A DNA stretch of 64,000 nucleotides from Armatimonadota bacterium. GTDB taxonomy: Bacteria; Armatimonadota; Fervidibacteria; Fervidibacterales; Thermosaccharophagaceae. Below, in pieces: positions 1-64,000 of this stretch. The first letter of the stretch is position 1. Each line of letters opens with the position of its first letter. The stretch is taken from NCBI GenBank assembly GCA_025062195.1, contig JANXAS010000013.1:1-64000 (forward strand). Direction: 5' to 3'. The translations under genes and the position numbers were made by a program. The notes beneath the pieces are model-generated. The model was not told the origin of the DNA. It worked only from the letters and a program-made list of their open reading frames with translations, and ran no database searches.

Positions 1-142
1 TGAGCGGGTGTAGGGTGTCCTGTCTCCATCACCAGTTGAAACACAACCTCAAATTACAAGCCCAACAGCACCTGCAAGCGTTGAGCGCCTTGATGCTGAG
101 GAGGGCGGTCCGGCACTGCGCTTTGCGAGAGGCATCATCACT

Positions 143-1276
143 ATGGGCGTGAGAAGGGGCGCAAGCGACATACACATTGAGCCAAGGGAAAGGGGCATAG
201 TCGTAAGATACAGGGTTGATGGTGTCCTTCAACCGCCATCCGAACCGCTACCGCCAGATATGGCAAGGGCTATCGTATCAGCGATAAAGGTAATGGCGAA
301 TATGGACATCGCTGAAACACGCCTCCCGCAAGACGGTCGCATAAAGGGTGTCTTTGATGGTCATCAGATTGACATACGGGTCTCAAGCCTGCCAACATAC
401 TTCGGTGAGAAGCTCGTGTTGCGCCTGCTTGACAAGAGCACGCTTCTAACGAGCCTTGACCAACTCGGCTTTCATCCGGAGGTGCAAGCACAATTTGAGC
501 AACTCATAAAGCGACCGCAAGGGATGATACTTGTAACAGGTCCTACTGGGAGTGGGAAGAGCACAACGCTATATGCGGCTCTCTGCCGAATACGCTCCGA
601 GAGCATAAACATTGTGACCGTTGAAGACCCAATTGAGTATCAAATTGATGGGATTAACCAAACTCAGGTGAATTACGACATTGGGTTAACATTCGCAACA
701 CAGCTTCGTGCTATACTTCGCCAAGACCCGGATGTCATACTTGTCGGCGAGGTGAGGGACAAGGATACAGCTGATATGGCATTTAGAGCCGCTCTTACTG
801 GTCATCTTGTTTTAAGCACACTCCACACAAATGATGCTCCAAGCACTATTACACGCCTCATTGACATGGGTGTTGAACCATACATTATCGGGGCTTGTCT
901 CATTGGCGTTTTAGCACAGCGTTTGGTTAGGCGGATATGCAAGAATTGCAAAGCGCAATATGAGCCATCCGAGGAGGAATTGATGAGTGTAGGAATACAA
1001 CCAAGTCAAGCGAAGGGACTAAAGCTCTATCGCGGTGCTGGGTGCAGCCATTGCCACAACACCGGCTATCGCGGGCGCATCGGGGTGTATGAACTAATGG
1101 TCGTTGATTCCGAGTTGCGCGAGGCTATTTCAAAGGGCGCAAACGCAACTGAGCTGCGTCAAATCGCCATAAAGAAGGGGATGCGAACGCTCACACGAGA
1201 TGCGCTTGAGAAAATGATGCAGGGCATAACGACGACAGAGGAAGTGGCAAGGGTTGTTTACGAATTCATTGAGTGA
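143..1276 (+). CDS. pilB: Type IV pilus / type II secretion assembly ATPase (PilB/GspE family)
   Basis: This hexameric cytoplasmic ATPase powers pseudopilus or type IV pilus extension. Visible motifs are Walker A GPTGSGKST (residues 133-141), the Asp box VTVEDPIEY (about 158-166), Walker B ILVGEVRD (about 199-206), the His box ending in HTND (about 228-231), and a zinc tetracysteine CKNC...CSHC (266-304). At 377 residues it lacks the N-terminal MshEN-type domain of full-length PilB (about 560 residues). The open frame and family similarity continue upstream of this ATG to base 14, but no ATG, GTG or TTG lies there and an in-frame TAG sits at 11-13. The listed ATG is therefore probably an internal Met, and the gene may be broken or frameshifted near the left edge. 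It is followed immediately by pcm. Confidence 0.88.
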   Translation: MGVRRGASDIHIEPRERGIVVRYRVDGVLQPPSEPLPPDMARAIVSAIKVMANMDIAETRLPQDGRIKGVFDGHQIDIRVSSLPTYFGEKLVLRLLDKSTLLTSLDQLGFHPEVQAQFEQLIKRPQGMILVTGPTGSGKSTTLYAALCRIRSESINIVTVEDPIEYQIDGINQTQVNYDIGLTFATQLRAILRQDPDVILVGEVRDKDTADMAFRAALTGHLVLSTLHTNDAPSTITRLIDMGVEPYIIGACLIGVLAQRLVRRICKNCKAQYEPSEEELMSVGIQPSQAKGLKLYRGAGCSHCHNTGYRGRIGVYELMVVDSELREAISKGANATELRQIAIKKGMRTLTRDALEKMMQGITTTEEVARVVYEFIE

Positions 1277-1302
1277 TGACCATGCTGTTTGAGGTGATGG
1301 TG

Positions 1303-2106
1303 ATGCAGCTTACTAATGCAGAGTTGCAAAAGGGATGGATTGCTGCATTGATGTTTGTTTGCTTCATTCTTATAGCGCTATTTCTTCAGCGCCTTTCACC
1401 GAATCAGAGCAGCCATTTAAGCGAATCAGATTATGAAAGGAAGCGTATAGCGCTGGTAGAGCATTTGAAGAGGCAGGGCATAAAAGACGAAGCTGTGCTG
1501 AAAGCCATGCTCAAAGTCCCAAGACATCTGTTTGTGCCGGAGTCACATCGCTATCTATCGTATGAAGATACAGCGTTGCCGATTGGTGAGGGGCAAACAA
1601 TCTCACAACCGTTTGTTGTTGCGTTCATGACGCAGGCGCTTGAATTGAAGCCAACTGACAGGGTGCTTGAGATCGGCACAGGCTCAGGATACCAGGCAGC
1701 CATACTCGCCGAGCTCGCAAAGGAAGTTTACACCATCGAGATAATACCGACACTGGCAAAGCGCGCCGAAGAAACCCTCCAGAAACTCGGATACAAAAAT
1801 GTGAAGGTCAAAGTTGGCGATGGTTACTTTGGCTGGAAGGAGTATGCACCATTTGATGCCATCATAGTCACATGTGCGCCAGAGGATATACCACAGCCAC
1901 TCATTGAACAGCTAAAAGAGGGTGGCAGGATGATCATACCAGTTGGTAAGCGCTATATCCAGCAGCTCTATGTGTTGCGCAAGGAGGGAAGTAAGGTTGT
2001 GAAGAGGGCAGTCTTGGATGTCCTATTCGTTCCGATGCTTGGTGAGGCAGAGAGGCGCACAAAGGGAGAGGCGAAGGAAAAATGCGATAGCAAACAGGGC
2101 AACTGA
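1303..2106 (+). CDS. pcm: Protein-L-isoaspartate O-methyltransferase with N-terminal membrane anchor
   Basis: The enzyme uses S-adenosylmethionine to methylate L-isoaspartyl residues and start repair of aged proteins. The family core is clear: VPRHLFVP, a GQTISQP segment, and the SAM-binding loop LEIGTGSGYQAA. Candidate starts run from GTG 1273, which overlaps the pilB stop, to ATG 1303. I chose 1303 because GAGGTG lies six bases upstream of it. An unusual feature is the hydrophobic segment at about residues 9-29 (WIAALMFVCFILIALFLQRL), followed by about 30 linker residues before the catalytic domain. It is absent from E. coli Pcm and suggests a membrane-tethered, possibly extracytoplasmic enzyme. 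The C-terminus is basic and low in complexity. Confidence 0.88.
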   Translation: MQLTNAELQKGWIAALMFVCFILIALFLQRLSPNQSSHLSESDYERKRIALVEHLKRQGIKDEAVLKAMLKVPRHLFVPESHRYLSYEDTALPIGEGQTISQPFVVAFMTQALELKPTDRVLEIGTGSGYQAAILAELAKEVYTIEIIPTLAKRAEETLQKLGYKNVKVKVGDGYFGWKEYAPFDAIIVTCAPEDIPQPLIEQLKEGGRMIIPVGKRYIQQLYVLRKEGSKVVKRAVLDVLFVPMLGEAERRTKGEAKEKCDSKQGN

Positions 2107-2167
2107 TGGTAAGCCATTAGAAATTACGGAAGGCAGCGCAACCTTATAATGGGCAATGGTGGCAGTT

Positions 2168-3217
2168 ATGAATGAAGCGGCAATTGGCAAGTATGCAACG
2201 CACAAAGTAAACCCTTCTAAAAGCAGGGTTGACTCACTCATTGATGGACTTCCGAAAAGGTGGCAGTCACTCCTTGGGGCGTTCATTGCGCACATCATCG
2301 CTGAAAGGGGCTTGTCGCATCATACCGTTGATAGTTACAAGCATGACTTGGTTGATTACCTCTCCTTCCTTAGTGAGCGCAATGTTGATGAACCATCCAA
2401 GTGCACTTATGAACTCATCCTTGTTTATGCTTTGAGGTTGCGCTCACATAACCTCTCGCCATCAACCATCCAGCGCCGCCTGAGCGCCATTACAACTTTC
2501 CATCGCTTCCTTGTGCGTGATGGATTTGCCAATGAGGATCCGACTGCGAACTTGGAACGCCCAAAGAGGCAACTTCGCCTGCCTAAATATCTTGATCATG
2601 AAACTGTTGAAAGACTGCTTGAGCAGCCATCGGAGGGCACACTGCTCGGGTTGCGCGATAAGGCATTTCTTGAACTGCTATATGCATCTGGTGCACGAGT
2701 AAGCGAGCTGATCAATTTGAACTTGAGCGATGTGAATTTGGAGACCGGTTTCATAAGGTGCATAGGGAAAGGCAGCAAGGAACGCATCATACCGATCGGC
2801 AGAAAAGCCATTGAAGCTCTTAAGGCATACTTAACCCTCTCTCGCCCAGCACTTGACAGGGGCATTAGCGGCGGCGCTTTATTTTTGAGTCACCATGGCA
2901 GAAGGCTTTGCCGAACCGCCGCATTCAAAATAATCAAGCGCTATGGCATTGCTCTCGGGTTAAGCAAGCCGCCAAGCCCGCATGTTATTAGGCACACATT
3001 CGCAACGCATATGCTAAAAGGCGGCGCAGACCTGCGTTCAATTCAGGAACTGCTTGGGCACGCAAACATCGCTACGACACAAATTTATACGCATGTGACT
3101 GGCGGGCAACTTCGCCAATCCTTCATCAAAGCTCATCCGAGAGCGACCGCAAAGGATGATGTGGAGCAGAAGCTGATTGACGATAATGAGGGCTCAAACA
3201 GACAGATTCCAAAGTGA
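2168..3217 (+). CDS. xerD: Tyrosine site-specific recombinase, XerD-like
   Basis: A tyrosine recombinase of the XerC/XerD type, expected to resolve chromosome dimers at dif. It has an N-terminal SAM-like core-binding domain (about residues 30-125) and a C-terminal catalytic domain. The catalytic set is complete, numbered from this start: Arg177 in GARVSEL, Lys201 in GKGSKER, His272/Arg275 in PHVIRHTFATH, His298 in LLGHANI and Tyr307 in QIYTHV. ATG 2168 is preferred over ATG 2156 because GGTGG lies just upstream of it. The C-terminal extension after the catalytic Tyr is about 40 residues. It sits about 60 bp downstream of pcm with no integrase-type cargo or att repeat in view, which favours a housekeeping Xer role. 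Confidence 0.88.
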   Translation: MNEAAIGKYATHKVNPSKSRVDSLIDGLPKRWQSLLGAFIAHIIAERGLSHHTVDSYKHDLVDYLSFLSERNVDEPSKCTYELILVYALRLRSHNLSPSTIQRRLSAITTFHRFLVRDGFANEDPTANLERPKRQLRLPKYLDHETVERLLEQPSEGTLLGLRDKAFLELLYASGARVSELINLNLSDVNLETGFIRCIGKGSKERIIPIGRKAIEALKAYLTLSRPALDRGISGGALFLSHHGRRLCRTAAFKIIKRYGIALGLSKPPSPHVIRHTFATHMLKGGADLRSIQELLGHANIATTQIYTHVTGGQLRQSFIKAHPRATAKDDVEQKLIDDNEGSNRQIPK

Positions 3218-3389
3218 CGGGTGAGCGAAGAAACAAAGCACAGCATGTGAGTGAAAAATGCGCCAGAAATTGGGGGGTTATCATCAAGCTCGCAAAGTGG
3301 TTGCTGCATCTCGAGCGAAATACGCGCTGCAAAGAGCGGGCGCATTGGAAGGATGCTCCTTCAAATTGGGCTTCAATCGGCTGCGCACA

Positions 3390-6300
3390 TCAATCAAACT
3401 CAAACTCTGTTCCAGCACACCATTTGTTTCCCCATGCAGGCTCAAAATCCATTGTGGTCATCGTGCAAAGGCTCTTCCCACCCGAGAATTGAAGCACATT
3501 GCCCATGCTGCCATCCTGAATGAGAAAGCTTAGCTTGATGCGTTTGCCCGAAACCGGCTCTATGCCGCTGAGTTCATCCCAAGGTATAGCAAGCTCATAG
3601 ATGTAACCGCCTTCAACTTGCTTTACTATCACCTTTGAATCATCCACCTTGCAATGGCGTGCAAGGAAGCCATAGTCAATTGGCAGCGGGTGAAGGTAAT
3701 AAAACTTGGGCGTGCGCACACGCATCACTTCGGCGTTCCCGTCATTTGTCGGATAAACAATGTAGCAGTATTCGGAACACATGTGATGCCCAAACTTGTA
3801 TAGGGGGGATGTCATCGGGAAGACTTCATACTTACGCATCCAATCTTTCCCAATTCTTCCAAGAGCAATCTGAATGAGGTCACCTACAGCTGCAGGTATT
3901 GGTCCCATCTCGTAGTAGACATAATCTCCGGGCGGATTTTGAAAGCGGTGCAAACTCCTGCCGGCAAGCAATGATGGCAAGATATCGCGCTTCCCATCTA
4001 TCACTCTTGCAGCCATGTAGAGGTTGCGCTCGTCGTATGCGAATGCCGCTTGAGCAGCAAAACCTTTTGTTAATGTGCGAACTTCCTCCCACGGAAACCA
4101 TGCCTTGAGCAAGAGCGCATCCAAACGAGTTGTCGCAAGCGCAATTGGGACAGCACCTATGTATTGCCAATCGCTAACATCACCATCAACGGAGATGCTG
4201 CCGCGCTTAATAACCGCTACATGCAAATCTTCATTTAGCGTCGCTGCGCCAACATTTGTTGTCACAACAAATTCAGCTGGATAGCAATTCACCTCATTAT
4301 TGTTTGCCGCTTTAACTTTGAATTCAAAGCACCTTCTCTCCACCGGCGCAAGTGAGAACACCACTCCATCGGGCTGCAGTGCAAGCCCACTGACACTGAC
4401 CAGCAGTTTTCCAATCAACTTAAATGGGTGCGCGTTACGAAGCTCAACGAGCAGCTTCGGGTGCTCATCAAGCGGTTGTCCAATTTGGTGCACGATGATC
4501 TCAACCGGACGAAGGTCATGATAAACTGCTTTTGAAAGCAACGACTCAAATTCCTTTGGCGGCAAGCTCGCCACCAAAAACTTAGGCACAACATCCACCG
4601 CAATATGTGTCTTTCTTCCCACCCTTTTAAGTTTGATCTCGTTGCCATACATATCAAATGCTCGCAGTGACTCGTGATGGTCAATCTCCATAACACATTT
4701 TGAGGCGGCAAATTGTCTTCTGAAGCCGCCAGAGCGAACAAGCGGTGCTTCATCAAGTGTTGTTGCGATAACTGCAATGCTCTTCCTCCCATCGGAAAAG
4801 AGCAGGACAAATGGAGGGCGTTCAGGATGGACAACACCATAAAAGCGCATACCGTTAAGGAAGTGAGCAGCAGCTGCTACCCACGCTGCAGTTGTCGTCG
4901 GAAAACCCTCGGAATCAAAGAGCAAGTCACGATGCAGCGGGCTAACCTTCCTTGCACCAAGGGCAAGTTGATACAGTGTGCGCCGAAGTGAAGAGGCATC
5001 GCCGAGCCAAGTCACCCAAGTTTCCGTATCCCAAACTTCCTTACCATAGTATCGTCCCATGGCAAAAGCTTGACATGCTTGTGGGCGCTCGTAATGCACC
5101 GAGATCACATCAATGTGATCGTCCATTTTGGCGGCAAAGATTTTCCAATCGGTGTTGTGAGACGAATCGGCAGCAACTATTTTGATGGTCCTGTCAACGG
5201 CATCCCTTGCCAGCTTTAGGTGTCTAAGCAAAAGCCTGTAGTGGTCACCGGTTGATTTCCAACCGCTTATCCCACCGCCTTCCCAAGGCTCATTCCAAAG
5301 GTTGAGCACCGGACACACATCCCTATATCGGCGCAGAAACTCCGCCCATGCATTCTCCCAATCGCCCATAAACTCTCGCCCGGGGGTGTTATCAAGCTTG
5401 ATGGTGTAGTTCTTGTATGGGATGTCAATAAAGTCACCCTTCGGCTTTGCCCAATCAGGGGCGTGCGACGCGAGGTTCATCACATAAACCTTGCTCTTTC
5501 GGCATGCATCAAAGAAGCGGTCAAGTTCTCCCCAACGCCAAACACCTTTCTGTGGCTCAAAGCTATCCCAACCTATTTCCGTGCGAAACCAATCAATCCC
5601 TATGCGCTTGTATGCCGGGATAAGCTCAAGTTCTCTCGTGCCGGCATGCCCAACTGAAGCCATGAATATGCCCTCCGGCTCAAACTTGCTCATATCCCTT
5701 CGCGGGACGATGGCAACATTGGCGATGTAAACGGGGAGCATCTCTCCATCGCGACGAAGCAAGGCGAGCACACCAAAAGTCCCATACCTTCGCGTTGGCA
5801 ATTGTAAAGTCACCTTCATCGGCGCCGATGCGCGAAGGTTGAGCCTCAGTGACCTGTGTAAAAGCGTTGAAGTGTGCACGACACGCACATCTGGCGACCA
5901 ATCAGCTTCGCCGGTTGTATCGTCAGCCAAGCTGAGCTGCACCGCAAAAAACTCAGCTCTTATAACAATATCGGCATCGGACGAAATCGCAAGCTGCAGT
6001 GCCGGCTTTTCATCCGCAAAGAAAACGAAATTTCGCTCGTCGCGCACAGCGGATACCTTGAGCGAGGTTGAGAGAGCCCTGTGCAATACAATACGGTCAA
6101 GCATTGACTTTGGGGGCACTTGAATTGCGATGGTATTTATGCCACGCTCAAACTTCAGCGGTATGAGGAAAAGCATCCTTGACATAGTTTTAGCGCCGCC
6201 GAGCATAAGGAAGTGCGGTCGGTAGGTTCTGTTCCACCCTTGGGGATACATCAACACCTTGCCATTCAACAGGATTTTGTATCGTATGGTTTCAACTCCG

Positions 6301-6584
6301 ATGTCATCCGGGAGCGATGCGGCGAGTTCCAATAATGCCACACTTGCAGAGGGCACATTTACCTCAAACGAGGTCTCTCCGCCACCCTGCGAAGTAACTG
6401 CCCTGCCACCGCTCGCTCCACTCACAGTGACAATCTTCAAATCGCCACTAAGGCTGCCAGCCTCAGCCTCAATTAACAGGGTTGAGTTTGAAAACCCAAT
6501 TGCGCACCAAGTTGGGAGATTTTGGAGGGTCAAAACCGCAGCGGTAGTTAACCAAAAGATAAAACTCCTCACCTGTGTGTCCAT
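3390..6584 (-). CDS. Large secreted glycoside hydrolase with CBM6/35-like and CBM9-like domains
   Basis: A predicted extracellular polysaccharide-degrading enzyme of about 1064 residues. From ATG 6584 it has a signal peptide (DTQVRSFIFWLTTAAVLTL), then a CBM6/35-like beta domain (about 35-95, EAEAGSL...GGRAV), then a clan-A-like TIM barrel (about 320-560). The barrel holds the likely acid/base Glu432 in NLWNEPWEG and the likely nucleophile Glu521 in WDTETW. The C-terminus (about 870-1064, SVDGDVSDW...AFAYDERNLYMA) looks like a CBM9/DOMON-type carbohydrate-binding domain. The open frame begins at TTG 6755, but its first 57 residues look non-coding and precede the signal peptide. The barrel resembles GH39 or a neighbouring family; the exact family and substrate cannot be assigned by eye. 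Confidence 0.82.
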   Translation of the reverse strand: MDTQVRSFIFWLTTAAVLTLQNLPTWCAIGFSNSTLLIEAEAGSLSGDLKIVTVSGASGGRAVTSQGGGETSFEVNVPSASVALLELAASLPDDIGVETIRYKILLNGKVLMYPQGWNRTYRPHFLMLGGAKTMSRMLFLIPLKFERGINTIAIQVPPKSMLDRIVLHRALSTSLKVSAVRDERNFVFFADEKPALQLAISSDADIVIRAEFFAVQLSLADDTTGEADWSPDVRVVHTSTLLHRSLRLNLRASAPMKVTLQLPTRRYGTFGVLALLRRDGEMLPVYIANVAIVPRRDMSKFEPEGIFMASVGHAGTRELELIPAYKRIGIDWFRTEIGWDSFEPQKGVWRWGELDRFFDACRKSKVYVMNLASHAPDWAKPKGDFIDIPYKNYTIKLDNTPGREFMGDWENAWAEFLRRYRDVCPVLNLWNEPWEGGGISGWKSTGDHYRLLLRHLKLARDAVDRTIKIVAADSSHNTDWKIFAAKMDDHIDVISVHYERPQACQAFAMGRYYGKEVWDTETWVTWLGDASSLRRTLYQLALGARKVSPLHRDLLFDSEGFPTTTAAWVAAAAHFLNGMRFYGVVHPERPPFVLLFSDGRKSIAVIATTLDEAPLVRSGGFRRQFAASKCVMEIDHHESLRAFDMYGNEIKLKRVGRKTHIAVDVVPKFLVASLPPKEFESLLSKAVYHDLRPVEIIVHQIGQPLDEHPKLLVELRNAHPFKLIGKLLVSVSGLALQPDGVVFSLAPVERRCFEFKVKAANNNEVNCYPAEFVVTTNVGAATLNEDLHVAVIKRGSISVDGDVSDWQYIGAVPIALATTRLDALLLKAWFPWEEVRTLTKGFAAQAAFAYDERNLYMAARVIDGKRDILPSLLAGRSLHRFQNPPGDYVYYEMGPIPAAVGDLIQIALGRIGKDWMRKYEVFPMTSPLYKFGHHMCSEYCYIVYPTNDGNAEVMRVRTPKFYYLHPLPIDYGFLARHCKVDDSKVIVKQVEGGYIYELAIPWDELSGIEPVSGKRIKLSFLIQDGSMGNVLQFSGGKSLCTMTTMDFEPAWGNKWCAGTEFEFD

Positions 6585-6802
6585 CAACCCTCTCACCCCG
6601 CATCCTCTGAGAGCGCTGAGACGAAGCAACTCTCGGTGTGGAGATTTTTCACTATACAAAAAATGCCGAGGCACAGTGCTCAAATGTAGCACGCTTATTT
6701 GTGGGCGATAGACTTCGGTGCGAGCCAACTCGTGCTCGCCGAACCAACCCCGCAAATTAGCCTCAATTTAATGCTCACATGGCTTGGTGATCAAAGAGAG
6801 CG

Positions 6803-7006
6803 ATGCTGAGACGACAAACGGAGATAAAACAGATTGAACATGAGTCTGCACTGCTCCTTCCCGAATATCCGATGTTCCGCCACCTGTTCCGTCATCCCTA
6901 CGGGTATGAGCTGCAATGGGAAAAGTTGCGCCCTCTTGCCGAGCAACTTTAAATTGCCCTCCAAGAGCTGCGAGAGCAGCTTGAGCAATTCATTAGCGAA
7001 CTCTAA
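6803..7006 (+). pseudogene. Short hypothetical ORF interrupted by an in-frame stop
   Basis: Between the two glycoside hydrolase genes, the plus strand encodes a protein-like stretch beginning MLRRQTEIKQIEHES and containing FRHPYGYELQWEKLRPLAEQL. A TAA at 6950-6952 stops it, and it then continues in the same frame as IALQELREQLEQFISEL to a TAA at 7004-7006. Helical, Glu/Leu-rich composition continues across the stop, as expected of a recently inactivated gene of about 66 codons. I do not recognise the family. It could also be a genuine 49-residue peptide followed by coincidental coding-like sequence. Confidence 0.35.
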
Positions 7007-7061
7007 TTGTGCCTATGGCACAAGTGCATCGTCTTTCCACCGGGTCTTTACTGGCATCTGC

Positions 7062-8975
7062 CTAACGCAAAATGAGTATCCTCGGATAGTCGCTGACGCT
7101 AACTTCCAAAGCTATAGTGCTGCGTGTAGCTTTGAGCAACTTCACCATAAGCCATTTATCATTGAGTGGGTCATAAAGGCGCACCGATGTCGGCTTCCCA
7201 GCAATACCGTTGATCGTTAAACGGTAGCGAGCTTCACCATGTGGCTTTGTTATGTCATAGGTCATCTCGTAAATGGCGATTGCAAAAGCATTTTCACCAA
7301 TCTGGAATGGCAGGAAGGCAAATGCCTCTCGCTGCCAAAGTGGCGGATTCTTTTCATCGCCCTCAAAGATCTTGCGCTGCTCACCAAGCGAGATCACATC
7401 CACATTGAGCTGCCGAATTTGCTCATCGCTCAGTGGCTTGCTTGCGGAAAATAACCTTACCAAGTTGCGTAGGGCTTTCATTGGGGGCGTCGCCACATCT
7501 TCAAACTTTACATTTACTGTGAACTTTGTTACCTCTGGCGGTAGAAGACCCATTCCAAGCGGTGTTCTGTCATAGGCGCAGTAGTAGTGCATCACATCAA
7601 TACCCTTGTTGAGCCAGAAGCAGAAGGAACGCAATGCGGTTTTCGCCTTGAGCAACCACGCGCCCTGTTCATCGTTGACCCCACACTCTGGCGGGACGAC
7701 ACCGTGTTCGGTCATGTAATGGTAGAAGCGCTCAACGCCTTTTGGCTTCCGCTTCTTCCTTGCATCAGTGTTGAGCAGCCTCATCAAGCTCTCCGTTTGG
7801 ATGAATGTATGTGCCCAACCCTCCGGCATGCGCATCTCCATCTTCGGGATAAAGCCCTCAAGGCACCGCCACGGTTCATTTGGGGCTTGCTCATGCTCCG
7901 GGAGTTTCCTCGTCCCAGTGCCATATGGATGATAGCTTTGCCCATCTGTCATTGGCGGCAGCTCCTCAATCGGCGTATGAAAGAAAGTCGTGTTTGAAAA
8001 GCCCCAAATACAACGAGCATTTGGAAAGCGCAATTTGACAAGCTCAACTGTGCGGCGTGCTATCTCCCATGCATGTCCTCCTGGGCGAAGGAAGTCAACC
8101 TTGAATTTGACTATCGGTGGGTCGTAATAGTGATTGATGCCGTGCGTGCCCATGAATGCTGAGCCGAAGGAAAGCTCGTTCCAAATCTCAACATCAAAAT
8201 CGCTAATGCCGGCGGATTTAAGCAAGTCAAGGACAAGCTGCGTATATCTTACCCAGCCGTTTGCCATAGCCTCAAATTCTGGTGTTCCAACTGGATGTGC
8301 CGGAAGATACTTCAGCGTCGCAAGCAGCACCCTCTCGCCAGCTTTTAAGTCTTTGGGGAGCGGCTTGCTCAATTTGCATTCCTTGGTCTGGGCATCAACA
8401 TCGGTGATGAAGACTTCGCATGCCATGTATGTGGTTAGGTTGGATAAGCCGCTATATCGCGGGACAATGTCCTTGACGCTGTCAAGCTTAACTGTCCTAC
8501 TTCCCTTAGGCGCATCTTCAATCAGGCGGCGCTCAAAGAAACGATGCGGGCATGGAACGCCATGATGAGCATTGAGCAATATTGTTGGACGAATGCCGTA
8601 GTGCTTGCAAAGCTGAAGCAATGTGCGCCATCTATCTTCATTGCTCAACTTCGTCTCATCCCAGTTGACATTGCTCCAACCAATCTCAATTCGGAATGTC
8701 TTAAAGCCGGCTTCATAAAGGAGGCGTATGGCAACTTCATGGTTGCTTGGCACATTGTAGTTAATGCCAATACCTTTAAGGAAATCGTGAGCGCTCCTCG
8801 TCTCAAGGAAAGCCCTCCACGGAAGTTTGTAATGGCTATGCTTTGGCCACGGGACTTCAAGCTGAGTCGGATCAATGTATGGATACACCGGGAATTCATT
8901 TGTCCCGTAAAAAGCTGCCTCAAGTGGGCTTGCAAACAGGCTTACTGAGAGAGCCAACAAAAGCCACCTACACAT
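7062..8975 (-). CDS. Secreted TIM-barrel glycoside hydrolase, family not assigned
   Basis: A 637-residue predicted exported glycosidase. ATG 8975 is chosen because GAGGTGGGG lies eight bases upstream and a clear signal peptide follows (MCRWLLLALSVSLFASPLEA). The longer open frame to 9071 adds 32 residues before the signal peptide. Barrel-like strands include FKTFRIEIGWSNVNW. The likely acid/base is Glu267 in VEIWNELSFG and the likely nucleophile is Glu395 in FIQTES, spaced as in GH-A clan retaining enzymes. About 85 residues of extra beta sequence are inserted between early barrel strands (TVKLDSVKDIVPRYSG region). It lies upstream of the other glycoside hydrolase on the same strand, so the two may be co-regulated in plant-polymer degradation. 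Confidence 0.75.
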   Translation of the reverse strand: MCRWLLLALSVSLFASPLEAAFYGTNEFPVYPYIDPTQLEVPWPKHSHYKLPWRAFLETRSAHDFLKGIGINYNVPSNHEVAIRLLYEAGFKTFRIEIGWSNVNWDETKLSNEDRWRTLLQLCKHYGIRPTILLNAHHGVPCPHRFFERRLIEDAPKGSRTVKLDSVKDIVPRYSGLSNLTTYMACEVFITDVDAQTKECKLSKPLPKDLKAGERVLLATLKYLPAHPVGTPEFEAMANGWVRYTQLVLDLLKSAGISDFDVEIWNELSFGSAFMGTHGINHYYDPPIVKFKVDFLRPGGHAWEIARRTVELVKLRFPNARCIWGFSNTTFFHTPIEELPPMTDGQSYHPYGTGTRKLPEHEQAPNEPWRCLEGFIPKMEMRMPEGWAHTFIQTESLMRLLNTDARKKRKPKGVERFYHYMTEHGVVPPECGVNDEQGAWLLKAKTALRSFCFWLNKGIDVMHYYCAYDRTPLGMGLLPPEVTKFTVNVKFEDVATPPMKALRNLVRLFSASKPLSDEQIRQLNVDVISLGEQRKIFEGDEKNPPLWQREAFAFLPFQIGENAFAIAIYEMTYDITKPHGEARYRLTINGIAGKPTSVRLYDPLNDKWLMVKLLKATRSTIALEVSVSDYPRILILR

Positions 8976-9382
8976 TTTCCCCACCTCAATCAACTTGAGA
9001 TGCACAAAGTTTCGCCAACACTGCATCCACCCATGCAGTGTGAATCCCCTTATGAACAATGGCACACTCAATTGCTCTCGTTATGTGCCGAGCATTGTGG
9101 CTCACTTGGGAGTTTGCCTTCCCTACAGCCCTCCTCAAACAACCTTTTGATAAGGGTGATTGAGTTAAAGGAAAGCTGCAGATAAGCCGTGAAACCAAAT
9201 AAGTTAGATGTTACCTTAATTTTTGAGGATGACATTGCCGTGCGTTGTTTACGACTGCCTGCGAGGGCGACAAAATGCACTCTCAGGTTGACCAAATTGA
9301 TGAACGCTATCCTCGCTCTCAAATGATTGCGAACGGCTATTGCTCTAACCTTCTCGCCATGCATGGGTTAGGGGTGGTTAGC
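8976..9382 (+). other. Intergenic region between divergent genes, with a short dispersed repeat
   Basis: This 407-bp gap separates the minus-strand glycoside hydrolase from the plus-strand LAGLIDADG gene and should contain both promoters, though no convincing -35/-10 pair was seen. At 9211-9238 the sequence TTACCTTAATTTTTGAGGAT is a variant of a short motif also found near 51681 and 61983. No credible gene was found here. Confidence 0.4.
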
Positions 9383-9703
9383 GTGAATGAATTTTTTAAA
9401 GGCTTGCTTGTAGGTTTGCTCATTGGCGAGGGACATTTTGGCGGCGATGGAAAGCAGCCGCATATAACTCTTAGAATGCACACACGCCACAGGAAGCTAT
9501 TTGAATTGCTCACAAAAATCGTGCCAGGTTCAAGGGTCTATGGACCATATACACACGGTGGGAGAAGTTACTATCAATGGATGGTGCGCGGGGAGCCACT
9601 TCGCCAGCTTATGGAATGGTTTGAGAATGTCCAGTTAAACGAAATTGATGATTATGCATGGCAGCGCTATAAAGAGATGAAACACCGCTACAGGCTTGAA
9701 TGA
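9383..9703 (+). CDS. Free-standing LAGLIDADG-type homing endonuclease-like protein
   Basis: The 107-residue product has one LAGLIDADG-like helix, FFKGLLVGLLIGEGHF, with the acidic Glu expected to bind metal. It is followed by the usual beta elements (HITLRMHTRHRKLFELL, then VYGPYTHGGRSYYQW). A single motif implies a homodimeric enzyme that would cleave a near-palindromic DNA target. GTG 9383 is chosen because AGGGGTGG sits a few bases upstream and the residues before it look non-coding; the open frame reaches back to 9245. No intron or intein boundary was seen around it, so it is free-standing. It might instead be a domesticated DNA-binding protein derived from this fold. Confidence 0.6.
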   Translation: MNEFFKGLLVGLLIGEGHFGGDGKQPHITLRMHTRHRKLFELLTKIVPGSRVYGPYTHGGRSYYQWMVRGEPLRQLMEWFENVQLNEIDDYAWQRYKEMKHRYRLE

Positions 9704-9832
9704 GCACCATTGTAATGATGCCCGCTTGACAAACCCAAATGCCTTGCCAACACAGACACAACGGAATTTTCGCCTTCATCGTCTAAACACTTGAAACTAT
9801 AACCCCAAAATACCCATTTGGAGGTGGTAAGG

Positions 9833-10906
9833 ATGGGTCGCTCAGTATCAAGACGTGAGTTTCTGAGAGATGTGGCGTTATACGGGGCAGCAATTGCTGG
9901 TGGTTATCTTGTTGCAAGTGAAGGCGAGGGAAAACTCGCAACGAGGGTGCTTGGAAGGACAAAGCTAAAGGTGACGGTTGTATCATTTGGTGGATTGCGC
10001 CTTGAGAACCCGGATGTCCTGAGTATGGCGATTGATAAGGGCATGAATCTCATCCACACATCGCCCGGCTATGCTGGTGGGAGAAGCATAAAGGCGTTTG
10101 GAGAGGTGATGAAGACAAAGCGCAGCAAAGTATACCTTGCGCTTAAGGACTCGCCAACTGGGAACATAGATGGCGCCCTAAAGATACTCAACACCGATTA
10201 TGTGGATATACTTCTGCCGCAAATTGACATACCAGACCAAGTCAGAAACGAGCGCTGGATTGAGGGCTATGAGAGGCTGAAGAAGGAGGGCAAAATAAGA
10301 TTCACCGGCTTTGCATGCCACACTAATATACCTGCTGTTATGGAAGCAGCGATTGAATTCGGCTACCACGATGTGATGCTCATCTCCTACAACATCGGTA
10401 ACAGGAAAATGCTTGACCCGTTAATTGAGCGTGCCGCCGAAAAAGGCATCGGTATCATGGCGATGAAGGCAATGGGTGGCTTGAGGCGCGGCGACCCAGA
10501 AACTATTGTGGCTGGATTAAAATCGCTGCTCACAAACAAGGGTGTCCATACATTGCTCATTGGAATGACCACTTTTGAGGAAGTTGAATGCAATCTGAAG
10601 GTTGGCGCTGGCGAACTTACAAAAGCTGAGGCAGAGCTTCTGGAGCGTCATATGGCAGTTGTGGCAGCAACTCTTTGTGCGGGTTGCGGGAAATGTAATG
10701 TCTGCCCGAAGGGGATAAGCATTGCTGACTTGATGCGGTGCTATGAATATGCAATGCGTGGTGACCTTGATGTTGCAAAGGAAGCCTACACGAGTTTGAG
10801 GGCATCTTGCGTTTCATGTGACGGCTGCAAAAAGTGCGAATTGGCATGCCCCAAAGGGTTGCCAATTGCGCGGAGGCTAAACCAGCTTCACACCTTGCTT
10901 TCATAA
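9833..10906 (+). CDS. Tat-exported aldo/keto reductase with C-terminal double [4Fe-4S] ferredoxin motif
   Basis: A 357-residue oxidoreductase. ATG 9833 follows GGAGGTGG and gives a twin-arginine signal (SRREFLRD, then a hydrophobic stretch). The aldo/keto reductase barrel spans about 36-270. The catalytic Tyr80, Lys105 and His163 are in place, but the usual Asp of the tetrad is His75 (NLIHTSPGY). The C-terminus carries two cysteine clusters: C282/C285/C288/C291 and C329/C332/C335/C339-Pro, the second a standard ferredoxin motif. Such fused proteins probably exchange electrons through the clusters rather than relying only on NADPH; the substrate is unknown. It is a single gene with no tight operon partner. 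Confidence 0.82.
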   Translation: MGRSVSRREFLRDVALYGAAIAGGYLVASEGEGKLATRVLGRTKLKVTVVSFGGLRLENPDVLSMAIDKGMNLIHTSPGYAGGRSIKAFGEVMKTKRSKVYLALKDSPTGNIDGALKILNTDYVDILLPQIDIPDQVRNERWIEGYERLKKEGKIRFTGFACHTNIPAVMEAAIEFGYHDVMLISYNIGNRKMLDPLIERAAEKGIGIMAMKAMGGLRRGDPETIVAGLKSLLTNKGVHTLLIGMTTFEEVECNLKVGAGELTKAEAELLERHMAVVAATLCAGCGKCNVCPKGISIADLMRCYEYAMRGDLDVAKEAYTSLRASCVSCDGCKKCELACPKGLPIARRLNQLHTLLS

Positions 10907-11107
10907 CTGAATTGCACAAGCCGATTGGTTATTACTGGGAATTGCAAACCGCACATAAGTGGTGTCTAAGGGCGACTAAATTAGATGTGTGATGGGTAAA
11001 AGGGTAAGGCTATCTGGTGTGAGAGATAAGGTTGCACTGACCTTGGCGGTGTAAAGGGAAGGGTTAGCCACCTTGATTTCGCTAAGGCAAACTGGCAAGT
11101 GTTAGAG

Positions 11108-11851
11108 ATGAGCTATCTTCAAAGAAGTGTGTCTTTTGGGGGCGCATTTGTAGGGGTGGATGTTCCTGGGAGCGAGACGAAACCATTTTTTGTTGCGGTG
11201 CTTATATCCACCGAAGAAAAAGCGCATCTTATCAGCGTTGAGCAACTTATCGGTTTAGAAAGGGCGATTGATTTTATCCTCCAAAACAAACCGTGCGCAA
11301 TAGCGATAGATGCTCCTCAACCGTTGTGCAGCAGGGCACATGAATTGCAGTTTGAGGAATTTTTCAAAGCGTGCGGGTGGGCAAGGAATGGTTTGCGGGA
11401 ATGCGAGCGTGAGCTTATTCAGCGCTTCAAAATAAGGTGCTTCCCAACCACGCCAACAACATTTGCTTCTTTCAGGAGGCTAATCCTTATCGGATGGCGA
11501 CTATATGCAAAACTGATCAGCCATGGCTACCGCATCGCCAAGGGCAAACGCAGAGGGAAACTTGAGCGATGGTTGATTGAAGTCTATCCACATGCCACCT
11601 TTGTTATGCTTGCGGGTAGCAAGCTTCATCCCAAAGCCAAAGCCATTGGAAGAGCACAAAGGCTTGCTATACTTGAGCGCTACATAAGCGGCATCTTGCG
11701 ACCTCAAAGAATTACACGATGTGCCGATGAACTTGATGCCATAGCGGCTGCGCTTACAGCCTTCCTATGGTGGCATGGCAAATGCATTATCCTGGGAAGC
11801 CCCAAAAAAGGTGGATGCTTAGTTATCCCGAAGGCACATAACCTAATGTGA
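11108..11851 (+). CDS. DUF429 family protein (predicted RNase H-fold nuclease)
   Basis: The product resembles DUF429 proteins, which are predicted, not shown, to have an RNase H-like fold. Matching features are the N-terminal VGVDVPGSE with a conserved Asp, the second-strand motif AIAIDAPQPL, the ECERELIQRF...CFPTTP segment, WLIEVYPHATF, and the late acidic motif ADELDAIAAAL. These acidic residues would form a metal-binding site in that fold. ATG 11108 or the in-frame GTG 11099 could be the start; neither has a strong ribosome-binding site. It is flanked by gaps of about 200 and 100 bp and is probably monocistronic. Confidence 0.6.
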   Translation: MSYLQRSVSFGGAFVGVDVPGSETKPFFVAVLISTEEKAHLISVEQLIGLERAIDFILQNKPCAIAIDAPQPLCSRAHELQFEEFFKACGWARNGLRECERELIQRFKIRCFPTTPTTFASFRRLILIGWRLYAKLISHGYRIAKGKRRGKLERWLIEVYPHATFVMLAGSKLHPKAKAIGRAQRLAILERYISGILRPQRITRCADELDAIAAALTAFLWWHGKCIILGSPKKGGCLVIPKAHNLM

Positions 11852-11949
11852 GATCGCTGCCTATCTGTGGGCGTAGCGTATTTTCAGTCGGCTAATGCCT
11901 TATGGTATATGCCCATTGATGCCAATAAGCGCCCAGAAGGTGTTCTGCA

Positions 11950-13467
11950 ATGACATCAATTAAAACTGAGAGGGTTGCACAGGAGTTAGACAGCGCGAGA
12001 ATAGGAAAACCGTTGCAGAAGCAGATTGCAATCATGGTTGGAATTGAGGGTGATGTCGCAAAAGAGTGCGAAGAGGTGCTTACGAGGCTCGGCTTTCATT
12101 CACTTAGGTGCGTGAGCTTTGAGGAAGCCAAAGAGCAGTTGGAAAAACGAAGTCCACAGCTCGTTGTTGTAAGCACTGCGTTGCCAAGTAGTGACCCATT
12201 GGAATTGCTTCGCGCTGTAAAGGAGCACAATCCCCTTATAACAGGCATACTCGTGGCGAGGCAAGCAACATATGACTTCGTAATCAAGGCGCTCAGGGTT
12301 GGGTGCGATGGATTGGTTTACGGTGATTTTTCCACCGAGGAGTTCTATGCAACCGTAAGTGAGGCGCTTGAGAAGTCAGCATTGCGTGAAGATGTGAGTA
12401 AGCTGAAATCGTTGCTGTCGTTATATCGCCTCAGCCAGATGATAACCGTCACACTTGATTTGGATAGACTCCTATCACTGACACTTGACCTTGCTATAAG
12501 TGAACTGCACGCAAGCAGCGGTTCAATAATGCTGCGTGACGAGGTAACTGGCGACTTGATCATTGCCGCTGTGCATGGCTTGCCAAAGACTTTGATCGGC
12601 AAGCGCCAATCAATCAACGAGGGAATCGCCGGATTGGTTGCGAGGCAGCAAAAACCAATCATCATCTCTCCGAGCGTGAGTGTTGAACCACAGGTGCTAT
12701 CAATGCTCAAGCGCAAGGAGATAATCTCTTCAATCTCCTTCCCGATGATGTTTGAGGGGAAGCTCGTCGGAATATTGAATGTAAACAGCGTTGAGGGCGA
12801 GGTGGTGTTTGGAGAAGGCGAACTTGAAATACTCTCAGTGCTGTGCGCTCAAGCTGCTTCAGCAATAACAAATGCAAGGCTACACGAGCAAGTGCGAAGG
12901 AGCTACCTTGGAGCCATAACAGCCCTTGTCCAAGCAATAGAAGCACGCGACCCCTACACTAAGGGACATTCGGAAAAGGTTTCCGAGTATGCGGTGCAGC
13001 TTGGCGAGACAATCAAACTGAGCGCCGATGAGTCTGAAGCCATACGGATGGCTGGTCTTTTACACGATGTCGGCAAGATAGGTATACCAGACCAAATCTT
13101 GCTCAAGCCGGGCAAGCTGACAGAGGAAGAATACGAGCAGATAAAGCGTCACCCAATAATCAGCTCACTCATTATTGAGCCGGTGCCATTCCCTTGGGAT
13201 ATAAGGACACCGGTGCGCCATCACCATGAACGTTGGGATGGTAAAGGCTATCCTGACGGACTCAGAGGCGAGGAGATACCGCTGACAGCACGCATCATCT
13301 CCGTTACGGATGTGTTTGACGCCATCACTTCCGACAGAGCATACAGGGGCGCAATGAGCGCTGAGGCGGCTTTTGAACTCATTCTGGAGGTGGCTGGCAC
13401 GCAGCTTGACCCCGAACTTTCACGGGCGTTTGTCAATATGATGCGCTCAAAAAAGCGGCGAAGTTAG
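11950..13467 (+). CDS. Pseudo-receiver / GAF / HD-GYP phosphodiesterase
   Basis: A 505-residue signalling protein predicted to degrade cyclic di-GMP or a related dinucleotide. A receiver-like domain occupies about residues 25-140, but the position expected for the phospho-acceptor Asp is Ser75 (VVVSTALP), so it is probably not phosphorylated. A GAF domain follows (about 160-310), then HD-GYP (about 318-500). The signature residues are present: His372-Asp373 in LLHDVGKIGIPD, and HHERWDGKGYPDGL (about 425-438). A stand-alone receiver gene lies 196 bp downstream on the same strand and is a possible partner. The GAF ligand is unknown. Confidence 0.88.
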   Translation: MTSIKTERVAQELDSARIGKPLQKQIAIMVGIEGDVAKECEEVLTRLGFHSLRCVSFEEAKEQLEKRSPQLVVVSTALPSSDPLELLRAVKEHNPLITGILVARQATYDFVIKALRVGCDGLVYGDFSTEEFYATVSEALEKSALREDVSKLKSLLSLYRLSQMITVTLDLDRLLSLTLDLAISELHASSGSIMLRDEVTGDLIIAAVHGLPKTLIGKRQSINEGIAGLVARQQKPIIISPSVSVEPQVLSMLKRKEIISSISFPMMFEGKLVGILNVNSVEGEVVFGEGELEILSVLCAQAASAITNARLHEQVRRSYLGAITALVQAIEARDPYTKGHSEKVSEYAVQLGETIKLSADESEAIRMAGLLHDVGKIGIPDQILLKPGKLTEEEYEQIKRHPIISSLIIEPVPFPWDIRTPVRHHHERWDGKGYPDGLRGEEIPLTARIISVTDVFDAITSDRAYRGAMSAEAAFELILEVAGTQLDPELSRAFVNMMRSKKRRS

Positions 13468-13663
13468 AGACCGCTTCACTTCCCCAAGCGTTGCATCTCA
13501 AAGCCATTATTAACACGGTTTGACATGTGAATCCTGCCCACGAGAACTTTCGGCAAAATGCCTCATGCCGAAGCGAGCAAAGCACGGCTGCAAATAACGA
13601 TTTAAAATAGCATACAATGATGCTCACTCTGATAGTAAGGGATGCAAATTGCGGGGTGTGAAC

Positions 13664-14038
13664 ATGGCTAAGAAGATAATCATAGCTGATGATGAGCCAG
13701 TGGTGCGTCAGGTGTTAAAGCAAGTGCTGCAAAGCGAGGGCTATGATGTCATTGAAGCGGAGAACGGTGAGGAAGCTGTCAAGCTGGTCAAAAGTGAGAA
13801 ACCGGATTTGCTCATCTTAGATGTGCGGATGCCCGTAATGGATGGAATGCAAGCGTGCCGAGTTATAAGGCAGCTTGATGAGCCGATGAGGAATGTGCCT
13901 ATCATCATCCTCACCGCTGTTGATACAACGCTTGGCAGGCGTGTCAGTGCTGAACTGGGCGTTGATATGTATCTGACAAAACCGATAAGCCCAAAGGAGC
14001 TGCGCAGCAAGGTCAGAGAGCTTGTTGGACCACCTTAA
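13664..14038 (+). CDS. Stand-alone CheY-like response regulator
   Basis: A single receiver domain of 124 residues with no output domain. The acidic pair is Asp9/Asp10 (IIIADDEP), the phospho-acceptor is Asp53 (LLILDVRMPVMDG), and the conserved Thr and Lys are in IIILTAVD and YLTKPIS. ATG 13664 is chosen over an upstream TTG because GGGGTG precedes it and the protein then starts at the family position. It probably acts by protein-protein contact, possibly with the upstream HD-GYP protein, whose own receiver lacks the Asp. A hairpin at 13549-13572 (TTCGGCA paired with TGCCGAA) lies in the gap between them. Confidence 0.85.
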   Translation: MAKKIIIADDEPVVRQVLKQVLQSEGYDVIEAENGEEAVKLVKSEKPDLLILDVRMPVMDGMQACRVIRQLDEPMRNVPIIILTAVDTTLGRRVSAELGVDMYLTKPISPKELRSKVRELVGPP

Positions 14039-14132
14039 TATTAGCCGAATTGCATTCGCTTCAGTGTGGGAGAGAATCGCTCCGTGAACAGGCGATTGAG
14101 TGCACCCTTATGAACTCAAGCGGTGATAAAGG

Positions 14133-15062
14133 ATGGGTATGGTTGACATTTCAAACAAGATTCGGACGCATCGCACCGCTGTTGCAGAGGCATTTGTTAA
14201 AGCCTCCAACAGGGCTGTAGAGATGGCATTCACTGGCAAACTACCAAAGGGAGAAGCTATCTCCGTTGCCAAAGTCAGCGCCATACAAGCAGCAAAGATG
14301 ACGAGCTCGCTAATACCTTATTGCCACCAGGTGAGGCTCACCAACATTGATGTTTCCTTTGAATCGGCTGATGAGGGCATAAGGGTGATTGCAAGCGCTT
14401 CGGCAATAGACCGCACCGGTGTTGAAATGGAGGCACTCGTAGCCGCAGCTGTTGCAGCTCTTACGCTGTATGACATGCTCAAGTCGGTTGAAGCCGGCAT
14501 TGAAATTTGTTCAATCAAATTGGTGAGCAAGTTTGGTGGCATAAGCGACTTTTCAGAGCCACTTGAGAGACAATTGCGTGCCGGTGTCGTGGTTATCTCA
14601 GACAGCGTATATTGTGGCAGACGCTCAGATACCTCTGGCGTGTCTATTGTCAACAGGCTATCGGAGTTAGGGATGAATGTCGTCCACTATTCAGTTCTCC
14701 CGGATGATGAGGAACGCATAGCCAATGAGCTGATACGATTGTGCGATCAAGAAATGCTTGATATCGTCTTCACAACCGGCGGCACTGGCATAGGTCCGAG
14801 GGATAGAACACCAGAGGCAACTGCAAATGTGATTGAGAGAGAACTTGAAGGTGTTGCTGAAGCGATGCGGTCATACGGCATTGAGAGGACACCGCTTGCA
14901 TCCCTTTCACGCGCCAAGGTTGGCGTGAGAGGTTCCACAATCATCATCAACCTTCCCGGGAGTGAGAGGGCTGTAAACGAATCCCTAAATGCGATCTTGC
15001 CATGGGTGCTGCATGCCATAACTATGCTCACAGGTGAGCACTCAAAGCTTCACTCCCCGTGA
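14133..15062 (+). CDS. moaCB: MoaC-MoaB/MogA fusion, molybdenum cofactor biosynthesis
   Basis: The N-terminal half (about 1-150) is MoaC, which with MoaA forms cyclic pyranopterin monophosphate. MVDIS, IPYCHQV, GVEMEALVAA and LYDMLKSVE hold the expected active-site His, Glu, Asp and Lys. The C-terminal half (about 155-309) is MoaB/MogA-type, with TTGGTGIGPRDRTPEAT, the molybdopterin-binding and adenylylation signature. The MoaC part starts directly at MVDIS and lacks the usual first 10-15 residues (LTH-like strand). Such fusions link an early and a late pathway step. It starts a dense plus-strand run in which udp, DUF362, SRPBCC and mazG follow at short spacing; no other mo-genes are in the window. 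Confidence 0.88.
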   Translation: MGMVDISNKIRTHRTAVAEAFVKASNRAVEMAFTGKLPKGEAISVAKVSAIQAAKMTSSLIPYCHQVRLTNIDVSFESADEGIRVIASASAIDRTGVEMEALVAAAVAALTLYDMLKSVEAGIEICSIKLVSKFGGISDFSEPLERQLRAGVVVISDSVYCGRRSDTSGVSIVNRLSELGMNVVHYSVLPDDEERIANELIRLCDQEMLDIVFTTGGTGIGPRDRTPEATANVIERELEGVAEAMRSYGIERTPLASLSRAKVGVRGSTIIINLPGSERAVNESLNAILPWVLHAITMLTGEHSKLHSP

Positions 15063-15123
15063 TCCCGCTCGTCGGAAGACACACTCCCACCAAACTGATA
15101 ACCGATGTGAGGTGGAAAAAACG

Positions 15124-15906
15124 ATGGCTGTCTTTGCTGGCGACAGAGTTTATCATGTGCGCTGCCGAAAAGGAGAGGTGGGGAAATATGTCCTGATGCC
15201 CGGTGACCCAAAGAGATGCGAGCTTATAGCGCGCTATTTTGAAGACCCAGTTAAGGTGGCGGAGCACCGAGAGTATGTAACCTTCACTGGAATGCTGGAT
15301 GGAGTCACAGTCTCAGTCACTTCAACCGGAATAGGCTGTCCATCAACTGCAATAGCCGTTGAGGAGTTGAGCACCCTCGGTTGCGATACCTTTATCCGAG
15401 TCGGGACATCGGGGGCAATGCAGGCGCACATCCTTCCGGGTGACATAATTATCGGCACGGCGGCGATAAGGGATGAGGGCACAACACTTCACTATATGCC
15501 GGTTGAGTTTCCAGCGGTGGCTGATATAACAGTCACTCAGTCGCTGATTGAGGGTGCAAAGAGATGCGGTGTGCGATATCATGTCGGCATAGTTCACTCC
15601 AAGGATTCATTCTATGGAGAGGTTGAACCATCACGAATGCCAGTCCATAGCAGGCTGACGCAGCGCTGGGAGGCTTGGGTGAAGGGCGGTGCAGTCGCAT
15701 CCGAAATGGAGGCTGCAGCTCTCTTTGTTGTCTCTTCCATTCTCGGGGCGAGAGCCGGATGCGTGCTTCTTGCGGCTGCAAATGTTGAGCACGCAAGGCA
15801 GACTGGTAAGTTCACGATCATTGAAGATGTGAGCATGCTCATAAAAGTTGCCATTGAGGGCTTGCGCACGCTCATCGCTTGGGATAGGGAAGCGGGAAGA
15901 ATTTAG
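15124..15906 (+). CDS. udp: Uridine phosphorylase
   Basis: This enzyme cleaves uridine with phosphate to uracil and ribose-1-phosphate in pyrimidine salvage. The family pattern is strong: YVLMPGDPKRCELIA, TGIGCPSTAIAVEEL, the phosphate-binding RVGTSGAMQ, HSKDSFYGE and ASEMEAAALF (ribose-binding Glu). The alignment is closer to Udp than to purine nucleoside phosphorylase DeoD. ATG 15124 follows GAGGTGG; the open frame back to 15034 overlaps moaCB and does not look coding in its first 30 codons. It lies about 60 bp after moaCB and 70 bp before the DUF362 gene. Confidence 0.85.
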   Translation: MAVFAGDRVYHVRCRKGEVGKYVLMPGDPKRCELIARYFEDPVKVAEHREYVTFTGMLDGVTVSVTSTGIGCPSTAIAVEELSTLGCDTFIRVGTSGAMQAHILPGDIIIGTAAIRDEGTTLHYMPVEFPAVADITVTQSLIEGAKRCGVRYHVGIVHSKDSFYGEVEPSRMPVHSRLTQRWEAWVKGGAVASEMEAAALFVVSSILGARAGCVLLAAANVEHARQTGKFTIIEDVSMLIKVAIEGLRTLIAWDREAGRI

Positions 15907-15976
15907 AATTTAAAGGGGTCACCGCATCCTCCGCTGCACGTATGGTCAAACGAGTGAAAGGGATGGAAAGCTCAAG

Positions 15977-16930
15977 ATGTCAAAAGAAGCGCTTGTGGCG
16001 GTTAGAAGGTGCAATTCATACGATCATGAGGAAGTTTACTGGGCTTGCAAAAGCGCTGTGGAGTGCATTGGTGGCTTGCGCAGCATTTTTGGGCGCGGTG
16101 ATGTCGTATTGCTAAAGCCAAACATGCTCTCAATTGCCCCACCAGAGTCAGCCGCAATAACCCATCCTGAACTCATTAGGGCGAGCATACTGCTCTTAAG
16201 GGGGATTGGATGCACACCAATCGTTGCTGATAGCCCGGCTTTTGGAACGGTGATGCAAGTGGCCGAAGCTTCCGGAATAGCAAAAGTCTGTAGCGAGCTT
16301 GATGTGCCAATTCTTACATGGCGCTCAACAGCGCACATCAATCACCCATTTTACCGGTCACGCTATCTTGTAGTCGGTAAGGAGGCTGTGCAAGTTGATG
16401 GCATCATAAATATCCCGAAGTTCAAGACGCACATCCAAGTCGGCTTCAGCGGTGCAATAAAAAACATGTTTGGATGCCTCCCTGGGAAGCGAAAAACAGT
16501 TATGCATATGACGACCGGCTTGAACGAGTATCGGTTTGCGGAGATGCTTCTCAGTTACTGTGTTGCATTGCGTCCATCGCTCACGATAGTGGATGCCATT
16601 GTGGCGATGCACAAAAACGGACCAAGAAAGGGAGAGCCATACAGGTTGGGCATGATACTTGCAAGCCGTGATGCTATAGCCGCAGATGTGGCGCTTGCCG
16701 GCATAGTGAGGATGCCAAATGCACACCAACTTTTGTTGGAAGTTGCAAGGGAGCATGAATTGCCGACCGCGTTCAGCGAGAATGTGTTCGTTGATGCGGA
16801 GGGGCTTGAGTTACCAAACGAGCCGTTTGTTTTCCCGAGGCTTGTTGGAACCGGGTTTAATCCGGGGCGAGTTATTAAAAGCATCATTAAGAACTGGATA
16901 ACAATGCTTACAGGGCGAATGCCTGAGTGA
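15977..16930 (+). CDS. DUF362 family protein
   Basis: The 317-residue product matches the DUF362 family: VVLLKPNMLS, ITHPELIRA, IVADSPAFGT, INIPKFKTH, SGAIKNMFGCLPG, and a late region LGMILASRDAIAADVALAGI. Many relatives carry a C-terminal ferredoxin domain; this one has none and no cysteine cluster. Some DUF362 proteins are annotated as iron-sulfur-associated, but no reaction is established, so I leave the function open. Its stop overlaps a possible GTG of the following SRPBCC gene, which suggests translational coupling. Confidence 0.75.
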   Translation: MSKEALVAVRRCNSYDHEEVYWACKSAVECIGGLRSIFGRGDVVLLKPNMLSIAPPESAAITHPELIRASILLLRGIGCTPIVADSPAFGTVMQVAEASGIAKVCSELDVPILTWRSTAHINHPFYRSRYLVVGKEAVQVDGIINIPKFKTHIQVGFSGAIKNMFGCLPGKRKTVMHMTTGLNEYRFAEMLLSYCVALRPSLTIVDAIVAMHKNGPRKGEPYRLGMILASRDAIAADVALAGIVRMPNAHQLLLEVAREHELPTAFSENVFVDAEGLELPNEPFVFPRLVGTGFNPGRVIKSIIKNWITMLTGRMPE

Positions 16931-16947
16931 CGAAGGGGAAAACTACC

Positions 16948-17436
16948 ATGGAATTGACTGTGAGCACCTTCATTGAAGCGCCAGTTGAAGTTGTTTTTAA
17001 TGTGCTGAGGGATGTGGAAGGTTATCCGAGCATGTTTGCGTATGTAAAGGAACTGCATGTTGTTTGGTGCTCAGAGGATGGCAACGAACTTGTTGCAGAC
17101 ATACTTGAGGACATGTTCGGTTTCCTGAAATGGGTTCGTTCAAAATTTATCTTTAAGCCGCCGTCGCGAATAGAAGTCAGGCAACTATCAGGTCCATTCA
17201 AATCGGCTATTGGTTGGTTTGAACTTGAGCCGCAGGATAACGGGACATTGTTGAGGCACGGCGCAACAATCCACGCGACGGGGCTCACAAGGATATTCGG
17301 GATGCTGATGCTGGAAAGCGGTGAGGCTGAGGCGAGGATGAGAAGCGAAGTCGCTGCAATAAAGAAGCGCTCTGAAGGGCTCGCCAAAGCGCGCTCAGGG
17401 GGTTTGAAGGGATGCAGAAGGACAAAGAGGAATTGA
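16948..17436 (+). CDS. SRPBCC / polyketide cyclase-like (COQ10/START) protein
   Basis: The product has the pattern of a small lipid-binding SRPBCC domain: TFIEAPVEVVFNVLRDVEGYPSMFAYVKELHV, then alternating strands WFELEPQDNGTLLRHG and a long C-terminal helix. It would form a hydrophobic cavity for a lipid or quinone-like ligand; the ligand cannot be read from sequence. ATG 16948 follows AAGGGG; an alternative GTG at 16927 overlaps the DUF362 stop. The basic C-terminus overlaps the mazG start by 25 bases, so the two are likely co-translated. Confidence 0.7.
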   Translation: MELTVSTFIEAPVEVVFNVLRDVEGYPSMFAYVKELHVVWCSEDGNELVADILEDMFGFLKWVRSKFIFKPPSRIEVRQLSGPFKSAIGWFELEPQDNGTLLRHGATIHATGLTRIFGMLMLESGEAEARMRSEVAAIKKRSEGLAKARSGGLKGCRRTKRN

Positions 17437-17723
17437 GCATAGGGAGGTTTCAAAGGCTTATAGCAAATGCGTATGTCACAAGGGATAAAGAGAGGGGCAT
17501 TGAGAGGACATTTTTGTGGTTTGTTGAGGAGGTTGGGGAATTAGCCCGAGCAATAAAGCGTGGTGGGCAAAGTGAATTGGAAGAGGAATTTTCGGATGTG
17601 CTTGCATGGCTCGTCAGTTTGGCTACACTGTTGAATGTGGATATGGAAAAGGCTGCAAGGCGATACCTCAACGGTTGCCCAAAGTGTAAGAGTTCGCCGT
17701 GCACATGCCCGATGCAAAGGTGA
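17412..17723 (+). CDS. mazG: MazG-type nucleotide pyrophosphohydrolase
   Basis: A 103-residue all-alpha NTP pyrophosphatase domain that would hydrolyse (d)NTPs or modified nucleotides to monophosphate and pyrophosphate. The metal-binding motif is visible as FVEEVGELARAI followed by ELEEEFSDVLAWL. The C-terminus ends in a cysteine-rich tail, CPKCKSSPCTCP, not part of the basic fold and possibly zinc-binding. The start overlaps the upstream SRPBCC gene and is preceded by GGGGG...GAAGGG. It is the last gene of the run before the groES promoter. Confidence 0.8.
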   Translation: MQKDKEELSIGRFQRLIANAYVTRDKERGIERTFLWFVEEVGELARAIKRGGQSELEEEFSDVLAWLVSLATLLNVDMEKAARRYLNGCPKCKSSPCTCPMQR

Positions 17724-17759
17724 GTTTTAACGCCTAACCTTTCATCTCCGCGAGCGCGC

Positions 17760-17765
17760 TATAAT
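17760..17765 (+). promoter_or_regulatory. Likely -10 box of the groES-groEL promoter
   Basis: A perfect TATAAT lies 13 bases before the CIRCE operator, so transcription would start close to the operator and repressor binding would block it. No good -35 hexamer was found 16-18 bases upstream (ACCTTT at the 17-base position). Confidence 0.5.
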
Positions 17766-17777
17766 GAGATTATGGCA

Positions 17778-17804
17778 TTAGCACTCTCTTCCCTTGAGTG
17801 CTAA
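17778..17804 (+). promoter_or_regulatory. CIRCE operator (HrcA binding site)
   Basis: The sequence is a perfect CIRCE inverted repeat: TTAGCACTC, a nine-base spacer, then GAGTGCTAA, identical to the consensus in both arms. It lies about 100 bases before groES and just after a TATAAT box. This indicates repression by HrcA, relieved under heat shock. The hrcA gene is not in the window. Confidence 0.95.
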
Positions 17805-17910
17805 CATTGGCGGTGCGCAAAGAAGAGTCTCTGAAACTGCAAACCCCAATTAAGCCATTTAGCGGTGGTAATTCCACGGGAGTTCAATTTGAGGAAGTGG
17901 GGGTATGAGG

Positions 17911-18204
17911 ATGAAAGTGCGTCTGCTCGGCGATAGAGTTTTAATTAAGCCGCTTGAGCAAGATGAGAAAAGTCCGGGCGGAATTATTCTCCCAGACACT
18001 GTCAAAGAGAAGCCTCAGGAAGGTATAGTTGTGGCTGTTGGTGAGGGGCGATTGCTCGCTAACGGAGAATACCACCCCATGAGGGTCAAAATTAACGACA
18101 CCGTCATTTTCTCAAGGTATGCTGGCATTGAAATACGGATTGACGGCAAGGACTACATTATCGTTAATGAGGAATCTGTTCTTGCCGTCAAGGAGGGAGA
18201 ATAG
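17911..18204 (+). CDS. groES: Co-chaperonin GroES
   Basis: The 10-kDa lid of the GroEL chamber. Recognised by VRLLGDRVLIKPLEQDEKSPGGIILPDTVKEKPQEGIV (motif spread over residues 3-41) and the C-terminal YIIVNEESVLAV. The mobile loop EKSPGGIILP contacts GroEL. ATG 17911 is preferred, with GGGGG about seven bases upstream; ATG 17905 is two codons earlier and also possible. It is expressed from the CIRCE-controlled promoter upstream and is followed after 55 bases by groEL. Confidence 0.95.
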   Translation: MKVRLLGDRVLIKPLEQDEKSPGGIILPDTVKEKPQEGIVVAVGEGRLLANGEYHPMRVKINDTVIFSRYAGIEIRIDGKDYIIVNEESVLAVKEGE

Positions 18205-18259
18205 GAAAAAGCTGAGCCAGAGAATGACAAACAATATCAATTTTTGGAGGTGATTGCTA

Positions 18260-19897
18260 ATGGCGAAGGAGTTGTTATTCAGCGAGGAGGCAAGGCGAGC
18301 TTTGCTTCGTGGAGCCGATATGGTTGCAAACGCTGTTAAAGTGACTCTCGGACCAAGGGGGCGAAATGTGATCCTTGACAAGCGCTTCGGCTCGCCATCG
18401 GTGACAAAGGATGGAGTTACAGTTGCCAAGGAGATTGATCTCGTCAATCATTTTGAGAACCTCGGTGCGCAACTTGTGCGTGAGGTCGCATCAAGGACGA
18501 ACGATGTTGCCGGTGATGGCACAACAACAGCGACTGTGCTCGCTCAAGCAATGCTCTATGAGGGCATGAAGAATGTTGCTGCAGGCGCAAATCCAATGGC
18601 GTTGAAGCGAGGCATGGATAGAGCAGTTCAGAGAGCTGTTGAGAGGCTCAAAGAGATAGCAATTGAGGTTGAGTCAAAGGAGGATATTGAACATGTTGCA
18701 GCAATAGCCGGTAATGACCCCGAGATCGGAAAGCACATTGCTGATGCCATGGACAAGGTTGGCAAGGACGGCGTCATCACAATTGAGGAGAGCAAAGGTA
18801 TGGAAACAACTGTTGAAGTTGTTGAGGGACTGCAGTTTGATAAAGGTTACCTGTCGCCATACTTTATCACCGACATGGAGCGGGTTGAGTGCGTGCTTGA
18901 GCAGCCATACATATTGCTGCACGAGAAAAAGATTAGCTCGGCAATGGACCTCATACCGGTGCTTGAGAGGGTCGTGCAAACTAATAGAGCATTGCTGATT
19001 ATCGCTGAGGATGTTGAAGGGGAAGCGCTGGCAGTCCTCGTTGTGAACAAGCTTCGTGGTGTGCTTCAATGCTGTGCTGTCAAGGCACCCGGCTTCGGTG
19101 AGCGCCGTAAGGCAATGATGGAGGACATAGCTATCCTAACGGGCGGCACATTCATCTCTGAGGACTTAGGGATCAAGCTTGAGAATGTGACCCTTGATAT
19201 GCTCGGGCAAGCGGAGAAAGTTGTCGTGACAAAGGACAACACAACAATCATTGGTGGGAAAGGAAGCAGGGAAAGGATAGCTGGGCGCATCGCTCAGATT
19301 AAGAAGCAGATTGAGGAAACGGAATCTGATTATGACCGTGAGAAGTTGCAAGAGAGGCTCGCAAAGCTTGCCGGCGGAGTGGCTCAAATCAAAGTTGGTG
19401 CACCAACTGAGACTGAGATGAAGGAGAAGAAACACCGATACGAGGATGCTTTAAATGCGACGAGAGCTGCAGTTGAGGAAGGAATCGTCTCTGGTGGTGG
19501 AGTAAGTTATGTGCATTTGATACCGATCCTTGAAGAGCTTGAGAAGGAAACTGAAGACCCGGATGAGCGTACCGGAATTGCGATAGTCAAGAAAGCGCTT
19601 GAGGCACCGTTGAGGCAAATTGCTGACAATTCAGGTTGGGAAGGCTCCGTTGTTGTTCAGCGTGTGCGTTCGTTTGAGCCCAAGGTAGTGGATGGCAATA
19701 TTCACTATATCGGATTTGATGCGTTGCGTGAGGAGTTTGTAGATATGGTTGAAGCCGGTATTGTAGACCCAGTGAAGGTGGTGCGCTGCGCCCTTGAAAA
19801 TGCGGTGAGCATCGCTGGAATGCTTCTCACAACTGAGGCATTAGTTGCTGAGAAACCGAAGGAGGAGGAGACGCCAGCGCATCATCATGGATTCTGA
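18260..19897 (+). CDS. groEL: Chaperonin GroEL
   Basis: The 60-kDa ATP-dependent folding chamber, full length at 545 residues. Signatures include [14 protein letters not shown], the ATP-binding [33 protein letters not shown] and [13 protein letters not shown] 18260 follows GGAGGTG at ideal spacing. The tail is unusual: the Gly-Gly-Met repeats typical of GroEL are missing, and the protein ends in [11 protein letters not shown], a short acidic stretch followed by three His. It is transcribed with groES under CIRCE control. Confidence 0.96.
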
Positions 19898-20008
19898 TTG
19901 TGATGCCACCGGCGAGAGAAAGAGTTTTAAACCAGCTCTTTTCGGGCTTGATCTCAGGGGCAAACGCAACGCAGCTTTATGCCGTTTTCAAACTGAGGTA
20001 GCATCCAA

Positions 20009-20110
20009 CCTATATAGCGACATGGCTTGCTCACAATGTCATTAAGCTCTGCAACCAGAAATGGCGACGCTGCATGGTGAGAGTTTTTGTCGTTCCGTGA
20101 TTCAAGGGGG
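20009..20110 (+). repeat. Intergenic hairpin repeat, copy near 20 kb
   Basis: Between convergent groEL and the sigma-factor gene lies a segment that aligns by eye with repeats at about 57985-58080 and 62240-62310. Shared landmarks are CCTAT, AGC.....GGCTT, a few tens of bases, GGCGACGCT or a variant, and then CGTGATTCAA. Here GACAT (20019-20023) can pair with ATGTC (20036-20040). The copies differ in sequence but keep the same order of landmarks. Confidence 0.45.
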
Positions 20111-20163
20111 CATATCTCTAAAAGCTTTCACCGTGAGGATGCCCGTGCTACTTTAATTTGGCA

Positions 20164-21180
20164 TCAAGACACCTCCAAATAATCACGGAGGTGTTTGCTC
20201 AGCAGCGAATTCCTGATCTTTCTAAAGATCTTTTGTTCCGCCTGCCGCACCGCTTCCCTCGTCACTTTGAGTATACTACTGACCTCACTCAATGACCTCT
20301 CCTTGCCATCCACAAACCCATAGCGCAAGCTCAGGATATCCCTCTCTCGTTCTGTGAGCGTGGAGAGCAATTTCCTGAGGTGCTCCTTCATTGCGGCTTG
20401 GCATGCTGCATCCTCGGGTGAGAGCACGGCGTCATCTCTTACCAACTCGCCAAGTGTTGTTCCGTCTTCAGCGCTAACCTGCACGTCAAGTGAGAGTGGC
20501 TGCGGAATTAAATACATCAGCTCCTTGAGTTTCTTAAGCGGCAATTTGCTTGTCTCAGCTATTTCTTCAATTGTTGGCTGACGCCCGAGCTTTTGCGTCA
20601 GCTTATGAGTCACAGCCGATATTTTTCCAATTAAACTGGCGACTTTAATGGGCAACTTTATGCTTCTGCTTTGCTCCGCTATAGCGCGTTTAATTGCCTG
20701 CCTTATCCACCAAGCAGCATATGTCGTAAAGCGATATCCTCGCCGCCAATCAAACTTATCAACAGCGCGCACCAAACCCAAACTTCCCTCCTGGATCATA
20801 TCGGCAAGCGGCAGAGAGGTCTGAGAGGCAAATTGCTTCGCTATATGGATCACCAAGCGCAGGTTGGCTTCAACCATCTTACGGCGAGCTTCCATGTCAC
20901 CCTCTCTCACGCGCTTTGACAACTCCACTTCTTCTTGTGGTGTCAAAAGCGGCGTTCGTGAGATGATGCGCATATACATCTCCACCGAATCGTATTCCGC
21001 CTCATCACTGCCCTCGCCTTCACTGATTAAGCTATCTTTAAATCCCTCATCAGCCTCACTCTCAAACTCAGCACTGTCACCATTCATAACGCTATTTAAG
21101 AGTATCTCCTGATCGTCCCAAAGCTCACCTCTATAGCCATCAAACTCATGATGCTCCTTAACTGGGTCATCCTGAAACAC
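20164..21180 (-). CDS. rpoD: RNA polymerase sigma-70 factor (RpoD/SigA-like, divergent)
   Basis: A sigma factor with regions 1.2 to 4.2: YMRIISRTPLLTPQEEVEL, NLRLVIHIAKQF, FTTYAAWWIRQAIKRAI (region 2.3-2.4), region 3 from SLIGKIS, and the region 4.2 helix VTREAVRQAEQKIFRKIRN. Region 1.1 is absent and replaced by an acidic N-terminus. The position of E. coli Thr440 is Lys, and region 4.2 reads REAVRQAE instead of RERIRQIE. I chose GTG 21180 because GGAGGGG lies eight bases upstream; the open frame to ATG 21255 adds 25 atypical residues. It follows dnaG closely, as in the macromolecular synthesis operon, supporting a principal sigma role. A group 2 sigma is the alternative. Confidence 0.85.
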   Translation of the reverse strand: MFQDDPVKEHHEFDGYRGELWDDQEILLNSVMNGDSAEFESEADEGFKDSLISEGEGSDEAEYDSVEMYMRIISRTPLLTPQEEVELSKRVREGDMEARRKMVEANLRLVIHIAKQFASQTSLPLADMIQEGSLGLVRAVDKFDWRRGYRFTTYAAWWIRQAIKRAIAEQSRSIKLPIKVASLIGKISAVTHKLTQKLGRQPTIEEIAETSKLPLKKLKELMYLIPQPLSLDVQVSAEDGTTLGELVRDDAVLSPEDAACQAAMKEHLRKLLSTLTERERDILSLRYGFVDGKERSLSEVSSILKVTREAVRQAEQKIFRKIRNSLLSKHLRDYLEVS

Positions 21181-21330
21181 GCTGTTCACCCCTCCCTTCA
21201 CCCTGAGGGGAGCAAGAAATACCTTCCACTGGGTGAAGCAATTATTGAAACTCATCGCTCAAAGTTCAATGTGCAGGCTTAATCCAAAGCCGCTTGAGAA
21301 ACACCTATCGCTTTGTAAGGTGTAACTGGC

Positions 21331-23136
21331 TCAGCATTTTCCGCGCAACTGCTTCTCAAGCTTAAGTAGCTGTGCAACCTCTGGCGATGAACTGTCAATA
21401 CTTCCGCTTTCAGCCATCTTCAACAACCGTTCCCGCATTTGCCTTGACTGCTGTTTAATCTTGTAACGCTTGATAGTCTCAACGCGCGATTCAATTGCAC
21501 CCTCGGCATTTATAAAGCTTAGGTCAGCCATCATCAGCCCGCAAGCCTGAGAACGCAGTTGCTCATCTGTCAACTCGGATATGTATTGCGGGAGATTGTG
21601 GAATTCATCCCCCTCAATGCACGCCACGACAATGCGCGCTATTTGGCTGTGTGATTGCAGTATAAACTCATCTGGCGAGAGTAGCTCAATTATTCGCCGT
21701 GCCGCAAGCTCATCCTGTAACATCGCCGCAACAAGCTCTCTCTCGGCTTGCTCAACGCCCTTTGGCAGAGGCGCTTTTGAGCGTTCAAGCAATGCCCGCT
21801 CAATTGCATTATCAGCGCTGGTGGAAATTGCGCGAGTTGACGATGCTGCCTCATGTTTTCTCCAAGCACTCTGTATGGCTTCAAGAGTTCGGATGACCCG
21901 CTCACCATCCCCTTCAGACCAACACCTTGCCACACGCTGCATCACCCTCTCCCTTTCGAGCGGGTCATCCACCTCTCTCAATATCGCCATGAGATGACGC
22001 AATGCTTGAGAAGTTGGTCTTGAACCCTCACTTGATAGCAGGAAACGCTCAACCTTGTAATCAATCATCTTGAAGCTCTTCTCAACCAACGCTTTAAAAG
22101 CCTCGGCTCCCTCCCGCCTAACATACCCATCTGGATCCATCCCCTCGGGCATTGCCACCACCCTCACCTCAACATCCATTTGGCGGAAGAGAGCCGAAGA
22201 GCGAAGTGTTGCGCTCATACCAGCTGAATCAGCATCAAATGCGAGATACACAATACCAGCATACCTGCGCAACTGCGAAAGCATCTGCGGTGTCAAAGCG
22301 GTTCCCATTGTTGCAACTGTGTTTTGAAAACCAAATTGATGCAACGCTATTGCATCCATGTAACCCTCAACGACAATAGCTGCACCGCTTTGCTGAATGG
22401 CTTTGCGCGCAATATGTAAGGCATAGAGGACATCTCGCTTTTGGAATATCGGTGTCTCCGGTGTGTTGATATACTTTGCGGGGTTGTCGCCCAAGGCTCT
22501 GCCGCCAAATCCTATGACATCACCACTTGCTGACATTATTGGGAACATGAGCCTGTCACGGAATCGGTCATAATATCTATCACCCGTCTCAGCACGAATG
22601 ATTAAACCGACTCTAACAGCCTCCTCTGGGGCTACGGAGCATTTCTTCAAGTAGTTCGTCAATGCCTCCCACTCAGCTGGCGCATAACCCAAATTGAAGC
22701 ACCTTGCAATCTCTTCACTTATCCCCCTGCGCTTTAAGTAATCCCTTGCGGCTTTTCCAACATTTGACCATAAGGCAAGTTCGTAGAAATTCATAGCGAG
22801 TTTGTTTATCTCAATCAATCTTGCGCGGAGCGAGGCTTCGCCACCACTTAGCCTTTCAATTTTTATTCCGACTCGTTCGGCAAGCTTCCTCAAAGCTTCC
22901 CCGAATGGGATGTTTTCAACTCGCTGCACAAAACTAAACACATCTCCGCCAAGCCCACAGCCAAAGCAGTGCCACAACTGCTTATCGGGGCTAACTGTAA
23001 ATGAGGGTGTCTTTTCCTGATGGAACGGGCACAAGGCTACATAGTTTTTACCGGCGCGCTTAAGGGACACATATGAGGAGACCACTTCAACTATGTCATT
23101 CCGTTCGCGCACCTCTCTAATCAGTTCCGCGTTCAT
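21331..23136 (-). CDS. dnaG: DNA primase
   Basis: The primase synthesises RNA primers at the replication fork. The N-terminal CHC2-type zinc motif is complete (CPFHQEKTPSF...LWHCFGCGLGGD), followed by the catalytic core with IVVEGYMDAIAL (toprim Glu), GTALTPQ and VYLAFDADSAG (toprim Asp residues). The C-terminal DnaB-interaction region is present but divergent. Length 601 is normal. It starts 27 bases after the upstream secreted-protein gene and is followed after about 150 bases by the sigma factor, so rpsU of the classic operon is replaced by a different gene here. Confidence 0.95.
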   Translation of the reverse strand: MNAELIREVRERNDIVEVVSSYVSLKRAGKNYVALCPFHQEKTPSFTVSPDKQLWHCFGCGLGGDVFSFVQRVENIPFGEALRKLAERVGIKIERLSGGEASLRARLIEINKLAMNFYELALWSNVGKAARDYLKRRGISEEIARCFNLGYAPAEWEALTNYLKKCSVAPEEAVRVGLIIRAETGDRYYDRFRDRLMFPIMSASGDVIGFGGRALGDNPAKYINTPETPIFQKRDVLYALHIARKAIQQSGAAIVVEGYMDAIALHQFGFQNTVATMGTALTPQMLSQLRRYAGIVYLAFDADSAGMSATLRSSALFRQMDVEVRVVAMPEGMDPDGYVRREGAEAFKALVEKSFKMIDYKVERFLLSSEGSRPTSQALRHLMAILREVDDPLERERVMQRVARCWSEGDGERVIRTLEAIQSAWRKHEAASSTRAISTSADNAIERALLERSKAPLPKGVEQAERELVAAMLQDELAARRIIELLSPDEFILQSHSQIARIVVACIEGDEFHNLPQYISELTDEQLRSQACGLMMADLSFINAEGAIESRVETIKRYKIKQQSRQMRERLLKMAESGSIDSSSPEVAQLLKLEKQLRGKC

Positions 23137-23163
23137 AATCCTTTCTCCCTCAACTTGAGGTGC

Positions 23164-24180
23164 TTAATCTGGTCCGGCACGCTCCGGAATGAATATGAAA
23201 ATGCGTGTGACGCGATAATCGTGAAGCGTGAAAACAATATTGCTGCTTCGGTGATAGCGAATTTCAACATCCCTGCTGAGCAAGCCACCACCTGCCGAAC
23301 GAATTTCGTCGGGCCAGCCATAGCGGGACAAAACACGCTGAAGCGTATCACCAAGCATTATAGTCTTGAACGGATTTCCAAGTGCAGTCCTTGCCGCATC
23401 AAACCTTTCTCCAGCTACGATTATTCCAACTACAGCGCCATCGCCATCTATAATGAAACCGAGCGTGGCATCACCACGCCTATATAACCATAAACTTTGA
23501 TTGCCACGCAATGGGACTATAGCCGGCAATGCCCATGAGAGTTCCGGAGCTAATGCTGGTGCGGCGGGCATACCTGGAGTGGGTGCACCAGGGACAGTTG
23601 GCATACCCGGTGCTGCACCACCTGGCATGGCTGCACCCTCAGGTGGGGCACCAAAAACGCCAGCAGCGCCTGGGGCAGTGACGCTGGTCATCAGTGGCGG
23701 CATCGTTTGTGCGAGCACACCTGGCGCTTGAATTACCGTAGTGCCACCTGCAAACGGCTGTATCGGGCCCGGTGGTGCTCCACCTGCTACCCCCGGGGCG
23801 CCGAGCGGATATGGCATACCAGGCATAGCACCCGGCATTGCACCTGGCATTGCTCCCGGAGCAACACCCTCAGCACCAGGCATAGGAGCTGGAGTTGTAG
23901 TTGGAGCGAGCATTGGCGGCACTTGAGCAATCACATAATCTGGCACGCCCCAAACACGCAACAAGCATGAGGGCGATAGGTGACCATTTTCGTCTCGCTC
24001 AACTGCGAGTGAGCCAAGCCTTATTCCAGCAAGTTGCACCTCCGGCAAACGGCGTCTCCTGCCCTCTTGAGCGTTGCAAACTTCGTTGGAAAACTCAACA
24101 GCTGCAGTGAATGCAAGCACGCAAAGCACAAAATGCAGCACTGACAACTTTCTCTCCTTGTAATATCGTCTAACTTTCAC
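23164..24180 (-). CDS. Secreted Pro/Gly/Ala/Met-rich protein with C-terminal globular domain
   Basis: A 338-residue protein I do not recognise. GTG 24180 follows AGAGGTGAG at good spacing. A signal peptide or membrane segment is at about 14-28 (VLHFVLCVLAFTAAV). Residues about 95-215 are low complexity, with PGAM tandem units (PGAMPGAMPGAMPG), PGMP and PTPAPMP units that would form an extended linker. The C-terminal 110 residues (from LWLYRRGDATLGFIIDGDG, with GDTLQRVLSRYGWPDEI) look globular, and the GDT..VLSRYG.PDEI pattern recalls SmpA/OmlA-like short repeats. It is tightly linked to dnaG, 27 bases downstream, which is odd for an exported protein. Confidence 0.7.
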   Translation of the reverse strand: MKVRRYYKERKLSVLHFVLCVLAFTAAVEFSNEVCNAQEGRRRRLPEVQLAGIRLGSLAVERDENGHLSPSCLLRVWGVPDYVIAQVPPMLAPTTTPAPMPGAEGVAPGAMPGAMPGAMPGMPYPLGAPGVAGGAPPGPIQPFAGGTTVIQAPGVLAQTMPPLMTSVTAPGAAGVFGAPPEGAAMPGGAAPGMPTVPGAPTPGMPAAPALAPELSWALPAIVPLRGNQSLWLYRRGDATLGFIIDGDGAVVGIIVAGERFDAARTALGNPFKTIMLGDTLQRVLSRYGWPDEIRSAGGGLLSRDVEIRYHRSSNIVFTLHDYRVTRIFIFIPERAGPD

Positions 24181-24256
24181 AGCTGTCTCACCTCTTCGTC
24201 TGATGCTCGCTCATAACATCACTTTTCAATTTAACCTTAACTTTAACTTGCGTCAA

Positions 24257-25450
24257 CTATGGTGGTTTGTCATCCCCGCATTTTAACTTTATTTCCTCAT
24301 CATTCAGATAGCAAGCTGGGTCTGAAGCGAACGCATCTCCGAGCATAATGTCGGCTCGCACCCTCATCCCACCACCGCAAATTTCAAAAAAACGGCACTG
24401 TGCACATCTTCCGTGAATGTGCTTCCATCTCTCCCTCAACCTCAGCAACAATTCGTCTTCGGTTTCAAACCATATCCTGTAAAATGAATTTGAACGCACA
24501 TTGCCGAGACTGTAATGCCACCAAAACTGATCTGGGTGAACATTGCCAACATAGTCAATGCATGCTATGCCAACACCGGAACCGCTAAACGCACCGCCGC
24601 TGCGATGGAGCAGCTTATATACCTCGCCGGCTCGCTCATTGCCCTCGCTGAGCAACTTAAGGTAGATGAACGCCCCGTCTGCAGGGTTGTCCACAGTGAG
24701 CACTTCAACAAATCTACCCCGCTCAACAGCCTCCAAAGTGCGATGCAATATGCGTTCAACGGAAAGCCTCGTTTGCAATGCGCTGAGGGGCAACTCCATA
24801 GCATGCAATCCACGCCCTGCCGGGATGAAATGATAAAAGCAAAGCCTTTCAACACCCTCGCTAATTGCCAGATCAAACATGGCATCAATTTGGGCGACGG
24901 TTCGGCTTGTAAGCATCATGCGAATACCCACGCGCAACCCAAACCGCTTACAGCTTTTAATACCGTTGACTGCCCTCTCAAAAGCGCCGCGCACGCCACG
25001 AAACTCGTCGTTTGCCTCACCAATCCCGTCCAAGCTTATCCCAACATACCGAACACCGCACGCTTTAAGTTCCCGAGCGATTGAATCATCAATCAATGTG
25101 CCATTTGTTGAGAGGGCTACCTTCAACCCACCTGAGCTTGCATGCCGAATGAGTTCAAATATATCCGAACGCATGAGCGGCTCGCCGCCAGAAATAAGCA
25201 GACGAGGTATGCGCAATTGAACAAGCTCATCAATTAGCCTCTTAGCTTCGTCAGTGGTAAGTTCGCCATCGCTTAAATTAGTGCTTGAGTCGCTATAGCA
25301 ATGAATGCACCGCAAGTTGCAAATCCTGGTTAGATTCCATACGATCACTGGCGGGCGAATGCCAACTTGTGTTGAGCGCTTCTCATAGCCATACCTCAGG
25401 TCATCGCTTTCACAACAAACACCACAATAAAGCCTTGTCACATTGACCAT
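24257..25450 (-). CDS. Radical SAM protein of the AhbC/NirJ heme-biosynthesis type
   Basis: The radical SAM cluster motif is CNLRCIHC (Cys44, 48, 51), followed by LLISGGEPLMR, VALSTNGTLI, YVGISLDG and FRGVRGAFERAVNGI. The second half matches the AhbC/NirJ group rather than general SPASM proteins: CFYHFIPAGRG, EVLTVDNPADG, GNVHPDQFWWHYSLGNVR and CRFFEICGGGMRVRA...SDPACYL. Members remove side chains from siroheme-derived tetrapyrroles, either in the alternative heme pathway (AhbC) or in heme d1 synthesis (NirJ). The N-terminal cysteines YCGVCC are also present. It lies 30 bases after smc, with no other heme genes adjacent. The exact reaction is uncertain. Confidence 0.72.
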   Translation of the reverse strand: MVNVTRLYCGVCCESDDLRYGYEKRSTQVGIRPPVIVWNLTRICNLRCIHCYSDSSTNLSDGELTTDEAKRLIDELVQLRIPRLLISGGEPLMRSDIFELIRHASSGGLKVALSTNGTLIDDSIARELKACGVRYVGISLDGIGEANDEFRGVRGAFERAVNGIKSCKRFGLRVGIRMMLTSRTVAQIDAMFDLAISEGVERLCFYHFIPAGRGLHAMELPLSALQTRLSVERILHRTLEAVERGRFVEVLTVDNPADGAFIYLKLLSEGNERAGEVYKLLHRSGGAFSGSGVGIACIDYVGNVHPDQFWWHYSLGNVRSNSFYRIWFETEDELLLRLRERWKHIHGRCAQCRFFEICGGGMRVRADIMLGDAFASDPACYLNDEEIKLKCGDDKPP

Positions 25451-25480
25451 GAAACATCGCCCCAGGGACGAAAGCTTCTC

Positions 25481-28400
25481 TTATCCCGCAACGCTTGAAG
25501 CTGCCTCCTCAAGCGACAGCGAAAGCATCCTTGAGACACCATCATCATCCATGGTCACGCCATAGATTCTGTCAACCACCTCAAGTGTGCCTTGATTATG
25601 CGTGATGATGATGAATTGTGAGCGCCTGCTGAACTCCTTCAGGAGCCCAGCGAACTTGCTCACATTGGTGTCATCAAGTGCCGCATCAACTTCATCAAGC
25701 ATACAAAAAGGCACAGGGCGAACGCTGAGCATGGCAAACAGCAAGCATATAGCTGTCATAGCTCGCTCGCCACCAGATAGGACAAGCAAATCCTGCATAG
25801 CTTTGCCTGGCGGACGCACCCTCACTTCAACGCCAGCACGCGTTATATCTTCGGTGTCAGTAAGCGCGAGATGAACTTCGCCACCGTCAAACACCTTTGA
25901 AAACAGCGCTTGAAATTCGCACTCAACTGCCATCACCGTTTTGATAAGATGGCTTCTTGTCTCATCATCAATTTGCCGGATAATTGTATGCAGGTCTTCC
26001 CTTGCCCCCTCCAAATCTCTCTCCTGCTCCTTTAGATACTCAATTCTTGAGCTGAGGCGTTCATATTCCTCAATGACACCGACATTGACCGTGCCCATCT
26101 GCTCAATTTTGCGCTTCAATTCGTTTAATTCTTCAACTGCAGCCTGTTTGTGCTGCAACCCCTCGGCACATTGTAATGCTTCCTGAGGCGTTACACAAAA
26201 CTCCTCTACAAGTCGTCTCGCAAGTTCATCACCCTCAGAGCGCGTCTCCGCTTTTCGCACTTCAATCCTGTTTAGCTCGCTTTCAATGCTGTCCTTCTCC
26301 TCGGAGAGCCTGCGCAACTCTGCACTAACTAAATCAAGTTCTGAGAGCAACTCCGAACGATACTTACGCCACAGCTCAAAAGCGCTTTCAGCTTCATCGC
26401 GAGACCGCCATAACTGTTTGTGTTCCTCCTCAAGCCTATGGAGGCGCAGGGAGAGTTCATTCAACTGAGCGTTGAGGGTAACCATAATTTGCCGGCAGCG
26501 CAACGCCCTTTGTTCTGTCTCCTCAAGCAGCTTATGGATTTCCTCCTCCTCCGATTGAGCGGAGTTGAGTTTTTCTGAGAGCCGAGCCAACCTCATGCGG
26601 ACATCGGACAAACGGGAGCGCAATTCATCCCTCGCCTTGAGCAACTCATCCATTCGCCTCAATGCTTCGGATATGTCATGTTCAATCCTGCCGGCGTAAT
26701 TTTCAGCCTCTCTCAACTCCGACTTGCATGACTCAACTTCATTTATGATACGCTCGTGTTCACCCTCAATCTGTTTCTGCTCCATGTCTAACAGCTCGAG
26801 GCGCGCATTGAGCTGTTCGGAGCGCCGCCCCAGCGCTTCCCGCTCAGCATCCAGCCTCGCCTCAAGCTCTGCCAGCTCGGAGAGTTCGCCAATCAAGGCT
26901 TCAGCGGTGTTTTTGCGCCGCTCAAACTCGCTCGACTTCTCCCTCAGCTCAGCCTCACAGCGCTGCAATCTCGCTTCAATATCCCGTATGCGGTTGCGCA
27001 GCTCCTCAATCTCTCGCCTGCGCGCAAAAAGCATGTGAAGCGAATGCGCTTCATGCCCGCCGGATATTGGCCCTCCGGGAATGATGAGTTCGCCATCAAG
27101 CGTAACTATCCGTATGCCAGAAATCAGTCGCCTGCCTAAATCTGTGGCAACGGTCATATCTCTGACGACGAGCACATTGCCGAGCAGATATTCACGCACA
27201 GCTTCATAGCTGTCGGCTATTTCAACGAGCTCATTTGCCCACCCGATGATGCCATCTGAATGCTCGCCAATAAGCCTTTCAATATCCTCACTGCGCCTCA
27301 AATTCGGTCGTATGAAGTCAAGGCTCAGGAAAGTGGCTCTCCCTGAGCGGCTTTGCTTCAAGTAGTTAATTGCGGCTCTCGCCCCCTCTGCTGTTTCGGT
27401 AACAATGTATTCAATTGCGCTCCCAAGCGCTGTGGCTATGGCGATTTCAAGTTCGCCGGGAACGCAAAGCAAGTGTGCAACGAGTTGGTAATTGGCGGAC
27501 AACTTGCCGGCACGAGAAGCCATGAGCACACTCTTGGGTCCTTCCCTAATACCTTGCAATGTGGCTTCATTCTCCTCAAGGGCACTAAGGCGCGCCCTCA
27601 GCCCGCTGAGCAACTCGCGCAGCGTGGCAACCTTGTAGCGCAACTCATCTTTGAAGCGTTCAAGCTCCGAGAGTTTCAAACGCTCCGTGCGCAATCTCTC
27701 CTGTATGTCTGCTCTCTTGTGCCTTACAGCATTTGACTCACTGTCAATCTCGTCCATTTTGACCTTCAACGCTTCGGCTTGTTCGCCAAGTTCGGCTCGC
27801 TCACGCTCAAGCTCCGATAAGCGCAAGCGCAATGCGGTCTCTGTGTGAGCATAATCAATGAGCCTGTTTCGCAGGCTTGTTACAGCCCTCATGGCTTCAA
27901 CATGCTTTGAACGAAGGGATTCGACTTCCGCCTCTCTGGCAGCTACCTCAGCCTCGATTCGTTCAAGCTCCTTTAGAACCTCTCCCTGCTCATGCTCACA
28001 TTCATTTACGGACCTGCATAACTCTGCCATCTTTTCTCGCACATCACTAAGCCTATTAAGGAGTGCTTGTTGTCTTTCAAGCGCCCTTTGCAGTTCGCTT
28101 TGCTCAGCTTCAATCCGCTCGGATATGTGGTGCTGCTGTTGCTTTGTGAGCTCAATTTCCCCTTCAAGACTCTTTGTCATTTCTACTGCTCGCACGGAGC
28201 GCTCCCGCAGCTGTTCCAACTGTTCTTCAAGCTTTTGTAACTCCACCCTCGCTTCGGAGCGTCTTCGCTCAAGCTCGCTTATGCAGCCCTCAACTTGCTG
28301 GAGTCGCTCACGCCATTGCTCCGACTCCTCAGAAAGCCTTTGCAGGCGCCTCTGCCTGATGCCCCACTCCCATCCGAGCAAGCCCATTTGCAAAGCACGG

Positions 28401-29065
28401 TAACGCTCCATCAGCTCTTTGTATTGCCTTGCCAGTTCAGCCTGTTCAGCGATCGCCCCAAGCTGCGCTTCAAGCTCATGCCTTATGTCCTTGAGCCTGG
28501 TGATGTTTCTCTCCGTCTTCTCAAGCTTTCGCATAGCTTCTAAGCGGCGAACCTGATAACGCTCTATACCAGCCACCTGTTCAAACAAGGCGCGCCTATC
28601 TTCAGGGCGTGCGGCAAGAATAGCGTCAACTTCATTTTGACCAATGAGTGTGAATGCGTCCGCCGATAGCCCAACATTAAGGAGCAAGTCTTGGATATCT
28701 CGGAGCCTACACGGTGTCTTGTTGATGAAATAATCGCATTCTCCCGAGCGATATATCCGCCTCGTTATTGAGACCTCGTTAAATCCGAGTGGGAGAGCAC
28801 CATCGCTGTTATCAAATACGAGCGTAACTTCAGCGATGTTCATGGGCTTGCGTTTCTGGCTGCCAGCGAAGATGATGTCCGTAGAACGAGCGCTCCTTAA
28901 TGCTCTATAGCTGCGCTCGCCAAGAACCCACTGTATTGCCTCAGCTATGTTGCTTTTCCCCGAGCCGTTTGGTCCGACTATGGCGCTCACTCCGGGCAAA
29001 AATTCAATCTCGGTTTTTGCAGCGAAGCTCTTGAAACCGTGCAACTCAACACGCTTTAGATACAT
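25481..29065 (-). CDS. smc: Chromosome segregation protein SMC
   Basis: The condensin ATPase that compacts and segregates the chromosome. From ATG 29065 (AGGAG upstream) the protein is 1194 residues. The N-terminal Walker A is GPNGSGKSN (31-39), two long coiled coils flank a hinge at about 500-660 (LSANYQLVAHLL through GGPISGGHEAHS), and the C-terminal head has LSGGERAMTA and Walker B CMLDEVDAALDD. The open frame extends to 29146 but the extra 27 residues are not SMC-like. It is the first gene of a minus-strand series with ahbC-like, the Pro/Gly-rich protein, dnaG and sigma; scpA and scpB are not in view. Confidence 0.96.
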   Translation of the reverse strand: MYLKRVELHGFKSFAAKTEIEFLPGVSAIVGPNGSGKSNIAEAIQWVLGERSYRALRSARSTDIIFAGSQKRKPMNIAEVTLVFDNSDGALPLGFNEVSITRRIYRSGECDYFINKTPCRLRDIQDLLLNVGLSADAFTLIGQNEVDAILAARPEDRRALFEQVAGIERYQVRRLEAMRKLEKTERNITRLKDIRHELEAQLGAIAEQAELARQYKELMERYRALQMGLLGWEWGIRQRRLQRLSEESEQWRERLQQVEGCISELERRRSEARVELQKLEEQLEQLRERSVRAVEMTKSLEGEIELTKQQQHHISERIEAEQSELQRALERQQALLNRLSDVREKMAELCRSVNECEHEQGEVLKELERIEAEVAAREAEVESLRSKHVEAMRAVTSLRNRLIDYAHTETALRLRLSELERERAELGEQAEALKVKMDEIDSESNAVRHKRADIQERLRTERLKLSELERFKDELRYKVATLRELLSGLRARLSALEENEATLQGIREGPKSVLMASRAGKLSANYQLVAHLLCVPGELEIAIATALGSAIEYIVTETAEGARAAINYLKQSRSGRATFLSLDFIRPNLRRSEDIERLIGEHSDGIIGWANELVEIADSYEAVREYLLGNVLVVRDMTVATDLGRRLISGIRIVTLDGELIIPGGPISGGHEAHSLHMLFARRREIEELRNRIRDIEARLQRCEAELREKSSEFERRKNTAEALIGELSELAELEARLDAEREALGRRSEQLNARLELLDMEQKQIEGEHERIINEVESCKSELREAENYAGRIEHDISEALRRMDELLKARDELRSRLSDVRMRLARLSEKLNSAQSEEEEIHKLLEETEQRALRCRQIMVTLNAQLNELSLRLHRLEEEHKQLWRSRDEAESAFELWRKYRSELLSELDLVSAELRRLSEEKDSIESELNRIEVRKAETRSEGDELARRLVEEFCVTPQEALQCAEGLQHKQAAVEELNELKRKIEQMGTVNVGVIEEYERLSSRIEYLKEQERDLEGAREDLHTIIRQIDDETRSHLIKTVMAVECEFQALFSKVFDGGEVHLALTDTEDITRAGVEVRVRPPGKAMQDLLVLSGGERAMTAICLLFAMLSVRPVPFCMLDEVDAALDDTNVSKFAGLLKEFSRRSQFIIITHNQGTLEVVDRIYGVTMDDDGVSRMLSLSLEEAASSVAG

Positions 29066-29345
29066 CGTTGCTTCATCTCCTGCTGCATATGATGCGCTTG
29101 TATTTACCCGCGCAGAGAGCTTTGCCTTGCAGACTAAAACACTCAATGCAAATTTTAGCGACTCAATACCAGCTTAACCACGCTCAACCACACGAGGAGT
29201 TACACAACTGAATGCAACGCATCATCACTTTGATTTCCATTTTCATTGTATTGGACTTGGGTCGTAAACGCTCCTCAACGCTCACATCTGGCATTTGTGG
29301 CAATCATTATCAGCCCAACAAATCTCAGTAACAATGACAGACGCT

Positions 29346-29600
29346 GATAAATCTCGGGGCGCTGCTATTTTAACGCCTGACTCTCAGTTCGGCAGGAGTT
29401 GACCCACCAGAGAAAAACCGAATTCACGGTCGGGCAGTAGCCCGAGCCTCCGATACACCGACAAATCTTTGAGCGAAGAGCTGGTCTGGTAACGCTGAAA
29501 GGAAAACGGACTAACCAGTAGCTGTTAGGCTGCTTTCGTTTTTTCTTTTTGGCTGGCTGTCGTCCGCCCATACAAGGTTGCACAAACTGCGCAACCCCTG
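29346..29600. other. Possible structured noncoding RNA in the gap upstream of smc
   Basis: The 29066-29610 gap holds no convincing protein. Within it are several self-complementary segments: a perfect six-base-pair stem with AGTA loop at 29430-29445 (TCGGGC/GCCCGA), a CCTAAC-type stem pairing around 29511-29531, and CCTG...CAGG at about 29377-29397. I could not match it to tmRNA, RNase P RNA, SRP RNA or a known riboswitch. A 72-residue minus-strand ORF here (29365-29583) is Arg/Lys-rich and not protein-like. The remaining 280 bp next to smc (29066-29345) shows nothing recognisable. Confidence 0.3.
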
Positions 29601-29610
29601 TTCACCTTAA

Positions 29611-32583
29611 TCATCTTAACCTTGCAACACATGTAGCCATTGCTGATCTGCCGACGCTATCCTCACCGATGACTTCAACAATGGCAACCGCCGCTACAAC
29701 ATCTTTCGGGATGGGGCAAAGAAGCGCTTGTGCGCCTTTCCTCATTTCACTTCTCTGAAGAATTGTCGCAATGACTCTTCCAGTTAACGCTCGCAGGCGA
29801 ACTGTCACAGCCATATCGGTGAGGAGCGTAAACCGTATGCTTAACCCGCCTCGGTTTGGCGTCGCAGAAAGCCCGACTATACTTGCCCTTGAGCCAGCGC
29901 CTGCCTGTGCAACCACTCGCAATTTGTGCGGTTCGCTGCGCCGAGGGAGGAAAACAAAGCTGTAGCGGCGCATGCATATAGCCTTGCCTGTATTAACATC
30001 AACCAGCGTGAGGCGATATGATGAAGGCACTTCAAATGCGCCCTCCCAAGAGAGGATAACATCATCCAAATTTGCATCCACGACAATATCCCAAGAAGCG
30101 TAAGCACTATATTGCTGAACGGCGACTTCATACTCAGCCGACCTGCTTCCAAATAACTTTTGCAGGGCGAAACAACGCACCTTCGCGTTCGGCGGTGAAG
30201 GTGGCTTCAACACATCAAGGGCATCATGAGAGGCGCGCCCTAATGGCGACATCACCAATGTGACGGAATCGCTCTCGCCAGCGCAACTTGCCGTTAACCT
30301 GATTCGCCATACTTCCTCACTCGCGGGCGGTGCAAGATGCTTTGAGAGGGCTGATGAAAAACGCTCAACGGATCTAACTTCGTCAATCGGCGGCATGAAT
30401 CGCATCACAACATCTGTTGAGGTGGCAATCCAGAAGGCAGAAAACGGTTGCAACTCAAAGCTGTGTCCAACAGTTGCATATCTTCCGGCAGCGAATGGGT
30501 CGCTTGAGGGCAAGTAAATGAACGGCGGTGAAAGGACGATACCTTTCGCCAATGCGTCTTCAAGGGTCATTTTCACGCCGTTGTGAATAGCGAAGATAGA
30601 ACTCAGCCTGACGGGGACAGGGAATGGATTACCAAGCATGTGCCAAGAGATGTTGGTGCCATCCATTGGGAGGGAGACATCGTAAGGCTGTGAGGGGTCA
30701 ATCGGCTCTCCGGCATGCAGCACTGTCACATCGCCCTTCAATCGCACAAAATATCCAACACCGGCTGGCGGCGAGTTGACGCCAATGTTCTTCGGCCGGA
30801 ACGACGCGTAGCCATCACGGTCAGCTGCCGGGAATATGCGATATGCTGAAGCAGCATTGTCCCAGCGAGCCAACATCGCAGAATCGTCATTGAGCACAAC
30901 CCTTGGGTCATGTGATGCTGTCGCCATTGGGAGAGAGAGCATGCGAATGCCTCTGCTAATCTTGTATGGGACAACCTCAAAGGAGATTGACGATGAAGCG
31001 CTGTTGTCAAAGTTATCCTTCGCTGAGACCGTGATTGAGTGCCTGCCTGGATTCAGTGGCGCTTTTGGCTTCACTTTGAGCAATGCTGTTTGCGCATCGT
31101 AGTAGATCTCACCGGAACCCAATTTAGCCCCATCAACGCTGACTGAGATTGAAGCCTCATTTAAGCCGGCGTATCCATCATCCCTCACCTCAACGATGAG
31201 CATGGGATAAGTCAAATGCAGCTTTACACCATCAGCGGCTGGTATGAGAAAGCGAATGGTGGGCGGCAGCAAGTCCGTCCCGGAGCGAGCCGCAAGGAAT
31301 CTACCCCACTCACAATCCCTCCCAAAATCAAGGTCGGTGAGGTAACCGGGCTCAAAGCCCTCCGTTGGCGGAAAGTAAATTGCGATGCCGTGAGCGTTGT
31401 CCACATTGATGTCAAAGCCAGTCCTGTGAGCCTCAGCAAACAATGCTCCAGAGCCGTTTGGACCATGAGCTTTTATGACATTGCGTGCCGCATCTTTCAC
31501 CTCCTCGTCTGGGAAACGCTGAATAAGCAATTCACAGAAGTGATAAAGGTCACGGTAAATGTGTTCGGAAAACGACTGTGTCATTCGCCTTAATTCCTCA
31601 ATGAGGCTTGCATAACTTGAGAGCCTTTGCCTCAACTTCACGGAGAGGTCGCTAATGGCAGATATAAGCTTTTGCAGTGCATTAAGCCTGTAAACGGCGA
31701 TCGTGACAGAGCTGCCAGCGCCGTTTGTTGGTCTGCCAGGTTCATACGATGTGATGTAATGCTTGACGAACCTATGAAGGAAGTCCTCGGTGGAGATGTT
31801 TGGGTTTGATGTGAGGTCGCTCAAGAAACGGTCATATGGATACCCATCGTTTGGCTCTGACAATTGCGATGCAATGAGATACTTCGCTGCGTGCCTGACT
31901 TGATACGCATTCTCAATCATGCTCATCTCCGATGCGTCATAGCCGAGTATCTCAAGCGGTTTTTCGTTGAGGATGCCTCTTCGCAACTCCAAAAATGCCT
32001 CTTTAAGTTCGCGGTTTGAGAGATGGTCATTGAAGCTGTCGGAAAAGATTATTGCCCTGCGCAACAGCCCGCGCTCAAAAGGTCGCACACCGGAGCCGTG
32101 GTCTGACAGGATGAGGAAGTAGCGCTCTGCCGGATAATTGGCGACTGCCCATGTGACAAAATCAACGAGCGCCTTCTTTGTGCCCATGTTGAGCATGCCC
32201 ATTTCGGAAAGCACTTGTGAGCGAATGGTGTTATTGGGCAGCACATCTGGCGATGGGTCCTCATATGGGTCTCTCGTGACGAAGTAACGCCTCACACCAA
32301 CCCAGTTGTTATTTGAGGTGTCATACAGTGGCGAGCGTGAGAGTTGGGCAACAATCCTCACATCATTTGTTGAGCCTATCTTCTCCATCTCGTTTAAGTC
32401 CTTGATGAGGGCGCTCTCAAGGTCGTTATCACCGCACATGTAGACCATGACCGTCCACTTGCTTGGTTGCGCGGCGAGTTCAAAGAGCCACCCACCTAAA
32501 AGGGTGTGCAACCAAGCCGCTGTTAGCATGATTTGTTTCCACCCAACTTTCAACGCCCGAAATTTGCACAGCGGCCTACCCAT
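29611..32583 (-). CDS. Clostripain-like (peptidase C11) secreted protein with Ser in place of the catalytic Cys
   Basis: A 990-residue exported protein. The clostripain fold is shown by WTVMVYMCGDNDLE, the catalytic-His motif LILSDHGSG, and the second motif EILGYDASEMSMIENAYQV. In active C11 enzymes that motif reads DACLM with the nucleophilic Cys; here the codon is TCG (Ser), so thiol protease activity is unlikely unless Ser substitutes. Ig-like beta domains follow (about 440-540, DGYAGLNEASISVSVDG), and the C-terminus resembles a FlgD/sorting-type Ig repeat. The hydrophobic segment IMLTAAWLHTLLGGWLFELA acts as signal or anchor. The start is uncertain: ATG 32583 gives a charged n-region, while ATG 32529 follows GGTGG. 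It ends a three-gene minus-strand set. Confidence 0.78.
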   Translation of the reverse strand: MGRPLCKFRALKVGWKQIMLTAAWLHTLLGGWLFELAAQPSKWTVMVYMCGDNDLESALIKDLNEMEKIGSTNDVRIVAQLSRSPLYDTSNNNWVGVRRYFVTRDPYEDPSPDVLPNNTIRSQVLSEMGMLNMGTKKALVDFVTWAVANYPAERYFLILSDHGSGVRPFERGLLRRAIIFSDSFNDHLSNRELKEAFLELRRGILNEKPLEILGYDASEMSMIENAYQVRHAAKYLIASQLSEPNDGYPYDRFLSDLTSNPNISTEDFLHRFVKHYITSYEPGRPTNGAGSSVTIAVYRLNALQKLISAISDLSVKLRQRLSSYASLIEELRRMTQSFSEHIYRDLYHFCELLIQRFPDEEVKDAARNVIKAHGPNGSGALFAEAHRTGFDINVDNAHGIAIYFPPTEGFEPGYLTDLDFGRDCEWGRFLAARSGTDLLPPTIRFLIPAADGVKLHLTYPMLIVEVRDDGYAGLNEASISVSVDGAKLGSGEIYYDAQTALLKVKPKAPLNPGRHSITVSAKDNFDNSASSSISFEVVPYKISRGIRMLSLPMATASHDPRVVLNDDSAMLARWDNAASAYRIFPAADRDGYASFRPKNIGVNSPPAGVGYFVRLKGDVTVLHAGEPIDPSQPYDVSLPMDGTNISWHMLGNPFPVPVRLSSIFAIHNGVKMTLEDALAKGIVLSPPFIYLPSSDPFAAGRYATVGHSFELQPFSAFWIATSTDVVMRFMPPIDEVRSVERFSSALSKHLAPPASEEVWRIRLTASCAGESDSVTLVMSPLGRASHDALDVLKPPSPPNAKVRCFALQKLFGSRSAEYEVAVQQYSAYASWDIVVDANLDDVILSWEGAFEVPSSYRLTLVDVNTGKAICMRRYSFVFLPRRSEPHKLRVVAQAGAGSRASIVGLSATPNRGGLSIRFTLLTDMAVTVRLRALTGRVIATILQRSEMRKGAQALLCPIPKDVVAAVAIVEVIGEDSVGRSAMATCVARLR

Positions 32584-32619
32584 CTCCAAAAACCTGCCTT
32601 ATGCCAAAGTTGACCGCAC

Positions 32620-32889
32620 CTACAAGCTCTTAAGCCTGATGAGGCAATTCATAAGCTGTTCAACTGCTTCCTCAACATCCTCGGTGCGAGCTGTCACCGA
32701 AAAGAGCGTCTCAGCATAATTTCGCACACACAGCCTCCTTACTGTCTCAATGTGCTCTACCAGCCTAAATAGGCACTCAAACTGCCCTGAGAAGTCGTCC
32801 TCTTCAACCTTCTTACCCATATGCCTTGCTTCATTCTCCACGGCTTGAAGCAGCCTTATGATTCGTTGTTTCCTGTGCTCGGTGTGCAA
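32620..32889 (-). CDS. Small helical hypothetical protein
   Basis: An approximately 89-residue product, probably fully helical (RIIRLLQAVENEARHM, FECLFRLVEHIETVRRLC, EDVEEAVEQLMNCLIRL). I do not recognise it. Support for coding comes from a strong GAGGGTGG nine bases before TTG 32889 and from its tight fit between the glycerol-1-phosphate dehydrogenase stop (32923) and the clostripain-like start (32583). An upstream TTG at 32895 is also possible. It may be cytoplasmic, since no signal is visible. Confidence 0.5.
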   Translation of the reverse strand: MHTEHRKQRIIRLLQAVENEARHMGKKVEEDDFSGQFECLFRLVEHIETVRRLCVRNYAETLFSVTARTEDVEEAVEQLMNCLIRLKSL

Positions 32890-32922
32890 TGCCAAACACC
32901 ACCCTCAGCATCACGGTTTTTT

Positions 32923-34350
32923 TCAGATCTGCGAACGCTCCATAAGTTCATCAAGCTCATCGGGCAATATGCCAAGTTCGCTTGCCAAGTCAAGCACGGT
33001 ATACCTTGAGCGTATCGTGCGAGCCAGCATGACAGCCTCACGGAACTCACCCCGATTTATGCCCAACTCGTCAACTTTTGTTGGTGCGCCAGCTTCAAGC
33101 AACGCTTTGCGCAGCTCATCATGGCTTCGCAACACCTTGCAAAGCATTGACTTAGCATCCTCCCAAACTGAGATAGCGCATTCCACCCTGCGCAGGAACT
33201 CATCCTGCGATGCGGGATACTTCATTGCGAACTGCTCAAAGACGCGATTATAAACCTCGCCAAAGAAACGGCGCAGCCTCGTGATCCATTCATCAAGGGC
33301 TGTATAGCGCTGCGCTAACCCATAGGGGTTAAGCTTTCTCACATCAAGCTCAAACAGGCGCTCATAAAGCGCCACTGAGAATAGTGTTGCGACTCCAACC
33401 TGCGCGCCGTGAAGGTTCACCTTACGCCCGATGACACTCGCATGCATATCAAGGGCATGCGATATAAGGTGCTCACCGCCTGAAACAGGACTTGAACTGC
33501 CGGCTATGGTCATCGCTATCCCGGCGAGGCAAAGCGCTTCCATGAGCGCCCTGATAGCGGTTGGCTCACGACTTTTCAGTGCCGAGGCATTTTGCACGTA
33601 TAGCGGCTCCGCATGGGAGAGCAATTGAAGACAAAACTCGCATATGTGCTCCCCAAAAAAGATATGTGCAAGCATCCAATCGGCATTTGAGACTGGCTTT
33701 GAAATAGCATCGCCAAGCCCGGCAGCTATTAATTCATATGGCGCTTCACACAGCACCTTCAAATCTGCAAGAACAAAAACAGGCGGGTTGGCAGGCAATG
33801 TCATCTTCAACCCGCCGACGGTTAATGCAGCGATTGATGATGTGTAGCCGTTCATTGACGGCGCGGTAGCAACAACAGCATAGGGTTGGCTTGCCTTCGT
33901 GCTCACAAACTTAGCTATATCGTTAATTGTGCCTGAGCCGACAGCGAGCCAAAATTCGCCATGAGGGTTTGCAAGCGAAATCACTGCCTCACAAGTCTTT
34001 TCGTCCGCCCTCGGGTTATCAAGCACAATCTCATGGGGATGAATCCCGCTTGAGCGAAGTTCACTTGCAGCCTCTCTCCCACAAACTTCGTAAGTCGTGC
34101 TGTCAGCCAAAAGGTTACACTTGCCGGTCATGCCGTTGCGCTCGCACAGCTCGCTTAACAATCCAATTGCTTCATTCTCAACCACAACTTGCTTAGTAGG
34201 TATGAAATGCTCTCTTCCGCAGGCGCACTTGAAGCGTGCACCAAGCAACCCACACATTTTAAGCTCTGCATCACGCATCATGCTGTGCCATCTCCGCACC
34301 TTTAAACATGCCTCTTCAACAGCTGCCCAAGGTGATATAATGCGTATCAT
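32923..34350 (-). CDS. sn-Glycerol-1-phosphate dehydrogenase (EgsA/AraM-like)
   Basis: An iron-containing alcohol dehydrogenase-fold enzyme expected to reduce dihydroxyacetone phosphate to sn-glycerol-1-phosphate. The NAD(P)-binding motif is AVGSGTINDIAKF, with APSMNGYTSSIAA next; the metal ligands are Asp in GLGDAISK and His in GGEHLISHALD and NLHGAQVG. The C-terminal extension of about 90 residues has helix-turn-helix-like Leu-rich sequence. The reading frame extends to ATG 34404, which overlaps the divergent lgt start; I list ATG 34350, but the start is uncertain. AraM-type enzymes in bacteria make G1P lipids or phosphoglycolipids. No archaeal-type lipid synthase is in view. Confidence 0.8.
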   Translation of the reverse strand: MIRIISPWAAVEEACLKVRRWHSMMRDAELKMCGLLGARFKCACGREHFIPTKQVVVENEAIGLLSELCERNGMTGKCNLLADSTTYEVCGREAASELRSSGIHPHEIVLDNPRADEKTCEAVISLANPHGEFWLAVGSGTINDIAKFVSTKASQPYAVVATAPSMNGYTSSIAALTVGGLKMTLPANPPVFVLADLKVLCEAPYELIAAGLGDAISKPVSNADWMLAHIFFGEHICEFCLQLLSHAEPLYVQNASALKSREPTAIRALMEALCLAGIAMTIAGSSSPVSGGEHLISHALDMHASVIGRKVNLHGAQVGVATLFSVALYERLFELDVRKLNPYGLAQRYTALDEWITRLRRFFGEVYNRVFEQFAMKYPASQDEFLRRVECAISVWEDAKSMLCKVLRSHDELRKALLEAGAPTKVDELGINRGEFREAVMLARTIRSRYTVLDLASELGILPDELDELMERSQI

Positions 34351-34398
34351 TGAAGGTGAAGACCTTGCCTCAATTTCAAAGGGAAGGTAGCGGGCGCA

Positions 34399-35181
34399 AT
34401 GCATCCAGTTTTAATTCGCATTGGTTCGTTTGAGTTGCGCACATATGGTGTGGCGATCGCTCTTGGCTTATTAATAGGCTTAGCATGGTCAAGGCGCGAG
34501 TTCCAACAGCGCGATCTTCCGGTTGACTTCATTGGCATAGCAACCCTCGTTGTCGTCCCCACAGGGATTATTTGCGCGCGCATACTTTATGTTGCCCTCA
34601 ATTGGAATGAATATACAAACGCCCCATTGAATGCCCTCAATTTGCGTGCCGGCGGGTTATCGCTTTTTGGGGCACTCATTGGCGGCATAACAAGCCTTGC
34701 GCTGGTCTGCAAATTGCACGGCATCAACTTTTGGGAGGTAGGAGACGCCCTCTCACAGGGCTATATCTTGGCTTATGCGCTTGGGAGGGTTGGCTGCCTC
34801 TTCAATGGGTGTTGCATCGGCTATCCAACTGACCTGCCTTGGGCAATGCGCTTTCTAACCGAGGAAGGAACAATGACACCGCCATCTCACCCTGTGCCAT
34901 TGTATGAAATTGCAGGTGCGCTGCTTGTCTTCATCATTTTGAGGAAATTGCACAGGGTGAGAAGTTTCTCCGGTCAGGAGATGATTGTGACACTAATCCT
35001 GCACTTGCTCCTCAGATTCGCAAACGAGTTTTTCCGAAGGGGCATCTCAGCAAAGGTTATCGTCATCGGTTTGACACAGGCACAGCTTGCGTGCATTGTG
35101 GGAATTATAATTCTGGCATGGCTTTACTGGCACAGGAAGGTGAAGGGATGCGTGGCGATTACAGACACACGGTCATATTAA
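34399..35181 (+). CDS. lgt: Prolipoprotein diacylglyceryl transferase
   Basis: This inner-membrane enzyme transfers diacylglycerol from phosphatidylglycerol to the lipobox Cys of prolipoproteins. There are about seven membrane segments, and the Lgt signature GRVGCLFNGCCIG contains the essential Arg. In the second conserved loop, the E. coli GGMSFHGGLIG motif appears as GGLSLFGALIG, so the His is Phe, as in some other Lgt lineages. LYEIAGALLVF and a late RFANEFFR motif are present. The start overlaps the opposite-strand dehydrogenase reading frame, so promoters are shared or nested. Length 260 is normal. Confidence 0.9.
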   Translation: MHPVLIRIGSFELRTYGVAIALGLLIGLAWSRREFQQRDLPVDFIGIATLVVVPTGIICARILYVALNWNEYTNAPLNALNLRAGGLSLFGALIGGITSLALVCKLHGINFWEVGDALSQGYILAYALGRVGCLFNGCCIGYPTDLPWAMRFLTEEGTMTPPSHPVPLYEIAGALLVFIILRKLHRVRSFSGQEMIVTLILHLLLRFANEFFRRGISAKVIVIGLTQAQLACIVGIIILAWLYWHRKVKGCVAITDTRSY

Positions 35182-35378
35182 GAAAGCGCTTGCAGGCGCG
35201 CGTTGAGCGCCACAGGTGGGAGCTTTTAAAGAGGGCATTACCATCGTTGCGTCGGTTGCCATCCGGAGCATGGAAGAGACACATACGAAGTCTCTTTCTG
35301 CAACCGCGCATTGACGCTTCCGATATATGGATTATCCTAAACTTGCAACGGCAGCGCGGCAAACAGAGAAGTTATTGA
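35148..35378 (+). CDS. Small basic hypothetical protein overlapping the lgt end
   Basis: A 76-residue very basic product (MRGDYRHTVILRKRLQARVERHRW...LQRQRGKQRSY). AAGGTGAAGGG precedes ATG 35148, and the start overlaps the 3' end of lgt by 34 bases, which would fit translational coupling. No family is recognised, and composition alone could come from chance reading of a basic-codon region, so coding status is doubtful. Confidence 0.35.
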   Translation: MRGDYRHTVILRKRLQARVERHRWELLKRALPSLRRLPSGAWKRHIRSLFLQPRIDASDIWIILNLQRQRGKQRSY

Positions 35379-35411
35379 AATCCCATTGGTGCAATTGAAA
35401 GCATACATTGC

Positions 35412-36473
35412 TTATCGTGAAGACATCTCCTCTGCAAGCTCAACAAGCTTTAGGAAGTTTAAAGCAGCCCTCTCACCATAAGTCCCGGACGCTGTCCCGC
35501 TCAAGACGAAGCCATCCGGACCTGCAACCTCGATCAATTCCCTGCCGATGGAGAGAACAACTTCCGGCGGTTTGCTATTTAACACTTCCATATCGTCCAT
35601 ATTCCCAACAATGCACACTTTGCCACGAAGCAACCTTTTGGCCTCCGCCAAATTGCAATCGCCCCAAGGCGGAGACTCAAGCGGGTCAAGGGCATCAACA
35701 CCTATGTCAGCGATCATCCCAAGATAGCGCATGATCGGCCCATGGTTGTGATAATAGGCGATCGCACCGTATTCATGCATCAGAGCCACAAGGCGCTTAT
35801 CAAATTGGCGCACCAGAATATCAAACGCCTTGGGACCAAGTTGGACAGATGCATATTCGCCGCCGATTATCCTAAAGCCATCAACGCCAGCTTTGCAAGC
35901 TCTCTCAACAAACATCATCAAGCGCTCATTTGCCACGCTTACCAACTCAATCATGGCATCAGGCGCATCAGCCCAAAGTAGGCAAAAGTCTTGTGGAGAG
36001 AACCACTCTGCCGGAAAGCAAATAGCATTCGGCAACTCCCACAAAACTACACCCTCATCTCTAACCCTGTCCTTCCAATAGTTGAAGTTAGCAAGCGCTG
36101 CGTTGAACTCCTCATCGGATGGCGGCACATAGGTGATTGAGAGCAGCTTCTCCACATCGTCAGGTGACTTGCATGGGAACTCAATAGCTGCTCTCGTTAT
36201 TCCGGTTGACTTCACCAAGCGCTTAATATCGCCTTTCGGGGTGTGGTAGGTGATGGTTGTCAAGGCACCATCAGTCTCAACATCAAACTTCACTTCACTC
36301 CCAATGAAGCAATTGCAAGCACTGCCAGCGTAGATGATGATATCGGTGCGCTCAATGAGCAACCTCGCAAGCTCCCCATCCTTATCAAGCCTTCCGAGCC
36401 CCTGCGGCGATACAGGAATCCTGTCGGGCGAGCCACATGAAAAAGCACATAAGAGCCGTTCACGAGAGGTCAT
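35412..36473 (-). CDS. URO-D superfamily protein (methyltransferase-like, not HemE)
   Basis: The product has the barrel pattern of uroporphyrinogen decarboxylase relatives: MTSRERLLCAFSCGSPDRIPVSP, GFRIIGGEYASVQLGPKAFD, LMHEYGAIAYYHNHG, VDALDPLESPPWGD and the closing GPDGFVLSGTASGTYG. The HemE substrate motif (MRQAGR near the N-terminus) is absent, so it is unlikely to decarboxylate uroporphyrinogen. Related proteins MtaA/CmuA move methyl groups from corrinoid carriers, while many uncultured-bacterial paralogues are uncharacterised. ATG 36473 is chosen; GTG 36479 is a close alternative. It stands alone between a small gene and tadA. Confidence 0.75.
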   Translation of the reverse strand: MTSRERLLCAFSCGSPDRIPVSPQGLGRLDKDGELARLLIERTDIIIYAGSACNCFIGSEVKFDVETDGALTTITYHTPKGDIKRLVKSTGITRAAIEFPCKSPDDVEKLLSITYVPPSDEEFNAALANFNYWKDRVRDEGVVLWELPNAICFPAEWFSPQDFCLLWADAPDAMIELVSVANERLMMFVERACKAGVDGFRIIGGEYASVQLGPKAFDILVRQFDKRLVALMHEYGAIAYYHNHGPIMRYLGMIADIGVDALDPLESPPWGDCNLAEAKRLLRGKVCIVGNMDDMEVLNSKPPEVVLSIGRELIEVAGPDGFVLSGTASGTYGERAALNFLKLVELAEEMSSR

Positions 36474-36523
36474 TCCCACGATGACTCACCGAACCGCTCA
36501 GCATTTTCAACCTGAATAATAAC

Positions 36524-37021
36524 TCACCTTCGCTGCTCAAAGAAGCGCCGAAGCAAACCCGCACACTCCTCACACAACACGCCACCAACCACTGCAACGA
36601 TGCCATCAAAAGGGCTTAAGCCAAACAGATTTACAACCGACCCAGCCGCACCGGCTCTCTCATCGTATGCACCAAAGACTAGCCTTCCAAGCCTCGCTTG
36701 AATCATTGCACCAGCGCACATAGGGCATGGCTCAAGTGTGACATAAAGAGTTGCTCTATTAAGACGCCAATCACCGGTGGCTTTGGCAGCTGCTTCAATG
36801 GCGAGCATTTCTGCATGCGCCAACGGTGACCTTAGGCTTTCGCGCATATTGTGTGCCCTCGCTACCACCTTTCCGCCGCACACAACAATGGCACCGACAG
36901 GCACTTCGCCGCTCTCAAAGGCTTTCATTGCCTCTTCAATTGCGAGGCGCATGAACGCCACATCTTCGTTTGAGACGAATATGGGAGAACTTACAGCTTC
37001 ACCTGACCTTCGGGAAGGCAT
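36524..37021 (-). CDS. tadA: tRNA adenosine(34) deaminase
   Basis: TadA deaminates A34 to inosine in tRNA-Arg(ACG), letting one tRNA read three Arg codons. The zinc site and catalytic Glu are visible as HAEMLAIEAA and the PCPMCAGAM motif, with GAYDERAGAAGS downstream. Length 166 is normal; ATG 37021 follows GGTGAG. It lies 48 bases downstream of the tRNA gene series, which includes tRNA-Arg(ACG), on the same strand, so enzyme and substrate may be in one transcript. Confidence 0.93.
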   Translation of the reverse strand: MPSRRSGEAVSSPIFVSNEDVAFMRLAIEEAMKAFESGEVPVGAIVVCGGKVVARAHNMRESLRSPLAHAEMLAIEAAAKATGDWRLNRATLYVTLEPCPMCAGAMIQARLGRLVFGAYDERAGAAGSVVNLFGLSPFDGIVAVVGGVLCEECAGLLRRFFEQRR

Positions 37022-37069
37022 CACAACTCACCAATGTGAGCTATCTTGGGGCTCTCCAAACATTTGGTG

Positions 37070-37142
37070 TGCCCCTGCCCGGACTCGAACCGGGATCTAC
37101 GGCTTAGGAGGCCGCCGCTCTGTCCTCTTGAGCTACAGGGGC
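37070..37142 (-). tRNA. tRNA-Arg (anticodon CCT)
   Basis: A complete cloverleaf of 73 bases on the minus strand. The acceptor stem is GCCCCTG paired with CAGGGGC, the D stem GCTC/GAGC, the anticodon loop CTCCTAA (anticodon CCT, reading AGG), and the T arm CCCGG-TTCGAGT-CCGGG. The discriminator base is A and no CCA is encoded. It is the last of the four tRNAs in transcription order and lies just upstream of tadA. Confidence 0.95.
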
Positions 37143-37171
37143 AGCAATCTATGGCTTTACCAATACGCCAG

Positions 37172-37245
37172 TGCGCCCGGCGCGACTCGAACGCGCGACC
37201 TCTGGCTCCGGAGGCCAGCGCTCTGTCCGGCTGAGCTACGGGCGC
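37172..37245 (-). tRNA. tRNA-Arg (anticodon CCG)
   Basis: A complete 74-base cloverleaf on the minus strand. The acceptor stem is GCGCCCG/CGGGCGC, the anticodon stem CTGGC/GCCAG with loop CTCCGGA (anticodon CCG, reading CGG), and the T arm GCGCG-TTCGAGT-CGCGC. The discriminator is A and CCA is not encoded. Its acceptor stem is identical to that of the next tRNA, which suggests duplication of an Arg tRNA gene. Confidence 0.95.
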
Positions 37246-37296
37246 ATTTCAATCCACGCCACCCACAATTCATTCGGAAGGCTAAAAACACTTTGG

Positions 37297-37371
37297 CGCG
37301 CCCGGAGGGATTCGAACCCCCGACCCCGGGATCCGTAGTCCCGTGCTCTATTCCAGCTGAGCTACGGGCGC
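37297..37371 (-). tRNA. tRNA-Arg (anticodon ACG, TadA substrate)
   Basis: A complete 75-base cloverleaf on the minus strand. The acceptor stem is GCGCCCG/CGGGCGC, the anticodon stem CGGGA/TCCCG with loop CTACGGA (anticodon ACG, expected to become ICG), and the T stem GGGGG/CCCTC includes one G-T pair. The discriminator is G, followed by an encoded CCA. A34 is the known target of TadA, whose gene is about 280 bases downstream. Confidence 0.95.
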
Positions 37372-37397
37372 GCCCTTTCGCAACCCAAATTGTATGG

Positions 37398-37489
37398 CGG
37401 AGGGACCGGGATTCGAACCCGGGAGGGAGGCTTCATAACCCCCCTACGGCTTAGCAGGCCGCCGCCTTAGCCACTCGGCGCATCCCTCC
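37398..37489 (-). tRNA. tRNA-Ser (anticodon GCT)
   Basis: A class II tRNA of 92 bases on the minus strand. The acceptor stem is GGAGGGA/TCCCTCC, the anticodon loop CTGCTAA (anticodon GCT, reading AGC and AGT), followed by a long variable arm (AGGGGGGTT...CCTCCCT) and the T arm CCCGG-GTTCGAAT-CCGG. The discriminator is G, followed by an encoded CCA. It is first in the four-tRNA series. Confidence 0.95.
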
Positions 37490-37561
37490 ACAATGCCGCT
37501 TTTCATTTTAACACTGTGCAGCTACATCGTAAAGCACGGCACAGATCAGGATGGATTATCC

Positions 37562-38347
37562 TCACTTGGTGCCCGGAATGAATTTTTCAAAATCCACTTT
37601 GGCATAATCCTTCGGAGGGGCAAAGAGGCTTTCTTTCAGAGGCTTGCTCTCCACCTTCGTAACGGTGCGAGTTATCCTCACAGGCTTGTATAACTCTTGC
37701 CTCATCGGCAATCCACTAACCCTCTCTGTAATGGCTTCATAGACTTGGCGCACCATTGCCGGCACAGGCGTCAATGCAAACGCCACATCCATAAGCTCCT
37801 TGATGTTCACCATGACTTTCAAAGCCTCGCAAAACCAAAACTCCGCAACTAAATCCCCATCACCGAGAGCCTGAAATCGTTTGCACATATACCCTGCAAT
37901 CTTATCCATACCAGCCTCCTTAACAACGACTGACTTAAACCTTTGATTCAGGAAAGCGAGCATGGCAAGCAACTGTATGAGCTTTTGCTTCTCCTCGGGT
38001 TTAGCCTCCTTCATTCGTTCCTCAAGCTTTCTAAGCTGTTCTTCAAGCGCCCTGCGCATGCCCTCAGCAATCTGGCGCAATCGTTCAAGCTTGACGATGG
38101 CATACTCACGGCGAGATTGTGAAATGACTGTGACCTCATCCCGTTTTGTGTCAGCAATTACGACCAAATCCCTGAACTCATACCGCAGCTTCTCACCGCT
38201 TATGTAAGTAACCTCGTATACCGGCTTTGCTTCTTTGCCGGGCTCAAAGCCACCAGAGATTGTTGCATGAACGACATAGCCTTTTGGTTGAGCGATCGCT
38301 TTTGCACACAAAATCGTGAGTGCCAACCATATCAAACATGGCTTCAT
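37562..38347 (-). CDS. Secreted hypothetical protein, DUF4412-like
   Basis: A 261-residue exported protein with a signal peptide (MKPCLIWLALTILCAKAIAQ). The start ATG 38347 follows GGGGTGAGG. After the signal, beta-strand-rich sequence (YEVTYISGEKLRYEF, VVIADTKRDEVTVIS, RREYAIVKLERL) resembles the DUF4412/LolA-like half-barrel proteins. It is interrupted by a charged helix (about 85-130, EEQLRKLEERMKEAKPEEKQKL), and then GYMCKRFQALGDGDLVAEFWFCEAL follows. The function is not established. It starts 25 bases after the rmlD stop and is the last gene of the tldD-led series. Confidence 0.6.
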   Translation of the reverse strand: MKPCLIWLALTILCAKAIAQPKGYVVHATISGGFEPGKEAKPVYEVTYISGEKLRYEFRDLVVIADTKRDEVTVISQSRREYAIVKLERLRQIAEGMRRALEEQLRKLEERMKEAKPEEKQKLIQLLAMLAFLNQRFKSVVVKEAGMDKIAGYMCKRFQALGDGDLVAEFWFCEALKVMVNIKELMDVAFALTPVPAMVRQVYEAITERVSGLPMRQELYKPVRITRTVTKVESKPLKESLFAPPKDYAKVDFEKFIPGTK

Positions 38348-38372
38348 CAGCCTCACCCCTTCATCGCATGAG

Positions 38373-39263
38373 CTATTGTTTTAGCAAACCTCTAATGCAT
38401 AGGTAGTCATGAAGTGCCTCACGCCAATCCCTCAGCGGCTCAACACCAAAATCGTCCAAGCGAATGCTAACAAGGGGTGTGTATTTTGGGCGGCGCGCTG
38501 GGCGATCAAGCTCGTCCGATACGATCGGTATGACTTGGACATCCAAACCCATTAGACTCAATGCGCGGCTTCCAAACTCATGCCAGCTGCACTGTCCAGA
38601 GTTGACTACATGCACTATACCGTGAGCCTCGGCTTCAACGAGCTCGCATAGCTTTGAAGCCAAGTCTCTTGTGAATGTCGGACTCGTCACCATATCGGTG
38701 ACAAGGCGCAATGGCTCATTCTTAAGCGCTGCACCAATCACGAACTCAACAAAGTTTCCACCTTTGGATCGGCTTCCACGAATACCATATAGCCCAGCTG
38801 TGCGGACTATTAAATGCTCATCACAGTAATTGCGCACGAACATCTCGCCAAAGAATTTTGTGAGTCCGTAAACATTGATCGGGTTTGGCACATCGGCTTC
38901 AGTGTATGGCGAATTCTTCTCGCCATCAAACACATAGTCTGTGCTTATTTGCACCAACTTAACTTTGGCTTTTGAGCACAGCACCGCAATGTGCCACACT
39001 GCGAGCGCGTTGACTTTGATGGCGGCTTCCACATCAAGCTCACAAGCATCAACATTCACCATCGCCGCACAGTTTATGAACACGCTTGGGCGATGCTCCC
39101 TGATGGCTGCAGCTACCGCACCACAGTTCGTAATGTCAAGCTGAGAGCGAGAGAGCGCCACAACATCGTGCGAGCGCATAAGGAGTTCATCAACAAGGTC
39201 ACTTCCAAGCTGTCCGGAAGCCCCTGTAACAAGAACTTTCAATTTGCTCACGCCCTCCACCAT
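38373..39263 (-). CDS. rmlD: dTDP-4-dehydrorhamnose reductase
   Basis: An extended short-chain dehydrogenase that makes dTDP-L-rhamnose, a precursor of surface polysaccharide. VLVTGASGQLGSDLVDEL is the nucleotide-binding motif, VFINCAAMVNVDACE and ISTDYVFDGEKNSPYTE are family-specific, and the catalytic Tyr-Lys is in YGLTKFFGE. ATG 39263 follows GAGGAG; residues of the longer frame to 39299 look non-coding. rmlA, rmlB and rmlC are not nearby, so the substrate supply lies elsewhere, or the enzyme belongs to a relative acting on another dTDP sugar. Confidence 0.85.
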   Translation of the reverse strand: MVEGVSKLKVLVTGASGQLGSDLVDELLMRSHDVVALSRSQLDITNCGAVAAAIREHRPSVFINCAAMVNVDACELDVEAAIKVNALAVWHIAVLCSKAKVKLVQISTDYVFDGEKNSPYTEADVPNPINVYGLTKFFGEMFVRNYCDEHLIVRTAGLYGIRGSRSKGGNFVEFVIGAALKNEPLRLVTDMVTSPTFTRDLASKLCELVEAEAHGIVHVVNSGQCSWHEFGSRALSLMGLDVQVIPIVSDELDRPARRPKYTPLVSIRLDDFGVEPLRDWREALHDYLCIRGLLKQ

Positions 39264-39352
39264 CCATCTCCTCAAAGGCGGTGAGGAAAGCAATTCCAAA
39301 CCCTGCTCGTAATCAAAGATTGCTTGGGTGTTTCAGGGAGCATCATTTGGGC

Positions 39353-41035
39353 TTATTCACCGGTCTGATTTTCCCTAAGCTTCCTGCGGAGCACTTTCCC
39401 TATTGCTGACTTGGGCAACTCGCTCACAAATTCCACAGCTCTTGGAACCTTATATGGCGATAGCCTCTCACGGCAGAACTCAATTATCTCAATTTCAGTT
39501 GCATCTTGCCCCTCACGAAGCACAACATATGCTTTGACTATCTCGCCGCGCACAGGGTGTTTCTCGCCCACCACCGCAGCCTCTTTAACTTTCTGGTGAC
39601 TGTAAAGCACTTCCTCAACTTCCCTCGGATAGACATTGAAGCCTTCAACTATGATCAGGTCCTTCTTTCGGTCAACGATGTAAAAGTAGCCATCCTCATC
39701 CATCTTTGCGATGTCGCCGGTGTATAGCCATCCATCACGCAATGTTTGCGCTGTCTCTTCCGGTCTATTCCAATAGCCCTTCATCACTTGCGGACCCCTT
39801 ATGATGAGTTCACCGACCTCTCCAACTGGAACGCAGTTTGCTCCGGTCTCCAAATCCACCACCCTGCACTCAGTATCCGGTATGGGCAAACCTATGCTGC
39901 CAATCTTCGCCTCTCCACCCCAAATTGGGTTGATGTGCGTAACCGGAGATGCCTCGGTCAAGCCATAACCCTCAACGAGCTTACCACCAGTAACACGCTC
40001 AAACTCAACCGCAATTTGCTTCGGCAAAGGCGCACCACCGCTAATGCATGCCTTAATTGAGGTGATGTCAATGTTGCTGCGCTGCGCATGATAGCTGACT
40101 GCACCATACATGCTTGGGACGCCCATGAAGACGGTGACACGATACCTTGAGATAAGTTTTGTTGTCTCGGCAACATCAAACCTTGGCGCCAAAACAAGCG
40201 TGGCACATTTAAGCACACCAAAGCTCAGACATGCAGTCATCCCATATGAGTGGAAGAAGGGCAGGACGCAGATGAAAGTTTCCTCGCCGTCTTTCAACTC
40301 CGTTGCCCAAGCACTGCACTGATGAGCGTTAACTACAAGATTGTAATGGGTTAGCATGGCGGCTTTCGGCAAGCCTGTTGTCCCACCAGTGTATTGGAAA
40401 ACAGCCGTATCATCGCGAGGGTTTATGTTGTGCGGGGCTGGTTTGCCCTGAACACGCAGCAGTTGCTCAAACTGATGAACGCTGACATCGCTCGGCAACT
40501 CAACCTTCCCCTTGGGGCGCGTCTTTAGCCACACGGGCAAACTCAACCACACTGGCACATAGCTTGCAAGCGATGAGGCAACCACATGCTTTATTGCTGT
40601 GCCATGCAGCGCTGCACTGACTTTATCCATGAGCGCATCCAGAGTGATGATCATCCTCGCGCCGCAATCCTTCATCAGCGCATTAAGTTCATACCAGCTC
40701 AAAAGCGGATTCAATGGCACAACGATGCACCCAGCCCTTACAACCCCATAGTATGCGATTACGAACTGCGGGCAATTCGGCAGCATAAGCGCAACCCTCT
40801 CACCGAAGCCGACACCAATGTTTTGAACGGCAAACGCAAACTTGGTCGCAAGCTCATCAAGCTCACCGTAACTCATGCGAGCACCGTATAGCAGCGTGGC
40901 AGCCTTATTTGGATAGCGCTTTGATGCCTCGCTCAAAATGCTATCAAGAGGCACCTCGGGATATTGGAGTGATGAAGGAACACCCTGCGGATAACGCCTA
41001 AGCCAAACCTTTTGGTCATACCATTCGCACCCCAT
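39353..41035 (-). CDS. fadD: Long-chain fatty acid-CoA ligase (AMP-dependent)
   Basis: An acyl-adenylate-forming enzyme that activates fatty acids to acyl-CoA. The P-loop is YTGGTTGLPKAAMLTH, followed by GYGLTEASPVTH, the hinge motif YTGDIAKMDEDGYFYIVDRKKD and the catalytic Lys in PKSAIGKVLRR. Length 560 is normal for this class; chain-length preference cannot be read. ATG 41035 follows CAGGTGA and lies eight bases after the glcF stop, so the two are co-transcribed. It may feed beta-oxidation or lipid recycling together with the glycolate oxidase-like iron-sulfur protein. Confidence 0.85.
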   Translation of the reverse strand: MGCEWYDQKVWLRRYPQGVPSSLQYPEVPLDSILSEASKRYPNKAATLLYGARMSYGELDELATKFAFAVQNIGVGFGERVALMLPNCPQFVIAYYGVVRAGCIVVPLNPLLSWYELNALMKDCGARMIITLDALMDKVSAALHGTAIKHVVASSLASYVPVWLSLPVWLKTRPKGKVELPSDVSVHQFEQLLRVQGKPAPHNINPRDDTAVFQYTGGTTGLPKAAMLTHYNLVVNAHQCSAWATELKDGEETFICVLPFFHSYGMTACLSFGVLKCATLVLAPRFDVAETTKLISRYRVTVFMGVPSMYGAVSYHAQRSNIDITSIKACISGGAPLPKQIAVEFERVTGGKLVEGYGLTEASPVTHINPIWGGEAKIGSIGLPIPDTECRVVDLETGANCVPVGEVGELIIRGPQVMKGYWNRPEETAQTLRDGWLYTGDIAKMDEDGYFYIVDRKKDLIIVEGFNVYPREVEEVLYSHQKVKEAAVVGEKHPVRGEIVKAYVVLREGQDATEIEIIEFCRERLSPYKVPRAVEFVSELPKSAIGKVLRRKLRENQTGE

Positions 41036-41042
41036 CGTCTTA

Positions 41043-42443
41043 TCACCTGCCAATCTCATACGATAATGCGAGCAACTCAGCTATGTGCATCACCTTCACA
41101 TTTAAACCATAGCACCTAACGCCATATTGCAGTTGCAGCTGGCAACCTATGTTTGCGGTCACTACAACATCAGCGCCGCTTTCCCTTATCCTTTCCAGTT
41201 TGCGCTCAAGCAGCCACATTGAATTCTCGCTGAAGAGCAAGCCATAAATTCCGGCGCCACCGCAGCAAATATCCGACTCCTCAAGCTCAACAAATTCAAT
41301 TGAGGGTATCGCCGCAATTAGCTTTCTTGGCTGCTCCCTTATACCTTGGGCATGAAGCAGATGGCATGGGTCATCGTAAGTGACACGCATGAGCAACGGT
41401 TTCATCGTTTCTGAGAAGGGCAGCTCGCAAACTAACTCGCTGAAGTCGCGCACGAGTGAAGAGAACTTGAAAGCGCGCTCGCTGAACAGTTCATCATCTC
41501 TGAGCCATTGCGAATATTCCTTCATTGCAGCGCCGCAGCCAGCTGCGTTTGTAACTATGGCATCAAGCCCGAGCTTTTCAAAAACCTCTATGTTGCGCCT
41601 TGCAAACCTCTTTGCATCCTCTTCAAATCCAACATGCATAGCGATTGCGCCACAGCAAGTTTGTCCATTCGGTATGACCACCTCACAGCCAAGGTGTGCA
41701 AGGACTTTGACGCTCGCTTCATTGACACTCTTTAGCAGCACATCTGAAGCGCAGCCCAAAAGGAATCCGACCCTCATCCTGCGCTTCCCTTTCGGTGGTA
41801 TAACGCTCCTTCCATCATAGAAAGCATTCCTTTGGCGCTCACGCGGCAACATGCCTTCAACTTGCAGCCATTTGCGCAACCTGTCAGTGAAGGCAATATT
41901 ATCTGCGAGCTGACTCGCCAATTTCACAAGCCCAATTTTCCTCACCATCTCCACGAACGAAACAAATGCATTGAATCGCCGCCTGTAAGGGAAAACCCAC
42001 TTTATGAGCATTCTGAGCAAGGGGCTGTGCCTTGTTACACCATATCCCATCCTCTCAAGCCTTGCCCTCACAAGCTCAATCAAAAAGCCATAACGCACAC
42101 CCGATGGACAAACAGCTTGACAAGCCCTGCATGCTAAGCACACATCAAAGTGCTTGAGCAGTGTTTCCGTCAGGTTTATCCTGCCCTCAAAAAGTGCCCG
42201 AAGAAGATGCAACCTTCCACGAGGGGAATCAGCTTCATCAAGCGTCTGTGCGAATGCTGGGCAAGACGCCAGACAAAAACCGCAGCGCACACAGTCAAGC
42301 AACAGCTCGTGCTCATCCTCGCTAAGGATTATGCCGGGACGCAACGCATCGGAATGACAACCACCACTTGCATAAACTGTCTTTCGGAAAGACAAGGCAT
42401 CAAATAGAGGCATCTTTGCCACCTGTCTCACAGCCCATTTCAC
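41043..42443 (-). CDS. glcF: Glycolate oxidase iron-sulfur subunit-like (GlcF family)
   Basis: A 466-residue electron-transfer protein. Two ferredoxin motifs are at about residues 51-61 (CVRCGFCLASCP) and about 102-112 (CLACRACQAVCP). Two CCG-type domains follow (GCASDVLLKSVNEASVKVLAHLG...TCCGA and DDPCHLLHAQG...ICCGGAG). This matches GlcF of glycolate oxidase and its lactate oxidase relatives. No FAD subunit (GlcD/GlcE) is present nearby, so the partner dehydrogenase is unknown. The ATG overlaps the tldD stop as ATGA, implying translational coupling. Confidence 0.8.
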   Translation of the reverse strand: MKWAVRQVAKMPLFDALSFRKTVYASGGCHSDALRPGIILSEDEHELLLDCVRCGFCLASCPAFAQTLDEADSPRGRLHLLRALFEGRINLTETLLKHFDVCLACRACQAVCPSGVRYGFLIELVRARLERMGYGVTRHSPLLRMLIKWVFPYRRRFNAFVSFVEMVRKIGLVKLASQLADNIAFTDRLRKWLQVEGMLPRERQRNAFYDGRSVIPPKGKRRMRVGFLLGCASDVLLKSVNEASVKVLAHLGCEVVIPNGQTCCGAIAMHVGFEEDAKRFARRNIEVFEKLGLDAIVTNAAGCGAAMKEYSQWLRDDELFSERAFKFSSLVRDFSELVCELPFSETMKPLLMRVTYDDPCHLLHAQGIREQPRKLIAAIPSIEFVELEESDICCGGAGIYGLLFSENSMWLLERKLERIRESGADVVVTANIGCQLQLQYGVRCYGLNVKVMHIAELLALSYEIGR

Positions 42444-43885
42444 TTCACTACGCCGACACGAACATTCCGGAAACGAGCCGGTGGAACTCCATGCCCAACA
42501 TGCATTGTTTGCATCGGTTCACCCTTGCCGCAATTTGGCAGCCCCCAAAGTTGCCATTCGCTCTCATTCCCAACGGCATCGCAATTTCTCCAAAACTCGT
42601 AAGTGATGCCGGTGTATGTTGGGTTCTTGATCATCTTCACGAGCCTGCCGTTTCGTATCAACCATGCTATCTCGCATCCGAACTGGAAGTTGAGGCGTTT
42701 GTCATCAATGCTCCAACTCTTGTTCGTGTCCATAAAAATGCCTTCGCCAACGTCGCTTATCATCTCCTCAAGCGTGCAATCTCCCGGCTCCAAATTGATG
42801 TTCGTCATCCTGATGAGCGGGATGGCGTTGTAATTTTCGGCGCGCATGGTGCCATTGCTCCCTTTCAAGCCTATCAAAGGGGCGGTCTCACGGGAAGCCA
42901 AGTAGCCGACGAATATGCCTTCCTTAACGAGGTGGAAACGTTGTCCCGGTATACCTTCGTCGTCATATGCAAAGCTGCCAAGTGAGCCTTCAATTGTGGC
43001 ATCAGCGACAATGTTCACTATTTGGGATCCATATTCAAAATTGCCCAACTTATCCGGCGTCAGGAAACTTGTCCCAGCAAAGCTCGCCTCAGTCCCAAAC
43101 ACCCTGTCAAGCTCGGTCGGATGACCGCACGATTCATGCACCTGCAACGCCATCTGGTTGGAACCGATTATGACTGTCGTAACAGTTGACGGGCATGGTT
43201 CGGTATCAAGCAACTGGACTGCCTCCATAGCGATGCGCCGCGCGTGCTCCTCCAAATTCAGCGACAGGATAAACTCATATCCCTTTGCCGCGAAGTTTCC
43301 ACCATGCGCAGCTGGATATGAACGCCGTTGGACATCGCTCCCTCTCACCGCAGTTGCTGTCATTCCAGCTCCAACTTCAATCCTCTCCTGCTCAATAGCT
43401 GCTCCTTCGGTGCTAACGAACAACTTCCTTTGATGCCAAAGCGACATGCTCGCCTCACTGAGCTGTATCCCTTCAACCGAGCGCATCAATTCATCAACTC
43501 GCAAGAGCAACGAGAGGCGCTCTTCCAAAGGCACTTCAAATGGGTCAATCTCAAACGGCATCCTATGCTTTGCCTTTACCGGTTTTGCGGGCGCAAGGAT
43601 GACATCTCGCCTCTTCAAATACGCGCTTGCTTTAGCTATCTCAATTGCCAACTTAGCCACCCTCTCGCCTTCCTCATCGCTCAAGATTGAACTGCTCGCA
43701 AACCCCCATGCACCGTTGTAGATAAGGCGCACACCAAACCCTATTTTGCAATCGGACTTTATTGTCTCGGGTTGCCCATTCTTTACGACGAGTTCCTCAA
43801 AGCGAGTCTCAACAAAGCGCACATCTGCGTAACTGACACCATCAACCGAACACCGCTCAAGGACCTTCTTGGCAAATTCCTCCAC
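42440..43885 (-). CDS. tldD: TldD-type metalloprotease
   Basis: A zinc-dependent protease of the TldD/PmbA family, known for microcin B17 processing and peptide degradation. The TldD-specific metal motif HExxxH is visible as HESCGHPTE, followed by GSLGSFAYDDEGIPGQ, and the conserved C-terminal Cys region includes QFGCEIAWLIRNG. TldD usually works with TldE, whose gene is not seen here. The start is GTG 43885, with GGTGGGGGTG about 12 bases upstream. It leads a five-gene minus-strand series. Confidence 0.9.
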   Translation of the reverse strand: MEEFAKKVLERCSVDGVSYADVRFVETRFEELVVKNGQPETIKSDCKIGFGVRLIYNGAWGFASSSILSDEEGERVAKLAIEIAKASAYLKRRDVILAPAKPVKAKHRMPFEIDPFEVPLEERLSLLLRVDELMRSVEGIQLSEASMSLWHQRKLFVSTEGAAIEQERIEVGAGMTATAVRGSDVQRRSYPAAHGGNFAAKGYEFILSLNLEEHARRIAMEAVQLLDTEPCPSTVTTVIIGSNQMALQVHESCGHPTELDRVFGTEASFAGTSFLTPDKLGNFEYGSQIVNIVADATIEGSLGSFAYDDEGIPGQRFHLVKEGIFVGYLASRETAPLIGLKGSNGTMRAENYNAIPLIRMTNINLEPGDCTLEEMISDVGEGIFMDTNKSWSIDDKRLNFQFGCEIAWLIRNGRLVKMIKNPTYTGITYEFWRNCDAVGNESEWQLWGLPNCGKGEPMQTMHVGHGVPPARFRNVRVGVVK

Positions 43886-44245
43886 TGCTCATGCACCCCC
43901 ACCAAAATGATTGCTGCTAAGAGGTGCTGAAGAGCAGCAAACTATCGCCCGCCACCTACTCCACCTTAATGCAATGTTTGCACTCCTAAGGAGTTCAACT
44001 GTATGCGGCATAGAAAGAAATGCTGCTTGGCAATCCGCATTTTAACGCGCGCCTCCAATTCGTCTTCATCCGTCGTTCAGCCTCAACGGCTGAGTTTGGC
44101 GGAAGCCTGATATAATAACCTTGCGACGCAGCATTGCAGGGTCACATTGAATTGCTCAAAGATTTGAGCGGACATCATTTGCCCTACTAAACTCATAATG
44201 GTTGCGCCATTCGTGTTCCGAGATGTGAGAGGTGAGCGTTCGGTC
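43886..44245. other. Divergent intergenic region between tldD and the M16 peptidase gene
   Basis: This 360-bp gap must hold promoters for both directions. A TATAAT at 44111-44116 could serve the plus-strand peptidase gene. A perfect hairpin TCAGCC-TCAAC-GGCTGA lies at 44077-44093. No gene was seen. Confidence 0.35.
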
Positions 44246-45526
44246 ATGCAGCAAGTTGAGGTTAAGTCATCGCTGCTCAGCAACGGCATGCAGGTGACTA
44301 CGATGAGATTGCCGTGGGCGAAAAGTATCGCCATCGGGATCTGGTTCAAAGCTGGGTCGGCATACGAATGCGAGGATGAGCTTGGCATGGCGCATTTCGT
44401 CGAACACCTGTTGTTTAAGGGCACAAAGAGACACACAGGCAGAAGGATAGCACAGGTTGTGGATGAGCTTGGGGCATATCTTGAAGCCTTCACAGAGAGG
44501 GAATTGACATGCTACTACGCCCGGGTCCTACCTGACGGCTTAAGCAAGATGCTCAGGTTGATGGCTGAGCTCGTGAGTGAGCCCGAGATGTCAGTGAAGG
44601 ACATAAAGGTTGAGCAAGATGTTGTGTTATCCGAAATCAGCGAGGTGAATGACACACCTGAGGAGCTCGTTCAAGAGTTGCTTTTAGAAGCTCTTTGGGA
44701 CGGGCATCCGCTTGCAAGACCAGTTCTTGGTAAGCCTGAGAGCGTAAAATCGTTCACAGCAAAGTCAGTCAAGTCATTCCTAAAGCGTTTCTACACGCCG
44801 GATAATGCCGTTGTCACCGCTTCCGGATGCTTGGAGCATGAAAGGTTTGTTGAAGAATTGCAAAAAGCGTTTGGGTCATTTAACGGTAAGGCACAGGTTC
44901 CAAAGCTCTTTCCACCCGTTCCAAAGCCTCAGCTAAAAATCGCCAAGAGGGAAATTGCACAAGCATATGTGTGCATTGGCTCTCACGGCTTTTCACAGCG
45001 CCAGAGGAAGCGCTTCCTGTGTATGGTGCTGCTTGATTTCATACTCGGCGGGAACGCCAGCTCAAGATTCTTCCAATCAATTCGTGAGAGGTTAGGGTTG
45101 GCATATTCCATCGGTAGTGTAAGCATTGGTATGAGAGATGCTGGCTTCCTTGTGATCTTATTCAATTGCCTGCCAGAAAATGTTGAGAAGACAGCCGTTG
45201 CACTCAGGCACGAAATACAGAAGCTATTGGAAAACGGCATAAGGAAGAGCGAGCTAAGAAGGGCAAAGGCACAACTGCGCTCATCACTAACTATGTCGCT
45301 CGAGAGCGTGATGGGACAGATGCTTCAAATGGGTCGGCAACTTATCTACTTCAACAAACTCATACCAAGCGAGGAACTCCTCTCAAACATTGACAGCATA
45401 ACTCCCGAGGATGTTATGGAGACAGCCTTTAAGCTTTTTGAGCGCGGCAAGCTTGCAGTCAGTTTTGTCGGCTCGCTTGACCCATTGAAGGTTGAAAAGA
45501 TAGCGAAAATACTGACCGAGTTTTGA
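44246..45526 (+). CDS. M16 family zinc peptidase (processing peptidase-like)
   Basis: A 426-residue protein with the inverted zinc motif HxxEH at residues 50-54 (MAHFVEHLLFKGTKRHTG) and the downstream TERELTCYYARV segment. The C-terminal half contains the substrate-binding GLAYSIGSVSIG region typical of processing peptidases such as YmxG/PqqL relatives. ATG 44246 follows GAGAGGTGAG; the longer frame from 44198 is unnecessary. The function may be degradation of short peptides. It starts a plus-strand series with acpS and fabG, from which it is separated by a 360-bp gap. Confidence 0.88.
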   Translation: MQQVEVKSSLLSNGMQVTTMRLPWAKSIAIGIWFKAGSAYECEDELGMAHFVEHLLFKGTKRHTGRRIAQVVDELGAYLEAFTERELTCYYARVLPDGLSKMLRLMAELVSEPEMSVKDIKVEQDVVLSEISEVNDTPEELVQELLLEALWDGHPLARPVLGKPESVKSFTAKSVKSFLKRFYTPDNAVVTASGCLEHERFVEELQKAFGSFNGKAQVPKLFPPVPKPQLKIAKREIAQAYVCIGSHGFSQRQRKRFLCMVLLDFILGGNASSRFFQSIRERLGLAYSIGSVSIGMRDAGFLVILFNCLPENVEKTAVALRHEIQKLLENGIRKSELRRAKAQLRSSLTMSLESVMGQMLQMGRQLIYFNKLIPSEELLSNIDSITPEDVMETAFKLFERGKLAVSFVGSLDPLKVEKIAKILTEF

Positions 45527-45886
45527 ATCCGGCTGTATGGCGCATCTATAAACGCACCGTTACATACCAGCGTTAGCGCATCTCTCCGCAACGGAGATTG
45601 TTGTTGCGGTTTGGAATCTATCCCTGCAAACTTAGCTTCGCCCACGTTTCCAAGAGATTATAGCGTTAAAGTTGCTTGGGTGTGTTTTACGGGGTTTTAA
45701 ATTCGCCCATTTAGCTGGGTGAGGAAATATTCATGAATACCGATAGCATGCCAAAGCCACCTTTTCGCTCTCTGGGCTTTGAGTCCGTTTAGCCGCTGTC
45801 AGATGCACCCTTAGGTGGTGAATGCACATAAGAGCATTTGCCGATGAGCTCATAATGGAGCGCTTTGGCAGGGGGTGAGAATAAAA
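45527..45886. other. Intergenic region after the M16 gene, with a hairpin
   Basis: A perfect hairpin TCTCCG-CAA-CGGAGA lies at 45583-45597, about 55 bases after the M16 stop, followed by TTGTTGTTGC. It could be a weak Rho-independent terminator, but the T-run is poor. The rest of the 360-bp gap, up to acpS, shows no gene. Confidence 0.3.
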
Positions 45887-46264
45887 ATGCCGATAGTTGG
45901 TATAGGCATTGATGCAGTTGAGGTTGAACGCATAAGGTCAATGCTTGAGCGCTATGGCAACCGATTCATAAACAAAATTTTCCAACCCGAGGAAGCAACC
46001 TATTGCATGTCACAACATGATCCAGCACAGCACTTTGCAGCACGATATGCCGCAAGAGAGGCATTTGCAAAGGCGCTCGGAACGGGTTTTGTGGGCATAA
46101 GTTGGCGTGATATATCTGTTGTGCGGGATTCCGGTGGTGTTCCGAGGGTTTGCCTTTATGGTGCCGCTGCAAAAGTTGCTTCTAAGAGGGGTGTCAAACG
46201 GGTTTGGCTCTCACTGACGCACACAAACACATTGGCAATCGCAGTGGTTGTGCTTGAGGGATAG
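45887..46264 (+). CDS. acpS: Holo-[acyl-carrier-protein] synthase
   Basis: AcpS transfers the 4'-phosphopantetheine arm of CoA to acyl carrier protein. The small phosphopantetheinyl transferase motifs are GIGIDAVEVERI with the Mg-binding Asp, FAARYAAREAFAKALGTG with the Glu-Lys pair, and SLTHTNTLAIAVVV at the C-terminus. ATG 45887 follows GGGGGTGAG. The 126-residue length is normal. fabG lies 46 bases downstream, consistent with a fatty-acid synthesis pair. Confidence 0.92.
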   Translation: MPIVGIGIDAVEVERIRSMLERYGNRFINKIFQPEEATYCMSQHDPAQHFAARYAAREAFAKALGTGFVGISWRDISVVRDSGGVPRVCLYGAAAKVASKRGVKRVWLSLTHTNTLAIAVVVLEG

Positions 46265-46310
46265 CATATAAAGCTTGCATTTGAGTTTGCCACCTTGGAT
46301 GGTGATAGCT

Positions 46311-47060
46311 ATGCGGATGGAGTTATCAAACAAGGTTGCTTTGGTGACGGGCGCTTCAAGGGGCATTGGGGCGGCGATTGCGATTCGCCTCGCAAAGGAG
46401 GGCGCGTCTGTAGCCGTAAATTACAGGCAGGATGCTGAGGGCGCAATGAGAGTTGTCGGGTTAATTCAGTCCCAAGGGGGAGAAGCACTCGCAATACAAG
46501 CGGATGTGCGAGACGCATCACAAGTCAACGAGATGTTTTCTAAAGTGGTTGCACAGTGGGGCAAAGTAGACATACTCATCAACAACGCCGGCATCTTGAA
46601 AGAGAGTTTCGTGATGCTGATGAGCGAAGCCGAATGGAATGAAGTCGTGGACACCTCGCTGAAGGGCGCTTTCCTGTGCACGAAAGCGGCGCTCAGGAGC
46701 ATGACAAAAAATCGGTGGGGACGCATCATCAACATCTCTTCGGATGCTGGGCTGATGGGGGATGTAATGAGAGCGCACTACTGTGCTGCTAAAGCCGGAT
46801 TGATTGGCTTCACAAAAGCTGTTGCGAGAGAGGTGGCGAGGTCGGGAATAACTGTCAATGCTGTTGCCCCAGGGGTAGTTGAAACCGATATGATAGCGTC
46901 TCTGTCAGAAACAAAAAAGAAGGCGATGCTTGAACTTATCCCGATGCAGCGATTCGCGCGCCCTGAGGAGGTCGCTCACCTTGTGGTTTTCCTGTGCACT
47001 GAGCTTGCTGGTTACATTACAGGGCAGGTCTTCGTAATTGACGGCGGATTGAATATGTGA
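46311..47060 (+). CDS. fabG: 3-oxoacyl-[acyl-carrier-protein] reductase or close SDR
   Basis: A classical short-chain dehydrogenase: VTGASRGIGAAIA nucleotide-binding loop, DILINNAGI, the Ser of INISSDAG, the catalytic HYCAAKAG (Tyr-x3-Lys), and a C-terminal ITGQVFVIDGGLNM. This matches FabG, which reduces 3-oxoacyl-ACP with NADPH, and the neighbouring acpS supports that role, although SDRs are hard to separate by sequence. ATG 46311 follows GGTGA; the frame begins at 46275. Confidence 0.85.
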   Translation: MRMELSNKVALVTGASRGIGAAIAIRLAKEGASVAVNYRQDAEGAMRVVGLIQSQGGEALAIQADVRDASQVNEMFSKVVAQWGKVDILINNAGILKESFVMLMSEAEWNEVVDTSLKGAFLCTKAALRSMTKNRWGRIINISSDAGLMGDVMRAHYCAAKAGLIGFTKAVAREVARSGITVNAVAPGVVETDMIASLSETKKKAMLELIPMQRFARPEEVAHLVVFLCTELAGYITGQVFVIDGGLNM

Positions 47061-47070
47061 GGGATTAGAC

Positions 47071-49110
47071 ATGATGCGAGCGGCGAATGTGCCGAAAGAA
47101 CTTGCAGAGACCCATCATAGCAAGGTGTCAAGATGGCTTTTGCTAACGATGCTAATGCTGTGTATCAGTTACATCCTCGCTGCACCGCCATTTAGAAGAC
47201 CGCTGCAAAGGCAAACGACTCTCCACGAACAATACGAAGAGCTGGAAGTAAGATATTCACGCCTTGAAAGATCACTTGGGAGTGAAGAGCATTGTGAGCT
47301 TGGTGCGTTAGCTCGTCTGAAACTTGATAAGGCTAAAATCATGCTTGGCGGAGGTAGCTGGTGGTGGAGCAACAGCGAGATAGCGAAGGCGCTCAGGGAA
47401 GCTGAAGAGGCTATGAATGCGTGGGAAAGAAAGGAGGACATGCTCAGGGGGGCGGTCGGATTAGTTGAGCGTGCGTATTTTTCGCCGGCTGATGGCTCAG
47501 CGCAACCTTACTGGGTTTATGTGCCCCAAAATTACAAGCCGTCATCAAAGCATGCCCTCATCGTTTTCCTTCACGGCTATGATCCATCAATCAACAAAGC
47601 CAACCCATGGCTGCTTGGCGATGATATATATCGCATAGCCGACAAACACAACCTAATCATTCTTCAACCGCACGGAAGGAAGAACACCGACTTCATACAC
47701 ATAGGTGAGCAGGATGTCTTGGAAGCCCTCAAAAGGACAATATCACATTACAGCATTGATGAGGATAGGATTTACCTTTTAGGCGTCTCAATGGGTGGCT
47801 ACGGTGCATATATAATTGCGCTGCACAACCCGCATCTGTTTGCTGCTGTCGCTGTTGTTGCTGCAAGGCGCTATCACTTCCTTTGGGGTGAACTTGACCA
47901 AACAACACTTCCACCGCCAAGGGCGTGTGTGCTCATAGCTGAGAACCCATATATGCTTGCCGAAAACGCTTTAAACTTCCCCACATTAATTATTCACGGC
48001 GAGAAAGACCTGCTTGTCCCTGTGGCAAACGCAAATCTTATGGCTAAACGCCTGTCAAGCTTTGGCTGCCCAGCAACGGTAAACATACTCCGAGATGAGT
48101 CGCATTGGATTTACTTTGACAGCTCTCTGTTTGAAAAGGTGTTTGAGTGGTTTGAGGGCAAGCGCCGTCAGGCATTGCCGAAGCGCCTCATTTATCACAC
48201 CTTCACTACAGCGTATAACAGAGCATACTGGGCGACGATTGACGAACTTGAAGAATGGTGCACCCGTTCCACTGTCAAAGCCTCAGCTCTCCCCAACGGA
48301 ACAATTTTTGTGAACACGAGAAATGTAGCAGCACTCTCATTGGAGCTTCACCCAGAGCTTATAAAGCCGGCAAAGAAGTTCCGACTAATATTGAATGGGA
48401 GCACCATCGCGCAGGGTGAATTGGTAAAGCCGATAAAACTTTCCCACAGGCTTCGCGAGCGCAAAGGTGTCTTAGCAAAGACGCACAATCTTTGCGGTCC
48501 TGTATGGCATGCATACATGCACAGGTTCATCATAGTGCAAGGGACATTGGGTGACGAGGAGACCAAAGCTGAGAATGAAGCTAAGGCAAAGCAGCTTGCA
48601 GATGAGTGGGTTGAATTCTCGGATGGGGTGGCAACAATACTTAAGGACACCGAGGTAACAGAGGAGCAAATCAAACAGTATAACATTATCGCCGTTGGCG
48701 GACCAAATGAAAACCGTCTCGTTAAGCTCATCTCCGGAGAGCTCCCGGTGCGTTTCCTTGAGGATGGCTACCGTATAGGCATCCACGAAATTACAACGAG
48801 GGCGATCAAAAAGAAGCTTGGGCAAGTGCTTGTTTATCCCAATCCATTAAACCAGAGCCGTTACATTCTCATTTACGATGGTGTGCTATGGGGAAAGGGG
48901 CTACCGATAAACCACAAATTTGACACGCTGCCAGATTTCACCATATTCACCGAAGACCAAGAGACAGACGGTGCAAATGAAATAGTGTGTGCTGGCTTCT
49001 TTGACACCCACTGGCAAGTTGACGGGAAGCTCATTTGGTGCAAATTGAGCAAATGCCAATCTAAGCCACGCTACAGCGAAATCTCATCCTCAGCCCATGA
49101 CGGCGACTAA
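47071..49110 (+). CDS. Secreted alpha/beta-hydrolase esterase (prolyl-oligopeptidase-like) with C-terminal extension
   Basis: A 679-residue exported protein. A hydrophobic signal (WLLLTMLMLCISYILA, about 22-37) is followed by a coiled-coil-like stretch (about 48-125). The alpha/beta hydrolase domain spans about 140-370 with the GVSMGG nucleophile elbow, the acid in HGEKDLLVP and His in DESHWIY. The rest (about 375-679) contains beta-rich sequence and a periplasmic domain seen in related esterases (ILIYDGVLWG). The nearest kin are poly(3-hydroxyalkanoate)-depolymerase or feruloyl-esterase-like proteins; the substrate is not known. The start lies ten bases after fabG with GAGGGA upstream. Confidence 0.75.
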   Translation: MMRAANVPKELAETHHSKVSRWLLLTMLMLCISYILAAPPFRRPLQRQTTLHEQYEELEVRYSRLERSLGSEEHCELGALARLKLDKAKIMLGGGSWWWSNSEIAKALREAEEAMNAWERKEDMLRGAVGLVERAYFSPADGSAQPYWVYVPQNYKPSSKHALIVFLHGYDPSINKANPWLLGDDIYRIADKHNLIILQPHGRKNTDFIHIGEQDVLEALKRTISHYSIDEDRIYLLGVSMGGYGAYIIALHNPHLFAAVAVVAARRYHFLWGELDQTTLPPPRACVLIAENPYMLAENALNFPTLIIHGEKDLLVPVANANLMAKRLSSFGCPATVNILRDESHWIYFDSSLFEKVFEWFEGKRRQALPKRLIYHTFTTAYNRAYWATIDELEEWCTRSTVKASALPNGTIFVNTRNVAALSLELHPELIKPAKKFRLILNGSTIAQGELVKPIKLSHRLRERKGVLAKTHNLCGPVWHAYMHRFIIVQGTLGDEETKAENEAKAKQLADEWVEFSDGVATILKDTEVTEEQIKQYNIIAVGGPNENRLVKLISGELPVRFLEDGYRIGIHEITTRAIKKKLGQVLVYPNPLNQSRYILIYDGVLWGKGLPINHKFDTLPDFTIFTEDQETDGANEIVCAGFFDTHWQVDGKLIWCKLSKCQSKPRYSEISSSAHDGD

Positions 49111-49145
49111 TGGTCCTGCAAGAATTAGTTGAGGACGCCGTCAGC

Positions 49146-50117
49146 TCAATGGCTCACCTTGCAATTCATCGGATGAGACAGCTGCGCGAATGCAAATGTT
49201 TTGCTCGTAAGCCACTTCCTGAGCACCAAAACTGTAGTGCTGTTGCTTACCCCGTAGCGCGGTATGCGATAAGGGTTCGTGTGAGGCGTAAACGGCTTTG
49301 GGGCAATCGTCACTGCCCATTTGTATCCAGCAGCACGAGCTATCTCCATAGCGACGGAATCAACTATACCACAAGTGTAAGCGAGCCCGTTCACTTTTAC
49401 GCCGAGCTTATGTTCAAGCAAGCGCTTTGAGGCGATGAACTCATACACCAAGCGCTCACGATAGTCATCCGGGCTGAGTCTTTTCTTGAGGCTATTCGGA
49501 TTGGTATGAGTGACAGTGTGCGATGCGACTTCAATTCTGCCCGACTGGACCATCTCCTTGAGTTGCCCCCATGATAGACCGAACCTGCCCACAGCGTTTG
49601 TGTAAATGAACAATGTCGCCTTGGCACCATGCTTGGAAAGCAACGGATAGGCGATTTTGTATGCCGAACGAAAGCCGTCATCTATCGTTATAACGACGGG
49701 ACGCTTAGGGATAGGCTTATCCCAACGACCCCGCATTATTTCTACAGCCTCACTCATGGTTAGGAATTTGAATCCAAGAGCATTCAGCATTTGCAAGTGC
49801 GCTTCGAATCGCTTTGGTGGCGTCACCCAACGCATGTGCTCCCCATCATCACGGAAGTCGTGGTAGCAAAGGATTGGAACAGCATAGCCACTTGGCGGGG
49901 ACGTAATTCTGGGCTCTTTTGACTTCACAACACCGTTAAATTGTTTTTCCTGGGACGCTTTGTGACGCGTGAAAATGGATGATAAAGTATGGCGGTTGGT
50001 AAAGCTTGTGCAGATAATCAGTGCAAGGAGCAATATTGGAACCGCTATATATGCAACCTTTGACCAGAGCATGCAGTGTTGATGCCGATGCGAGTGCGAT
50101 GATGTTGTGTAGCGCAC
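49146..50117 (-). CDS. Membrane-anchored polysaccharide deacetylase
   Basis: A NodB-homology protein that removes acetyl groups from chitin, peptidoglycan or another glycan. The catalytic Asp-Asp are in VVITIDDGF and the metal His residues in EVASHTVTHT; LAYTCGIVD and the C-terminal barrel follow. The N-terminus has one membrane span (YIAVPILLLALIICTSF). GTG 50117 follows AAGGAGG (11 bases upstream), and an internal ATG 50072 is the next choice; the open frame extends to 50228 but the first 37 codons are not convincing. It is convergent with the esterase gene. Confidence 0.82.
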   Translation of the reverse strand: MRYTTSSHSHRHQHCMLWSKVAYIAVPILLLALIICTSFTNRHTLSSIFTRHKASQEKQFNGVVKSKEPRITSPPSGYAVPILCYHDFRDDGEHMRWVTPPKRFEAHLQMLNALGFKFLTMSEAVEIMRGRWDKPIPKRPVVITIDDGFRSAYKIAYPLLSKHGAKATLFIYTNAVGRFGLSWGQLKEMVQSGRIEVASHTVTHTNPNSLKKRLSPDDYRERLVYEFIASKRLLEHKLGVKVNGLAYTCGIVDSVAMEIARAAGYKWAVTIAPKPFTPHTNPYRIPRYGVSNSTTVLVLRKWLTSKTFAFAQLSHPMNCKVSH

Positions 50118-50349
50118 TGTTGCCTTTTCCTCCTTGCTTTGATGGAAGCCTGTTGCTTCAACTATTGTATCACGCAGCAGCAATTGCAGCGCCGCAGAGT
50201 GGTTGGATGAAGGTAAAGCAGAACACATATCGGGCAGTCAGACAAATTAGTGGCATAGTAAATGCGTTATACTTGCGTGAGGTTACATTTGTGCTGTTGA
50301 GCAAGCGCAGGTGAGGTTGTAAAAGAGCAATGGAAGGAGGGGGATTGAG

Positions 50350-50625
50350 ATGCCGTATGTCATCACCGAGGGCTGCACAAAGTGCATGACATGCGTTGAG
50401 GAGTGCCCTGTAAGCTGCATCCATGAGGGCACAGATATGGTTTACATTAATCCAGATGAGTGCACCGAATGCAGCACATGCAACGAAGTATGCCCACAGG
50501 AACCACCAGTGCCACAGCATGAAGATGATGTGCCAGATGAGATGAGGGGCTACATCCAAATGAACCGCGATTTCTTTGAGCTATCAGACGAGGAGTTTGA
50601 AGCCAAATACGGCAAGCCGAAATAG
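50350..50625 (+). CDS. 2[4Fe-4S] ferredoxin
   Basis: A 91-residue ferredoxin. The first cluster uses Cys9, 12, 15 and 19 with Pro (CTKCMTCVEECP); the second uses Cys38, 41, 44 and 48 (CTECSTCNEVCP). Cys23 follows the first motif. A strong GGAAGGAGGGGG precedes the ATG. An acidic, charged C-terminus of about 40 residues is longer than in minimal clostridial-type ferredoxins and resembles the actinobacterial-like 7Fe/8Fe proteins. It is a single gene, convergent with thiD, and could serve any of the local radical SAM or oxidoreductase enzymes. Confidence 0.88.
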   Translation: MPYVITEGCTKCMTCVEECPVSCIHEGTDMVYINPDECTECSTCNEVCPQEPPVPQHEDDVPDEMRGYIQMNRDFFELSDEEFEAKYGKPK

Positions 50626-50645
50626 CTCGCTGCCTGCCAACATTT

Positions 50646-51434
50646 TCAGAATTGCAACGGGTTAACAGGTATAAGCCCCGAACCGATTGGGAACGCTCCT
50701 TCAATGGAGCGTTGAATAAACTGTTTTGCGCTTTTAATTGCTTCAGCTTCGGTGGCTCCCTTTGCAAGGGCAGCAGTTATCGCGGCTGAAAAGACGCATC
50801 CAGCACCATGCAATTTCCCTTTGGTAGAGCGCTTTGAACGGAGCTCAAGAAAGCGGTTACCATCGTAGACCAGGTCAATAGCCTCATCTCCCTCTAAATG
50901 CCCGCCTTTGATCACAATCACGGATGCGCCAAGGTCATACAGCGCTATCGCTGCATCCATTGCGCTATTAAGCGATGTCACTTTGATGCCGCTAAGCACC
51001 TCGGCTTCATAAACATTGGGCGTGACTATCGTGGCGAGCGGCAACAATTCCCGTTTCAACACATCAATGGCATTTTCGCTGAGCAATCTTGCACCAGTTC
51101 CGGCAATGATGACGGGGTCAACAACGAGCGGTTTTAAGTTATGCTCCTTCACCTTCGCCGATACAACTTCAACGATGCTTGCATTTGATAGCATGCCAGT
51201 TTTAGTTGCGCCGACTTTTAAGTCGCTTGCAACGGCATCAATTTGAGCGGCAACAAATTCGGCGGGCACCTCCAAAACCGAACTTACGCCGAGGGTGTTT
51301 TGAGCTGTCAATGCCGTTATAGCGCATGCCCCAAAGACACCCAATGCTGTGAATGTTTTCAAATCGGCTTGCACGCCCGCACCGCCACTTGAATCTGAAC
51401 CTGCTATGGTCAATGCACACGGGGTGAACTTCAT
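50646..51434 (-). CDS. thiD: Hydroxymethylpyrimidine/phosphomethylpyrimidine kinase
   Basis: ThiD phosphorylates HMP and HMP-P to the diphosphate used in thiamine synthesis. The ribokinase-fold motifs are [33 protein letters not shown]-like ([10 protein letters not shown]), [16 protein letters not shown] and the catalytic [18 protein letters not shown]. Length 262 is normal. It lies on the same strand as thiC, two genes away, and supplies the next step after ThiC. No TPP riboswitch was seen near either gene. Confidence 0.9.
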
Positions 51435-51748
51435 TCACATCAACCCATCGTCACAGCAAGTATTGATTAAAGAACTCACAACTTCATCCATAGAGGCAAC
51501 ATCGTTTTTGGATGAATGAAGTTGCTCAAAATGGCTTGAGCGGTTTAAACCATTTCAACAAATTAAAGCGGCATGATTGCCGTTTGGATCATGAAACGAT
51601 AAAAACTAACAAAACGCAGCCACTTTTTGGCGGAGAGCCCAAACGGCCGCCTCGGACAAGCACGAACGCTACATGGGTTTAGGTGTCACCTTAATCTTTG
51701 AAAATGGCATTATTAGTCACCCATCCAATCAACTGCATCCACCCTTAA
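51435..51748. other. Intergenic region between hldE-type and thiD genes
   Basis: This 314-bp gap contains a hairpin CGGCA-TGAT-TGCCG at about 51570-51583; on the minus strand it is followed by CTTTAATTTG and might be a weak terminator of the upstream kinase. Near 51681 the motif TCACCTTAATCTTTGAAAAT is a copy of a short repeat also seen near 9211 and 61983. No gene was seen. Confidence 0.35.
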
Positions 51749-52750
51749 TCAAATCAACCTGCCGCCAACAACTTGCCGTATCTCATCAGCAGTTACTGGA
51801 GCAACACCAACCTTGCGGACTGCCGCAGCTGCTGCAGCGTTCGCCAATTTAGCCGCCGTCACAAAATCAGCCCCGCAAGCCAAAGCTAAAGCGATCGCAG
51901 CGAGGTATGTATCACCAGCTCCGGCAACATCATATACCGTCACGCGATAGGAAGGTATGTCACATAACCATCCATTGCCATCAAACAAGCTTGCCCCTTC
52001 CTCACCCCTTGTTATCACAAGCCATTTGACATTGAGCGAGCTTGCAAGCAAGCTTCCAACTTGCTTGTAGTCGTTTGCCGGCTCGCCATTGAGCATGGCT
52101 GACTCAATCGCCTCGGCAGTGTTAAAGCTCAGAAGGTCAAATCCAATAAATGAAGCTATATTGCGCGGCTTCGGACCGCCACACAGCAATATGGTGTTGC
52201 GCGCTGGGGCTTTTTTGAGTGCTTCCAGCAATCTCTCCCTAACAACACCCTTTGCATAGTCCGAGACTATTAGAGCATTCACTTTTGGAAGCAAAGGCAT
52301 GATGCGCTCAATTATTGCATCACATGTCATGTCACTTATCGGCGTTCTAACTTCGTAGTCAATCCGCACAAGCTGCTGTTTGTGGGCGATGACACGAGTT
52401 TTAAGTGTTGTCGGGCGAAAGGTCTCGGTGACGATTGCGCTGACATCTGCACCAATTGATTCAAGGAGGCAAATCAACTCATCCCCTGCAGTGTCATCAC
52501 CGATAACGCCCGCTGCAAAGACTTGAGCGCCCAATGAGCGCAAGTTGCAAACAACATTCGCAGCACCGCCAGGTCCAACCTTGCGCTCACGGCGCAACAG
52601 TACCGGCACAGGCGCCTCTGGCGACAGGCGTTCCGCATCGCCGATGATATATTCATCAAGCATTAAATCGCCCACAACAAGCACACTCAAGCTTTGGAAC
52701 CGTTTCAGCAGTGGCTCAACTTCGTCCAAGGTCAGCATTGGGACATCCAA
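51749..52750 (-). CDS. PfkB-family kinase, HldE/RfaE1 kinase-domain type
   Basis: A 333-residue ribokinase-fold kinase resembling the N-terminal domain of HldE/RfaE, which makes heptose-1,7-bisphosphate for lipopolysaccharide core: SVLVVGDLMLDEYIIGDAERLSPEAPVPVL, GPGGAANVVCNLRSLGA and the catalytic DVAGAGDTYLAAIALALA. The adenylyltransferase domain of bifunctional HldE is absent. TTG 52750 follows GGGGTGA; ATG 52738 is an alternative. It is sandwiched between thiC and thiD, so a role in thiamine salvage is imaginable, but the sugar-kinase motifs favour HldE-like activity. Confidence 0.75.
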   Translation of the reverse strand: MDVPMLTLDEVEPLLKRFQSLSVLVVGDLMLDEYIIGDAERLSPEAPVPVLLRRERKVGPGGAANVVCNLRSLGAQVFAAGVIGDDTAGDELICLLESIGADVSAIVTETFRPTTLKTRVIAHKQQLVRIDYEVRTPISDMTCDAIIERIMPLLPKVNALIVSDYAKGVVRERLLEALKKAPARNTILLCGGPKPRNIASFIGFDLLSFNTAEAIESAMLNGEPANDYKQVGSLLASSLNVKWLVITRGEEGASLFDGNGWLCDIPSYRVTVYDVAGAGDTYLAAIALALACGADFVTAAKLANAAAAAAVRKVGVAPVTADEIRQVVGGRLI

Positions 52751-52819
52751 TTCAAGTCACCCCACAGAGCTGAACTTATGAGCATCATGATTCAAACTCG
52801 CATGCCCAACACGGCGCTG

Positions 52820-54163
52820 TCACTGGATGAGCGGGCATTCTGCGGGTATATCGGAAATCGCATCGCCCTTTGCCCCCTCAATCAAGATGCGCTCAACCGC
52901 CGAAGACGCAGCTACAGCGCAGAATTGACCGCACATGCTGCACACACCCTTATCAGCATCCCTCATATCAGACCTGTATTCCATTGCCCTATCGCCATCC
53001 ATTGCCAACTCATACATCCTCTTCCAATCAAGTTCTTTCCTTGCCCTTGACATTTGCTCATCCCAACGGAGTGCCCCTTTAACCCCCTTTGCTATGTCGG
53101 CGGAGTGAGCTGCAATTCGGCTTGCTATTATGCCAACGCGCACATCTTCAGGCGTTGGCAACCTCAAATGCTCCGCCGGCGTGACATAGCAAAGGAAATC
53201 AGCACCAGCCGACGCCGCGATAGCACCACCAATAGCAGCAGCTATGTGGTCGTAACCGGCTGCCACATCGCATGTCAGCGGACCAAGCAGGTAAATTGGT
53301 GCCCCATGGCAAAGAGCCTTCATCATCTTCACATGTGCTTCAACATGGTGCATCGGAACATGCCCGGGTCCCTCAATCATCACTTGCACATTTGCTTCCC
53401 ATGCACGCAGCGTCAATTCACCAAGCACCGATGTCTCATACCATTGAACAGAATCGCCAGCATCAGCCAACGCCCCGGGACGCATTCCATCACCTAAGCT
53501 CAAAGTGACATCGTATCGGCTCGCTATCTCAAGCAGCCTATCAAAATGCTCGTAAAGCGGGTTCTCTGAGTTGTTTGCCACCATCCACATCGCAAGCAAG
53601 CTACCGCCTCTGCTAACTATCCCCCCTATACGCCTTGAGCGCTTAAACAACTCAAGCGCGTGCTTTGTGATACCACAATGGACGGTCATGAAATCAACGC
53701 CTTGCCTTGCCTGACGCTCAATCACCTCAAACAGGTGTTCCTTCTCCATTGCGCTTATCGGCTTTCGCTCCATGAGCAGTTCCTTTGCGACCTGATAAAT
53801 TGGGACTGTGCCAAGCGGCTTTCGCCAACGCCTCAATATCTCAATCCGTATTTCATCCAAGTCGCCACCCGTGCTCAAATCCATGACTGTGTCAGCACCG
53901 TAGCGAATGCACATCTCAAGCTTTGCAAGTTCTTCATCCAGATTGGAATGCAGAGGTGATGTGCCAATGTTGGCGTTCACTTTTGTCCTTAAACCTTCGC
54001 CAATGCCGATTGGCTCTGGCATGTGAATCTTATTGCACGGAATTGCAACCCTACCACTGGCGACTTGCTCAAGCAACCACTCAACATCCACACATTCATC
54101 CTCAGCCACTTTCCTCATCTGCTCTGTAACGATGCCTTTTCTTGCAGCTTCCATTTGGGTCAT
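52820..54163 (-). CDS. thiC: Phosphomethylpyrimidine synthase
   Basis: ThiC is the radical SAM enzyme that rearranges aminoimidazole ribotide into HMP-P. The [4Fe-4S] site is C-terminal (CSMCGQFCA), as typical for this family, and conserved segments include GADTVMDLSTGGDL, VHCGITKHALEL, SRGGSLLAMWM, GDGMRPGALADAGD, EGPGHVPMHHVEAHV and LLGPLTCDVAAGYDH. Length 447 is typical for the shorter ThiC group. The upstream 160 bases contain no THI-box-like sequence. The gene lies downstream of nuoI. Confidence 0.95.
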   Translation of the reverse strand: MTQMEAARKGIVTEQMRKVAEDECVDVEWLLEQVASGRVAIPCNKIHMPEPIGIGEGLRTKVNANIGTSPLHSNLDEELAKLEMCIRYGADTVMDLSTGGDLDEIRIEILRRWRKPLGTVPIYQVAKELLMERKPISAMEKEHLFEVIERQARQGVDFMTVHCGITKHALELFKRSRRIGGIVSRGGSLLAMWMVANNSENPLYEHFDRLLEIASRYDVTLSLGDGMRPGALADAGDSVQWYETSVLGELTLRAWEANVQVMIEGPGHVPMHHVEAHVKMMKALCHGAPIYLLGPLTCDVAAGYDHIAAAIGGAIAASAGADFLCYVTPAEHLRLPTPEDVRVGIIASRIAAHSADIAKGVKGALRWDEQMSRARKELDWKRMYELAMDGDRAMEYRSDMRDADKGVCSMCGQFCAVAASSAVERILIEGAKGDAISDIPAECPLIQ

Positions 54164-54322
54164 ATCTTTTCACCTTTGCTTGCGCGCCCACTTATGCCCG
54201 GGGCACTACGCCGCATGTTCTGTCCATGTGAGCATCTCAAGCGATATCGTGTGATACGCCTCACAGTGTGCCGAAATTTCACTGCCCTTATTTGGTTCGT
54301 TTGGTTTAGAGCGAGCTGCCAC

Positions 54323-54886
54323 CTACTCAGCTTGCTTATCATCTGTTTTCTTAGCTCGGCGCTGTTGCGAGCGCTTGCCGGTTATTAACTCAGCGTCACC
54401 TCTGCGGGTTTGTTCCTCATCACCCCAATTTAAAAGTTGCCCCTTACCAAGCAAAAGTTGGGAGCGTGAGTAACCGCCAAACTGCCAAACATGGCTGTGA
54501 ATGAGAGATGGCGTTGGACAAACTTCAACACACAACCCGCAAAAGCTACAAAGGCTTAGGTCAACGAAGAACTTAACCGGATAGCGCCCATGATGCCCTT
54601 CACGCCTTTCAACCTCAATATAAATGCAATGGCCCGGACAGACGCGCATGCATGCCATACAGCCAACGCAATTTTCTTTACCAGTTTGAAGGTCAGTGGT
54701 CAACGCAACTATCCCGCGATACCTATCGGCTATTTTCCTTGAGCCCCACTTCTCGGTTATTGTCATTGCCTGCCTAAGAGCAACCGTGCGAAGGAAGTTT
54801 TTGCCCGTTATACCAAGTCCCTTCATAAGCCCAATTGTCGCCCTCACGAAATTGCCCACAAATGACATCAGCATCACCCTCATCAA
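54323..54886 (-). CDS. nuoI: NADH-quinone oxidoreductase subunit I-like (NuoI)
   Basis: An electron-transfer subunit with two [4Fe-4S] motifs: [15 protein letters not shown] and [15 protein letters not shown], preceded by an N-terminal helix ([18 protein letters not shown]) typical of complex I NuoI. The ATG overlaps the nuoB stop as ATGA. The C-terminal 50 residues are polar and charged. No other subunits (NuoACDEFGHJKLMN) are in the window, so the full complex lies elsewhere or this pair serves a smaller complex. Confidence 0.85.
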
Positions 54887-55527
54887 CCAATATGCTTTGC
54901 TGCAAATGACATTAGCGCCTCTTTTTGCTCCCTCGGCATGCGCCTAACCTCACCGCGAAGTATCTTGTCCTGAAGCATCTTCACCCCCCAAAGCAACTGT
55001 TCGGGTGTCGGCGGACACCCGGGAACATACACATCAACTGGGATGACTTTGTCCACACCATTCAACACGCTATACGAGTCATAAAACGGACCGCCACTAA
55101 TCGCACAAGCGCCCATTGCGATCACCCATCTTGGCTCAGCCATCTGTTCATACAGCACTTTTATCCTTGGAGCCATCTTGTATGTGACTGTCCCCGCAAC
55201 TATCATCAGGTCAGACTGACGAGGTGTTGCCCTCGGCATCATGCCATATCTGTCAAAGTCATATTTTGGTCCGATTGTGTGCATCATCTCAATTGCACAG
55301 CATGCCAGCCCAAATGTCATATACCAGAGCGAGTTCTTACGAGCCGCATCAATGAGCCTTGCAATGCCGACGCCCTTCAAGAAGTCCTCAAGCCACCCCT
55401 TGAAAGGCTCAAGGCGAGCCATGAGAATATCAACTCGCCCATCCATCCCCGGGCAACCGCCCATACACACAAGATTGCCCTTATCACCTGATAGCTCACT
55501 TCGCTGCTCGCTATTACACATACTCAT
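54883..55527 (-). CDS. nuoB: NADH-quinone oxidoreductase subunit B-like (NuoB)
   Basis: The subunit carrying cluster N2 near the quinone site. The ligand motifs are LACCAIEMM (tandem Cys), [14 protein letters not shown] and [13 protein letters not shown]. An N-terminal extension of about 30 residues with CMGGCPG is not part of standard NuoB. ATG 55527 follows GGAGGAG; GTG 55539 is an alternative. It is followed by nuoI with overlapping stop/start. Group 4 hydrogenase small subunits are related, but the [13 protein letters not shown] pattern and following NuoI favour complex I. Confidence 0.88.
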
Positions 55528-55927
55528 CCTCTCCTCCACCCATCACTCATGAGGGCACTACTCAAGCGGGAAAAACACAGGGCGCTATGTCCACCCTTTT
55601 AGTATGGCACAAAAGCGACTTAGGTAGTGAACAAGCTATGAGCATCAGTGCGCGAGATGTGCCCCAAAACTGGGCACACTTCATCCCTTTAACGCATACA
55701 GTAACCGTCTTGCTCCATACTTTTTAACAGTAGCAGGCTTTCAAACAGTTTTAAGAATCGGCGATATATTGAGGTCAGACTTGCACTTCTTTGAGGGCAA
55801 GCAAAAATCCACCCTCCGTCACCCATACCTCATAGACTTTGTGCAGAAAATTCTTCTCCACTTCACAGATTAGTAGACCACATCATCTGGCACAGTGAGG
55901 TGAAACAAATTCCACCACTTGTGTTCG
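55528..55927. other. Intergenic region with a perfect hairpin, between nuoB and the pseudopilin remnant
   Basis: A seven-base-pair hairpin TGTGCCC-CAAAACT-GGGCACA lies at 55658-55678. The sequence around it is rich in A/T, and no gene is evident across the 400 bp. Its distance from nuoB (about 130 bp upstream) makes a role in that gene's leader possible, but no family is recognised. Confidence 0.3.
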
Positions 55928-56269
55928 TTAGCGGCATTCAGCGCGCACAGCATTCACCCAATTGGGATCCCTACAAGTCGTTCCTGCTGCAGCTCTGCTA
56001 AATTCCCACATGCATACTGGTTGGTATGTATGCGTCCATTTCATGATCTTCACATGCCCATCAACGAAAAGGAAGTTGCCATAAGCATTGTGGTCACAGC
56101 GTGCGCTACCGCCGCACCATGCGCAATGGTCTATACAACTTGTGTGTGTCTCAACGATCATCAAAACATTTGATGGAGACCTTACCATTGATTGATGAGG
56201 TGGGCGGGCACCCCAACCGTATGAGAAGTTAACTGAGTCAGCTGCGATTGTAACTATTACAGAAAAGGT
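55928..56269 (-). pseudogene. 3' remnant of an H-X9-DG (DUF1559) pseudopilin gene
   Basis: The frame contains the family hallmark DHNAYGNFLFVDGHVKIMKW, matching the C-terminal H-X9-DG motif of DUF1559 type II secretion-like prepilins. Upstream, VNFSYGWGARPPHQSMVRSPSNVLMIVE also fits (the SYG region). The N-terminal prepilin signal and two thirds of the gene are missing; the open frame ends at a TAA at 56270-56272, and 14 bp further DUF711 begins. It looks like a truncated, decaying gene. An unusual Cys-rich tail (GTTCRDPNWVNAVRAEC) follows the motif. Confidence 0.6.
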
Positions 56270-56285
56270 TTAAGGGGGTGGTTGT

Positions 56286-57659
56286 ATGGTTCGCACCGAA
56301 GATATACTCAGCACGATACGAATGATCCACGAGGAGAACTTTGATGTGCGCACGGTTACAGTCGGAATAAGCTTGCTTGGATGTTCATCCGATGACACTG
56401 ATGTGCTTTGCAAACGCATACGCTCAAGATTGATTGAGCGTGCAAGCAAGCTGCACTCAGCCTGTGAGGCGCTTGAGGTCAAATACGGCGTGCCAATTGT
56501 GCATCGGCGAATAGCCGTTACCCCGATAAGCGTTGTAGCCTCGGGACACGGTCATAGCGGTTTCATAAAGGTGGCACATACGCTTGATGCAGTGGCTTGT
56601 GAACTGGGTGTTGATTTGATCGGCGGCTATACAGCGCTCGTCCACAAGGGGATGACTGAAGACGATGAGATACTCATACGCTCACTGCCAGATGCTTTGA
56701 GCACGACCGAACGTTTGTGTGCATCAGTAAATGCTGCATCAACAAGCACAGGGATAAACATTGATGCCGTTCTGCTCATCAGCGAGATGCTAATTCAAGT
56801 TGCAAGGCGCACTGCTCACCTTAACGGATTTGGATGCGCCAAGTTTGTCGTTTTTGCTAACGCTCCCGAAGACAACCCATTCATGGCAGGCGCGTTCAAT
56901 GGTATTGGTGAGGCAGACTGTGTTGTTAATGTTGGCGTGAGCGGTCCTGGCGTAGTAAAAGGCGCAATTGAGCGTGCAAAGGAGATGAAGCCCAAGCTGA
57001 CATTGAATGACATCGCCGAAGTGATAAAGACAACAGCATTCAGGCTTACTCGCATAGGGGAGCTCATTGGCAGGGAGATTGCGCAGTCAATTGGAGCCAA
57101 GTTTGGCATCGTTGACTTATCGCTTGCGCCAACGCCGAAAATCGGGGACAGTGTTGGCGAGATCCTTCAAGCTATGGGAATTAACCATGTAGGTGCACCG
57201 GGTTCAACTGCAGCCTTAGCGTTACTGACCGATGCCGTTAAAAAGGGCGGAGTGTTTGCCTCTTCGGCAGTTGGCGGATTATCGGGTGCATTCATACCTA
57301 TTGCTGAAGATAGCGGATTATCACACGCAGTGGAGATGGGTTACTTGACGATTGAGAAGCTTGAGGCGATGACGAGCGTTTGCTCTGTCGGACTTGACAT
57401 GATTGCAATACCAGGGGATGTTGATGCCGATACGATTGCCTCTTTGATAGCTGATGAGCTTGCTATTGGCGTGTTCAACCACAAGACGACAGCAGTGCGC
57501 ATCATACCGGTCCCGGGAAAACGCCCCGGTGATAAGGTTAAGTTTGGAGGGCTATTTGGTGAGACTGTTGTTATGGAGATACGGAATGCGGGTTGCAGTT
57601 CTGATTTCATCAGGATGGGCGGACGAATACCAGCTCCGTTAACGAGCTTGAGGAATTGA
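56286..57659 (+). CDS. DUF711 (UPF0210) family protein
   Basis: A 457-residue protein of the DUF711/PFL-like family: RTEDILSTIRMIHEENFDVRTVTVGISLLGC, GGYTALVHKGMT, FANAPEDNPFMAGAFNGIGEADCVVNVGVSGPGVV, SLAPTPKIGDSVGEIL, AVGGLSGAFIPIAEDSG and the C-terminal MGGRIPAPLTSLRN. Some relatives are annotated as resembling pyruvate formate-lyase, but no activity is established. The start follows GGGGTGG. It is often paired with an ACT-domain regulator; here a GcvR-like ACT protein lies about 800 bp downstream on the opposite strand. Confidence 0.88.
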   Translation: MVRTEDILSTIRMIHEENFDVRTVTVGISLLGCSSDDTDVLCKRIRSRLIERASKLHSACEALEVKYGVPIVHRRIAVTPISVVASGHGHSGFIKVAHTLDAVACELGVDLIGGYTALVHKGMTEDDEILIRSLPDALSTTERLCASVNAASTSTGINIDAVLLISEMLIQVARRTAHLNGFGCAKFVVFANAPEDNPFMAGAFNGIGEADCVVNVGVSGPGVVKGAIERAKEMKPKLTLNDIAEVIKTTAFRLTRIGELIGREIAQSIGAKFGIVDLSLAPTPKIGDSVGEILQAMGINHVGAPGSTAALALLTDAVKKGGVFASSAVGGLSGAFIPIAEDSGLSHAVEMGYLTIEKLEAMTSVCSVGLDMIAIPGDVDADTIASLIADELAIGVFNHKTTAVRIIPVPGKRPGDKVKFGGLFGETVVMEIRNAGCSSDFIRMGGRIPAPLTSLRN

Positions 57660-57832
57660 AGCCGAACGCTTTAAAAATGGCTCACACTCATGCGTGGTTA
57701 TGCCATATAGGACTGGGCAGTTGGCATTGTTTCTCAGAGGCATGCGACAGTCTGTCTGAAAATATTTACAAATGCCCTTCACTACAAATTGCAAATTTAG
57801 CGGATGGCTTGTCCGTCGGTTTAATACATAAC

Positions 57833-58063
57833 CAAATTTTGAAAAGGGCTGGCGGACTATGCCTCAAACACGCCTACACTCCTCGCTCAAAAGTTCGTTT
57901 GTGCCAAGTTACTCACGCCACTGGCTTTAACCATCAATTGATGGTGAACAAATTAGAGCCGAATTTATTCGGCTGAGAAATTTCTGACCTATGCAGCATC
58001 GCGGCTTACCCGCGACAGCCGTTTAAATTTCTTCGCCCAAAATTGGCGATGCTACATTGAGTG
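57833..58063 (+). repeat. Repeat module X, copy 1 (hairpin-rich)
   Basis: This roughly 230-bp module matches 62088-62316 in the same orientation. Shared landmarks are GGACTATGCCTCAA, CTACACTCC, CCAAGTTA, CCACTGGC, AGAAATT, CTGACCTATG and TAGC...TTAAATTTCTT. Inside are the palindrome CCATCAATTGATGG (57931-57944), an eight-base-pair hairpin AGCCGAAT-TT-ATTCGGCT (57957-57974), and a six-base-pair hairpin TCGCGG-CTTAC-CCGCGA (57999-58015) enclosed by an outer AGCATC/GATGCT pairing. The stems pair perfectly here while the other copy differs in sequence. Confidence 0.7.
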
Positions 58064-58100
58064 ACTTACGCCGCCTCGTGATTCAAACGGCAGTCGCGTC

Positions 58101-58129
58101 GCTTTAATTCCATGAAATGGTATTAAAGC
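58101..58129. repeat. 13-base-pair inverted repeat (hairpin)
   Basis: GCTTTAATTCCAT and ATGGTATTAAAGC form a 13-base-pair inverted repeat around a GAA loop with one mismatch. The loop region GAAATGGTATTA recalls the TTTGAAAATGGTATT motif of other intergenic copies (61983, 51681). It joins modules X and Y. Confidence 0.5.
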
Positions 58130-58130
58130 C

Positions 58131-58318
58131 TCACGCTCTTTATCACAAACTTTGTTAGTTAGGTTCGTAGTTAGCCACGAAGCGAAAGCGTAGTGGCGTT
58201 AAGTTGGTGCAATGTGCAATGTTATCATTTTACTTGCCTCGCACCTTACACTCACTTTGACGGCACTTCGCTTTGCCCTGTGCCTCACTGTGAACCAACG
58301 AACATTTGAGTAAAGAGC
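58131..58318 (+). repeat. Repeat module Y, copy 1
   Basis: About 180 bp nearly identical to 61599-61776 in the same orientation, including GCCACGAAGCGAAAGCGTAG and a long exact stretch around AAGTTGGTGCAATGTGCAAT. Differences are mostly single bases and a small indel near 58158-58166. This is the most closely matched repeat pair in the window, and no ORF spans it. Confidence 0.75.
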
Positions 58319-58467
58319 GAAACCTGAAATAGAATTGAATGCCAACAGCGTGTGAATGCACTCCACCTCACTTTCGTTTTGCGGCTAACTACAAACTTGA
58401 GTGAGCGAACGCCGCTTCGCTACCGCTTTGTGGCTGATTATGAACTTATCAACCTAATCAACCGCAG

Positions 58468-59052
58468 TTAAAGCGTTGGTGCCGCAAGTGAACGCAAGTC
58501 ATGCGTCACTTTGAACAAGTTCTCGTGTTGGAAGTGCGCCGATAGCCCAATTGAGCGTCCCAGCTCTTCAAGGTCTTGCTTGAGTTCCCTTGGGTCAAGC
58601 TCCGGTGGGACGGATAACTCAAGCACCATCATGAAACCGCCATTGCTTGTCCTTCCGTAAAGGTCGGTGATATTAATTCCCCTTGATGCGAGATATGATG
58701 CCATGCGATATATTATCCCGGGTTGGTCCTTACCATACACGGTGAGTATGAAGCGATCGTAGTTTTCGGGTGTTGCACTCAACGGCTCATCGGCATAACG
58801 CAATGTCGCCATCACATGCAACTCCCCGGGCATACCGGTTGATCCAACTGCCCTCACAACCTCTTCAAGCGGTGGCTGTGGTTCTGGAAATGTAGCACAA
58901 ACTATGATTGTGAAGTAGCCCCTCACCACCGTTTGGCTTAACTCCTCTATGTTGCCGCCAAGCTCATAGATCGCCTTACCAATGCCGGCTACTATTCCGG
59001 GTCTGTCACGAGCCATCACACTGACAATGTATTCGGGAAGCTGCGCCGACAT
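58468..59052 (-). CDS. Double-ACT-domain regulatory protein (glycine cleavage repressor-like)
   Basis: A 194-residue protein made of two ACT domains (IVSVMARDRPGIVAGIGKAIYELGGNIEELSQ at about 7-80 and FILTVYGKDQPGIIYRMASYLASRGINITDL at about 99-175). This matches GcvR-type proteins that bind amino acids and regulate glycine cleavage or formate metabolism. No DNA-binding domain is present. ATG 59052 follows AAGGTGGTG; the frame to 59118 adds 22 non-conserved residues. DUF711 and ACT genes are neighbours in many bacteria, so a shared, unknown pathway is plausible. Confidence 0.8.
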   Translation of the reverse strand: MSAQLPEYIVSVMARDRPGIVAGIGKAIYELGGNIEELSQTVVRGYFTIIVCATFPEPQPPLEEVVRAVGSTGMPGELHVMATLRYADEPLSATPENYDRFILTVYGKDQPGIIYRMASYLASRGINITDLYGRTSNGGFMMVLELSVPPELDPRELKQDLEELGRSIGLSAHFQHENLFKVTHDLRSLAAPTL

Positions 59053-59254
59053 ATTGATCACCACCTTGTAGCGAGCAATAAAGGACTTATGGTAAGGCAA
59101 TGAAACGAAGTTAAGCACCCTTTGAAGTAAGGCAATGAAGAGGTTGAAACGCCGCTTTGCGGCTCATTGCGAATCGTTTTCAAACTTTGTTTCCTCACCA
59201 CATCATGGCTTATCGCAAACTGTGCATCACTTGTGATGTCCGTGCACTCGCACT

Positions 59255-60205
59255 TTACACAAGCTCCCACTTTCTCCCTTCAACTTTGAGACTCCCTTTG
59301 CCTTCATGCTCATCAAATGTTTTCTCAGCTTCATAGATATCGTCAAAGAAACCAACAATGTGCACGGCTCCAAAGCTGTCGCTTGCTCTCACCTTCAACC
59401 CACCAATCTCTTGAATCATGCACACATAACCGCGTTGATGACACCATGCTTCGTAAACAATTGATGGCTTAAGACATATACCGAGCAGCCAAACTCCGTT
59501 TCTAAGTTGCGCGCCTCGTATGAAGCGCTTTGGCACTTTGCCATCCTCACGCCGATATAGGTATCGTTCATGCGGTGGGAAGTCCTCAAAGAATGCCTCA
59601 GCAGGTATGAAGCCGTAGTAGCTGAGGTAAACTTGCTTGAATGTGTCGCCACGATTATGCCTTATGTGGCATGGCATGTCCATGCGCAAAAGTAGACAAT
59701 CAACATCGTTTGCGCTCGTCACCGAATCATATGAAATGAACCAACGAACGCCGTCCGGGAAGACAAGCCATTGCTCCCACTTTGAACCGGCTTTGTATGG
59801 TTGGCGGGATATGTTCCAAGTGAACCACTGATGCACTGCAATGAAGCCATCGCCTTCAACAACTTCAAATGGCAGCTCCTTAGCTTGAGTGCAAATCTGA
59901 GGCAGCTCAACATAGCGCTTTGGTATGTTGCCATGAATTGCATCTCCCCAATGGTAGCGCAATTCCTTTGGCGTGTCCTCAGCATCAATGCCCGGCTCGA
60001 GAAGGAAGTCAACTATAACTAAACCAAACCCAACATCTTTTGCGCCCGTTGCCTTGTCAATGAAGCTGCCACCCATGACACCAGTGACATAGCCCTTAGT
60101 TTGAACGGCGGCATAATAACAGTCCGTCTCAATTCGCACCACTGAACCATCAAGCCACGCTTTAGCCAACCACTCCACCTCCATGACGAAAGTTTGTATG
60201 CTCAC
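59255..60205 (-). CDS. Hypothetical protein coupled to a Gfo/Idh/MocA oxidoreductase
   Basis: A 316-residue cytoplasmic protein I do not recognise; no signal peptide or membrane segment is visible. It is mixed alpha/beta and rich in aromatic residues (FIAVHQWFTWNISRQPYKAGSKWEQWLVFPDGVRWFISYDSV, and repeated Tyr/Trp patches), which would suit a sugar-acting beta-sandwich or jelly-roll enzyme. It starts with GTG overlapping the oxidoreductase stop as GTGA, so the two are translationally coupled and likely share a pathway on the same substrate. Confidence 0.6.
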   Translation of the reverse strand: MSIQTFVMEVEWLAKAWLDGSVVRIETDCYYAAVQTKGYVTGVMGGSFIDKATGAKDVGFGLVIVDFLLEPGIDAEDTPKELRYHWGDAIHGNIPKRYVELPQICTQAKELPFEVVEGDGFIAVHQWFTWNISRQPYKAGSKWEQWLVFPDGVRWFISYDSVTSANDVDCLLLRMDMPCHIRHNRGDTFKQVYLSYYGFIPAEAFFEDFPPHERYLYRREDGKVPKRFIRGAQLRNGVWLLGICLKPSIVYEAWCHQRGYVCMIQEIGGLKVRASDSFGAVHIVGFFDDIYEAEKTFDEHEGKGSLKVEGRKWELV

Positions 60206-61452
60206 ACTGGCTTTACAGTCTCCGTCGCTTCGTCAAACTCCATCGTGCGCCCTTCAAGGTAAGAGCGTATGCCCATATGGATTGCAGCCATAACATAATA
60301 GCCCAATATGGCATTGCTCCTTGGCTGTTGTCGTGTGCGTATGCAATTCAGAAAGTCACGCCAATGCTCCTCAAGCGATGCACCACGAGTGCGCGCAATC
60401 TCTTTCCTCGGTTGATCGCCAACAACTTCACGCTGCGGATGAATTACTGCCCCAGGACCTTCAAAGACAAGCGTTGCTTTGCTTCCACGAATGAGCATTG
60501 GCATGCCATAGTTATTGCCCAAGCACGCTATGAGCAGCACCGAAGGACCATTAGGGTATTCAACGAGCATCTGGAATATATCTGGCACTTCCCACCTGCC
60601 CTTATGCTCGGGCAAATACAAACCACCTGATGCCGTCACGCGCTTTGGGAATCTCAAACCCATCGCTCTGACAAGCGGCGTAAGTATGTGCGGAAACCAA
60701 TCAGAAGCCAACCCACCTGAGTAATCCCAAAAGATGCGGTATGCAAAGAACCTGCTTGGCTCCCATGGGCGTTTTGGAGCAAGCCCAAATTGCCAACCAA
60801 GCCACATATCCCAATCAAGGTTCTCGTCGGGCTTAGCGCTTGGGTCAATATCCCTTTCACATCCGCAAAGGACACCCCAATGCCCAGTGCGCATATCGGC
60901 AGCCTGAGCATGAATAAGCGTCCCAATTTCGCCAGCACTTATCAGTTCGCCAACTTGCTCCCAAATGCTATCTGACATGCCCTGTGTTCCAACTTGAAGA
61001 ACCCGTTTTGTCCTTTGAAGCGTCTCAACAATTCGCTTTGGTTCATCAATCGTCTTCCAGTGTGTCATCGGCTTCTCGCAATAGACATCTTTGCCTGCTT
61101 CCATTGCATCAGTGGCTACCTTTGCATGCCAATGGTCTGGTGTTGCGATGCAAACTGCATCCACAGCTTTGTCCTCAAGCAACTTACGATAGTCCATGTA
61201 TGGCGTTGCACCAGTTGCTTTTGCCACTGCATCAAGGCGCTTGCGCCAAACATCACAAACGGCAACAAGCTCAACCGCTTCACCCTTCTCTTTGAGCCTT
61301 CTAACTGTGCCGATGTGAGCACCACCCATACCGCCGCAACCAATGACACCAACGCCGATCTTTTCATTTGCGCCAGATACAGATTTGCTAAGCACTGTTA
61401 CGGAAGCAAGCAAAACTGCATCCCCCAGAAACTGCCTCCTTGTTAGCCTCAT
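60202..61452 (-). CDS. Tat-exported Gfo/Idh/MocA family oxidoreductase
   Basis: An NAD(P)-dependent sugar or cyclitol dehydrogenase of 416 residues. It has a twin-arginine signal (LTRRQFLGDAVLLASVTVL), then the Rossmann motif GVGVIGCGGMGGAHI, the conserved EKP motif in VYCEKPM, and ATPDHWH. Secreted members of this family occur in large numbers in planctomycetes, Armatimonadota and similar genomes. ATG 61452 follows CGAGGTGAG. The overlapping downstream gene is of unknown function. Substrate specificity cannot be read. Confidence 0.85.
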   Translation of the reverse strand: MRLTRRQFLGDAVLLASVTVLSKSVSGANEKIGVGVIGCGGMGGAHIGTVRRLKEKGEAVELVAVCDVWRKRLDAVAKATGATPYMDYRKLLEDKAVDAVCIATPDHWHAKVATDAMEAGKDVYCEKPMTHWKTIDEPKRIVETLQRTKRVLQVGTQGMSDSIWEQVGELISAGEIGTLIHAQAADMRTGHWGVLCGCERDIDPSAKPDENLDWDMWLGWQFGLAPKRPWEPSRFFAYRIFWDYSGGLASDWFPHILTPLVRAMGLRFPKRVTASGGLYLPEHKGRWEVPDIFQMLVEYPNGPSVLLIACLGNNYGMPMLIRGSKATLVFEGPGAVIHPQREVVGDQPRKEIARTRGASLEEHWRDFLNCIRTRQQPRSNAILGYYVMAAIHMGIRSYLEGRTMEFDEATETVKPV

Positions 61453-61527
61453 GCTTCTCTCACCTCGCACAAGTCATTGCTCATTACCTAAATTTTCACA
61501 CCATATTGTAAGGTGACATCCAACCTC

Positions 61528-61879
61528 TGTAGCGTCGTAGCTTTCCCACGACGGTCATTAACATCGTCGCTCCAGGGAATGATATCACAGTTTTATCCTC
61601 ACGCTCCTACCACAAACTTTGTTAGTGTTAGCCACGAAGCGAAAGCGTAGTTGCGTTAAGTTGGTGCAATGTGCAATGTTATCATTTTACTTGCTTCGCA
61701 CCTTACACTCACTTTGACGGCACCATGCTTTGCTCCGTGCCTTATTGTGGACCAACAAACTTTTGAGTAAATAGCGTTGTTCTCAAACTTCCCTCATGCA
61801 CATGAGACGACACTACAGTTTTATCCTAAAACTGTTCTCGGTTCTCAAACTTCCACCGTCCACAAGTGACGACGCTACA
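61528..61879. repeat. Segment bounded by perfect 11-base inverted ends, with internal tandem repeat
   Basis: TGTAGCGTCGT at 61528-61538 is the exact reverse complement of ACGACGCTACA at 61869-61879, a 352-bp interval. Inside is module Y and a 62-bp direct repeat: GTTCTCAAACTTCC begins at 61779 and again at 61841, each followed by GACGACRCTACA. CTCATG-CA-CATGAG at 61793-61806 is a further palindrome. This looks like a decayed small mobile element or a nest of them, but no target-site duplication was identified. Confidence 0.5.
61599..61776 (+). repeat. Repeat module Y, copy 2
   Basis: The partner of 58131-58318, in the same orientation, about 3.47 kb away. The order of modules is reversed between the two gaps: X then Y at 57.8-58.3 kb, and Y then X here. 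This excludes a simple tandem duplication of the whole block. Confidence 0.75.
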
Positions 61880-62087
61880 AATACTGTTTCAAGGCAGCGT
61901 GTATATCATGCTCGTAAATACTATCGGTGAAGCGCCGATGCAATTTGCATCATAAGAGGGTTGAATTTCCACACACTCTGAATGATACCTCAATTTTTGA
62001 AAATGGTATTGCACCACACTCGGTTTTGACAGTGCCTCGCTTTACGTTGTTGCAAAAGTTTGGGCAGGGCGCCAATGCTACTGCATT

Positions 62088-62316
62088 ACCATTTGCAAAA
62101 ATAACAGGTGGACTATGCCTCAACTGTGTTTACACTCCCTGTTCAAGATTTTGTTTGCGCTAAGTTATCCGTGCCACTGGCATTAGCCATCGGTTGATGA
62201 CGAAAAAATAGAGCAAAATTTGCTCGGTTAAGAAATTCTGACCTATGTAGCATCATGGCTTATCCACGACGGTCATTAAATTTCTTAGCCCCAAATTAGC
62301 GACGCTAAATTGAGGG
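62088..62316 (+). repeat. Repeat module X, copy 2
   Basis: The partner of 57833-58063. Where copy 1 has AGCCGAAT-TT-ATTCGGCT, this copy has GAGCAAA-A-TTTGCTC (62211-62225) at the corresponding place, so both arms have changed while pairing is kept. The inner hairpin is TCATGG-CTTAT-CCACGA (62253-62269), with one A-C mismatch. Confidence 0.65.
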
Positions 62317-62380
62317 ACTCCCACTCTTTCGTGACTATAAATTGAGCCTGCCAGAGCCATTTTGCAAACTTTTTGGAATT

Positions 62381-63691
62381 TTATCCGCCATTTTGGTTTT
62401 CTTGTCTTTCCCTCACATTCCGTATCATCCATGAGCCGATGGCAAAGTAAATGACGCACATTACGAAGACTAATCTCCAACCAACACCCTTTCCGAGAAC
62501 TTGGTTTCCAAAATCACCAACGAAACCACCAATAAAACTGGAAGTAGCCTGTGGCAAAGTGAATGCAATGTGAAATACAGCCATAAACTTTGCAGCCCAC
62601 TCCCTTGGGACTAAATTACATGCCAAAGCCCAATCAACAGCGCTAAATGCACCAAAGCCTGCTCCGAGAATTGCTGCCGCAATCATTGCCAGAACTTTTG
62701 AGTTTGCGCACACGAATATTATGCCGCCAAATATCGCAATTGAGCAGGAAAAAAATATGATCATCCTTTTGCTGTATTTATCGGCAAGTTTTCCCGCCGG
62801 AAATATTGAGATGGCACTCCCGCATATCGCACAGATGCCAATTATAGCTGTATCAAAGACCACTTTCTCACTAAAAAGCGTATCACGAACATACCATCTT
62901 AAGAACGGTATTGAGCCATAAACGCCCATTTGTATGAGGAAGCGAGAAGCAAATAGCCACATAAAGCTTCTATGTCCAATCACATCCTTAAAATTCATTG
63001 CCGAGAGAATTTGTCCAATAAACCTCGTTGTTTTCCTTTCAGCTTCTCGAGCCGATTCTTTGATCAAAACAGCCGTCAAAATTGCCACAATAAACAAAAG
63101 AAGCCAAGAGCAAAAAATTATGGCTGATAATGCCAATTCTGTTGCATGCACTGAAATCCTGCCAAGAAAAACTATGCAAATTGCCATGCCAGCAAGATTA
63201 CCAATTAGCGCCCACATCGCCATGTATGCCGATGCTATCCCATGTTTACTTCCGGGCAAAATATCCGGAATAAGGGCTTGAAAGGATGCAGCAGCACAAT
63301 TTATCGCAAACTGCAGCAGCGCAAAGTTTAATACCAATACGTCAAACCTTCCGGTGTGAAGGAAAAGGTAAACCGGGAAGAAAGCAAACAAAGTCCCCAT
63401 TATCAATGGCAACCGTCTTCGGATGGCACTCCATGGCAATGTATCGCTTATTGGACCAACCACAAGCTGCGTTAAAGTTGAAACGAGGGCACCAATAAAG
63501 TTTAGCCACCCAAGTGCTCTTCCTACAACCCACTCTTCAACCAAGCCCTCAATTCGGATTTGTAGCCCATGGACGAGCAAAATGCTCCAGAAAATGTTGA
63601 ACGGTAACCACCATAGCGTAACTCCAAGCAATGTCCTCAATGTCGGCTCAGCCTTATGCCCCATATTCCCCGATTTTGGTTCCCTCAGCAC
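62381..63691 (-). CDS. MFS transporter (sugar:cation symporter-like)
   Basis: A 436-residue integral membrane protein with about 12 membrane segments. The cytoplasmic A-like motif GPISDTLPWSAIRRRLPLIMG lies between helices 2 and 3, a pattern also seen in GPH sugar symporters, and the second half has FPAGKLADKYSKRMIIF. The substrate is probably a sugar or glycoside from context (Gfo/Idh/MocA and FAD oxidoreductases around it). GTG 63691 with GGGTAGGG upstream is chosen; ATG 63664 is an alternative. It directly follows the FAD oxidoreductase gene. Confidence 0.85.
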   Translation of the reverse strand: MLREPKSGNMGHKAEPTLRTLLGVTLWWLPFNIFWSILLVHGLQIRIEGLVEEWVVGRALGWLNFIGALVSTLTQLVVGPISDTLPWSAIRRRLPLIMGTLFAFFPVYLFLHTGRFDVLVLNFALLQFAINCAAASFQALIPDILPGSKHGIASAYMAMWALIGNLAGMAICIVFLGRISVHATELALSAIIFCSWLLLFIVAILTAVLIKESAREAERKTTRFIGQILSAMNFKDVIGHRSFMWLFASRFLIQMGVYGSIPFLRWYVRDTLFSEKVVFDTAIIGICAICGSAISIFPAGKLADKYSKRMIIFFSCSIAIFGGIIFVCANSKVLAMIAAAILGAGFGAFSAVDWALACNLVPREWAAKFMAVFHIAFTLPQATSSFIGGFVGDFGNQVLGKGVGWRLVFVMCVIYFAIGSWMIRNVRERQENQNGG

Positions 63692-63700
63692 ATGAAATCC

Positions 63701-64000
63701 CTACCCCATAATGACTACTATTTCGTCGCCAATTCCGCCGGCTTTTTCTATGGCGAATTTTGCATCCTTTGGTATTGGTTGATGTGGTCCACCTTTGACA
63801 TAAATAGGTGGCTCAATATCCAAACGAACACCTTGCTCAATCAATTTTGCCCGTAAAGCTTGGACATCAACTTGCCTTGGCGTGACATTTTTCCGAATTG
63901 AAATTGCAGCAGCAGTCCCTGCAGCTTGCCCCATCGTCATACATGTGAAAATCAACCTTGCACCAGATTGAGCCTCAAATGTTGAAGAGAGACACCTTCC
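63701..64000 (-). CDS. FAD-dependent oxidoreductase, C-terminal part (truncated by window end)
   Basis: The final ~100 codons of a gene that continues past the right edge. GARLIFTCMTMGQAAGTAAAIS matches the C-terminal FAD-binding motif of secreted FAD-dependent oxidoreductases, where it usually reads GTCMAMGQAAGTAAAL. The tail PRQVDVQALRAKLIEQG is also typical. The enzyme probably acts on sugars or other alcohols together with the MFS transporter, whose gene starts nine bases downstream. Confidence 0.78.
   Translation of the reverse strand, partial: GRCLSSTFEAQSGARLIFTCMTMGQAAGTAAAISIRKNVTPRQVDVQALRAKLIEQGVRLDIEPPIYVKGGPHQPIPKDAKFAIEKAGGIGDEIVVIMG

Follow-up and report, generated by a model that had tools for sequence, protein, structure and literature searches.

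In the window studied here, i.e. the whole stretch of 64,000 nucleotides of Armatimonadota DNA that was analysed, the gene for a tRNA(adenosine-34) deaminase, tadA, follows directly behind a string of Arg and Ser tRNA genes, one of which encodes the expected substrate of the enzyme, tRNA-Arg(ACG). TadA together with tRNA-Arg(ICG) is usually described as near-universal, and often essential, in bacteria. The locus raises the question of why the deaminase gene lies among these tRNA genes, and whether the linkage has to do with the substrate. We consider it fairly likely that the locus is an old mixed tRNA-protein operon, probably older than the phylum, and that the decoding module to which it belongs has been dismantled several times in Armatimonadota.

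Exactly four tRNA genes were predicted by ARAGORN in the 64-kb window, all on the minus strand and inside 421 bases (Table 1). The genes run Ser(GCT)-Arg(ACG)-Arg(CCG)-Arg(CCT)-tadA along the direction of transcription; the substrate Arg(ACG) is the third tRNA upstream of tadA and not its neighbour. It has the anticodon loop CTACGGA and an encoded CCA, and it accounts for the one match in the genome to the Arg(ACG)-or-Arg(GCG) pattern. The initial annotation, which had listed Arg tRNAs (CCT, CCG and ACG) and a Ser tRNA (GCT) followed by tadA on the same strand, is borne out by ARAGORN and the profile match, and its gap of 48 bases is right within one base (47 nt from Arg(CCT) to an ATG; 44 nt to a GTG).

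Table 1. Features of the tRNA-tadA locus in the window, listed along the direction of transcription
Feature	Position	Strand	Basis
Candidate sigma-70-like promoter TTTACG-17-TAAAAT, just 5' of Ser(GCT)	37505..37533	-	promoter scan
tRNA-Ser(GCT), first gene of the cluster	37395..37489	-	ARAGORN
tRNA-Arg(ACG), expected TadA substrate	37294..37371	-	ARAGORN
tRNA-Arg(CCG), reads CGG	37171..37245	-	ARAGORN
tRNA-Arg(CCT), directly 5' of tadA	37069..37142	-	ARAGORN
Arg(CCT)-tadA junction, 44 nt, with SD-like GGTGAG (by eye)	37025..37068	-	sequence, terminator scan
tadA, tRNA(adenosine-34) deaminase, 165-166 aa	36524..37024	-	NF008113, PF14437, PF00383, PDB matches, alignment

No terminator-like site was detected between the window tRNAs and tadA, and the sigma-70-like promoter near Ser(GCT) is not significant alone (1 found vs 1.1 expected in shuffles); both the promoter and the terminator scans of the locus are at chance level. 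Where Arg(CCT) and tadA meet, a small hairpin (37010-37068, minus strand) pairs the SD-like GGTGAG, and the folding of this stretch is weak (z-score -1.75). A 225-aa open reading frame on the plus strand (36777-37454) runs antisense to the tRNAs and tadA; it is read as an artefact of the tRNA sequence. The window genome (3.42 Mb) has 44 tRNAs by RF00005, and the Arg anticodons among those that were read, which are part of the 44, are ACG, CCG, CCT, TCT and TCG. One TadA is over the NF008113 cut-off in this genome, and a weaker deaminase is encoded on contig C15.

The window TadA scores 151.8 bits against NF008113 (curated cut-off 150), is over the cut-off for both PF14437 and PF00383, and has a tRNA-specific adenosine deaminase as its best match among solved structures in PDB (E 6.6e-49). 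The zinc and proton-shuttle motifs HAE (H69-A70-E71) and PCPMC (P98-C99-x-M101-C102) are invariant in an alignment of 13 sequences, and the substrate expected for such an enzyme, a tRNA-Arg with an ACG anticodon, is encoded in the same genome. The protein is thus predicted to convert A34 to inosine. The window TadA (36527-37021, minus strand) also reads SPFDGIV, with DG at the place of NH in 11 of 12 relatives and TH in one; with DG for NH the enzyme may be altered or under relaxed constraint, and this counts against our main reading.

A clear TadA is present in only 13 of the 291 Armatimonadota genomes (153-179 bits in the NF008113 profile search), with the next match at 87.5 bits. These calls rest on the gap in score and not on the curated NF008113 cut-off, because the latter is unfair to the sample: 12 of the 14 control genomes match and only 5 pass. 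Matches at 87.5 bits and below were not counted as TadA; judged by motif, most of 11 such low-scoring proteins look like guanine deaminases and that of G002 looks like RibD, and the best match of the low-scoring protein in G227 is a guanine deaminase. Two genomes without clear TadA, G211 and G120 (loci L026 and L031), carry TadA-like paralogues with altered motifs. Within each TadA-bearing family all sampled members have the gene (3/3 in f6 and 2/2 each in f23, f25 and f44), and four further TadA-bearing families are single-genome families. Among 121 sampled Chloroflexota genomes, 26 have a match to NF008113 at E 1e-20 (19 above 94 bits and 7 at 76-84 bits), so TadA is a minority there too and patchiness is not special to Armatimonadota.

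Comparison of the 13 TadA-bearing Armatimonadota genomes reveals which tRNAs accompany the deaminase gene. Arg(CCT) is directly upstream of tadA in 11, Arg(CCG) lies ahead of Arg(CCT) in 10, and Ser(CGA) plus Ser(GGA) follow downstream of tadA in nine; in eight genomes tadA sits at the Arg(CCT)/Ser(CGA) junction with tRNAs on both sides. Arg(ACG) is within the tadA array in three (G000, which is the window genome, G274 and G275) and away from it in eight (G008, G022, G035, G040, G041, G044, G250 and G251), while it was not found in TadA-bearing G042 and G043 (1060 contigs; 72% complete), which counts against the main reading. Where Arg(ACG) was found in a TadA-bearing genome it is directly preceded by Ser(GCT) in 9 of 11 cases. 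Hence tadA belongs regularly to an Arg/Ser tRNA string, to which the substrate Arg(ACG) is tied more loosely.

For other phyla, the best 80 tadA loci of a longer match list were scanned for tRNAs. In 24 of these best 80 a same-strand tRNA, nearly always Arg or Ser, lies within 300 bases of tadA, and in the other 56, many of them from Bacillota, none was detected within that distance. Within 1200 bases upstream of tadA the closest tRNA is Arg(CCT) in 8 of the best 80 loci, Arg(ACG) in four and Glu(CTC) in one; on the downstream side the closest is Ser(CGA) in 23 loci and Ser(GGA) in one. Near-complete versions of the cluster are present in a Clostridiales bin, in Scalindua, in a Poribacteria bin and in a bin titled Deltaproteobacteria (Myxococcota in the TadA tree), and four Chloroflexota tadA loci have Ser(CGA) alone. 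Since some tadA genes outside the phylum have a comparable gene order around them, the cluster is old and not specific to the window genome, though the arrangement is far from universal. The recurrence within the phylum together with the tRNAs near tadA outside it makes the Arg(CCT)-tadA adjacency more than chance. The suggestion in the initial annotation that the linkage might reflect co-regulation therefore stands in one part, the conserved linkage of tadA with tRNAs, and falls in the other, a link specific to the substrate (Arg(ACG) in the array in 3 of 13 genomes vs Arg(CCT) adjacent in 11); likewise, absence of linkage in relatives had been named as the outcome that would speak against it, and here tadA stays linked with the tRNA cluster and is largely unlinked from Arg(ACG) itself.

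Same strand, short gaps and no terminator-like site, i.e. the arrangement of a mixed tRNA-mRNA operon, were found at the window locus, and features of this kind favour co-transcription of the tRNAs and tadA. The first ATG behind Arg(CCT) in the 11 genomes is at 6, 7, 7, 10, 12, 20, 21, 22, 29, 47 and 134 nt (median 20; 6-47 nt in 10 of the 11), and in seven (G042, G022, G251, G250, G274, G008 and G040) the first possible start codon is 6-12 nt behind Arg(CCT). Use of these nearest starts would confine any tadA promoter to the tRNA gene itself, which makes read-through followed by tRNA processing likely; a later true start codon would leave promoter room, and this counts against the main reading. 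That the adjacency is instead a leftover of an old cluster order with no transcriptional meaning, tadA having its own promoter, is in our view unlikely. It would agree with G044, where tadA is apart from the Arg tRNAs, with G041, where no tRNA was found within the 17.5 kb read around tadA, and with the start codons being predictions only, whereas the 6-12 nt in seven genomes, if these starts are used, would leave a promoter of its own no place except within the tRNA gene.

At the other end of the gene, Ser(CGA) starts 24 nt inside the end of the tadA open reading frame in G274 and G275 (the two loci being L077 10440-10535 and L079 3806-3901), so that the 5' part of the Ser(CGA) gene also specifies the TadA C-terminus, GEVAELG or GEVAEHG. 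As a consequence of this overlap, excision of the tRNA would remove the tadA stop codon, which predicts competition between the two products.

The tRNA string is also present in genomes without tadA. All four order-mates of the window genome that were examined have Ser(GCT)-Arg(GCG), i.e. GCG in the slot of the window's Arg(ACG): G002 has Ser(GCT)-Arg(GCG)-Arg(CCG)-Arg(CCT) without tadA, and G001, G003 and G004 have Ser(GCT)-Arg(GCG)-Arg(CCG). No tadA remnant was detected at the order-mate loci (best tblastn match E 2.8). Nine TadA-less genomes (G248, with an added Cys tRNA, G249, G252, G255, G013, G259, G263, G268 and G282) keep the full string, which runs from Ser(GCT) through CCG and GCG (whose order varies) and CCT to Ser(CGA) and Ser(GGA), and in them Arg(CCT) and Ser(CGA) are 13-132 nt apart. 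Seven more (G038, G223, G009, G232, G233, G023 and G186) retain Arg(GCG)-Arg(CCT)-Ser(CGA), the last two being 7-166 nt apart. In total 16 TadA-less genomes have Arg(CCT) followed by Ser(CGA) at a distance of 7-166 nt; the remaining 10 of the 26 TadA-less loci compared show shorter or different orders, partly since the loci are short. Because much of the tRNA cluster persists without tadA, co-regulation of enzyme and substrate is unlikely to hold the cluster together, and the linkage in the window is likely inherited with an old cluster rather than a recent pairing of enzyme and substrate. With respect to codons, Arg codon use in RpoB does not differ between TadA-bearing and TadA-less genomes (p 0.12-0.23), which counts against the main reading; CGA is used in RpoB with and without TadA, and makes up 35% of CGN in TadA-less G002.

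The distribution of TadA could have arisen by loss or by gain. In an RpoB tree of 30 genomes, in which 9 of the 13 TadA-bearing genomes were sampled and which was rooted with three outsiders (one of them long-branched), all nine TadA-bearing rows are in one starred clade of 15, and the starred branches force at least three changes of TadA state. The window genome is sister to TadA-less G001 plus G002, and G275 is sister to TadA-less G255, G263 and G282. Either three losses, or two losses and a single gain, may lie behind these changes. The tree of TadA itself, from which a length filter removed 2 of the 80 outside loci, is poorly resolved, with 7 of the 13 phylum copies in a starred clade and five changes for the phylum, and the TadA copies of G274 and G275 have rows from Poribacteria (88/80) and Myxococcota (86/84) as neighbours. 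Left unconstrained, this tree keeps the copies of the phylum apart, which counts against the main reading and leaves horizontal transfer of some of them open; when all 13 are constrained to one clade, the topology is not rejected (p-AU 0.227).

An ancestral loss, with tadA or a tRNA-tadA cassette regained later by the TadA-bearing families, would account for the patchy distribution and for the five changes and outside neighbours in the TadA tree. We judge it to be distinctly unlikely, since every TadA-bearing family has TadA in all its sampled members, since tadA is in 8 of 13 genomes at the same CCT/Ser(CGA) junction of an array that is also present in TadA-less relatives, and since the one-clade test is not rejected. 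The shared junction, the old order and the one-clade test together make repeated loss the better reading than gain. The idea that tadA stays beside tRNA-Arg(ACG) to ensure joint production of enzyme and substrate, to which the same strand, the short gap, the lack of a terminator-like site in between and Arg(ACG) as the nearest upstream tRNA in 4 of the best 80 outside loci would lend themselves, is very unlikely and was rejected as the cause of the linkage, because no more than 3 of the 13 genomes have Arg(ACG) within the tadA array, against 8 that have it elsewhere, and because the array outlives tadA.

The genomes were also searched for Arg(ACG) and Arg(GCG) and, in part, for Arg(TCG). The Arg(ACG) pattern matches 21 of the 291 genomes and its reversed control 26, and only confirmed matches were counted for this reason. 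ARAGORN confirmed Arg(ACG) in 12 of the 21 (eight TadA-bearing and four TadA-less); the other nine have at most 3 of 5 stem pairs, and in G049, the lone fetched genome of those nine, no tRNA was predicted by ARAGORN. A search with one mismatch added Arg(ACG) in three more TadA-bearing genomes, giving 11 of 13 in total. The TadA-less genomes with Arg(ACG), G016, G045, G120 and G200, count against the main reading. In G120 and G200 the tRNA is on contigs of 3.9 and 3.5 kb, and both genomes have a GCG pattern match. In G016 and G045, which belong to one genus, Arg(ACG) lies in dense arrays of 12 and 9 tRNAs (L085 7685-9408 and L086 8226-9269), which give the impression of being candidate mobile-element or phage arrays.

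The Arg(GCG) pattern matches 242 of the 291 genomes, including 173 of the 194 better ones (reversed control 41), and most of the 242 are pattern matches alone. Arg(GCG) was predicted by ARAGORN in all 34 TadA-less genomes fetched on a pattern match (10 + 24), and in one batch of 29 GCG pattern matches 24 are Arg(GCG) tRNAs and five are not. Matches in three TadA-bearing genomes, G044, G274 and G275, have 3, 2 and 0 of 5 stem pairs, respectively; with their anticodon stems unpaired these are not tRNAs. The pattern also misses some tRNAs, as G016, G045, G050 and G054 (family f14) have GCG with U38 for A38, an Arg(GCG)-like sequence with the loop TTGCGGT that was called on its letters and full stem pairing and not by ARAGORN. 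Arg(TCG) was predicted by ARAGORN in TadA-bearing G000, G040, G044, G250, G251 and G274 and in TadA-less G001 and G002, and by pattern and stem pairing in all six further TadA-less genomes examined; of the nine TadA-bearing genomes searched for it by pattern, three (G042, G043 and G275) gave no Arg(TCG), which counts against the main reading. The window genome, having Arg(ACG) and TadA and no GCG pattern match, is not in the GCG-replacement state of the Candidate Phyla Radiation (CPR; see below), while its order-mates G001 and G002 are, as far as the searches see (GCG present; no ACG or TadA).

The origin of Arg(GCG) was addressed in a tRNA tree with position 34 masked. Of its 34 GCG rows, 17 group with ACG/TCG and 17 are on the CCG plus CCT side, 11 of the latter inside a CCG clade (support 93/89; the main split has 92/86 and is not starred). 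A single GCG clade is rejected (p-AU 0.0104; 76 columns, groups by anticodon, test run after the tree was seen), and judged by these alignments the GCG tRNAs belong to more than one lineage. In 14 of the 15 genomes for which both tRNAs were compared, G017 being the exception, GCG resembles the Arg(CCG) of the same genome (0.83-0.97) more than it does any Arg(ACG) from TadA-bearing genomes (0.72-0.84). The order-mates G001-G003 count against the main reading here, the identity of their GCG being 0.83-0.85 to the own CCG, 0.81 to the window ACG and 0.82-0.84 to TCG, and for G003 the TCG tRNA is marginally nearer than the own CCG; a CCG origin is thus weakly indicated in the order-mates. In eight of the nine full arrays GCG follows CCG; in G249 and in the order-mates GCG comes first, and this differing order suggests more than one event, although gene conversion could blur the picture. 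The window Arg(ACG) is nearer to its order's Arg(TCG) (6-8 differences) than to other Arg(ACG) genes, which counts against the main reading and makes gene conversion or re-lettering, in either direction, possible.

Taken as an old operon whose decoding module was dismantled repeatedly, the locus would have worked as follows. Transcription of the Ser/Arg tRNA string would continue across tadA, and the tadA message that remains after tRNA processing would probably have a short leader. TadA would convert A34 of tRNA-Arg(ACG) to inosine, which would read CGU, CGC and CGA; as Arg(TCG), present in many genomes of the phylum, can read CGA, inosine would be needed only for CGC. A tRNA-Arg would then have been re-lettered to GCG, through C34->G34 in Arg(CCG) in one set of families and from an ACG/TCG-type tRNA in another, and once GCG had arisen both Arg(ACG) and tadA would have become dispensable, with the rest of the array remaining. 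The window genome would represent the original state and its order-mates the replaced state. What the data show is the gene order, the presence and absence of genes, the identity of the tRNAs and more than one GCG lineage; co-transcription, deaminase activity, the sequence of steps and loss as opposed to gain are inferred. This reading is weakened by the three of nine TadA-bearing genomes in which no Arg(TCG) turned up, by the weak case for a CCG origin in the order-mates and by the tadA start codons, which are predictions. A more detailed version is tentative, and we give it clearly less than even weight: the tadA message would be freed by processing of the enclosing tRNAs and the deaminase metered by tRNA output, and the module would have been dismantled in place at least three times (if all the changes in the RpoB tree are losses) through re-lettering of a tRNA-Arg of the same array to GCG and a clean drop of tadA between Arg(CCT) and Ser(CGA), the window lineage having kept the ancestral state beside a switched sister family.

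The presence of both states in one phylum, with recognisably the same array, provides natural before-and-after pairs for the replacement of a decoding rule. Such pairs could show the required order, perhaps with tRNA-Arg(TCG) before GCG and tadA lost last, and why CGN is still decoded with inosine elsewhere; the contrast between the window genome and its own order-mates is the part worth following.

Mixed tRNA-mRNA operons exist, e.g. thrU-tyrU-glyT-thrT-tufB in Escherichia coli, which has in common with the present locus that the tRNAs are followed closely, on the same strand, by a translation-related protein gene. Unlike tufB, tadA has tRNAs both upstream and downstream of it in 8 of 13 genomes, and the operon here is predicted from gene order. 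Like the bacterial TadA/tRNA-Arg(ICG) system in the portion of PMC3711424 available to us, the window has TadA with HAE and PCPMC, Arg(ACG), and Arg(CCG) for CGG; the non-Mollicute rows of that portion (8 of 10 in full) have no TCG or GCG gene, whereas the window genome also has Arg(TCG). In Mollicutes, according to the same portion of PMC3711424, tadA was lost with CGN still read as arginine, as here, and those Mollicutes keep Arg(ACG) as the reader where TadA-less Armatimonadota have Arg(GCG) instead. The anticodon shifts or remolding described in the available parts of PMC3923123 and PMC4783518 likewise involve a change of tRNA anticodon, often after duplication and with loss of the old gene; these parts deal with eukaryotes and mitochondria, with relatively few shifts in Enterobacteriaceae, and here the shift accompanies the loss of a modification enzyme.

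Loss of TadA with GCG in its place has already been published for CPR, and some deep-branching bacteria are said not to use inosine (PMC3711424, PMC8629427 and PMC8072771, in the parts available). For the latter PMC8629427 cites, in the part available, a 2019 paper, which may already cover Armatimonadota. Our literature search, which covered titles and the starts of abstracts and few subscription journals, gave no description of dismantling in place in Armatimonadota; the replacement of I34 by G34 is known in bacteria, and the dismantling of an array in place looks new. According to the available part of PMC8629427, CPR members lack ACG and use GCG with UCG and CCG. TadA-less Armatimonadota resemble them in carrying GCG, with TCG where examined, and differ from CPR as represented there in that one phylum has both states, that the order of the array is often kept without tadA, and that GCG belongs to more than one lineage.
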